Assembly: GCA_024278075.1 (NCBI GenBank)
Contig: JAJRTW010000028.1
Location: forward strand, 1 to 36,480
Length of the DNA: 36,480 bases
Source of the DNA: Bacteroidota bacterium
Lineage (GTDB): Bacteria > Bacteroidota > Ignavibacteria > Kapaibacteriales > UBA2268
Direction of reading: 5' to 3'
Positions 1 to 36,480 of the stretch are shown in pieces. Made by a program: the position numbers and the translations under genes. Positions within the stretch are counted from its first letter, which is position 1. Each line of letters starts with the position of its first letter. The notes below the pieces were generated by a model. The model searched no databases. It was not told the origin of the DNA and saw only the letters and a program-made list of their open reading frames with translations.

Positions 1-141
1 GCCTGGCTCACTTCCCCCTTTTTTAAGGGGGAATAGTTGATCAAATTCCCCCTTAAAAAAGGGGGATTTAGGGGGTTGTTATTCTCCTTAAAGCATAAGC
101 ATTAGAATCTTTTTCTCCGACTACTTTTTGAGGAAACCTTA
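1..141 (-). repeat. MITE-like dispersed element, family A, copy 1 (truncated by window edge)
   Basis: This is a non-coding palindromic element. Its right terminal inverted repeat ends ACTTTTTGAGGAAACCTTAA. The interior carries nested hairpins of the type CCCCCTTnnnnAAGGGGG. The sequence is nearly identical, in reverse orientation, to the copy at 36293-36480. Related copies lie at 8434-8701, 27962-28181 and 31097-31316. No ORF lies inside, so mobilisation would need a transposase in trans. Confidence 0.75.
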
Positions 142-319
142 AGTATTATTGATTTTGGCTCATTCCCAAATACCGGTTTGGGAATATAATCTTCCGTAAA
201 TATCTGTTTTGCAATGAATTAGTAAATACTATTGACGGAAGTAAATCCAGTGCCAGCTCACCGCTTCAACATGCTTTATAGTGAATTGACACTCTAACGT
301 GTTTTCCTGGTTGAGATCT

Positions 320-589
320 TCATGGTTTTGCCGTGTATCTATCCACATAATTTCCAAACGATTCGATAATACTGCCGGCGGATTCGGGCAGAATAATTCT
401 TAACGTCGAATTGCCCACGGAACCTTTTATTGTATATTGGCCGCGAACGATTATCTTGAAGAATGGTTTGTCCATCTTATCATTGTAAATCAGCTTCCCG
501 AGATTCCCAAGGTAATTGATGAAATTCACATCAACCGGCTTGCTAAATAGTGCATCACGCACATTCGCCCCTTCCAAACATCCTTCCAT
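320..589 (-). CDS. small conserved-looking hypothetical protein
   Basis: I do not recognise a named family. From the ATG at 589 it encodes 89 residues of balanced composition: an N-terminal helical part (LEGANVRDALFSKPVDVNF) and a strand-rich part (FFKIIVRGQYTIKG...TLRIILPES). This resembles a small alpha/beta domain rather than random translation. The frame stays open upstream, and TTG starts at 613 or 643 are possible; the residues LKLLHIKT just before the ATG also look protein-like, so the true N-terminus may be longer. It stands alone on the minus strand with no obvious Bacteroidota promoter upstream, and a function cannot be assigned. The stretch from 142 to 319 downstream holds nothing I can identify. 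Confidence 0.55.
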   Translation of the reverse strand: MEGCLEGANVRDALFSKPVDVNFINYLGNLGKLIYNDKMDKPFFKIIVRGQYTIKGSVGNSTLRIILPESAGSIIESFGNYVDRYTAKP

Positions 590-863
590 TGTCTTTATAT
601 GTAGCAATTTCAACTGAAATATCCTGTAAGTATGAAAAATCAACCGATATATACGAATTCAGCTATTTGAGACGCATATTTATAGAATATCTTTTTTATT
701 GAGTGTGTATATTCTATTGGAAGATAACAGGCAAAAAGAGCCAACTCGAATCAATGCGGTTTATCCCAATACAGATCATTTAACAACAATCTTATTTTGT
801 TTCGTATTTTGTTTTAGTCATGTGGCCTATTCAATACTGTCAGCTGTTGTGACATTCGTACTA

Positions 864-950
864 TGTCATTGCCGTGAAAACGGGAATCCATTATTCCATG
901 CACTATCTAATTATAAAAAGATGGATTCCGGCTCTTCGGCCGGAATGACA
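864..950. repeat. dispersed hairpin repeat (family B, short form)
   Basis: The left end TGTCATTGCCGTGAAAACGG and right end CCGGAATGACA are inverted copies of each other, and each arm contains its own small hairpin (for example CCGGctcttcgGCCGG). Related sequences occur at about 3679-3835, 8908-9085 and 20289-20501. Apart from this element and the tRNA promoter, I see no gene between 590 and 1133. Confidence 0.6.
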
Positions 951-1077
951 AATAAAATGATCTGGCATAATTAGATCAACAAGCCATGAACCAAATATTA
1001 AGTGAACAGTATTGCGGTTTATCCTATCAATAATCGTAGTGTATCTAATTAATAAAACTCTAAAAAACTAATATTTA

Positions 1078-1109
1078 TTTGTATAAAATAATTACGAGCC
1101 TTATATTTG
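1078..1109 (+). promoter_or_regulatory. Bacteroidota-type promoter for tRNA-Gln (possibly also prs)
   Basis: A -33 TTTG (1078-1081) is followed, after 20 bases, by a -7 box TATATTTG (1102-1109), matching the Bacteroidota primary-sigma consensus TTTG-N19..21-TAnnTTTG. Transcription should begin near 1116, shortly before the tRNA 5' end at 1134. No separate promoter is evident before prs, so read-through into prs is possible. Confidence 0.6.
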
Positions 1110-1133
1110 TAAGCTCTGAAGTTTTCAATGTAG

Positions 1134-1207
1134 AGGGATGTGGCCAAGTGGACTAAGGCACCGGGTTTTGGGTCCGGCATTCGCAGGTTCGAATCCTGCC
1201 ATCCCTG
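1134..1207 (+). tRNA. tRNA-Gln (anticodon TTG)
   Basis: The sequence folds as a complete 74-nt cloverleaf. The acceptor stem is AGGGATG / CATCCCT, the D-arm GCC...GGC, and the anticodon stem CCGGG/TCCGG with loop TTTTGGG, placing TTG at positions 34-36 (reads CAA; Gln). The T-arm is GCAGG-TTCGAAT-CCTGC, with discriminator base G. The 3' CCA is not encoded and must be added by nucleotidyltransferase. Confidence 0.95.
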
Positions 1208-1276
1208 CTCTTTTTGTGATCTATTGTTTGCACTCTATCTTATTGCGATATATTAGCTATAAACAATCGAAAAGAT

Positions 1277-2215
1277 ATGCCCGATTTTAAAGTAGTATCA
1301 GGACGTTCGAACCTGGCGCTGGCCGAAAAGGTGGCCGACCATTTGGGGATCAGGCTCTCGAAAACACTAATGAAAAACTTTAGTGACGGGGAGTTGTGGG
1401 CGAAATTTGAAGACAATGTCCGAGGTGTGGATTTATTCGTAATTCAGTCTACTTTTGCCCCGTCGGACAATATCATGGAATTGCTGATCCTGATTGATGC
1501 CGCCAAACGAGCTTCTGCCAAAAGAGTAACGGCGGTTATACCATATTACGGGTATGCACGCCAGGACCGGAAAGATCAGCCCAGGGTTTCGGTTACGGCG
1601 AAATTGATTGCAAACCTGCTGGTAAGGGCCGGGGCCGACAGGATTATCACCATCGATTTGCATTCATCGCAAATTCAGGGCTTTTTTGATATTCCTTTGG
1701 ACCACTTATACGCATCGCCGGTTTTGCTTGGAGCTTTGAAACGGTTGAACCCGGGGAATTTGACTTTTGCCGCACCGGATGCCGGCGGTATCAAGACCGC
1801 AAGGGCTTATGCAAAGAGAATGGGGGCCGACCTCGTGCTTGTTGACAAAAGAAGGCCCAAGCACAATGTGGCTGAAATAATGCACATAATTGGCGAAGTC
1901 AAGGATAGGAACATTATTATCGTCGACGACATGATTGATACGGGCAATACTTTTATTCAATGTGCCGATGCTTTGAAAGAGAACGGAGCAAACGAAATTA
2001 TTGGTATCTGCGTTCATCCGGTTTTGTCGGGGACCGCCTTTGAGAGAATAGAAAATTCGAAATCGGTTTCCAAGATGTTTGTAACCGATACGCTGCCATT
2101 AAAAGGTGAGTCGGAGAAAATAGAAGTAATTTCCGTAGCCGAACTGCTGGCCGAAGCTATAATAAGAACACATGACAATCGTTCAATCAGTTCTTTATTT
2201 GAAATAGAAAGATAA
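1277..2215 (+). CDS. prs: ribose-phosphate pyrophosphokinase
   Basis: Makes PRPP from ribose 5-phosphate and ATP in the cytosol, feeding purine, pyrimidine, histidine and tryptophan synthesis. At 312 residues it has the usual class I length. Family signatures are visible: FSDGE near residue 37, the ATP-loop segment YYGYARQDRKDQPR near 95-108, the catalytic region TIDLHSSQIQGFF near 127-139, and the PRPP-binding loop IIVDDMIDTGNT near 213-224. It starts at an ATG 69 bases after the tRNA. It is followed 50 bases later by rplY, the common prs-rplY pairing of bacteria, and the two are probably cotranscribed and ended by the terminator at 2952-2982. Confidence 0.96.
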   Translation: MPDFKVVSGRSNLALAEKVADHLGIRLSKTLMKNFSDGELWAKFEDNVRGVDLFVIQSTFAPSDNIMELLILIDAAKRASAKRVTAVIPYYGYARQDRKDQPRVSVTAKLIANLLVRAGADRIITIDLHSSQIQGFFDIPLDHLYASPVLLGALKRLNPGNLTFAAPDAGGIKTARAYAKRMGADLVLVDKRRPKHNVAEIMHIIGEVKDRNIIIVDDMIDTGNTFIQCADALKENGANEIIGICVHPVLSGTAFERIENSKSVSKMFVTDTLPLKGESEKIEVISVAELLAEAIIRTHDNRSISSLFEIER

Positions 2216-2265
2216 TTTATTATTAATTTAATCAGGCATAAAGCCGGATAATTGAGGTAGAGATA

Positions 2266-2913
2266 ATGAGTGCATTAACTTTAAAAGCAAAAAGGCGTGA
2301 AACAGGAAAGCAGGTTTCCAAAAGAATCCGCAGCGGTGGCAGTGTCCCCGGCGTCTTTTATATGAGAGATACCGAACCGATACATATTTCAACCCAGCCG
2401 CTATTGCTTCGCCCTGTGGTCTATACTGCCTTTACAAGGGTGATTAGCCTCGAGGTGGAAGGCGATACCGATATTAGGGAATGCGTATTGAAAGATGTGG
2501 TTTTCGATCCCGTCACAGAGAATATTGTTCACTTCGATTTACTCGGGATAAAAAAGGGACAAAAGCTAACAGTAGAAATCCCAATAGTTCTTGTTGGGCA
2601 GGCAGCAGGCGTTCGTGAGGGCGGCGTGCTTCAGCATGTTCTCCACAGGCTGAAAGTTACATGCACTCCCGGAAAGTTGCGAGAGCAAATCGAATTGGAT
2701 ATTTCGGAATTGAACATTGGTGATGCTGTTCACCTGAGCGACATTGATACGGAAAACTTTGAGGTGGATATTGCCTCGTCGGCAGTTATTTGCTCTGTTG
2801 TTCCGCCGCGGGTTGCTACTGAAGATGAAGTTGAAGACGAAGAATTAGCAGAAGGCGAAGGCGAAGAAGGTGCTGAAGGCGAAGATGAAAAAGCCGAAGG
2901 CGGCGAAGAATAA
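2266..2913 (+). CDS. rplY: 50S ribosomal protein L25 (Ctc/TL5 type)
   Basis: Binds 5S rRNA in the large ribosomal subunit. The 215-residue product has the N-terminal L25 domain (about 1-92, with LKAKRRETGKQVSKRIR at the start) and the C-terminal Ctc/TL5 beta domain (about 93-185), so it is the long form. It ends in a roughly 30-residue, almost purely Glu/Asp/Gly/Ala tail, common in Bacteroidota L25 proteins. The start ATG is preceded by a GAGGTAGAG ribosome-binding site. It lies directly downstream of prs and upstream of a strong terminator. Confidence 0.95.
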   Translation: MSALTLKAKRRETGKQVSKRIRSGGSVPGVFYMRDTEPIHISTQPLLLRPVVYTAFTRVISLEVEGDTDIRECVLKDVVFDPVTENIVHFDLLGIKKGQKLTVEIPIVLVGQAAGVREGGVLQHVLHRLKVTCTPGKLREQIELDISELNIGDAVHLSDIDTENFEVDIASSAVICSVVPPRVATEDEVEDEELAEGEGEEGAEGEDEKAEGGEE

Positions 2914-2951
2914 GAAGATATTTCCTGACATTATTATACGATATATAGCGA

Positions 2952-2982
2952 AGGGCATTATTGAGTTAATGCCCTTTTTTTT
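2952..2982 (+). terminator. Rho-independent terminator of prs-rplY
   Basis: A perfect 9-bp stem AGGGCATTA / TAATGCCCT with a 6-base loop runs into eight T residues (2975-2982). It begins 39 bases after the rplY stop codon. Confidence 0.9.
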
Positions 2983-3048
2983 CGTTCCGCCAGTTGTTAC
3001 AACTGGCAATTTAGGAACGCCTCCTTTCGTCAGTTGCAACAACTGACG
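2983..3048. repeat. two adjacent REP-like palindromes
   Basis: The first hairpin spans 2983-3020: outer arms CGTTCC/GGAACG and inner GCCAGTTGT/ACAACTGGC. The second (3028-3048) is CGTCAGTTG-CAA-CAACTGACG. The two share the core CAGTTG-CAACTG. Confidence 0.6.
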
Positions 3049-3077
3049 GTACATTAATAATCTATAGATATATTATC

Positions 3078-3103
3078 AAGGGCATTATTGAGTTGATGCC
3101 CTT
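3078..3103 (+). repeat. duplicated terminator stem without T-run
   Basis: The stem AAGGGCAT...ATGCCCTT repeats the rplY terminator hairpin with one loop-proximal change (TAATG to TGATG) and no T-tract, so it probably terminates weakly. A short AT-rich leader before each copy is also similar (TATTATACGATATATAG versus TAATCTATAGATATATTAT), suggesting a local duplication around the REP-like palindromes. Confidence 0.6.
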
Positions 3104-3175
3104 CTGTTGTTATGGTATTAATTCGGTTACATTTATTATGAGTCAATTCGAGGTACAATAATGACTAATATATAT

Positions 3176-3207
3176 TTTGGTTTTCCCTTAGTAATTTATT
3201 ATATTTG
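3176..3207 (+). promoter_or_regulatory. Bacteroidota-type promoter for the small membrane protein gene
   Basis: TTTG (3176-3179), 20 bases, then TATATTTG (3200-3207): the same boxes and spacing as the tRNA promoter. Predicted transcription start near 3214 gives a 5' leader of about 125 nt before the ATG at 3339; I see no recognisable riboswitch in it. Confidence 0.55.
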
Positions 3208-3338
3208 GTATTGATGTTTTCTTACCTTTTATTTTTTATTGATACAATCTATAAGAAATAGATCGCTTATTTTAGAACTGAGCAGCCTTAATTATTATTA
3301 AGGTTGAATCATGATTTTATTAATATTATGGAGAAGTT

Positions 3339-3608
3339 ATGGCTGAGACTAAAGTGATAGTGAATGCGCCTATGAAAAGTGAAGGCGTTAGTATTGTTCT
3401 TACAATTTTGTTTGGAGGATTAGGGCTTCTATATTCAACTATTAAGGGTGGGATAATAATGACGATAGTTGAGATAATCAATCTGTTTTTGTGCTGTATT
3501 ATTATTGGATTCTTTTTATGGCCGGTTATTCATATCATTGCCGTTATTTGGGGCTTAAAAGCTGTGAGAGCTTCTAATTTGGAAATGATGGAGAAGTATA
3601 GTTCATAA
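3339..3608 (+). CDS. small two-helix membrane protein
   Basis: Eighty-nine residues with two predicted membrane helices (about 18-40 and 43-75), the first containing the glycine-rich run LFGGLGLLYSTIKGG. A short charged N-terminus precedes them and a soluble tail (KAVRASNLEMMEKYSS) follows. Small proteins with this GxLGxLYS-type first helix are common unnamed proteins in Bacteroidota; no function is established that I can name. It is a single gene with its own promoter. The ATG follows GGAGAAGTT, a fair ribosome-binding site. Its stop codon lies inside the first unit of the triplicated 16-bp repeat that follows. Confidence 0.75.
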   Translation: MAETKVIVNAPMKSEGVSIVLTILFGGLGLLYSTIKGGIIMTIVEIINLFLCCIIIGFFLWPVIHIIAVIWGLKAVRASNLEMMEKYSS

Positions 3609-3652
3609 TTGCACCTATTTATAATTGCACCTATTTATAATTGCACCTATTT
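3605..3652. repeat. three perfect 16-bp tandem repeats
   Basis: ATAATTGCACCTATTT is repeated three times with no mismatch. The first unit contains the TAA stop codon of the preceding gene, so changes in copy number would not alter the protein. Confidence 0.85.
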
Positions 3653-3678
3653 ATAATAGTGTCCTGTCAACTGTACTA

Positions 3679-3835
3679 TGTCATTCCGGACTTGTTGAGC
3701 CAAGCGAAATCCCGCTATCGGGAATCAGGGAACCAGTATTCATGGCCTTTTAGCATATCGAGTCACACTGAGCGGAGTCGAAGTGTTAGTCATGGTTTGA
3801 CAAGTTTATCCTGAGCGAAGCCAAAGGACTCACCA
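3679..3835. repeat. dispersed repeat, family B
   Basis: Contains the recurring segments TGTCATTCCGG, ACTGAGCGGAGTCGAAGTG and TTTATCCTGAGCGAAGCC that also appear in the other family B copies in this window. It sits between two convergent genes and nothing in it looks coding. The remainder up to 3970 holds nothing further that I recognise. Confidence 0.55.
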
Positions 3836-3970
3836 TAATTGGCAAAGTACTGACTACATGATCGCATCCGTCAAAACAGGCTTGAGACAGGCCAACAGTA
3901 TTATTATAGCTTTTGGGGCCGCAGCTGATAATTGCTGGAGGTTGCAAAGCTCGGTGATAATAGTTTAAAT

Positions 3971-5431
3971 TTATCTCAAAACAGTGAATGGCACAACGGA
4001 ATTATCCTTGCCGGATAAATATATGTAGTATATGCCGGTTGGCAGGTTGTGCAGTGATATGGTGAAAGTGTTTATATCCCGGGCCAGGCTGCCACTTCGA
4101 ATAAGTGAGCCATTGGGATTGAATATTCTAAAAGAATTGAATTCGAGCTCATCCCGGAAAGCAAGAGTAATCATTGCGTTGTCATTTGTGATAATTATGC
4201 CGTCCTTAACGGATTCATCAATCACATCGCTCGGGGATGAATTCATATCAAAGAGCCGGTTATTCATATCCAGGCCTTTAAGTTTTGTCAGGTTCAATTC
4301 AGGCAATTGGGGAAAACCACTTTTGGGCTCGACAATTAAATATGCAATATTGCCGGGCAAAGAAATATCAAACCCTTTTTCAAAGCAGCCCAAAGCAAAC
4401 TCGATTTTCAGCCCTTCCTTGTCATCATCAATTAATATGAATTGTTGGCTATTATCAAACAATTCACCAATTTCAACTCCAAGGACATCATAATTTCCGA
4501 CGATGGCGGAATAATCAATTTCGCCGACAGCCGCCTTATAATTTCTGATGAAACCGGCATAGACCGGTATCGAAACAGAAGTCGGCGTGCGGAATGATTT
4601 TATCTCCAGGCCCGATGACTGGACTTGGTTCTTAGTTTTATTCACCGAAGTATGGTTGCTGTCCATGTTCATCATCACAACCATGCCATCGGAGACGGTA
4701 ACATCACCGTTGCCGTCGCAATCAGCATAGGAAGCGTCCGCATTGTCCCAGACCAATACTCTTTGCGGCCCCCACAAAGTGCTTGGCGACCGCCTTTTGA
4801 AGCTCCTCATGTTCTTAGACCGCGACCCGGTGCCGATGTACAGCGCCACCTGGTTAAAATCCCTGGGGTCGACAATTCCGTTATTATCTGCATCGCCCGG
4901 CCAGGCATTCACAAACCCGTGCATAGTGAACTGGATTGGATCGCTGCTGAGCGAAAGACTGGCAGGGACGCTATCTACAATTGCAGTGGTCAGAGCATTG
5001 ACGAAAGTAAAAGTTACTACCTCGCCGTCCGGGGCCGATTGGAGCAGGGCAAACTCAAGGTGCAAAACCTTTGGATTTGTAAAGCCGTTTTCCCCCAAAG
5101 GCTTGCCCGAAAAGATACCAACCTTCAACGAACCCTGTGCTCCGGGATTATTCTTTGGTATGACATAGGCTATCCCGTCGCTGCCAAAATCGCCAATGCG
5201 ATACGAAGAATATTTGATGAAATCATTATAGTCATACACAAGTTCGAAAGAGACATTATTTGTATTTTCAACATCCTGAAGATAGATGTCGAAGCCGAAT
5301 ATATAACTTGCGGTTATAAAATCACTTCGTGTGGAATCCACATCGGTGCGTACGATTCGTATGCTCTGAGAGTAAGATTCGTATGAAAGAAAAAGTATAA
5401 ATAAAGCCGAAATTATGGTCAAATACTTCAT
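3971..5431 (-). CDS. secreted dockerin-like protein with T9SS sorting domain
   Basis: Predicted to be exported through Sec (signal peptide about residues 1-22, FILFLSYESYSQS) and then by the type IX secretion system to the cell surface. The N-terminal 25-170 is strand-rich and cohesin-like. Two calcium-loop motifs typical of dockerin-type repeats follow: GDADNNGIVDPRDF near 179-192 and DCDGNGDVTVSDG near 237-249. After a second beta-rich region the C-terminal 75 residues form a type A sorting domain, with the pattern FRIFNPNGSLIR...LPTGIYYIYL...FTVLR. It is a single gene with its own promoter, convergent with the small membrane protein gene. The ligand or substrate is unknown. The long ORFs on the opposite strand within it are shadows. 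Confidence 0.85.
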   Translation of the reverse strand: MKYLTIISALFILFLSYESYSQSIRIVRTDVDSTRSDFITASYIFGFDIYLQDVENTNNVSFELVYDYNDFIKYSSYRIGDFGSDGIAYVIPKNNPGAQGSLKVGIFSGKPLGENGFTNPKVLHLEFALLQSAPDGEVVTFTFVNALTTAIVDSVPASLSLSSDPIQFTMHGFVNAWPGDADNNGIVDPRDFNQVALYIGTGSRSKNMRSFKRRSPSTLWGPQRVLVWDNADASYADCDGNGDVTVSDGMVVMMNMDSNHTSVNKTKNQVQSSGLEIKSFRTPTSVSIPVYAGFIRNYKAAVGEIDYSAIVGNYDVLGVEIGELFDNSQQFILIDDDKEGLKIEFALGCFEKGFDISLPGNIAYLIVEPKSGFPQLPELNLTKLKGLDMNNRLFDMNSSPSDVIDESVKDGIIITNDNAMITLAFRDELEFNSFRIFNPNGSLIRSGSLARDINTFTISLHNLPTGIYYIYLSGKDNSVVPFTVLR

Positions 5432-5482
5432 GCCTATGACTTTAGGTTATTATAACTTAGCCTATAATAGCAATGAGCGTGC

Positions 5483-5512
5483 CAAATATACAAGCTGTCT
5501 TGGGCAAGGCAA
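5483..5512 (-). promoter_or_regulatory. promoter of the dockerin-like T9SS gene
   Basis: Read on the minus strand: TTG (5512-5510), a 19-base spacer, then TATATTTG (5490-5483), close to the Bacteroidota consensus. It lies about 50 bases upstream of the start codon at 5431. I found no convincing promoter for the divergent sigma-factor gene in the rest of 5432-5746. Confidence 0.5.
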
Positions 5513-5746
5513 TAACTGATGGCGATCTCCGGATGTTATTTAAAGCCTGATGAGCAGCAACGAAAGAAGTAAATGATTGTTATTGGGAACCTTTTGCAAT
5601 ATTACATATACAATAATATCTAACAATTTCTATCCTTATGTGTATATAAGGTATAGCAATCCAATAATTCCCTATTGATTCGGATAGGGAAATTGCAGGG
5701 AAATAAGGCGTTCCATATTTTTCTGGGGACCAACAAACAGGCGGCA

Positions 5747-6310
5747 ATGAAAAAAAACCTGTCATCATATTCTGACCGCGAGTTAGTGGAAATGCTTCAG
5801 GGCAACAAAAGCCTTACCGAAGCAGCTTTCACTGAACTCTATGATAGGTATGGCCTTAGGATAAATGCTTATTGTATCTCTATCCTGAATAATTCCGAAC
5901 AGGCCGAAGATGTCTTTCAGGAGACTTTCCTGAAGTTCTACCAGAAAGCCAGCTCGGATAAATTCGAAGGGTCTGTTATTGGTTTTCTTATCACTATTGC
6001 CCGGAACCTTTGCCTGAACGTCAAGCGGGACACGAAACTGACCGTCCCTATCGAGGAATTCGAATTCTCGTTGGACAGTAAATATGAAGACAAGGAACTG
6101 GCCGACCTGGTGATGATGGCAATGGACTTATTGGGAGGCAATCAGAAAGAAGCGATTATCCTTCGTATTTTTAATGACCTGCGATATAAGGAGATAGGAG
6201 ACATCCTCGGTGTTACGCCGGCAAGGGCAAGATACCTGGTCTTCAATGGCCGGCAGAAGATTAAGGATATTTTATATCCGTATTTGAAAGAAATAAATAA
6301 TTATTTTTAG
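5747..6310 (+). CDS. ECF-type RNA polymerase sigma factor
   Basis: Extracytoplasmic-function sigma-70 subunit, 187 residues from the ATG at 5747, which fits the family (about 160-200). Region 2 is visible at about 30-90 (FTELYDRYGLRINAYC, then EQAEDVFQETFLKFYQ) and region 4 at about 120-180 (AIILRIFNDLRYKEIGDILGV...ARYLVFNGRQKIKDIL), an SigE/RpoE-like helix-turn-helix. A TTG start at 5675 would add a 24-residue tail unrelated to region 1/2 and was not used. It is followed 17 bases later by the anti-sigma gene and then a lipoprotein gene; the trio looks like one operon. The signal it answers is unknown. Confidence 0.9.
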   Translation: MKKNLSSYSDRELVEMLQGNKSLTEAAFTELYDRYGLRINAYCISILNNSEQAEDVFQETFLKFYQKASSDKFEGSVIGFLITIARNLCLNVKRDTKLTVPIEEFEFSLDSKYEDKELADLVMMAMDLLGGNQKEAIILRIFNDLRYKEIGDILGVTPARARYLVFNGRQKIKDILYPYLKEINNYF

Positions 6311-6327
6311 CTTAATACATTTTTTAC

Positions 6328-7731
6328 ATGGATACTGCCATGGAATACTCAAAATTAATACATGATTTTTTGGACGGCACTCTCGACACTCAGCAAGAGA
6401 ACGAGCTGTTTATGATGATTTCTTCCAACGACGAGGTCAGAGCCGAATTCAAGCATTCCCTTACGCTGGACAGGGCGCTGAATAAGAAGCTCAGCTCGTT
6501 TACGCCATCGGCGAAGTCCACCGTGGGGCTTTTTTCGCAGCTCGGCTTTACGGCGCCGGCCTCTCTTTCCAGCGGTCCAAAGCCGCCCGGTGCGATTAAA
6601 TCCACATTAAAGAAATACTCCCAGGGCATGGCCGGCGCTGCATCTATGGCTGTTGTTTCCATAATTGCTTTTCTGCTGATAGAAACCGGTGGCGGAAATT
6701 CTGAGATTCAAAATAATTCAATTGCTAATAGTGATTTACATTCTAATAATAATTTACATTCTAACAATACTGCTGAAATCTCCGATTTGCCAGCTAAAAA
6801 GACTATCCCCGTTGTTGAAAGCTATAGCGACGAACAGATTCCGCATCAGGCCGTTAGAAATGAAAATTATAAAAAAGATAATTTTGGAAATGATAATAAA
6901 ACAAATGAAAATAATAGAACTAACAATTATAGAAAAAATAACTTTGCAAAGAGTATCCGCCCCAATCCGCCGGCGGCAATGAATAATCCGGACAGGCCGA
7001 AGAACCCGGGGGCGATGAATACTAATGTGCCTGCCACCCAGCCGGATATTACCGATAACGCTCAGAACAAATTCCCTGATGGAAATTTATTAGAAGGCCA
7101 AGCTTATTACCTGGCGCCCAACATAAGCCAAAGTGATGCGGCAGCCAATCAAACGCCCATGCGATTGAATCACGCCGTTGATTTAAGTACGGTTGGATTT
7201 GTTAATGTAATCGAGCCGCCACCGTATGACAATTATATAGAGCCGGTGGGACTGAGTGTGGCTATCCATGGCAACGAATACTGGCAATTGCAGCCGAAAT
7301 CCCTTCCCGAGTCTACTATTCCTAAATTTAGTAATATGGGGCTGACGGTTTTTTATGACGTATCCGGGGATTTGTCGCTGGGATTCGACGTGCGGCAGGA
7401 GCATTTCTACCAGGAGTTCACAGTTGCCGGAGATGACGGTATCGACTATCTCTACCAGCAGACACCGAACTATATTACATATTCCGGAGTTGTGAAATAC
7501 GATTTATACCAATTTGATTATATGGCATTTTTTGCCCAATCAATGGCCGGAATGACCGCCACCGGTGGGGTATGGAGGTTTATGGCAGGTGCCGAATACT
7601 CCCCGAACGATGCTTATACATTCTCGCTTGGCCTGGAATATAGCGAATTGGTTTTCAAGAATAATTACGATGTGAGACTCTATAACGCACCGAAACTCGG
7701 ATTTAATTACTCCGTAATCGTTAAATTGTAA
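6328..7731 (+). CDS. anti-sigma factor-like protein with C-terminal outer-membrane barrel-like domain
   Basis: The position directly after an ECF sigma gene and the N-terminal layout suggest an anti-sigma factor. Residues 1-55 form a helical cytoplasmic domain (IHDFLDGTLDTQQENELFMMISSNDEVRAEF) without the HxxxCxxC zinc motif. One membrane helix lies at about 101-118. Residues 121-250 are a low-complexity linker rich in Asn, Pro and Lys. Residues about 285-467 are built of alternating strands and end in FNYSVIVKL, the aromatic/hydrophobic pattern of outer-membrane beta-barrels. The protein could therefore span from cytoplasm to outer membrane. The 182-residue barrel region would suffice for about 8 strands. 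Function and topology are inferred; the anti-sigma assignment rests mainly on context. Confidence 0.7.
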   Translation: MDTAMEYSKLIHDFLDGTLDTQQENELFMMISSNDEVRAEFKHSLTLDRALNKKLSSFTPSAKSTVGLFSQLGFTAPASLSSGPKPPGAIKSTLKKYSQGMAGAASMAVVSIIAFLLIETGGGNSEIQNNSIANSDLHSNNNLHSNNTAEISDLPAKKTIPVVESYSDEQIPHQAVRNENYKKDNFGNDNKTNENNRTNNYRKNNFAKSIRPNPPAAMNNPDRPKNPGAMNTNVPATQPDITDNAQNKFPDGNLLEGQAYYLAPNISQSDAAANQTPMRLNHAVDLSTVGFVNVIEPPPYDNYIEPVGLSVAIHGNEYWQLQPKSLPESTIPKFSNMGLTVFYDVSGDLSLGFDVRQEHFYQEFTVAGDDGIDYLYQQTPNYITYSGVVKYDLYQFDYMAFFAQSMAGMTATGGVWRFMAGAEYSPNDAYTFSLGLEYSELVFKNNYDVRLYNAPKLGFNYSVIVKL

Positions 7732-7764
7732 TAAATCAAAATTGTGAAAAAGGACGATAGTAAT

Positions 7765-8427
7765 ATGAAAACGGCAGTGAAAATATTGGCATTGGTATTT
7801 TTTTCGTTGTTCATAATGAAATGCGAGAATTCGCAAGGCTACGACCCTTACGCAACGATAACACCGATATATCCTGATATCCCTGGTATCGACACGATTG
7901 GCAATTCACCTGAAACCGATTTCAAACCCGACTCAGTTCAATTCTTCTTTTGGGAAACTTATCGCAGCCGTGGAATGGGAGGGCGAAACCAAACAGTCAG
8001 GTGGAATTACAAGAGCCTTAGAACAGTAATTATTCTCGATACGGGGAATGCGGAAACGAAAGTATTTGCGGCAATGGCTGTTGGAAGCAAAGAATCCCGC
8101 TCGTATTTCAGAATGCGGATGGATTGGGTGTATTCGTTCGAAATCAAATTTGCAGCCATTCTTGATGAAGACTTCTATAGCCTGAACAGGGATAGCGATT
8201 CGAGGCGTTGGTTCCAAATTAAAATATTCAGAAATACCGATGCAAAAATTCTATCTTATGACCCGAGGCAAGTTTCGGGGCAGGTAATAATCAACAAGCT
8301 GGACAGCGACAAGGGTATCATATTTGGTACCATTATCATTGATTTATCAAAAATCTCCGGATATAAGCATCTTCAGCTTCAGCATTTCAAATGCGATTTT
8401 AGGATTTTTTATACGGTATCTAAATAG
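7765..8427 (+). CDS. putative lipoprotein of the ECF operon
   Basis: Unrecognised family. From the ATG at 7765 it has 220 residues and begins with a hydrophobic signal segment ending in FSLFIMKCENSQ, suggesting lipid attachment at the Cys near residue 20, though Lys at -1 is unusual for a lipobox. The mature part is strand-rich (repeated ...FAAMAVG..., ...FEIKFAAIL..., ...GIIFGTIIIDL...). A GTG start at 7744 exists, but the AAAAGGA ribosome-binding site at about 7747-7753 favours the ATG. It follows the anti-sigma gene by 33 bases and is likely cotranscribed, so it may belong to the envelope sensing system. Confidence 0.75.
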   Translation: MKTAVKILALVFFSLFIMKCENSQGYDPYATITPIYPDIPGIDTIGNSPETDFKPDSVQFFFWETYRSRGMGGRNQTVRWNYKSLRTVIILDTGNAETKVFAAMAVGSKESRSYFRMRMDWVYSFEIKFAAILDEDFYSLNRDSDSRRWFQIKIFRNTDAKILSYDPRQVSGQVIINKLDSDKGIIFGTIIIDLSKISGYKHLQLQHFKCDFRIFYTVSK

Positions 8428-8433
8428 GTTAAA

Positions 8434-8701
8434 CTCAAAAAGTATCAACTAATCATAATTAAGGTAGTTATAAAAGATATTCAACAACAAAGTGCAAGGC
8501 ATACAATTTATTATGCTCGAAAACCTTGCAGAAAGTATGACAACCCCCTGCTCGCTTCGCTCACTTCCCCCTTTATTAAGGGGGAATCTAAGGGGTTGTA
8601 ATTTCAACTATTTCCCCCTTAATAAAGGGGGATCTAAGGGGTTGTTTTTTTCCTTAATATTGCAAACGCACTAATAATTATATCTCAGTCAACTTTTTGA
8701 G
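8434..8701. repeat. MITE-like element, family A, copy 2
   Basis: Terminal inverted repeats CTCAAAAAGT (8434) and ACTTTTTGAG (ending 8701) flank a 268-bp non-coding element with two nested CCCCCTT(T)ATTAAGGGGG-type hairpins. Its left third (TATCAACTAATCATAATTAAGG...) is the reverse complement of the right end of copy 4 at 31097-31316. It starts just after the lipoprotein stop codon. Confidence 0.75.
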
Positions 8702-8856
8702 GAAACCCTAAATAAAAGCAATAATTGCCGTTACTTGCTTCGGCCGTATCTTCTTTTTGCAGCGGTAATTCGCAATTTATCCTTTAATTTTGCCATAGTC
8801 GAGTACATCTATCCAGTAGAGCTTTTTAGTGGCACTTACCGATAATAAATCAATGC

Positions 8857-9085
8857 TGTCCGGTTAAAAATAAGAGCCGCTCCAAATATATACTTGTAAA
8901 TATGGCCTGTCATTCCGAGCCCTTCGGCAGTCTATCCTGAGCCCCTCGGCTTCGCTCAGGATAAACTATATCGAAGGACTCAGGATAAACTCCGTGAAGA
9001 ATCAAGTATTCATGTGGATTCTGGATTTTTCTGTCCACTCCGCCACAAGTGGTATCGTTTCGCTCTGAGTTACACTTGTGAGACA
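8857..9085. repeat. relic inverted-repeat end plus family B repeat
   Basis: TGTCCGGTTAAAA at 8857-8869 matches part of the terminal inverted repeat of the intact MITE at 25430-25694 and is probably a decayed end. From 8908 a family B repeat follows (TGTCATTCCGAGCCCTTCGG ... GAAGAATCAAGTATTCATG). A palindromic pair CACAAGTG / CACTTGTG closes it. I see no gene in 8428-9109. Confidence 0.45.
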
Positions 9086-9109
9086 GCCCCATCTGCTGTT
9101 ATATCTCTG

Positions 9110-10156
9110 TTACCCGATTTCCCAATAATCATCACCCTTAAGCAAAGCATCAATGTCATTCGCACCGGGCTTCTTGCTTTCTTCTATGATCTGAGCCTCA
9201 ACCTTAGCGTCATAAGAGGGTCGCTCAATAGACTGAAACACGCCGTGCGGCCTCGGCAAGTCGAGATTAAACGACATATTAGACAGAATAAATGCAAGAG
9301 TCGAGTCGGTTTCGTCGTGGACCAATAAGTCATCGATGGAATGATTGCCATCCTCCAACGAAACCACCACCGGCTTGAATCCGTCGAGCTTTATTCCTTT
9401 TGTGCCGTTCGAGAATAATAATGGCTTGCCGTGGTCAAGGAATACCGAATTCTCCTCCCTATTTCCCTTCAGGGTATATTCGTCAAAAGCACCGTCGTTA
9501 AAGATCACGCAATTCGTATACACCTCAACGAAAGAGAACCCATTATGCTGGTTTGCCCTTTCGAACAGGAACCTCATCGTTTTGATGTCCCTGTCGTAGG
9601 CACGGGCAACGAAAGGAGCGCCAGCGCCAAGTGCTAAAGTAATCGGGTCGAACGGATCATCGAGAACGCCCAACGGAGAGGATTTCGTCTTCAGCCCCGG
9701 CCGTGAAGTGGGTGAGTACTGGCCCTTGGTAAGGCTGTATATTTCATTATTGAACATGATTACATTGATATTGACATTCCGCCGGGCGGTATGGATCAGA
9801 TGATTGCCGCCAATACTCATGCAATCGCCGTCGCCTGTGGCAATCCAGACCGACAAGTCCGGACGCGATATCTTTACGCCCGAAGCAACCGCCAATGCCC
9901 GGCCGTGCATCGTGTGCATTACATAGACATCCATATAGTACGGAAAGCGGCTCGAGCAGCCGATACCGGAAATAAACACGATCTTCTCTTTCGGAATATC
10001 AAGATCGGGCAATATCTTCTGCACTTGCGACAGTATGGCAAACCCGCCGCAGCCGGCGCACCATCTTACATCTATAGGAGCCTTAAAATCCTTGGCTGTT
10101 GTTTCGGCCGAACCCGTGTGTGGTTTCTGTATTATAACATCGAGGTGAGTGTTCAT
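9110..10156 (-). CDS. korB: 2-oxoacid (2-oxoglutarate):ferredoxin oxidoreductase, beta subunit
   Basis: Thiamine-diphosphate-binding subunit of a KorAB-type enzyme, interconverting 2-oxoglutarate (or a related 2-oxoacid), CoA and succinyl-CoA with ferredoxin. The 348-residue length fits. Visible landmarks are the WCAGCGGFA motif near 32-40, GIGCSSRFPYYMD near 64-76, and the ThDP motif ATGDGDCMSIGGNH near 106-119 with NVIMFNNEIYSLTKGQYSPTS after it. The ATG follows the korA stop with the sequence TAAAATG, so translation is probably coupled. There is no separate ferredoxin-like delta subunit nearby. Substrate preference cannot be read from sequence alone. Confidence 0.92.
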   Translation of the reverse strand: MNTHLDVIIQKPHTGSAETTAKDFKAPIDVRWCAGCGGFAILSQVQKILPDLDIPKEKIVFISGIGCSSRFPYYMDVYVMHTMHGRALAVASGVKISRPDLSVWIATGDGDCMSIGGNHLIHTARRNVNINVIMFNNEIYSLTKGQYSPTSRPGLKTKSSPLGVLDDPFDPITLALGAGAPFVARAYDRDIKTMRFLFERANQHNGFSFVEVYTNCVIFNDGAFDEYTLKGNREENSVFLDHGKPLLFSNGTKGIKLDGFKPVVVSLEDGNHSIDDLLVHDETDSTLAFILSNMSFNLDLPRPHGVFQSIERPSYDAKVEAQIIEESKKPGANDIDALLKGDDYWEIG

Positions 10157-10157
10157 T

Positions 10158-11753
10158 TTATTTCTTCCCTCTTTCGCTTAACAATTCTAAAACTTTATCT
10201 TCAATTTCAAAAGCCTTCAATGGCAGGCCGGTAATTTTATTTAGACCGATAAACTCTCTAAGGAATTTAGCCTGAAGCATCATTTTCAACTGGCCTGAAT
10301 TAAGTTCGGGAATCAGCACACGTTTGAATCTTTTCAATATATGTCCCAGGTTCCCTGGCAACGGATTCAGGTGTTTCAAATGAACATAGGACAACTTCTT
10401 GCCCTCGCCGCGCAATTTTTCGAATGCATCGGTAATGGCTCCGTATGTCCCGCCCCATCCGATTATAAGCAGATCGCCGGAGAATTCGCCTTCAACCCTG
10501 GCGTGGGGAATATCATTTACAATATTGGCTATCTTGGTGGCACGATACTCAATCATCTTCTGATGATTCATCGGGTCGTGGCTGACCAAACCTGTAATAT
10601 CTTCCTTCTCCAATCCGCCTATCCTGTGTTCGAGGCCTTCGGTACCGGGCACAGCCCACATCCTTGCCAACGTAACCGGGTCGCGTTTATATGGAGCGAA
10701 TATTTCAGGATCGGTAACGAAATTAGTAGATAAATCGGGAATATCGTCAAGGCTTGGTATTTTCCAAGGATTAGTTCCCTGGGCAATATACCCATCGGAT
10801 AGAAGAATAACCGGTGTCATGTATTTCAGTGCCAGCCTTGCGGCTTCAATCGTCATGTTAAAACAATCCGAGGCACTGTCGGCGGCAACAATTGGCAGCG
10901 GCGCCTCGCCATGCCGGCCATACATAGCCATAAGCAAGTCCGATTGCTCCGGTTTGGTTGGCAGTCCCGTGCTTGGCCCGGCCCTCTGTACATTCACAAT
11001 AACTAAGGGCAGTTCAAGCATAATAGCAAGGCCAATGGATTCGACTTTCAGGGACAGCCCCGGCCCGCTGGTTGTGGTACAGGCGAGATACCCCGAAAAA
11101 GCTGCGCCAATGGCACTGCTGATTCCTGCAATCTCGTCTTCGGCCTGCAAATGTTTTACTCCATACTTCTTATAGCCGGACAAATAATGCAATATTTCGG
11201 TGGCAGGAGTAATCGGATATGAGCCGAGGAACAATGGCAAATCCGCTTTTTTGGCAGCCGTTACCAGCCCGAGGGCCACGGCATGATTGCCGGTTATATT
11301 TCTATAGGCGCCCTTCTCAAGTTTTGCTTTATGAATTTTATATTGACGTTTGAATTTCACCGATTTCAGGGCATACTCCCATCCGGCGGTTAATGCCCTG
11401 AGATTTGCCTGATAAACAAGTTCCTTATTGCCGAATTTCTCTTTCAGCCATTTTTTTGTTGGCTCCAGAGAGCGGTCAAAAAGCCAATAAGTTACTCCGA
11501 GGGCAAAAAGATTCTTAGAGCGGCTGACAGCCTTGTGCGACAAGTTCAGGTCGGCAAGTTCTTCGGAAACGCGTTTGACCATATCTATATCATACAACTG
11601 ATAGTTCGACAAGCTGTCATTCTCCAGCGGATTTTCATCATAATTTGCCAGCCGAAGATTCTTAGCACCAAAACCGGATGAATTGACAACGATAATACCA
11701 CCCTCGCGCACGTTAGCCAGATTCACTTTAAGCGAAGAGGCATTCATCACCAC
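10158..11753 (-). CDS. korA: 2-oxoacid:ferredoxin oxidoreductase, alpha subunit - main part, downstream of a frameshift
   Basis: This ORF holds the rest of the gamma domain and all of the alpha subunit of KorA. It begins in mid-domain ([30 protein letters not shown]) and continues through the pyrimidine-binding domain ([36 protein letters not shown]), the [17 protein letters not shown] and [18 protein letters not shown] segments, and domain II near the end. The missing N-terminus is encoded at 11747-12001 in another frame. Adding one base at 11787-11791 joins the two into a 614-residue protein, the normal length of gamma-alpha fused KorA. The ATG at 11753 is therefore an internal methionine, unless the gene really is broken. 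Confidence 0.88.
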
Positions 11754-12001
11754 AAGGACGTCGATTTTATCGCCCGGCGTGCGTACTTTTTCGAGCCGAA
11801 TTGAATTTGATAGGCACTAACGCCGTAGAGCGTGCCTTCGGGGGCCCGTATTTCCGATGGATAGTCCGGAAAAGTATTGACTTCATTGCCAATAGAGCCG
11901 GATGTGTTGGAGAACTGGGTGCCGGTCAATTGCATTCCATCGCCGGAATCTCCGGCAAAACGGATGGTCACCTCGTCTAAATATTCTACCTGCTTGGCCA
12001 T
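11747..12001 (-). CDS. korA: 2-oxoacid:ferredoxin oxidoreductase, N-terminal gamma-domain fragment (frameshifted)
   Basis: This is the true start of korA. The 84-residue ORF has the gamma-domain signature [21 protein letters not shown] near 11-31 and [29 protein letters not shown] near 44-72. After SKK it runs out of the family pattern ([12 protein letters not shown]) and stops. Shifting by -1 (or adding one A) after the AAAAAG run gives [21 protein letters not shown], the expected KorA continuation that overlaps the next ORF. Start ATG at 12001; upstream there is only AT-rich intergenic DNA. Confidence 0.85.
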
Positions 12002-12711
12002 GTCTGAATCTTTTTTAAATAATTTTTAATACTATTAGTTATTACAGGGATAATTGTTTCCCATAAAAATTTAACTTACCAAAGAAATTAAGAACTACCA
12101 AGACTATAAACCACGTTATTTATTTAATGTATTTATTTTAATAATTTATTAGTTTTGAAGTAATAATCGGCCAATCTTAAATCGTAGCCACATCCGGCAA
12201 CTACTAAATAATTTGATGCTATCTTCTATATAATGCTATACTATCTTTAATTGAATATTGGCTATAACCCCTCAATTTCAACTCCAAACCAATTATTATA
12301 ATAACATTTCGTAGTATATAAAGTTTCAGGCGTACTGCTAATTTCCATTACTGATTTTCCATTGCTAATTCATTCGTTAAGAAATCTCCAAGACGTATTT
12401 TCACCATTAATAATTTAAACAAATCGTAGATTATTATAAATTTTATTATAAATTTTATTGTAAATTCTATTGTAGATTTAGTTGTAAATTTAATCGTAAT
12501 CATAATCGTAAATTCTATTAATTGCATTGCTATTGAGTCTGATTGCATTCATTCGTAAGGCTCATTCGTTTTGCCAATTTCAATCAATTAACATTCATCC
12601 GAATTTTTCCATTATCCCAATTTTCACATCGAAATATGAAACTAAAATGATATTTTTGAATTAATAATAATGATAAAATAAGTAAATGATTAAACAAATC
12701 GAGGTACTTAA
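12002..12711. other. AT-rich divergent intergenic region between korA and ftcD
   Basis: This 710-bp region is strongly AT-rich. Around 12425-12520 it contains a degenerate tandem series with a roughly 12-base period (variants of TTATAAATTTTA / TTGTAAATTCTA). The reading frame through it gives only repetitive Ile/Thr/Phe/Lys, so I do not call a gene. A -7-like box for ftcD lies at 12651. Confidence 0.6.
12651..12658 (+). promoter_or_regulatory. possible -7 box of the ftcD promoter
   Basis: TATTTTTG fits TAnnTTTG and is 53 bases upstream of the ftcD start codon. No TTTG is present at the matching -33 position, so support is partial. Confidence 0.35.
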
Positions 12712-14349
12712 ATGAAAAAAATAGTGGAATGCGTCCCAAATTTCTCCGATGGACGCAACGAAGATACTATCAATGCAATCGCCGAAGCTATTAAAGCCAC
12801 CGAAGGTGTCGCACTGCTCGATGTCGACCCCGGCAAATCAACTAATCGTACTGTTTACACATTTGTGGGCTCTCCCGAAGCCGTTGTCGAGGCCGCCTTG
12901 AGCGCCGCACGTACCGCTAAAGCCCTTATCGATATGAAAAATCAAACAGGAGAACATCCCCGGATGGGTGCGCTCGATGTTTGCCCCTTTGTGCCGGTTG
13001 CGGGCGTCACTATGCAGGAATGTGTCGAGTGTGCCGAAGAGTTTGGACGCCGTGCCGCAGAAGAATTGGGCATTCCCATATATTTATACGAAGAAGCAGC
13101 ACGATCTGAAACAAGAAAAAAACTGCCGGACATCCGAAAAGGTGAATATGAAGCCCTCGAAGCTAAATTGAAGCTCCCCGAATGGAAACCTGACTTCGGG
13201 CCGGCTGAATTCGTACCCGAATGGGGCGCTACTGCCGCCGGAGCACGCAAGTTTTTAATCGCTTATAATGTAAATATACTCGGAACTCACAACCAGGCGC
13301 ATCGAATCGCACTTAATTTAAGAGAAGCAGGACGAGGAAAAGGCAATCCCGGACGTTTGAAAGAGTGTAAAGCAATGGGATGGTGGGTCGATGAATATAA
13401 TATGGCACAATTAACTTGTAATCTGACCGATTATCATACTACTTCACCTCATATTTTATTCGAAGAAGTCAAAATAGATGCCGCTGAATTAAATATAGCT
13501 GTTGCTGGCTCCGAATTAGTTGGATTGATACCGCTTGAAGCTATGTTAATGGCCGCAGATTTCTATATTGAAAGAGAAAATCTATTCATAATAGAAGAAG
13601 AACAAAAGATTAAGCTCGTAATTGATAGATTAGGCCTCAATTCCGTATCTGCCTTCGTTCCCGAAAGGCGAATAATCGAATATATAATTAAAGAAGAACC
13701 CGACGAACCACTCGCCGGCTCCACTTTACGTGAATTCATAGAGCAAATCGCAGCCCGAACCGCCGCTCCGGGAGGAGGCTCGGCTGCTGCGGCTATTGCT
13801 GCCATCGGAGCAGCACTCGGAACAATGGTTGCAAGACTTACCTACGGCGTAAGAAAATTCGAACACCTTGACAAATATATGCGGGAGATAATTCCACCGT
13901 TATATGACGCCACAAATGCACTAATACCAATGATAGACGCAGATACTAACGCCTTCAATGACTATATGGAAGCCCTTAGATTACCAAAAAAGACCGCCGA
14001 AGACATTGCTGTGCGAGCCGAAGCTATGCAGAAGGGCCTTAAGAAAGCTATTGAAGTCCAGCTTGCAACTATGAAGCTCGGCGATTCGGCATGGGAGGCC
14101 ATGGCGGGGATTACTCGGCATGGAAATCCTGCATCCGCCTCTGATGTAGAGGTTGGGGCGAGGGCTTTAGAGGCGGGAATATGGGGAGCATATAGAAATG
14201 TGCTTATAAATTTACCGGAAATCACCGACGAGGCATTCAAGGCGGCGATAAAAGCAGAAGCTGGCGCAATTGCGGCAAGAGCCAAGAGAAATTGTGACGA
14301 TATTTTAATGATTTTAGACAAAAGACAAAGCGATGGAGCGGCAAAATAG
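12712..14349 (+). CDS. ftcD: bifunctional glutamate formimidoyltransferase / formimidoyltetrahydrofolate cyclodeaminase
   Basis: Transfers the formimino group of N-formimino-glutamate to tetrahydrofolate, then deaminates it to 5,10-methenyl-THF, linking histidine breakdown to one-carbon metabolism. Residues 1-180 are the N-terminal and about 181-300 the C-terminal subdomain of the formiminotransferase (ECVPNFSDGRN at 4-14, HPRMGALDVCPFVP near 82-95). Residues about 340-540 are the cyclodeaminase (TAAPGGGSAAAAIAAIGAALGTMVARLT near 353-380). The 545-residue length equals the animal-type fused enzyme, so both halves are complete. A GAGGT ribosome-binding site precedes the ATG. No other histidine-degradation genes (hutH, hutU, hutI) are in the window. 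Confidence 0.93.
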   Translation: MKKIVECVPNFSDGRNEDTINAIAEAIKATEGVALLDVDPGKSTNRTVYTFVGSPEAVVEAALSAARTAKALIDMKNQTGEHPRMGALDVCPFVPVAGVTMQECVECAEEFGRRAAEELGIPIYLYEEAARSETRKKLPDIRKGEYEALEAKLKLPEWKPDFGPAEFVPEWGATAAGARKFLIAYNVNILGTHNQAHRIALNLREAGRGKGNPGRLKECKAMGWWVDEYNMAQLTCNLTDYHTTSPHILFEEVKIDAAELNIAVAGSELVGLIPLEAMLMAADFYIERENLFIIEEEQKIKLVIDRLGLNSVSAFVPERRIIEYIIKEEPDEPLAGSTLREFIEQIAARTAAPGGGSAAAAIAAIGAALGTMVARLTYGVRKFEHLDKYMREIIPPLYDATNALIPMIDADTNAFNDYMEALRLPKKTAEDIAVRAEAMQKGLKKAIEVQLATMKLGDSAWEAMAGITRHGNPASASDVEVGARALEAGIWGAYRNVLINLPEITDEAFKAAIKAEAGAIAARAKRNCDDILMILDKRQSDGAAK

Positions 14350-14431
14350 GCCGTAGAAGCTAAATCATACATACTTAATTGCATATCGCAAATCACTTAA
14401 CCTACATCGAGATAATATTATCGCACATCCA

Positions 14432-14460
14432 AAAGGCCGGACGCAAGTTCGGCCTTTATT
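14432..14460 (+). terminator. terminator downstream of ftcD
   Basis: The 8-bp stem AAAGGCCG / CGGCCTTT with a 10-base loop is followed by the AT-rich tail ATTATTTCT, about 80 bases after the ftcD stop. The T-run is interrupted, so efficiency is uncertain. Confidence 0.6.
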
Positions 14461-14474
14461 ATTTCTAATTCCAA

Positions 14475-15031
14475 CATCATTCCCCCTCTTGAGAGGGGGC
14501 AAGGGGGTGTGTTATGGAGGAATAAACTATATACTAAGTTAAATATTTATATAGATAGCGAAGATGCCCGCCCATAGTTCCCCATTTAAGAAGAAACCAA
14601 CATCATTCCCCCTCTTGAGAGGGGGCAAGGGGGTGTGTAATAGAGAATAATATTATTTACTAGGGTATATATTTATATAGATAGAAAAGAAACACACCCA
14701 TAGATCCCCTCTTGAGAGGGGACTTAAGACTTAAATGATGATTCCTACATCATTCCCCCTCTTGAGAGGGGGCAAGGGGGTGTGTAATAGAGAATAATAT
14801 TATTTACTAAGGTAAATATTTATATAGATAGAAAAGTAACACACCCATAGATCCCCTCTTGAGAGGGGACTTAAGACTTAAATGATGATTCCTACATCAT
14901 TCCCTCTCTTGAGAGGGGGCAAGGGGGTGTGTAATAGAGAATTAATTCTTTTGCTAAACTATTAAATTATATATATAGAAAAGTAACACACCCCTAAATC
15001 CCCTCTCAAGAGGGGACTTAAGAATACAATC
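14475..15031. repeat. four-copy tandem array of palindromic units of about 147 bp
   Basis: Units begin at 14475, 14601, 14748 and 14895, each with CATCATTCCC(C/T)CTCTTGAGAG. The first unit is shorter (126 bp); units 2 and 3 are nearly identical at 147 bp. Each full unit opens with the palindrome CCCCCTCTTGAGAGGGGG followed by CAAGGGGGTGTGT and closes with ACACACCC...CCCCTCTTGAGAGGGG, so it can fold as one long hairpin. No ORF is present. The design recalls the CCCCCTT/AAGGGGG hairpins of family A. Confidence 0.85.
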
Positions 15032-15033
15032 TT

Positions 15034-15140
15034 AATTCAAGGCGTTACAATCACAATTCAAGACATTACAATCATAAATCAAGACGTTATAATCATAAAT
15101 CAAGACGTTACAATCATAAATCAAGACGTTACAATCATAA
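15034..15140. repeat. five 21-22-bp direct repeats (iteron-like)
   Basis: Five head-to-tail copies of a unit of the form (A)ATCAAGACGTTACAATCATA, the first two diverged (AAGGCGTTACAATCACA, AAGACATTACAATCATA). The array ends about 90 bases before the ATG of the gene at 15232. There are no spacers, so it is not a CRISPR array; it resembles operator iterons or a microsatellite-like expansion. Confidence 0.8.
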
Positions 15141-15231
15141 ATCCATTCATTCGTATATAGAATTAATCGCCTTTGCTAATAATATAATGACTTATATTAT
15201 ATATATGAATGCCATAATAAGAAAATATCGT

Positions 15232-15909
15232 ATGTCAAATGCTAACTTATCAATGTTGGCCGTTAATATAAATGCCTTCATGATACGTGATGCTGCCCTG
15301 TTTGCCGGCCGAGGCGTCACAGCAAATGATATAACGGCCTTCGAATCTCTTTCCGATGTCTTTAAATATATAAAACCGGATTCATATTATCAGGCAGCAC
15401 GCTTCGGTATTGCCGAATCAAAGCGTATTGCTCGCTCGAATGCCCACGCACAACTTTCATTCGTCTCAGGATTCGTAGAACAGATGTGGGGCAAGGATAG
15501 TTCGGAGTATAAATTGCTGAGAATTAAGGGAGCTATTAATATGACGGATAATGATTTCCTCGTTGCATGCCTTAATGTTGTCACAACGACTTTGGATTAT
15601 CTGCCAACTCTCTCCGCCATTGGTCTAACTCAATCAGATATTAATTCATTGAGCTTAGCGGCTTGTGAATTTGAGTCCGATATGAATGAAATGGCTCAAA
15701 ACTATGCCCTTCGTAAGCAATATGCCCTCCAAAGAACTCAATTGGGTAATGAACTTTACTCATTTATGAAATTATATTGCTCGGTTGGGCAATTAATCTG
15801 GTATAATGTTGATGCCGCAAGGTATGATAATTATATAATCTATAAGAATAGTCATAAATCACGCCCGGATGATGCGGAAATTCCCTCCGCAGAGCGGGCA
15901 TTGAATTAA
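15232..15909 (+). CDS. hypothetical helical protein with internal duplication
   Basis: I recognise no named domain. From the ATG at 15232 there are 225 residues, mostly predicted helix. Two segments look like copies of one unit: FMIRDAALFAGRGVTANDI followed by TAFESLSDVF near 16-45, and YLPTLSAIGLTQSDINSLSL followed by AACEFESDM near 123-151. Both have the pattern ...L...G(V/L)T..DI..(F/L)..L...F. The protein is likely cytoplasmic, with no signal peptide. It stands alone after two unusual repeat arrays, which may be regulatory. The upstream ATG at 15187 would add 15 residues and cannot be ruled out. Confidence 0.7.
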   Translation: MSNANLSMLAVNINAFMIRDAALFAGRGVTANDITAFESLSDVFKYIKPDSYYQAARFGIAESKRIARSNAHAQLSFVSGFVEQMWGKDSSEYKLLRIKGAINMTDNDFLVACLNVVTTTLDYLPTLSAIGLTQSDINSLSLAACEFESDMNEMAQNYALRKQYALQRTQLGNELYSFMKLYCSVGQLIWYNVDAARYDNYIIYKNSHKSRPDDAEIPSAERALN

Positions 15910-15956
15910 AATGTATGATTTAATCTTGATTATGTATAATTTAATCTCTATTATAC

Positions 15957-16135
15957 TGGATTTATTGCTTTGATATGAATGACAACGGATTATTATGTAG
16001 ATTTAGCGGGTTAATTATCGTCATTCAGAATGTAGCGGAGCGGAATGAAGAATCCAGCTTTCGCTATATTAAGACTTTATGATGGATTTATTGCTTTGAT
16101 TTGAATGACAACGGATTATTATGTAGAATAAGCGG
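15957..16135. repeat. pair of 53-bp direct repeats around a short family B fragment
   Basis: TGGATTTATTGCTTTGAT... at 15957-16010 recurs at 16083-16135 with a few changes. Between them lies GTCATTCAGAATGTAGCGG...GAAGAATCCAG, a fragment of the family B repeat, suggesting insertion-linked duplication. No gene is visible in 15910-16213. Confidence 0.6.
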
Positions 16136-16213
16136 CTTTATATACTGTATTTCCGAGCTTTCCTAATGATTTTCTTACTTTGGATGATGAATTTACGGCT
16201 TTAGCGGATGGTT

Positions 16214-17410
16214 TTACTGGTTAATAACGGGCAATATTATCTTAATAGTCCGGCCCCTGCCTTCTTCGGCGATGGCAAATACTTTCCCGCCATGCTTTTT
16301 GATAATCATTTGCGTCAGATATAGGCCCATATTGTATTTCCCCTTCCTATTATCAGGCGAATAGAAAGGCTCGAATATGTCATCGACGTTAAGGGCATAA
16401 GGATTCGGATTAATATCGGAAAAATTGATTGTCATATTGTCATTATCGAAGGAACTAATGCTAATCAAGAGCCTCCCGCCATCGATAATGTGGCTTCCGG
16501 CGCTGAAAATGATGTTCAGAAATGCCTGCTCAAGCATCTGCCGGCTGCCCTTCACCATCGGATTGTCAATATCGTAGGCTTTCTCTATGATTATGTTGTC
16601 TTTTTGCAGCTGATGCGAGGTCAGATGCACAATCTCGTCGATAATATTGCAAATATTAAGGGCAGATTGCTCATCATCGGCTTTAGCTACATCCAAAAGT
16701 CCGGACAATCGACGATTAATGGTCTTAATATTATCTAACTCTGTCTTGATTATTTCCAGACGGCGTTTAGTATTGCCCAATCCCGTCTCAAGGAATTGAA
16801 TATGTCCGTCCAGGATTAGCAACGAGGCTTGTATTTCATTGGCAATCGCGGCTGCAAGCTCGCCTGCGGAGATAAATTTAGAGGAATCGAGGATTTGTTG
16901 TTCAACTGCTGCCAATCTTTTACTTAAAATCGTATTTTCTTTACATTTAGCGAGCTTGTTATATAAAATAGCGGCCAATAATACTGATTTATTTAGTTCT
17001 GCAATGTGATTATCGGCGTAGGATGACTTGCCGCGGCTTGCTCTGGCAGCGAAAAGTCCGGCAGCGGACCGCCCTTCGGCTATTGGAATCAGGATAATTG
17101 ATGATTCGGATGAATTATCGGCGAATAAATCCGATATTACTGTTGGAGTATTATTTTCTATGGCCCAATCGGTGATTCCTTCTTCCTCCAAATGGCTGAT
17201 AATCTTGTCCAACGAGATGGAAATGTCTATTTTTTGTGATTTAAGTTGCTTATTATCATTTAACATAAAGAAATTACTTTCGACAATAGCGAAAGCATCT
17301 GCGATATGGCGGTGCAGAGTGCGAGTAACTTCGTTTAATTCCGAACAATCGGCCAAAGCATTGTGCAAAGCGAGGAAATCGAAACGGAATATGCTTTTAT
17401 TTGCTTTCAT
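16214..17410 (-). CDS. degenerate sensor histidine kinase with GAF-like domain
   Basis: The 398-residue layout is an N-terminal GAF-like sensor (about 10-165), a coiled/HisKA-like dimerisation region (about 170-250) and a C-terminal HATPase-like domain (about 275-398). The HisKA-like segment reads SAGELAAAIANEIQASL, where the usual phosphoacceptor His is Asn (N191; codon at 16838-16840). In the ATPase domain the N-box is NIIFSAGSHI (second Asn replaced), the DxGxG box is lost (SDINPNP), while the F-box IFEPFYS and the MGLYL of the G2 box remain. It is therefore probably a pseudokinase. It lies 21 bases downstream of the HDOD gene, at the end of the fliA operon, so a role in motility or cell-state control is inferred. 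Confidence 0.8.
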   Translation of the reverse strand: MKANKSIFRFDFLALHNALADCSELNEVTRTLHRHIADAFAIVESNFFMLNDNKQLKSQKIDISISLDKIISHLEEEGITDWAIENNTPTVISDLFADNSSESSIILIPIAEGRSAAGLFAARASRGKSSYADNHIAELNKSVLLAAILYNKLAKCKENTILSKRLAAVEQQILDSSKFISAGELAAAIANEIQASLLILDGHIQFLETGLGNTKRRLEIIKTELDNIKTINRRLSGLLDVAKADDEQSALNICNIIDEIVHLTSHQLQKDNIIIEKAYDIDNPMVKGSRQMLEQAFLNIIFSAGSHIIDGGRLLISISSFDNDNMTINFSDINPNPYALNVDDIFEPFYSPDNRKGKYNMGLYLTQMIIKKHGGKVFAIAEEGRGRTIKIILPVINQ

Positions 17411-17431
17411 ATTGGCTTACAATCAATCAAT

Positions 17432-18358
17432 TTAAATAAAAACGGACGCATTATCGAATTCATCGAGTATTTCCTGCTTCAATAATTGCACTTCACTTTG
17501 CTGGTCGAGTAAATCATTGAGGTTAAAGAGGCTTGCAATTCCGCCACTTACGTAATAATCTTCGTCATCACCTGAATTAATCCAGCTTTTGAATCCCAAA
17601 ACCGAGGCAAACCATTCGGAAAGAGAGACCAATGCCGTCAGCGGCTTTTCAATGTCGTTGAATTTGAGGTTAGCTGTATATTTTCTGCCTTTATTTCTTC
17701 GTATTGAATCGTCAGCGTTATGATGATCGCCGATTGCATTGCAAAGTTTGTCGGGCAGATTCCATTTACCGCCGAACCATGCGCCGATTTGGCTGTGATT
17801 ATTGCCCAGCACTTGGTTTTCGACTTCAACCAAGCTGCATCCTGTCTCTTCTACAAGTTGTTTTATTATTAAATAGTCTTTGGTGAAATATTCTACGATG
17901 ATTAATATTCCAATATCATGTACAAGGCCTGCCACAAAGGCTTCGCCGGCCAGTCTATACCCGAACTTTCGTGCCAATAGTCTGGCACATGATCCGCAAA
18001 AGACAGAATACCGCCAAAAATTATTTACATCAAAGATGGATTTCCTCACCTTAGTGAACAGCCGCCGTACAACCAAGCTGTAAACGATGTCCTTTATTTC
18101 GTTCATGCCAAGCACGACGATGGCAAGCTCTATAGTGGCAATTTTTCTTGTGAATCCGTAGAAAGGTGAATTGGCAACTTTCAGTACATGAGCCGTCAAT
18201 GTCTGGTCTTGTTCTATTATTGATGATAGCGAAGAGGCATTTGCCTCGTCATTGTCTATCATGTCCAGTACCTGAGATATTATAACAGGAATCGTGGGCA
18301 AGTTGGAGATTGATTCGAGTTTATTTTCTATATGAGGCTCAAGCATTGTCGAACTCAT
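17432..18358 (-). CDS. HDOD-domain signalling protein
   Basis: HDOD proteins act as regulatory or scaffold relatives of HD phosphohydrolases. The domain covers about residues 12-215: LPTIPVIISQVLDMI near 19-33, HVLKVANSPFYGFTRKIATIELAIVVLGM near 57-85, and VAGLVHDIGILI near 142-153 with a later HHNAD. The protein has 308 residues, with a short extra C-terminal region. The start at 18358 overlaps the end of the sigma-28 gene by 20 bases; an alternative ATG at 18346 would leave an 8-base overlap (ATGCTTGA). Either way it is translationally coupled to fliA, pointing to motility control. Confidence 0.88.
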   Translation of the reverse strand: MSSTMLEPHIENKLESISNLPTIPVIISQVLDMIDNDEANASSLSSIIEQDQTLTAHVLKVANSPFYGFTRKIATIELAIVVLGMNEIKDIVYSLVVRRLFTKVRKSIFDVNNFWRYSVFCGSCARLLARKFGYRLAGEAFVAGLVHDIGILIIVEYFTKDYLIIKQLVEETGCSLVEVENQVLGNNHSQIGAWFGGKWNLPDKLCNAIGDHHNADDSIRRNKGRKYTANLKFNDIEKPLTALVSLSEWFASVLGFKSWINSGDDEDYYVSGGIASLFNLNDLLDQQSEVQLLKQEILDEFDNASVFI

Positions 18359-19118
18359 TGAGTTGCTCTCTCAGATCAGCAACAACCTGGGTGTGGATTT
18401 GGCAAATCCGGCTTTCCGATACGCTTAGGACTTTGCCAATTTCCTTGAAAGTAAGTTCTTCGTAGTAATATAAAGTCATAACGAGTCGTTTCCGCTCGTG
18501 AATGGTCTGCATATAATTTGAAATAAATTCGATTTGCTCGTTATTCTCAATATTGCTCAGGGTATCCTTTTGGGAGGTATCCTGAACTTCTTCCATTATG
18601 TCAATTTCATCCTCGCTCAGATGAATTGATTGAGATTCGCCCAAAGAAAGAGACGCTTTGGCGGCGGCAGCGGCAGCGAGATAAGATTCATATTGCTCGG
18701 GAGTTACCTCTAATTTTCTCATTATTTCTTCGCTGGTAACTTCACGCCCCACCTGGCTTCTGAGTTCATCGCCGGCATGAATATAGTCGTGGGCATTTTT
18801 CCGGGCTGTTCTGGACAGCCAATCCAGCTTCCGCAGTTCATCCTGTATAATGCCCCGAATCCTCGGTATTGCATAGGATTCGAATTTCACGCCACGCGAA
18901 GTATCGAAGCGTTCTATAGTTTCATGAAGGCCCAAAATACCTACATTTAAAAAATCATCTTCGTTCAGAATAGTATTATTCGGCAGAGTCATTTGACGGA
19001 GAACATGCCGGACAAGCCATACGTATTCCAATATCAGCTTGTGTTTATCCTTCAGGTCATTTTTCTCTTTAAACCTTATCCAAAGCTCATCTATATTTGG
19101 TTGTTTCACTGTTTTCAT
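18339..19118 (-). CDS. fliA: RNA polymerase sigma factor of the FliA/WhiG (sigma-28) family
   Basis: Alternative sigma factor that normally transcribes late flagellar and chemotaxis genes. The 259-residue length is typical. Region 2 shows FDTSRGVKFESYAIPRIRGIIQDELRKLDW near 73-102, the FliA hallmark. Region 3 follows (VGREVTSEEIMRKL), then region 4 with the helix-turn-helix LTFKEIGKVLSVSESRICQIHTQV near 224-247. It is the first gene of a three-gene unit fliA-HDOD-kinase with overlapping reading frames. No FlgM-like anti-sigma gene is visible nearby. The 329 bases upstream (19119-19447) contain no other gene and no promoter that I could identify. Confidence 0.93.
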   Translation of the reverse strand: MKTVKQPNIDELWIRFKEKNDLKDKHKLILEYVWLVRHVLRQMTLPNNTILNEDDFLNVGILGLHETIERFDTSRGVKFESYAIPRIRGIIQDELRKLDWLSRTARKNAHDYIHAGDELRSQVGREVTSEEIMRKLEVTPEQYESYLAAAAAAKASLSLGESQSIHLSEDEIDIMEEVQDTSQKDTLSNIENNEQIEFISNYMQTIHERKRLVMTLYYYEELTFKEIGKVLSVSESRICQIHTQVVADLREQLNEFDNA

Positions 19119-19447
19119 TAATATATTAGTCCGTCCCTGAATCGAGGCTTTTATTATTTACGAAAAACATCTGATTTTAATGTTAAATAATTAATCCGCT
19201 TGCGAAATAAATATACTGAATCGGATGGAATGAACTTGAATATTTAGGGACTCTTAGCTCAAAGGTATCGTATCTTTTTGGCAATATTAGGTTTGGACAG
19301 ATGATGCAGCGGCTATAATGGCAAAATTGGGAATCCGGCGATTTGTTATATCCGCTTCCAAACATGTAATTCATGTATGTCGCCTATTGAATTATAAGAA
19401 TCAATGTAAGAATCGTACAGATTAAAAATTGTTGTGTCCGTTACATA

Positions 19448-20179
19448 CTATCCTTTTTCCCCTTCCGGCAATTCGGATTCCATCATGTCTTCGAGGCTGA
19501 TTCCCATCTCATCGTGCGGCTCTGCAACGGCCTGATTTTGTTCAATAGTGAACTGCTTTTCAATAGTTTCGGTTTCCGTTTGCTGCCCGGTTTCCGCTTG
19601 GACTTCCGCCTCGGGCATTTCCATATCGAATGAAGTATCGGCGATGGAAGCTGCCATCTTCGGGGTATCTGGAATTCCGGCTGCTTCGAAGCCCATATCC
19701 GTTTCGTTGGCAATTTCTGCCGGCGGCGATACGGGTTCTAATACATCACTGTCGAACGTCATAAATTCTTCACGCTCTTTCACATGTCTTTTCAGATCCT
19801 CTTCGTCCTTTCTTTTGGCCATCTCAATTTCTAATTTCTTTTGCTCGGAAATGAAATAAAATATAACAATCATCAGGCAGCCAACACCCAATGACAGGAA
19901 TGAAAATACGAGGAAACTGTAATATAATGATTTAATCAATGCGGTTTGCCCGCCGAAATATAAAATAATAAACGACAGCGACGAGCCAAGCAAACTTAAT
20001 TGAAACAACAGCTTAAAGGGCATATTGATTATCTTATTAATTTTTTTTGTCTCTTTCTTGAGTTTCTTTTTTTTCTTTACCCGCCTCAGCTTCCGTTTCT
20101 TATCCCGTTCGGCCTGCCTTTTTTTTATTTCCTTCATCTCCTGATCGTCAGAAGATTTCTCCTTTTTGCTTTTAGCCAT
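19448..20179 (-). CDS. membrane protein with basic N-terminus and acidic C-terminus
   Basis: No family recognised. Of the 243 residues, the first 48 are extremely Lys/Arg-rich (KKRQAERDKKRKLRRVKKKKKLKK; probably coiled and nucleic-acid- or lipid-binding). Two membrane helices follow (about 55-78 and 85-110), then a charged coiled-coil segment (EQKKLEIEMAKRKDEEDLKRH). The last 110 residues are acidic and probably disordered, rich in Glu, Ala, Pro and Thr. Both termini would lie in the cytoplasm. Located between flhG and fliA on the same strand, it may be a motility accessory protein, but that rests on position only. Confidence 0.75.
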   Translation of the reverse strand: MAKSKKEKSSDDQEMKEIKKRQAERDKKRKLRRVKKKKKLKKETKKINKIINMPFKLLFQLSLLGSSLSFIILYFGGQTALIKSLYYSFLVFSFLSLGVGCLMIVIFYFISEQKKLEIEMAKRKDEEDLKRHVKEREEFMTFDSDVLEPVSPPAEIANETDMGFEAAGIPDTPKMAASIADTSFDMEMPEAEVQAETGQQTETETIEKQFTIEQNQAVAEPHDEMGISLEDMMESELPEGEKG

Positions 20180-20288
20180 TATCTATACCTCGGTAAGTTT
20201 TATTCTGTAATATTTCATAAGCAAGTTGCATATAACAACAGATCGGACATTTTTTATAATGACTTGAAAAATAAAGCACTTACGAAAT

Positions 20289-20501
20289 GCCATTCTGAGC
20301 CCTTCGGCAGTCTATCCTGAGCCCTTCGACTCCGCTCAGGGTGACTATTTTAGTGTCATAGTGAGCGGAGTCGAACTATAGACACGATCGGCCTGATTCA
20401 GGATAAACTCCGCTAAGAATCTATAACTCGATACATTTTAAGTGTTTATAGATTCTTCACTACGCCCCGCCACAAGTGGCTCCGCTCCATTCAGAATGAC
20501 A
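20289..20501. repeat. dispersed repeat, family B, long form
   Basis: Bounded by the inverted ends TG(C/T)CATTCTGA (left TGCCATTCTGAGCCC, right TTCAGAATGACA). Inside are the recurring segments CTGAGCCCTTCGACTCCGC, GTGAGCGGAGTCGAACTATAG and CGCCACAAGTGGCTCCGCTC, which pair into nested hairpins. It separates flhG from the downstream gene. The rest of 20180-20669 holds nothing coding. Confidence 0.6.
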
Positions 20502-20669
20502 AAAATGTCCGAATTGTTGATATAAGAGACTTCTGAATAATTGACATATTGTCGTTCCACCTGGCAAATAGATGAAGTCGCCTTTGATAGATGCACGGAC
20601 TGCTGCTGCATTGCGATTATTATTTATTTTCAATATACTATGACGATCTATCCGAAATAATATCTGTAT

Positions 20670-21440
20670 CTAATCCAACAGTTCAAGCGGCACCGATTCC
20701 ATGATTCTGCGTGCAATGTCCCTGATTGCAATGCTAACCTCAAGCCCGGGATTTCGCCTGACAAGCAAATCCTGATGAATAATTGAACTTCTGACTGCCC
20801 TGTCGTAAGGGACAAATCCAATCATATCCAAAGAAAACCCGAGGAATTTTTCAGTTGCCAACGACAATTTGCCGAATATTTCATCGGCATCTTCATTGTC
20901 TATTACGTTGTTGACAATTAAATTAATGTACTCCATATCGATATACGGCAGAATCATTTTCAACAAACCATAGGCATCAAGCAGCGAAGTAGGTTCATCG
21001 GTAATAACCAAAGCAACCAAATCAGCAATATTGCAGCATTGAACCGCTTCGGTGGTGCCTCCGGCCCGGGTGTCTATAACAATAATGTCAAAATCAAAAT
21101 CCGACAGCAGTTCTTCATAGACATCTATGAAAACCGCAGGCGTATATTCTTCGCTAATTCCGGTTGCTGGCATTCCGGCCAAAATATGCAAATTATCTCC
21201 CAATTGGTACGTAGCTTTCCCGATTGCTGCCTTCTTGGAATATACGTCATTTGTCCTGACCGGGGGTTCAACACCGAATAACAAATGCTGGTTCGGGAAA
21301 TTAATATCGGCATCCCAAACCAGAGTATTGCCAAACTTAGAAAACTCATAGGCCAGATTGGCAGATAGAACGCTTTTCCCCACTCCGCCTTTGCCACTGC
21401 ATATTGTAATTACATAGGGAGTATTGATCACTTTTTCCAT
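20670..21440 (-). CDS. flhG: MinD-like ATPase FlhG (YlxH/FleN)
   Basis: ParA/MinD-superfamily ATPase that with FlhF sets flagellar number and placement. From the ATG at 21440 it has 256 residues. The deviant Walker A CSGKGGVGKSVLSANLA lies near residues 13-29, DADINFP is the A' motif near 46-52, and DIIVIDTRAGGTTEAV contains Walker B near 123-138. The C-terminal LLDAYGLLKMI and amphipathic end fit the family. A TTG start at 21455 overlapping the flhF stop is possible but the ATG is preferred. It lies 11 bases downstream of flhF on the same strand. Confidence 0.9.
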   Translation of the reverse strand: MEKVINTPYVITICSGKGGVGKSVLSANLAYEFSKFGNTLVWDADINFPNQHLLFGVEPPVRTNDVYSKKAAIGKATYQLGDNLHILAGMPATGISEEYTPAVFIDVYEELLSDFDFDIIVIDTRAGGTTEAVQCCNIADLVALVITDEPTSLLDAYGLLKMILPYIDMEYINLIVNNVIDNEDADEIFGKLSLATEKFLGFSLDMIGFVPYDRAVRSSIIHQDLLVRRNPGLEVSIAIRDIARRIMESVPLELLD

Positions 21441-21451
21441 ATTGTTAGGGC

Positions 21452-22579
21452 TCAATCCTTATTCCCAAAAAGAATTTCAGTTAATCTGTCTCTGGTAACG
21501 GGTTCGATATCATCCGGTATCTGCTGCCCGGTGGTTAAGTAGGCCAACGGCAGGCCGGAAGATTTCAATACGCCAATCAAACTGCCAATCGCTGCTGTTT
21601 CGTCAATTTTCGACAGGATCAATGCGTTCGGGCCAATCACTCCGAATTTATCAATCACCTGTTCGAAGGTCTGCCCGCCTGTTGCCGCACTTTGCACTAA
21701 ATAGATATAATCTGCCTCTGCGGCCAGCAGATATTCGCGAATTCCCCTAAGAGATTCTTCATCTTGTTGGCTTCTGCCGGTTGTATCGATAAAAATAAAA
21801 TCCCTTTTTTGTTCTTTTCCGACAATCGATTTCAATTCTTCGGGATTATAAGCCGGAGCAAAGCTGATGCCGGCCACCGAAGCAAAAGTCTGCATTTGCT
21901 CGATGCCGCCAACTTTGTATGTGTCTGCCGTTATGATAAGAACATCTGCCTGGTAAATCAGCTTGCAGGCGATAGCGGCTTTGATTAGCGATGTGGTTTT
22001 GCCGCTGCCGGTTGGGCCAATAAAACCAAATACCTTCCGCTTGTCATTTTTTTCGATTGGCGGAGATAGTTTGATTCCTTCAAAAATTTTATCGCCGGCA
22101 TGTTGGAGAATATTCTCGAAATCAGTAAAACCCTTTTTCCCGGAAATTTCACTTACAACTTTTAATGCCAATTCTTCGCCAATTTCTGCATTAACCAATC
22201 TTATATAGAGTTCCTTATAAAATGAGCCTAAGGCCCCGCTGTGCTTATATTTGACTAATTCCCTGACCTCATTAATAGTATCCTTAAGTTCATTGATTTC
22301 GCTAAATATCTGGCTGATTTCCTCCAGGGATGTACCGTTGTAACTCGGGCCGGCGGACTTGCTGCGAGCCGAAACATTGAGCAGTTTCTCGCGAATCGGA
22401 CGTGTTCTTAAGCTGGCAGCACCCTCATCCACTGCGGCAACTATTTCTATTATATCTTCGCCCGTAGTAGGATTCTTAGCTGTTCGGGAAGATAAAATAA
22501 CCGCTTCATCTCCCAAATCTGCGAAGATTCGCTCTTTGCCTTCTTTAAAGGTATTTGCAATATACTTTTTGATTTTCAT
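21452..22579 (-). CDS. flhF: flagellar biosynthesis SRP-type GTPase FlhF
   Basis: SIMIBI-class GTPase related to Ffh/FtsY that localises flagellar assembly. The 375-residue protein has an N-terminal B domain (MKIKKYIANTFKEG...LGDEAVILSSR), an N domain (about 110-170) and a G domain with P-loop FGFIGPTGSGKTTSL near 184-198, TADTYKVGGIEQM near 218-230, DTTGRSQ near 265-271 and the specificity region ILSKIDETAAIG near 317-328. Together with flhG and fliA it shows the organism, or its ancestor, has polar-flagellum control. No promoter is obvious in 22580-22837; a 16-bp tandem (TTGCTCAATCAGTGGA, two copies) lies there at about 22630-22662. Confidence 0.93.
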   Translation of the reverse strand: MKIKKYIANTFKEGKERIFADLGDEAVILSSRTAKNPTTGEDIIEIVAAVDEGAASLRTRPIREKLLNVSARSKSAGPSYNGTSLEEISQIFSEINELKDTINEVRELVKYKHSGALGSFYKELYIRLVNAEIGEELALKVVSEISGKKGFTDFENILQHAGDKIFEGIKLSPPIEKNDKRKVFGFIGPTGSGKTTSLIKAAIACKLIYQADVLIITADTYKVGGIEQMQTFASVAGISFAPAYNPEELKSIVGKEQKRDFIFIDTTGRSQQDEESLRGIREYLLAAEADYIYLVQSAATGGQTFEQVIDKFGVIGPNALILSKIDETAAIGSLIGVLKSSGLPLAYLTTGQQIPDDIEPVTRDRLTEILFGNKD

Positions 22580-22837
22580 AATAGTTTTATTAATTATTTT
22601 ATTATTTATTCATTCGTTTATTTATTCAATTGCTCAATCAGTGGATTGCTCAATCAGTGGATTGTGCAATATAGTCCAAAAACAACTGCGAAAACGGTTT
22701 TTTTCGAAATAAGGAAATACTGTGCCACAAATGATGTAAATTCGATGACGCCGCTTGCCGGATAATTGGAATTTATCTGTCGATTCCGTTGTTGGTTGAA
22801 GGGTCCGGGCATTGTAGGAATCGGGCGAGAATACGTA

Positions 22838-25381
22838 CTATTTCGTCAGGATGAACCTTCTTGTTTTCACATAGGGGCCGGATGTGAATTTTATTAAATA
22901 AGCGCCCGACGGCAAATCGTTCAAAGACACTGCCAAATAGTGTTTGCCCGGCTCTGCTGCCTGGTTGTATATTGTTTGTATTTTAGAGCCATACGAATCG
23001 AAAATCTCTATCGTAGTATTGGCCTTAAAACCAACACTGAAACGAAGGTTCAATCGGTGTTCTTCGATGGGATTCGGTGAGATATTGTTGAAGGAAAAAT
23101 CGTTTTCGCTATTGACAACACTGCGGATATTAAGTGCGCAGATATTTATTGTTACTATGGCTGTATCCCCGGATATACCGAGGCACAGTTGATACCGAAT
23201 GGAATCAGATGTACGAACCGCCGGCCTATATATAGCATCCGGAGCAAGTAACAGAACGAAAAACGGCAGCAGAAATGTCCCGGATGACTTAATATTACGT
23301 TCTCCATTTGCCCGTATTAACAGACTATTAGTCGAATCATCTATTTCGATAACTTCAACAGATGCTGCCCATCCCAAATCCTTTAGAATTATACCATATC
23401 GAAAAGAGCCTGTATAATACATCCATTTGTGATTATAGATTATCTCAAGAGCAATGGTATTCAAATTGATGTAGTCCCAATTATCACAATCTATTCTTAT
23501 TGGCAATTCGATAGTATCGCCCGGAATTAGCAGAGAATCCTGAATATATTCATAGGAAACATCAATTTGCACTATATCATCCGGAGGAAAAGAGAGTGAA
23601 TAAATGGCTATGTTGCCGGCTTTGTCCGCCACATTGAATATGGTTTTGGCAGTTTCGAATGTGTTGATTACATTCAGCTTGAAGGCATAGCCGGTTACAG
23701 ATTCAATGCGGCCCAGGTCAACGGTGGAATCTAAAACAAGCTCGAAATTATTACTGCCTTCGGCCAGCCACACTGAGTCAATCCCCGAATCGACCTGGGT
23801 GGGAATATCCGATATATCCCCATTGCGAACTTCCGTAACACGAACAAGATATTTTCCGCAATCGGGATTAGAAACATAAATATCTGGTTCTAAAGTGTCG
23901 ACCTCAAGATCGTCCACGGCCATTGCTGCCGGCCAGCCATAGGAATCCTTGTAGCCATATCCGTAGATGTATGCGCCAAATTTTGTATCGCCGGATATAT
24001 AGTGGACACCCGGCTCCATGTCGATAGCTGCCCAATAGAGGTTAGTTCCGGGAATGCGATTGGACAGCAAATTTGATTGAAGCGGCTCCCAAAGATATTG
24101 CCCATCTATTGTCAGTGATTTCAACAAGGCATTATCCTGATCGGTAGAATCTCCAACAGCCAGTATATTCAGCCAGTGGTTAAAAAAGGCAATATTTTCA
24201 TCAGGCGTCTGAAATACGGCCGACCGTACGAACTGCTCGTCCGGAACGACCATCACCATGAAAGGATCAAAATTTTCAGTATAATCCCAATCTGCCGAAT
24301 AGGAATATTGCATCACCATCACGGGCTTGTCGGCCTTCCATACTGCGGTTCCTTTTATCGAATTCCTGCCTGAATTATTATACTCAAAGAAATCTCCGGA
24401 TTTGGCAAGCATTGCTTCCCTCGAGCCCAATAGTTGTTTCGAGTCAAGATCATACCAGTCCACCCTCCAATTAGTACTATCCCTGGCAGCCACAATTCTA
24501 AAAAAGTCTCCTTTGCCTTTTCGCTTAAATTCAATTGATGTATAATTTCTGCCCCACGAAGAAACCGGAGGGAGCATTTCGCAAAGCAAGTCTCTGCCAT
24601 CATTAATATTCGACGACAAAGAGGTTCTCATATTAAATGAAATAAGTCCGATTGGCTTATTCGAAATTATTTTACTGCCTGACAAGTCAAAAACTCCTTT
24701 CGTCCTTCCATTGCCCCTCACGGTATAAATCTCTCCGCGATTTAATATAATATTTTCGATCGTATCCCCGATAGATCTTCCGCCGAGAGTTTTTGCATTA
24801 ATTCTTCCTTTGCCTTTGCCTATCAATTCAACTGTAACAATGGTTCTATCCTGGCTGGCAACAACAATGAAACCGGCTCCGCGCCGCGAATTATCTTGAT
24901 AGTGATCATAATAACTGACATGGATATACTCCTTGCCCCAAGCGAGAACCGGCAAAGCCATAAAGCCATCGGAAGAAGTTTGTTTAGAATTCAGTACAAA
25001 AACAGAGATAGGATCCTCGGAGAATACTCTTATTCCTTTCTTTTCCACTATTTCGGATGAATATACTTCCCAACTCCAATTCAGCCCGCCATTATTGGCG
25101 GAAAATGTAGTGATTTCCAATGGATTCACAATTTTGGTTGAAACAATATTGCCATTAAATTCGATGGAAGCTGTAGTGCTTTTATTTGAAGTAACATAAA
25201 TGGCGAGTTCATTCTTATTAAGGCTATTATTAAAATATTCATTTGGCGGGATGGCAATCCAGAACTCCTTTCCCTGGGTTGTGCGGCCCTGGCCGAACCG
25301 CTGGATCAGATTCTCGTTTTTGGCAAATACATTAGCCGGCAAAATCAAAAGTAACAGATAGAGTAGCATATTTGATTTCAT
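22838..25381 (-). CDS. large secreted protein: IgGFc-binding-type domain plus T9SS sorting domain
   Basis: An exported cell-surface protein of 847 residues. The signal peptide is about 1-20 (LLYLLLLILPANVFA). The region about 35-510 matches the IgGFc-binding N-terminal domain pattern: RTTQGKEFWIAIPPNEYF near 33-50, ISVFVLNSKQTSSDGFMALPVLAWGKEYI near 125-153, and PVMVMQYSYSADW later. In bacteria this domain is a predicted adhesive beta-propeller-like fold; immunoglobulin binding should not be assumed. Beta-sandwich regions (about 510-750) follow, and the end is a type A sorting domain (ISPNPIEEHRLNL...DLPSGAYLIKF...RRFILTK). An intact MITE sits 49 bases upstream of the start and may alter its promoter. 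Confidence 0.85.
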   Translation of the reverse strand: MKSNMLLYLLLLILPANVFAKNENLIQRFGQGRTTQGKEFWIAIPPNEYFNNSLNKNELAIYVTSNKSTTASIEFNGNIVSTKIVNPLEITTFSANNGGLNWSWEVYSSEIVEKKGIRVFSEDPISVFVLNSKQTSSDGFMALPVLAWGKEYIHVSYYDHYQDNSRRGAGFIVVASQDRTIVTVELIGKGKGRINAKTLGGRSIGDTIENIILNRGEIYTVRGNGRTKGVFDLSGSKIISNKPIGLISFNMRTSLSSNINDGRDLLCEMLPPVSSWGRNYTSIEFKRKGKGDFFRIVAARDSTNWRVDWYDLDSKQLLGSREAMLAKSGDFFEYNNSGRNSIKGTAVWKADKPVMVMQYSYSADWDYTENFDPFMVMVVPDEQFVRSAVFQTPDENIAFFNHWLNILAVGDSTDQDNALLKSLTIDGQYLWEPLQSNLLSNRIPGTNLYWAAIDMEPGVHYISGDTKFGAYIYGYGYKDSYGWPAAMAVDDLEVDTLEPDIYVSNPDCGKYLVRVTEVRNGDISDIPTQVDSGIDSVWLAEGSNNFELVLDSTVDLGRIESVTGYAFKLNVINTFETAKTIFNVADKAGNIAIYSLSFPPDDIVQIDVSYEYIQDSLLIPGDTIELPIRIDCDNWDYINLNTIALEIIYNHKWMYYTGSFRYGIILKDLGWAASVEVIEIDDSTNSLLIRANGERNIKSSGTFLLPFFVLLLAPDAIYRPAVRTSDSIRYQLCLGISGDTAIVTINICALNIRSVVNSENDFSFNNISPNPIEEHRLNLRFSVGFKANTTIEIFDSYGSKIQTIYNQAAEPGKHYLAVSLNDLPSGAYLIKFTSGPYVKTRRFILTK

Positions 25382-25429
25382 AGCAGCTCCAAAATTCGAA
25401 TTTCCTCAAGTAGATAATTGTTATCTAAT

Positions 25430-25694
25430 CAGTAGTGTCCGGTTAAAATGCTGACAAATAGTGAAATTCTCAGTAATAAGCTATGTCTTGCCTTATATTG
25501 TGCTGATTTGGATATAATTTCGGATTTAGCATAATATTTACTTAAGTGTGCCATGCCAGACCCCGATCCGGCATCCATCTTGAAACTATCAAATAGCCCA
25601 TGAATACTGGATTCTGAAACAAGTTCCGCAATGACATATCATAGTTATCAGGTATTCATTTAAAATGATTCACATATTTAACCGGACACTACTG
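25430..25694. mobile_element. intact 265-bp MITE with 9-bp target-site duplication
   Basis: Perfect 18-bp terminal inverted repeats CAGTAGTGTCCGGTTAAA begin at 25430 and end at 25694. The element is flanked on both sides by TTATCTAAT (25421-25429 and 25695-25703), a 9-bp target duplication. The inside has no ORF; its right half resembles the family B-like GGATTCTGAAAC...CCGCAATGACAT sequence. The ends and duplication length resemble IS4-type elements, but no transposase is present to confirm that. Confidence 0.9.
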
Positions 25695-25936
25695 TTATCT
25701 AATAAAAGATGTAATATTACTACTACACATACAATCGTTTTTTGTTACACGATTTATAAATAAATATAATTTAATCAAGGAATATACTGAATCCTGCTCA
25801 TACTTCAAGGGGCAAATAGTTTTCCACATGATTAATTATTGAAAGTCAATGAGTTGGAAGATTATCAAATGATATTTAGCCCGAACTAATTCTGAATTTC
25901 CGAATAGTTGCTAAAGATTAATTTACAGAAATTTTG

Positions 25937-25944
25937 TAATTTTG
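25937..25944 (+). promoter_or_regulatory. possible -7 box for the transketolase N-terminal gene
   Basis: TAATTTTG fits TAnnTTTG and lies 23 bases before the ATG at 25968. A TTG at 25908 is too far upstream (26-base gap) for a good -33 element. The rest of 25704-25967 contains nothing further that I recognise. Confidence 0.3.
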
Positions 25945-25967
25945 TGTGGCAGGAATTTGCATTTATT

Positions 25968-26861
25968 ATGAAAGACAAAAATATGGGAATAAATATAGAG
26001 TTTGTCGAGAAGATATTTGAGAATCGAAGGCGAATACCCGAAGAATTCACCGAAATCGCCCTCGAACTCCGCCGGGATATAATCAAAAGCCTTACGTTGG
26101 CCAAATCAGGCCATAGCGGCGGCCCCCTGGGCATTGCCGATGTGATGTCCGTTTTGTTTTTTGGCGGTTATATGCGATATAAACCCAAAGAGCCGGACTG
26201 GGCGGGAAGGGATAGGTTTGTGCTGAGTGCGGGCCACATGGCACCGGTTTTATATTCATCGCTGGCGCGGGCCGGATTCTTCCCGATTGATGAATTGGCC
26301 ACTCTTCGTAAATACGGCTCAAGGCTTCAGGGGCATCCGGGCCTGGAGGTAAATCTGCCCGGTATCGAAACCGCTTCCGGATCGCTGGGCCAGGGAGTAT
26401 CGATTGCGGTTGGCATGGCAATGAGCGATAAACTGATCGACAAAACCGACCGGAAAATATTCTGTATTTCAGGCGACGGCGAGATGCAGGAAGGCGCTTC
26501 ATGGGAAGCTGCAATGGCAGCCGCAAACTTCAAACTCGACAATCTTTGCTGGATAGTTGATAATAACGATTGCCAGATAGACGGGCGGGTTAAGGATGTT
26601 ATGAATATTTATCCGCTTGACAAGAAGTTCGAATCATTTAATTTCGACGTTATCAATATTGACGGCCACGACTTTAATCAAATAATCAGTGGCCTGGATC
26701 AATTCACCAAAGCCCATAAAGCAGGCACCGGAAAGCCTACCTGTATCATCGCAAAAACCTTCATGGGCAGAGGCGTTAGCTTTATGAACAACCAATTCGG
26801 CTGGCATGGAATTCCACCAAATGAACTGCAGGCAGAACAAGCTCTCGATGAATTAAGATAA
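25968..26861 (+). CDS. transketolase, N-terminal subunit
   Basis: Thiamine-diphosphate/pyrophosphate-domain half of a split transketolase, acting in the non-oxidative pentose phosphate pathway. From the ATG at 25968 it has 297 residues. Family motifs are AKSGHSGGPLGIADVMSVLFF near 45-65, AGHMAPVLYSSL near 87-98, GHPGLEVNLPGIETASGSLGQG near 122-143 and the ThDP motif SGDGEMQEGASWEAAMAAANF...WIVDNND near 168-200. The start at 25908 would add 20 unrelated residues. The C-terminal partner lies 1.46 kb downstream instead of directly adjacent, with a broken lipoprotein gene and repeats in between. Confidence 0.92.
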   Translation: MKDKNMGINIEFVEKIFENRRRIPEEFTEIALELRRDIIKSLTLAKSGHSGGPLGIADVMSVLFFGGYMRYKPKEPDWAGRDRFVLSAGHMAPVLYSSLARAGFFPIDELATLRKYGSRLQGHPGLEVNLPGIETASGSLGQGVSIAVGMAMSDKLIDKTDRKIFCISGDGEMQEGASWEAAMAAANFKLDNLCWIVDNNDCQIDGRVKDVMNIYPLDKKFESFNFDVINIDGHDFNQIISGLDQFTKAHKAGTGKPTCIIAKTFMGRGVSFMNNQFGWHGIPPNELQAEQALDELR

Positions 26862-26932
26862 TCACGTACGAACTATCAATTTCAAATTGGGAATTGATTG
26901 TGAACCGAGAACCAGTTGAAAATTTGGAATCG

Positions 26933-26988
26933 ATTAATGAACTACCCCGCCGCAAGCAGCGGGGAATTAAACCCACAATATGGGATTA
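26933..26988. repeat. 56-bp double-hairpin repeat (family C, copy 1)
   Basis: Contains CCCCGC-cgcaagca-GCGGGG (26945-26964) followed by CCCACAATATGGG (26972-26984). The same 56-bp sequence, with a couple of base changes, lies at 29358-29413. Each copy follows one half of the split transketolase and may act as a terminator. Confidence 0.75.
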
Positions 26989-26996
26989 AAAAAAGC

Positions 26997-27629
26997 ATGA
27001 GAAATAATAAATACATATTATTCTTATTGATTTACATCCTTGCCGCCTGTGGTGAAAAAGAATCCGAAAGCGCAAGGCCATTTGATTAAGTGGAACCGGC
27101 AGCCAAAGGCGAACCAATAGCCGAACCGGCTGTAATGGAAGCAACTTTCAACGACTCCGCAGCTATTGCGGCGATGAACAAAAAGCCGACGGATGCAACG
27201 ATGCTCGACCCAAAGGACATGGAACCATTTTTGCCCAACAAGATAACGGATTTCAGAAAACTCCCCGGCGATTATGGGTGGGCCGTGAATAACGAAGCAA
27301 GTTTTTCATCTGTCACCTGCCAATATCTTGGCAATAAGGGCGGGAGCTTCTCTATGGCTTTGTTCGATTACGGCAGTAATGCTAATATCATTGACGAAAA
27401 ATATTTCCACGACCTGCCCGAGGAAACCGGGTATGTAACCAGCAGAATCTCTGTTAAAGGTGGCCTGGCCTATAAATTATGGGACAGTAAGAAAAGGTCG
27501 GGGAAATTAAGGGCGTTGCTCAATAACCGCTTCATTATTACTATTGATGCCAATATGTTGCCTGCCAATAGTTTTGGCCTGGAATTTTTGTATGGGATGA
27601 TTAAGACAGATGAATTGCTTAGACTGTAG
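26997..27629 (+). pseudogene. lipoprotein gene interrupted by an in-frame TAA
   Basis: The first 30 codons from the ATG at 26997 give MRNNKYILFLLIYILAACGE..., a clear lipoprotein signal with lipobox LAAC (Cys18). Codon 31 is TAA (27087-27089). The same frame then continues without a further stop to 27629, opening with a GTG (VEPAAKGEPIAEPAVMEATF). The remaining 179 residues form a coherent alpha/beta domain (LPGDYGWAVNNEASF...FSMALFDYGSNANIIDEKYF...), which I do not recognise. Without the TAA the product would be a lipoprotein of about 210 residues. Options are a recent nonsense mutation, a sequencing error, read-through, or GTG re-initiation giving an unexported protein. It lies between the transketolase halves. 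Confidence 0.75.
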
Positions 27630-27735
27630 CCGGCATCTTATAATAAATCAATATTTGACATTCCGCCTGTCGTTTCAACCGGCAGAACGAAAATGCAACA
27701 AGGTTAAGGCTTAGCAACAATGGTTATATTCGTAG

Positions 27736-27832
27736 GGGCAGGTTCACAACCTGCCATTATAATTGAAACATGTATTAATTGTTTCTCTTTGAAGAAGTTC
27801 GAAATATTTTTTGGGACGGTTTGGAACCGCCC
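27736..27832. repeat. two REP-like palindromes
   Basis: GGGGCAGGTTCACAACCTGCC (about 27735-27755) and GGGACGGTTTGGAACCGCCCC (about 27812-27832) are short perfect or near-perfect hairpins of one general design. A third, weaker one lies near 27664 (GCCTGTCGTTTCAACCGGC). No gene is seen in 27630-27961. Confidence 0.5.
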
Positions 27833-27961
27833 CCTTCGAATGGAGTTGTATTCCGCTTATATAATTATTAATGAATTCCATACGGATTATCCAAGCCAAT
27901 TTATTTATTAAATGATGCTGTAGGGGGTTTAATTTGTTACCATTTAATTAGTTAAGGTTTC

Positions 27962-28181
27962 CTCAAAAAGTAGTTGGTGAAAAAGATTCTAATGCTTATG
28001 CTTTAAGGAGAATGACAACCCCCTAAATCCCCCTTAAAAAAGGGGGAAGTGAGCCAGGCGAGCAGTGGGGGGTGTCCTACAATCTGCAAGGCATAAGAGT
28101 ATAATAAATCCATTTCCTTGTACTTTTAAGTTGAATATCTTTTGTAACTACTATACCAATAAACAGTTAGTGCTTTTTGAG
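27962..28181. repeat. MITE-like element, family A, copy 3
   Basis: Ends CTCAAAAAGTA (27962) and GCTTTTTGAG (ending 28181), with imperfect extensions (AGTTAAGGTTTC on the left and GGCAATCCCGTTAACT on the right) that suggest true terminal repeats of about 20-25 bp. The interior has CCCCCTTAAAAAAGGGGG and the segment AAGTGAGCCAGGCGAGCAG shared with copies 1, 4 and 5. It is non-coding and lies between the lipoprotein and the second transketolase gene. Confidence 0.75.
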
Positions 28182-28318
28182 GGCAATCCCGTTAACTGAT
28201 TCTCTTTGCAGCGGAGCCTCTACTTCGTTTAATAAAAGAAAAGATAAAAAGCCCAAAGCTGATCCGAACTATGTACGAACTATATGAATAATTATAATTA
28301 TTAAAATACAAATAACTT

Positions 28319-29335
28319 ATGGAAAAAATTACACTGCTTGGACAAAAACCCACCAGACACGGGTTTGGCCACGGATTGGTCGAACTTGGCGAGAAGTACG
28401 ACAATGTTGTTGTGTTGGGTGGTGACATAACCGGATCGGTGATGACATCTTTTTTCAAAGATCGCTTTCCGGATAGATTCTTTTCTATCGGAATTGCCGA
28501 GCAAAATGCCACTACAATAGCAGCCGGGATGGCTCTGTCCGGCAAGATAGCATTCTTTTCAAGCTATAGTGCCTTTGCCGCATTTCGTAATTCCGACCAG
28601 CTAAGAATATCGGTCTGCTATAACGAAGCGAATGTAAAAATCGGCGGCGGCCACTCCGGAATCACTGTCGGGCCGGACGGCGCCACACACCAATCGCTGG
28701 AAGAAGTATCTCTGTTAAGGGCATTGCCCAATATGACGCTTGTTGTTCCATGCGATTACCAAGAGGCAAAAAAAGCAACAATCGCATTGGGCGAAATGGA
28801 CGGCCCTGCTTATATCCGCTTCGGGCGGTCGGCCGTGCCTATGTTTACAACCGAGAATACTCCTTTTGAAATTGGCAAAGCGCAGATTCTTAGGGAAGGT
28901 GCCGATGTGGCTATTGTTGCTGCCGGGTTGTTAGTCTGGCAGGCTCTTTTGGCAGCCGAGCAGCTCGAAAAGAAGCATGGAATATCGGCTCGGGTAATTA
29001 ATAATTCGTCGATCAAACCAATTGATGTGGAAACTCTAACAAAAGCTGCAATGGATTGCGGCGGGATAGTCACCGCCGAGGAGCATCAGGTCTATGGCGG
29101 CCTGGGCGCTGCCGTGGCCGAGGTTGTGGTTAAGAATTATCCAGTGCCAATGGAATTTGTCGGAGTTAAAGATACTTTCGGGTGCAGCGGCGAACCCGAT
29201 GATCTTTTGGTTAAATTCGGCCTTTCGTGGAAAGAGATTTATGCTTCGGCTTTGAAGATAATCGAAAGAAGGGAAAAGAAATTTATCGGCTTCAGGAAAC
29301 TGACAGATATTGCGGCTTATTCCGAGGATATGTAG
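28319..29335 (+). CDS. transketolase, C-terminal subunit
   Basis: Pyrimidine-binding and C-terminal domain half of the split transketolase, 338 residues. Signature regions are DITGSVMTSFFKDRFPDRFFSIGIAEQNATTIAAGMALSG near 40-79 (including the catalytic Glu of GIAEQN), GGGHSGITVGPDGATHQSLEEVSLLRALPN near 112-141, and the C-terminal domain with VVAEEHQVYGGLGAAVAEV-like TAEEHQVYGGLGAAVAEV near 251-268. The gene is on the same strand as the N-terminal half, and both halves are complete, so this is the usual two-gene form with an unusual insertion between them, not a broken single gene. Confidence 0.92.
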   Translation: MEKITLLGQKPTRHGFGHGLVELGEKYDNVVVLGGDITGSVMTSFFKDRFPDRFFSIGIAEQNATTIAAGMALSGKIAFFSSYSAFAAFRNSDQLRISVCYNEANVKIGGGHSGITVGPDGATHQSLEEVSLLRALPNMTLVVPCDYQEAKKATIALGEMDGPAYIRFGRSAVPMFTTENTPFEIGKAQILREGADVAIVAAGLLVWQALLAAEQLEKKHGISARVINNSSIKPIDVETLTKAAMDCGGIVTAEEHQVYGGLGAAVAEVVVKNYPVPMEFVGVKDTFGCSGEPDDLLVKFGLSWKEIYASALKIIERREKKFIGFRKLTDIAAYSEDM

Positions 29336-29357
29336 ATAAGTTTATAACTGCTTTAAA

Positions 29358-29413
29358 ATTAATGAACTGCCCCGCCGCAAGCAGCGGGGAATTAAACCCA
29401 CAATGTGGGATTA
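29358..29413. repeat. 56-bp double-hairpin repeat (family C, copy 2)
   Basis: Nearly identical to 26933-26988: CCCCGCcgcaagcaGCGGGG followed by CCCACAATGTGGG. It begins 22 bases after the transketolase C-half stop codon and could serve as its terminator. Confidence 0.75.
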
Positions 29414-29502
29414 CAATAGTTGATAGTTAATATTTATGGCGGTTCGTTGAATCGCCATTAAAATTTTTGTGGAATTCTTTTCCCGGCACAGCGAGGTATC
29501 AA

Positions 29503-31017
29503 ATGAGAAATATAATTATAGTTGTCATTACCTTATTAACAAGTATCCTTACCATTGCTAAAGCGCAGGACGCTCCCGGCACGGATAAGATATCTTACCG
29601 ACCGGCAATTAATGCCGGCAAATATTATCCGGCCAATCCGGACTCGCTCCGGCAATATATTTATGCGAAACTGGACACCACCAGCAAGAGTGTGGTCGAG
29701 ACTGAGATTCTTGGCATCGTGGTGCCCCATGCCGCCTATCGGTATAGCGGATGGGTAGCGGCAAGGACATATAAAAATATAATTGGCAAAAAGTACGATG
29801 CGATTATTATAATAGCTCCAAGCCATTTCCTGCCTTTTCGTGGTGCCAGCGTATTCAACGGCGACGGCTACGCCACTCCGATTGGGACGGCAGAGATAGA
29901 CAAAGAGCTTGCAAAGTCAATTGCCGCCGGGCATGAAATAATATCTTATTCGGACTTGGGCCATACGGCAAATGATACATTGAAAGAACATTCCATCGAA
30001 GTCCAACTGCCTTTTTTGCAGATAGTGCAGCCCAATACGCCGATTGTTCCGATTTTGGCCGGTTCGCAGGATGAAATCTCGAATGATGCTCTGATGAGGG
30101 CAATCGTGAAAGCTGTTAAGCAGTCGGGCAAGAAAGTGTTGATTATTGCCAGCGCCGACCTTTCACATTTTCACAGCTTATCCGAATCAAGAAAATTTGA
30201 CATTCCCGCATTGGAAACTTTCTCAAATTATGATTATTATAAACTTGAACAGAATTTTCTGGACGGAATATACGAATCCTGCGGGGGCGGCCCTATTGTG
30301 ACTATGTTGAAAGCTGTCGAACAGCTTGGCGGCTCGATGGCCACACCGCTGATATACTCAACTTCGGCAAGCTCTCCTGATATTGAAGGCGATACATCAC
30401 GTGTGGTTGGATATTTTTCCGGAATGGTGGTTAAAATCCAAAAACTAAAGCCTTTTTATTTCCCGGAATACAATTCCGAAGAAGTAAAAGATTTGTTGGA
30501 ATCTGCCCGATTCGGAGTCAGGAGTAAAATCATATCCGATTCGACAAGGCAGGTGTACTTTATACTCAGGAACCTTTCAATGAAGAAAGGAGCCTTTGTT
30601 GCTTTGAAAAAAGATGGGAAATTACGCGGCCTTATGGGCAGTAGATTCTCAAGCCTGCCGCTGCTTTTCTCTGTGGAAAGTGCCGCAAAAGATGCCGCAG
30701 CTGCCGATCCAAGATTCCCACCTGTTACGGCAGAGGAAATTGACTCCCTTGAATATGAAATATCCATTCTCTCGCGGTTCCAGCGAGCATTAGACACATC
30801 TGAAATCGCTATCGGCAACAATGGCCTTTTTATTACGAACGGCACGAAGAGGGGGCTTCTGCTGCCCGAAGTTGCAACTGAGAATCACTTGAACAAGCTA
30901 CGGTTTCTGCAATTAATCGGCAAAGAGGCAGGACTCGGCCCCGACGCTTTTTCCAGGCCTGATGTACTTCTCTACTATTTCGAAACTAAGTTGATTAGAG
31001 AGGATTCTTTAGATTAA
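29503..31017 (+). CDS. exported MEMO1-AMMECR1 fusion (AmmeMemoRadiSam proteins B and A)
   Basis: From the ATG at 29503, preceded by the GAGGT ribosome-binding site, the protein has 504 residues. Residues 1-21 are a probable signal peptide (IIIVVITLLTSILTIAKA). Residues about 30-310 are a MEMO domain with the family's metal-site residues in place: H76 (VVPHAAY), H108 (APSHF), D219/H222 (ADLSHF) and C260 (ESCGGGPI). H163 lies in HSIEVQLPF. Residues about 325-500 are an AMMECR1 domain (KKGAFVALKKDGKLRG near 361-376, ADPRFPPVT near 401-409, KRGLLLPEVA near 449-458). The usual Cys of the LRGCIG motif is Leu377 here. No companion radical-SAM gene is in the window. The function of these families in bacteria is not settled. 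Confidence 0.88.
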   Translation: MRNIIIVVITLLTSILTIAKAQDAPGTDKISYRPAINAGKYYPANPDSLRQYIYAKLDTTSKSVVETEILGIVVPHAAYRYSGWVAARTYKNIIGKKYDAIIIIAPSHFLPFRGASVFNGDGYATPIGTAEIDKELAKSIAAGHEIISYSDLGHTANDTLKEHSIEVQLPFLQIVQPNTPIVPILAGSQDEISNDALMRAIVKAVKQSGKKVLIIASADLSHFHSLSESRKFDIPALETFSNYDYYKLEQNFLDGIYESCGGGPIVTMLKAVEQLGGSMATPLIYSTSASSPDIEGDTSRVVGYFSGMVVKIQKLKPFYFPEYNSEEVKDLLESARFGVRSKIISDSTRQVYFILRNLSMKKGAFVALKKDGKLRGLMGSRFSSLPLLFSVESAAKDAAAADPRFPPVTAEEIDSLEYEISILSRFQRALDTSEIAIGNNGLFITNGTKRGLLLPEVATENHLNKLRFLQLIGKEAGLGPDAFSRPDVLLYYFETKLIREDSLD

Positions 31018-31096
31018 TGTAATATCGAGGAATGCAATATCGATAATATTTTCAATATGAAGGGAGATTAAGAGGGATAGCAATTATTAGTGGTTA

Positions 31097-31316
31097 CTCA
31101 AAAAGTTGACTGAGATATAATTATTAGTACGTTTGCAATATTAAGGAAAAAAACAACCCCTTAATCCCCCTTTATTAAGGGGGAAGTGAGCCAGGCGAGC
31201 AGGGGGTTGCCATACTTTCTGCAAAGTTTTTGGGTGGAATAGATTAATTATCTTGCATTTTTTTGTTGAATGTCTTTTATAACTACCTTAATTATGATTA
31301 GTTGATACTTTTTGAG
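31097..31316. repeat. MITE-like element, family A, copy 4
   Basis: Terminal repeats CTCAAAAAGT (31097) and ACTTTTTGAG (ending 31316) enclose 220 non-coding bases with CCCCCTTTATTAAGGGGG. It is inverted relative to copy 2 and shares long stretches with it. A family B fragment (TTTATCCTGAGCCAGGCCGA, near 31420-31440) follows. I see no gene in 31018-31625. Confidence 0.75.
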
Positions 31317-31625
31317 TTTATCCTAATTAAGATAAATAGCCACGAGTTCTAACTCTTGGAAAAAGATAATGGGAACTAACAGTTTGACTCTAACCATAAA
31401 CACCGGATCCTTCGACATAGTTTATCCTGAGCCAGGCCGAAGGCAATGACCCAATGACAGGGATGTTGGAAGAACTTTAAAGACAATTATTGTTAATTAG
31501 ATACTACTGATTGGGAGATGTTTATCGATAATCAATAAATATTTATTGTATAACAGAAATAATATCGCTATATTGAAATGTGACATATTAGAACGTATTC
31601 AAGTAACATTTCATGGGCAGCGATA

Positions 31626-32189
31626 ATGAAACCTTCCTCGAACAAAAAGCTGATCAAAGGCATAGGGATATTCTTCCGGATTGGGTATTATTTTTTCTGG
31701 GGCTTTCTTGGCCTTAGCGTGTTGTTGGTAATATTTGGTGATTTATCAAGTATTACGGACATTGACCGCTTCACCATAAAACTGCCGGGGTCAGAGCCTG
31801 TAACTATTAATAAGCCACCGACTCAGCTATTATATTTTGCCATTTTAAATATACTGCTGATATCACTATCGACGATTTACGTATTTAAGCAAATAATTGA
31901 GCTAACCAGCAGCGTGGCGCGGAATGAGTTCTTCATCAGGAAGAACGCAATCAGAATACGCAAGATAGCATTGATTTTTATTGGTTTATTTGTTGTTTAT
32001 TTGGTCATCGACATAGCGACAGTTGAGTATGTGTCCGCCCATTCGGCTTCTGATAAAATCACATTCCCCGGGCTTTTCGGGTATTTCGTTGATCTTGACA
32101 AACTAATTCTGCCTCTTCTATTGTTGGTTCTTGCCGAGGTTTTTCGTGTTGGATTAGAGATGAAAGAAGAACAAGATTTGACAATATAG
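31626..32189 (+). CDS. DUF2975 membrane protein
   Basis: Matches the DUF2975 family, which is habitually encoded next to a small XRE/YozG-like regulator, as here. The 187-residue protein has four predicted membrane helices (about 14-40, 68-90, 112-138 and 155-175), with charged loops between them, including NEFFIRKNAIRIRKIALI near 98-115. The role of the family is unknown; it may present a membrane signal to its regulator. It is followed 10 bases later by the regulator gene and forms a two-gene operon with it. Confidence 0.85.
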   Translation: MKPSSNKKLIKGIGIFFRIGYYFFWGFLGLSVLLVIFGDLSSITDIDRFTIKLPGSEPVTINKPPTQLLYFAILNILLISLSTIYVFKQIIELTSSVARNEFFIRKNAIRIRKIALIFIGLFVVYLVIDIATVEYVSAHSASDKITFPGLFGYFVDLDKLILPLLLLVLAEVFRVGLEMKEEQDLTI

Positions 32190-32199
32190 CGAGGGGAGT

Positions 32200-32403
32200 A
32201 TGCCGATAATAGTGAACTTAGATGTGATGCTTGCCAAAAGGAAGATGTCATCGAAAGAACTCTCCGGGAGGATCGGGATTACCATGGCGAATCTTTCTAT
32301 CCTTAAGACTGGCAAAGCCAAAGCAATACGCTTTACTACCATGGCGAAAATTTGCCGCGAACTCGGCTGTCAGCCGGCAGATATTCTGGAGTATCGGAAG
32401 TGA
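32200..32403 (+). CDS. small XRE-family helix-turn-helix regulator (YozG-like)
   Basis: The 67 residues are a single Cro/C1-type DNA-binding domain: INLD-like start IIVNLDVMLAKRKMSSKELSGRIGITMANLSILKTGKAKAIRF, with recognition helix around residues 29-40, and the family's typical end CRELGCQPADILEYRK. Preceded by GAGGGGAG immediately before the ATG. Probably autoregulates the DUF2975 operon. It ends 40 bases before the convergent molybdoenzyme gene. Confidence 0.92.
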   Translation: MPIIVNLDVMLAKRKMSSKELSGRIGITMANLSILKTGKAKAIRFTTMAKICRELGCQPADILEYRK

Positions 32404-32443
32404 AGATATTTTAAGTCAATAACAGATATCCGTTACAAGCGGC

Positions 32444-35400
32444 CTACCTGCATGTAACAAACCGGACGGTTTCCTTAACATCCCGGATAATCTCCGCCAG
32501 CAATTCAATAGTCTTGTCAATTTCATCCTCTGTCGTGTTATGCCCCAAAGAAAAGCGTATGGAACGGTGCACTTCTTCCTCGGCCAGCCCCATAGCCAAC
32601 AATACGTGCGACGGGTCAGGCAATCCGGACCGGCAGGCCGAACCCGACGACATAGCTACTCCCTTCTGATCCATAGCCAATACCAGCGACTCGCCCCTCA
32701 TATCCGGCAGTACCATGTTCAATGTATTTGGCAGCCTTCTATCTCTGTGGCCGTTTAATTTTGCTCCGGGCAGCAAAGCCACTATCTCAGATTCGAGCCT
32801 ATCCCTTAGCTTTTCAATATTGTTCTTACCATTAAGCCGGCTTATGGCAATCCGGGCCGCCTTGCCGAAGCCGGCAATGGCAGCGACATTCTCGGTTCCC
32901 GCCCTAAGCGAATGCTCCTGATGCCCTCCGCTAATCAGCCGGGCCAATTCCATCCCCTTTCGGATATAAAGAGCGCCGATTCCCTTCGGCCCGTATAGCT
33001 TATGCCCGGAAATTGTCAGCATATCAACCCCGAGTTCATCCACATCCACCGGAATTTTACCAATCGCCTGCACACAATCGCAATGAAATAAAACACCCCT
33101 GCTTTCGGCAATTCCGGCGAGTTCTATGATAGGCTGAATGGCTCCCGTCTCGTTATTGGCTGCCATAAGGGAAATCAGGCAGGTGTTATGGCGGATTTCT
33201 TCTGTCAATTGTGCCGGCCGGATAATACCGTATTCACCCACATCCAAATACGTAACATCAAACCCGTACTCTTCCATTTGCCTGAATGTGTTCAAAACGG
33301 ACGGATGCTCAATTTTACTTGTAATTATATGATTTCCGTCATTTCTGTTCTTTAGAGCAATTCCTTTGATTGCCATATTATTAGCTTCTGTGCCGCCGGA
33401 TGTAAAAATTATTCTCCTTGCGGTGCAATTAATTAATTGTGCAACACTCCTTCGGGCCGATTCTATGGCAAGGCCGGCTTGCCTGCCCTCGGCATAAATG
33501 GCGGAAGCATTGCCAAAAGTCCCGCTCAAAAATCGAATCATAATCTCTGCTGCCTCCGGGTGCAGTGGGGTAGTGGCGTTATTGTCAAGGTAAATTCTTT
33601 CGGCATTATTATATTCATCTATCGCAATATCCCTCGAAATCGGAGATTCAGATTCTCCGGAATCAATAATCAGTTTATCACCGGATTCGTTCGCCTTCTC
33701 CACCTCGCAGAGCAGTGTTTTGTACACCGGAAAACCCGAAATGGGGTCGAAATTCCGCAGGTCTGTCAATTCATTGATATTGCACTGTTGCCACGCCATG
33801 GGGCCGATTGGGCCGCCGCCGCCCATATTGGCATCGATAGCGCCCCGCACTATATCATCGGTTACATAAGCCCGCAATTTCACCTTGCCTCGCTTTGTTT
33901 TCACATACACCAAATCACCATTTTCGATTGACCGCTCACGGGCATCGCCGGAATTAATCGTTACGGTTGGCTCCGGCCGGTTCCGGCAAAGACTCTCCAC
34001 GCCGTGGTGCTGAGGGCGGAAATCAGTTGTAACCCTTGCTCCGGAATTGAAAACAAGCGGATAGGATTTGGCGAGTTCCGGATTCGACACAGGGCCTTCG
34101 CTTGGCTCAGTATAAACCGGCAGCGGGTTATATCCGTGCTCTTCCAAAATGCTCGAGGCAATCTCGAATCTGCCCGACGGAGTGTCGAACCCGGGCTTGC
34201 CGTCCGGCCTCAATAATCCCTTCTCCCATTTCTTATATTGCATCATAACAGACGGCAATTTGGCAATGCCACCGTTGGCCTTTACTTCATCCAGGCCGAA
34301 TCCGCTGCCCTCGAGCACATATTCAAGCAATTCGGTTTCATTCTGCGGATATAAATGGCCATAGCCAAGCCTGCGGGCTAATTCCGAAAGTATGAAGAAA
34401 TCATTGCGTGCCTCGCCGACAGGTTCGATTACTTTTTCTCTGATTCTGAATAGTGGCCCGTAAATCTGGTATGATTCAATCTCATACATTGTGGTAGCAG
34501 GCAGTACAATATCGGCAAAAGCCGCATCGGCAGTCAGTTGGCGGTCGATGCAAACAAGGAAGTCGAGTTCATTTAATGTCCTTTTCCAAATATCCGGCTC
34601 GGGCCAAGATGTAGCAATCGACCCTCCGAGAATAATAAGCGACCTGATCTTATATGGATTGCCGTTGAGGACGGAATCCGGCAGGGCAATTGCATGCGAC
34701 TCGCCCCTGTACTCGCTATAAACAGGGAACCGGTCGCGTCCTAAGGCTTTCCTGGTATTCGGATTTGATACCAAGCCGCTGCGGTTAACCGGGAATTGAT
34801 TTTCTCTCATAGAAAAGCACCTGCCGCCCGGCACGTCCAATTGCCCGGCCAAAGCCCACAGTGTCATAATCGCACGAATCGCCTGAACGCCACTGTCGCT
34901 GTATTCGAGGCCGCTGTACATTATCGGCGCCGCACCATTGGAGCCGGCAATCAATCTGGCCAATGATTTTACCCTATCCGCCGGCACGCCGGTAATGTTT
35001 TCAACAAGCTCCGGTGTGAAATGTTGGATATATTTAGAGAAGTCATCAAATCCGATAGTCTGGTTTTCAACGAAGTCATCGTCGCAAAGCTCTTCTTCGA
35101 TTAGAATATTGCAAATCCCAAGAGCCAAGGCTCCGTCGGTGCCCGGGCGGATTGGTATCCATTCGGCATTGGTCATTTTCACTGTCTTGGTTCGCCGCGG
35201 GTCGATTACAACGACTCTTGCGCCCCGATTATTAGCCTGCACTATCCTGTCCAAATCGCGCGGCGGGCTGTCGGTTGCCGGGTTGGCCCCCCACACGACA
35301 ATCGTCTCGGCATTCTCAATATCGGAGAACATATAGTGCCACATTCCGCCCATCGTAACGTGCGGCGCTATCATTGCAAATGATACATAGCAGAGAGCCC

Positions 35401-35836
35401 CTACGCCAAGCGTATTCGGCGAACCGAATGGGAACAATACGCTCGAGGCCGACGATATGGCAACTCCGGCAGGCTGGAAGACATCGCACATTGCAAGCTC
35501 GAAACTGCCGCGTCCGGTATAGATGGCTGTTGCTTCCGGGCCGTATTCTGATTTGATTGAATTTAATTTATTTACGATTATGCCGTAGGCTTCATCCCAG
35601 GAAATCCTTTCGAATTCGTAAGTTCCCTTGGCTCCGATTCGCTTCATTGGATATTTCAGCCTGTCTTTGGAGTAAACAATATCAGCCGAATGCTCTCCCA
35701 ATTTACAGATAGCCCCCAGCGGTGAGGAATCATCGGGCTTTACTTCGGATATTCTTTGCTCGCTGTCAAATTTGACCTCAACCCAACAGGCCGAAGGGCA
35801 AATCCCACACATAGCTTTTTTGGCGTTATTGTTCAT
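32444..35836 (-). CDS. fusion: molybdopterin oxidoreductase (DMSO-reductase superfamily) + cysteine desulfurase (NifS/IscS type)
   Basis: A single 1130-residue frame. Residues 1-715 are a full DMSO-reductase-superfamily catalytic subunit: an Fe4S4 site C10-x2-C13-x3-C17...C44, candidate Mo ligand Cys149 (GVGALCYVS), bis-MGD regions (VVWGANPATDSPP, VVVIDPRRTKT, DIVLPATTMYE) and a C-terminal dinucleotide-binding domain (about 600-715). About 30 polar residues follow. Residues about 745-1130 are a complete cysteine desulfurase: LDNNATTPLHP at the start, PLP Lys946 in SGHKLYGPKG, and catalytic Cys1068 in SSGSACRSG. The Lys-Cys spacing of 122 equals that of E. coli IscS. There is no twin-arginine signal, so it is probably cytosolic. 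The substrate is unknown and no electron-transfer subunit is adjacent. Sulfur delivery to its own cofactor is an inference. Confidence 0.9.
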   Translation of the reverse strand: MNNNAKKAMCGICPSACWVEVKFDSEQRISEVKPDDSSPLGAICKLGEHSADIVYSKDRLKYPMKRIGAKGTYEFERISWDEAYGIIVNKLNSIKSEYGPEATAIYTGRGSFELAMCDVFQPAGVAISSASSVLFPFGSPNTLGVGALCYVSFAMIAPHVTMGGMWHYMFSDIENAETIVVWGANPATDSPPRDLDRIVQANNRGARVVVIDPRRTKTVKMTNAEWIPIRPGTDGALALGICNILIEEELCDDDFVENQTIGFDDFSKYIQHFTPELVENITGVPADRVKSLARLIAGSNGAAPIMYSGLEYSDSGVQAIRAIMTLWALAGQLDVPGGRCFSMRENQFPVNRSGLVSNPNTRKALGRDRFPVYSEYRGESHAIALPDSVLNGNPYKIRSLIILGGSIATSWPEPDIWKRTLNELDFLVCIDRQLTADAAFADIVLPATTMYEIESYQIYGPLFRIREKVIEPVGEARNDFFILSELARRLGYGHLYPQNETELLEYVLEGSGFGLDEVKANGGIAKLPSVMMQYKKWEKGLLRPDGKPGFDTPSGRFEIASSILEEHGYNPLPVYTEPSEGPVSNPELAKSYPLVFNSGARVTTDFRPQHHGVESLCRNRPEPTVTINSGDARERSIENGDLVYVKTKRGKVKLRAYVTDDIVRGAIDANMGGGGPIGPMAWQQCNINELTDLRNFDPISGFPVYKTLLCEVEKANESGDKLIIDSGESESPISRDIAIDEYNNAERIYLDNNATTPLHPEAAEIMIRFLSGTFGNASAIYAEGRQAGLAIESARRSVAQLINCTARRIIFTSGGTEANNMAIKGIALKNRNDGNHIITSKIEHPSVLNTFRQMEEYGFDVTYLDVGEYGIIRPAQLTEEIRHNTCLISLMAANNETGAIQPIIELAGIAESRGVLFHCDCVQAIGKIPVDVDELGVDMLTISGHKLYGPKGIGALYIRKGMELARLISGGHQEHSLRAGTENVAAIAGFGKAARIAISRLNGKNNIEKLRDRLESEIVALLPGAKLNGHRDRRLPNTLNMVLPDMRGESLVLAMDQKGVAMSSGSACRSGLPDPSHVLLAMGLAEEEVHRSIRFSLGHNTTEDEIDKTIELLAEIIRDVKETVRFVTCR

Positions 35837-35948
35837 TTATCAGGCCGATCTTAGATATTATATTGATTTTATATTTTGATGAATGCTAAACGTTACAGAC
35901 TGAAGTATGATTCGAATTATTGCAGCAAAAAGTCAGCTTGTGATGGAA

Positions 35949-36275
35949 CTACGGCGTCCAAAGATGCTTCTTCAAATCCACTGCATCGTCAATAAAACCG
36001 ACTCCCTCGGCTTCCAATAGCTCCCGCATTAAATCCGGAGTGGCAAAGTGCAGTTTGCCGGTAAGCTCGCCGTTGCGATTGACAACGCGGTGGCAGGGCA
36101 GAGAAGTATCGCCGGCAACTGAATTCAATGCCCACCCGACCATTCTTGCCGAGGACTTCATTCCAAGTTCACGGGCAATTATTCCGTAAGTGGTAACTCT
36201 GCCGGTTGGTATTTGCCTGACCATGCCATGTACTCTATGGAAAAAATCTTTGCTGTTTGCTGATGATTCGGACAT
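35949..36275 (-). CDS. MGMT-domain protein (short alkyltransferase family)
   Basis: The 108 residues contain only the C-terminal DNA-binding/active-site domain of O6-alkylguanine-DNA alkyltransferases: VRQIPTGRVTTYGIIARELG near 19-38, SARMVGWALNS near 42-52 and SLPCHRVVNRNGELTG near 58-73. The acceptor Cys is kept (PCHRV), unlike alkyltransferase-like Atl proteins that have PWHRV, so transferase activity remains possible despite the missing N-terminal domain. A probable DNA repair role in the cytosol. It lies 112 bases upstream of the molybdoenzyme gene on the same strand; that gap shows no clear promoter. Confidence 0.88.
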   Translation of the reverse strand: MSESSANSKDFFHRVHGMVRQIPTGRVTTYGIIARELGMKSSARMVGWALNSVAGDTSLPCHRVVNRNGELTGKLHFATPDLMRELLEAEGVGFIDDAVDLKKHLWTP

Positions 36276-36292
36276 TTTAACTAATATTTTTA

Positions 36293-36480
36293 ATTAAGGC
36301 TTCCTCAAAAAGTAGTTGGTGAAAAAGATTCTAATGCTTATGCTTTTTGGAGAATAACAACCCCCTAAATCCCCCTTTTTTAAGGGGGAATTTGATCAAC
36401 TATTCCCCCTTAAAAAAGGGGGAAGTGAGCCAGGCGAGCAGGGGGTTGTCCTACAATCTGCAAGGCATAAGAGCATAATA
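36293..36480 (+). repeat. MITE-like element, family A, copy 5 (truncated by window edge)
   Basis: Starts TTAAGGCTTCCTCAAAAAGT and continues with the family A interior (CCCCCTTTTTTAAGGGGG, then AAGTGAGCCAGGCGAGCAGG). It runs off the window end. Apart from a handful of changes it is the reverse complement of the copy at 1-141, so the window is bracketed by inverted copies. It begins 18 bases upstream of the MGMT-domain gene start and could supply or disturb its promoter. Confidence 0.75.

Follow-up and report, generated by a model that had tools for sequence, protein, structure and literature searches.

A predicted metallopterin-dependent ergothioneine synthase in a Bacteroidota genome that also encodes a cbb3-type oxidase

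The window analysed here is a stretch of 36,480 nucleotides (JAJRTW010000028.1, positions 1-36,480) from the draft assembly GCA_024278075.1 of a Bacteroidota bacterium, referred to below as the host. It contains a single frame of 1130 residues that opens with an ATG and has no internal stop; a preliminary description of this DNA had placed the frame exactly, though without saying that it lies on the minus strand (Table 1). The encoded protein consists of a molybdopterin oxidoreductase followed by a cysteine desulfurase of the NifS/IscS type, with Pfam matches to Molybdopterin (residues 59-488), Molydop_binding (606-707) and Aminotran_5 (748-1108) that all lie far over their cut-offs. More specific models fit less well. 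The C-terminal module scores 478 bits against the TIGR03402 NifS model, under its equivalog cut-off of 531, and likewise misses that for IscS; the N-terminal module scores 305 bits against the NCBI Fdh-alpha model, where the cut-off is 666. In a search of the PDB the closest solved structure to the N-terminal module is acetylene hydratase (2E7Z), together with thiosulfate reductase (2VPW), and those nearest to the C-terminal module are NifS/IscS desulfurases.

Directly upstream of the fusion gene and on the same strand (35949-36275, minus) is a 108-residue protein with an O6-methylguanine methyltransferase-like DNA-binding domain (PF01035), possibly an alkyltransferase-like protein. Further away the window encodes a secreted protein that combines an IgGFc_binding-like domain with a type IX secretion sorting domain, Por_Secre_tail (22838-25381, minus), and a protein joining Memo and AMMECR1 domains (29467-31017, plus). 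That the contig is a contaminant could be ruled out, as orthologues of the neighbouring transketolase gene (28319-29335) occur throughout the host's own family at 63-80% identity, which places the contig with the host.

Table 1. Predicted features of the fusion gene in the window
Feature	Position	Strand	Evidence
Complete MES gene, 1130 aa, predicted	32444..35836	-	Open frame, Pfam, 42 full-length homologues, match to described MES
N-terminal metallopterin (bis-MGD) module, residues 1-715	33692..35836	-	PF00384/PF01568, PDB search
Variable linker, residues 716-746	33599..33691	-	14% mean identity to window protein, residues 721-746
C-terminal cysteine desulfurase module, NifS/IscS type, residues 747-1130	32447..33598	-	PF00266, TIGR03402
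Fe4S4 cysteines C10, C13, C17, C44 (CaMES C14, C17, C21, C48)	35705..35809	-	43/43
C149, predicted Mo/W ligand (CaMES C153)	35390..35392	-	43/43; aligns with acetylene hydratase Cys
K946, PLP lysine (CaMES K952)	32999..33001	-	43/43
C1068, persulfide cysteine (CaMES C1074)	32633..32635	-	43/43
R1091, site of CaMES C1097	32564..32566	-	Alignment of 43 fusions
C1129, penultimate residue, second relay cysteine (CaMES C1135)	32450..32452	-	Penultimate Cys in 43/43

Relatives of the fusion were sought with a pattern scan over 84,980 prokaryote species, one genome per species. At least 49 loci were found, a lower bound because the scan detects only fairly close relatives, and 42 of these, from many phyla, hold complete fusions with the modules in this layout, at 58-70% identity. 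Assembly chimerism as the origin of the gene could be ruled out by the 42 complete fusions elsewhere. Carriers include Geomonas, Citrifermentans, anammox planctomycetes, Nitrospirota, Chloroflexota and Gemmatimonadota, as well as Actinomycetota, Magnetococcales and the archaeal Methanosarcinales. The same description had looked to a stop or frameshift in the linker, or to homologues encoded as two genes, as grounds for doubting a true fusion. None of the 49 related loci has the fusion split into two genes, a few being interrupted by contig ends, and the frame runs open through the linker in the window and in every related locus extending that far, with one exception: the gene of Candidatus Magnetominusculus LBB02 (L073:1297-4742) is frameshifted, whether really or by sequencing error.

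The active-site residues named from the sequence alone (C10/13/17/44, C149, K946 and C1068) are all present in the window protein and invariant in all 43 aligned fusions, that is the 42 complete ones and the window protein; equally invariant is C1129, which had been overlooked. Also borne out is the linker of about 30 residues, the least conserved stretch of the protein: mean identity to the window protein is 67% over the Mo part and 56% over the desulfurase part, and reaches its lowest value, 14%, over residues 721-746. Two residues of the window protein, F851 and R1091, deviate from the family majority. At the second of these positions a cysteine is found in 41 of the 43 fusions, with arginine in the window protein and glutamine in L076.

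Contrary to the earlier belief that no enzyme of such architecture had been described, this one was reported by Beliaeva and Seebeck as metallopterin-dependent ergothioneine synthase, or MES (JACS Au 2022, PMC9516567). The characterised enzyme is from Caldithrix abyssi (CaMES, 1136 residues), with the homologues AbMES, EaMES and hvMES (PMC9516567). When expressed in E. coli, CaMES makes ergothioneine, its desulfurase turning cysteine into alanine (PMC9516567). The residues C153, K952, C1074 and C1135 are essential, mutation of C153 abolishing activity (PMC9516567). Residue numbers printed in that paper map onto the window protein with a constant offset of +4 in the N-terminal part (C14, C17, C21, C48 and C153 to C10, C13, C17, C44 and C149) and of +6 in the C-terminal part (K952, C1074, C1097 and C1135 to K946, C1068, R1091 and C1129); membership of the MES family rests on these printed numbers. 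C1097 has been termed strictly conserved in MES, yet C1097S costs CaMES only about two-fold (PMC9516567), and this cysteine is therefore not defining of MES function. Its replacement by R1091, as read from the alignment, is a new detail; on a bolder reading, the lineage carrying it might relay sulfur by a shorter path or to another acceptor.

MES has been found co-encoded with the histidine methyltransferase EgtD in 55 genomes (PMC9516567), and among the neighbours of the fusion in our 49 loci EgtD alone recurs widely. It adjoins the fusion in 33 of them, upstream or downstream, on the same strand in 30 of the 33 and at gaps of 27-377 bp (1383 bp in one case). Where at least 1.5 kb is available on both sides the proportion is 23 of 29 loci. 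By comparison, EgtD is absent from all 19 control loci, which were taken around unfused desulfurases and are only about 4 kb long. Of the carrier genomes, 16 lack EgtD at the locus; ten of them have it elsewhere, and it was not found in 6 of the 49, which are mostly or all draft MAGs. A small DUF427 protein (PF04248) lies near the MES gene in L054, L062, L065, L066 and L075 (e.g. L066:7388-7672, plus).

The host genome has one EgtD (G000:C17:215-1141; PF10017, E=2.5e-95), close to mycobacterial EgtD structures, which at 287.5 bits falls 3.4 short of the NCBI EgtD model cut-off of 290.9. Y39, Y56, N166, Y206, E282 and S284 of the histidine site, most of which are known histidine contacts (PMC8593015), are all kept, and position 252 is serine in the host and methionine in mycobacteria. 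The frame follows a QueE-like radical SAM gene at the extreme end of contig C17 (L082:209-1928, minus). This is not the MES contig, and linkage of the two genes in the host cannot be shown because EgtD sits on a separate contig of the draft; both genes are at contig ends in what would be collinear orientations, and no end sequence shared by the two contigs was found. EgtB was not found in the host (39 bits against the EgtB model, cut-off 360), and moaA/MoaA is present.

Considering these observations together, the window gene very probably encodes an MES that transfers sulfur from cysteine to trimethylhistidine in cis, through its Mo/W site, at each turnover; a function equal to that of CaMES is what the conserved residues of this orthologue would imply. 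By analogy with CaMES, the C-terminal PLP desulfurase would move the sulfur of L-cysteine onto C1068, from where it would pass, probably by way of a persulfide on C1129 in the C-terminal tail, to the terminal position of Mo or W. The receiving site would be the bis-MGD of the N-terminal module of the same polypeptide, with C149 as metal ligand and an Fe4S4 cluster on C10/13/17/44. The metal-bound sulfur would then go to the imidazole C2 of the N-alpha-trimethylhistidine made by the host EgtD, giving ergothioneine without O2. The electrophilic Mo=S (sulfido) mechanism is a tentative proposal even in the MES paper (PMC9516567).

The preliminary description had supposed that the desulfurase matures the oxidoreductase in cis: it would sulfurate the Mo cofactor once and so activate a formate dehydrogenase-like enzyme, replacing FdhD on the same chain. 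The sulfido ligand of formate dehydrogenase originates from IscS via FdhD, and the suggested check for fdhD elsewhere in the genome went as this idea predicts, FdhD not being found in the host genome by a search that does match in controls, E. coli and B. subtilis among them; the N-terminal part also matches the Fdh-alpha model, though far below the cut-off. However, the nearest solved relative is acetylene hydratase and not formate dehydrogenase, and electron-transfer subunits do not recur beside the gene, where only EgtD does. Without fdhD in the genome the enzyme does not qualify as an FdhD-dependent formate dehydrogenase; nor does the lack of FdhD require a substitute, formate dehydrogenase not being what the gene encodes. 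Moreover, the metallopterin site stays active in a desulfurase-dead CaMES mutant, in which sulfur exchange between ergothioneine and trimethylhistidine persists (PMC9516567); the desulfurase would thus supply substrate sulfur at every turnover rather than activate the enzyme, a role that we extend to the window protein by analogy. Maturation is accordingly a very unlikely account, whereas transfer in cis agrees with a published complementation test that confined sulfur transfer in CaMES to one polypeptide (PMC9516567). The other earlier proposal, that cysteine sulfur chemistry is coupled to a Mo-dependent reaction, was essentially right, without ergothioneine having been guessed as the product.

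It is similarly improbable that the gene encodes an MES paralogue thiolating a different heterocycle or another betaine in place of trimethylhistidine. The MES authors do suggest that other Mo enzymes might sulfurate heterocycles (PMC9516567), and R1091, F851 and the serine at position 252 of EgtD would fit a shifted specificity, but the host EgtD has the full histidine-site set and the Mo module shares 67% identity on average with the other fusions, EgtD lying beside most of them. An acetylene hydratase or polysulfide/thiosulfate reductase bearing an accidental fusion would explain why, among PDB entries, the N-terminal module matches 2E7Z and 2VPW best, but is next to negligible given that the fusion is conserved across phyla without recurrent electron-transfer subunits and that the catalytic Asp of acetylene hydratase, adjacent to its second Fe-S cysteine, is replaced by P14 here and by Pro, Ser or Ala in the family.

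As an MES, the window protein receives a specific, testable function in place of automatic best matches divided between 'formate dehydrogenase alpha' and 'NifS'. Its occurrence in this host is isolated. Among the matches listed, none of 60 relatives has the full-length fusion, and when 395 genomes sampled from the phylum were searched with the first 545 residues (E<=1e-90) only the host itself had the gene; no MES was found on plasmids at E<=1e-100. This patchy occurrence, with identities of 58-70% that hold across phyla and extend to an archaeon, suggests that the gene has spread by horizontal transfer. MES has been described as exclusive to anaerobes (PMC9516567). The host has a cbb3-type cytochrome oxidase in which CcoN and CcoO are fused (709 aa, above cut-off; G000:C255, L086:568-2697, plus), and its other large Mo enzyme is of the NarG type (1206 aa, TIGR01580 above cut-off; G000:C183, L078:1231-4851, plus) and may act as nitrate reductase or as nitrite oxidoreductase, so that the host may respire oxygen or nitrate. 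The oxidase suggests an ability to respire oxygen, though alone it is no proof of growth with O2. Somewhat short of an even chance, in our view, is that a horizontally acquired MES works here in a host with a high-affinity cbb3 oxidase, and that strict anaerobes are not the only organisms to make ergothioneine by the O2-independent route. More broadly, the 49 loci suggest that Mo/W-dependent ergothioneine synthesis is widespread among both bacteria and archaea and extends to at least one lineage that has a terminal oxidase.

Several known systems resemble parts of the window protein. ABA3/MOCOS, the Mo-cofactor sulfurase, works like it in that a cysteine desulfurase delivers sulfur to a Mo cofactor, a likeness of function; ABA3 is a desulfurase with a MOSC domain and matures enzymes of the xanthine oxidase family. 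Acetylene hydratase from Syntrophotalea (Pelobacter) acetylenica (2E7Z) shares the N-terminal fold family, the Fe4S4 motif and a Cys metal ligand, but has no desulfurase, and its catalytic Asp is not conserved in the window protein. NifS/IscS desulfurases share the PLP lysine and persulfide cysteine; unlike them, the window protein is fused to a Mo module, has an extra invariant penultimate cysteine and scores below their equivalog cut-offs. Cysteine desulfurase comes up in general terms only in the consulted passages of a previous survey of domain fusions in Mo enzymes (PMC6147048). The broad range of carriers is likewise new as far as the main text of PMC9516567 goes, where Geobacter, anammox bacteria and Kuenenia go unnamed. 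The closest likeness is to MES, in module order, near-equal length to CaMES, all essential residues, the tie to EgtD and an N-terminal module related to acetylene hydratase. The differences are R1091 at the site of C1097, an EgtD on a separate contig of the draft and a host with a cbb3-type oxidase; what is new is therefore a set of modest additions to an already described enzyme family, mainly the place where it occurs.
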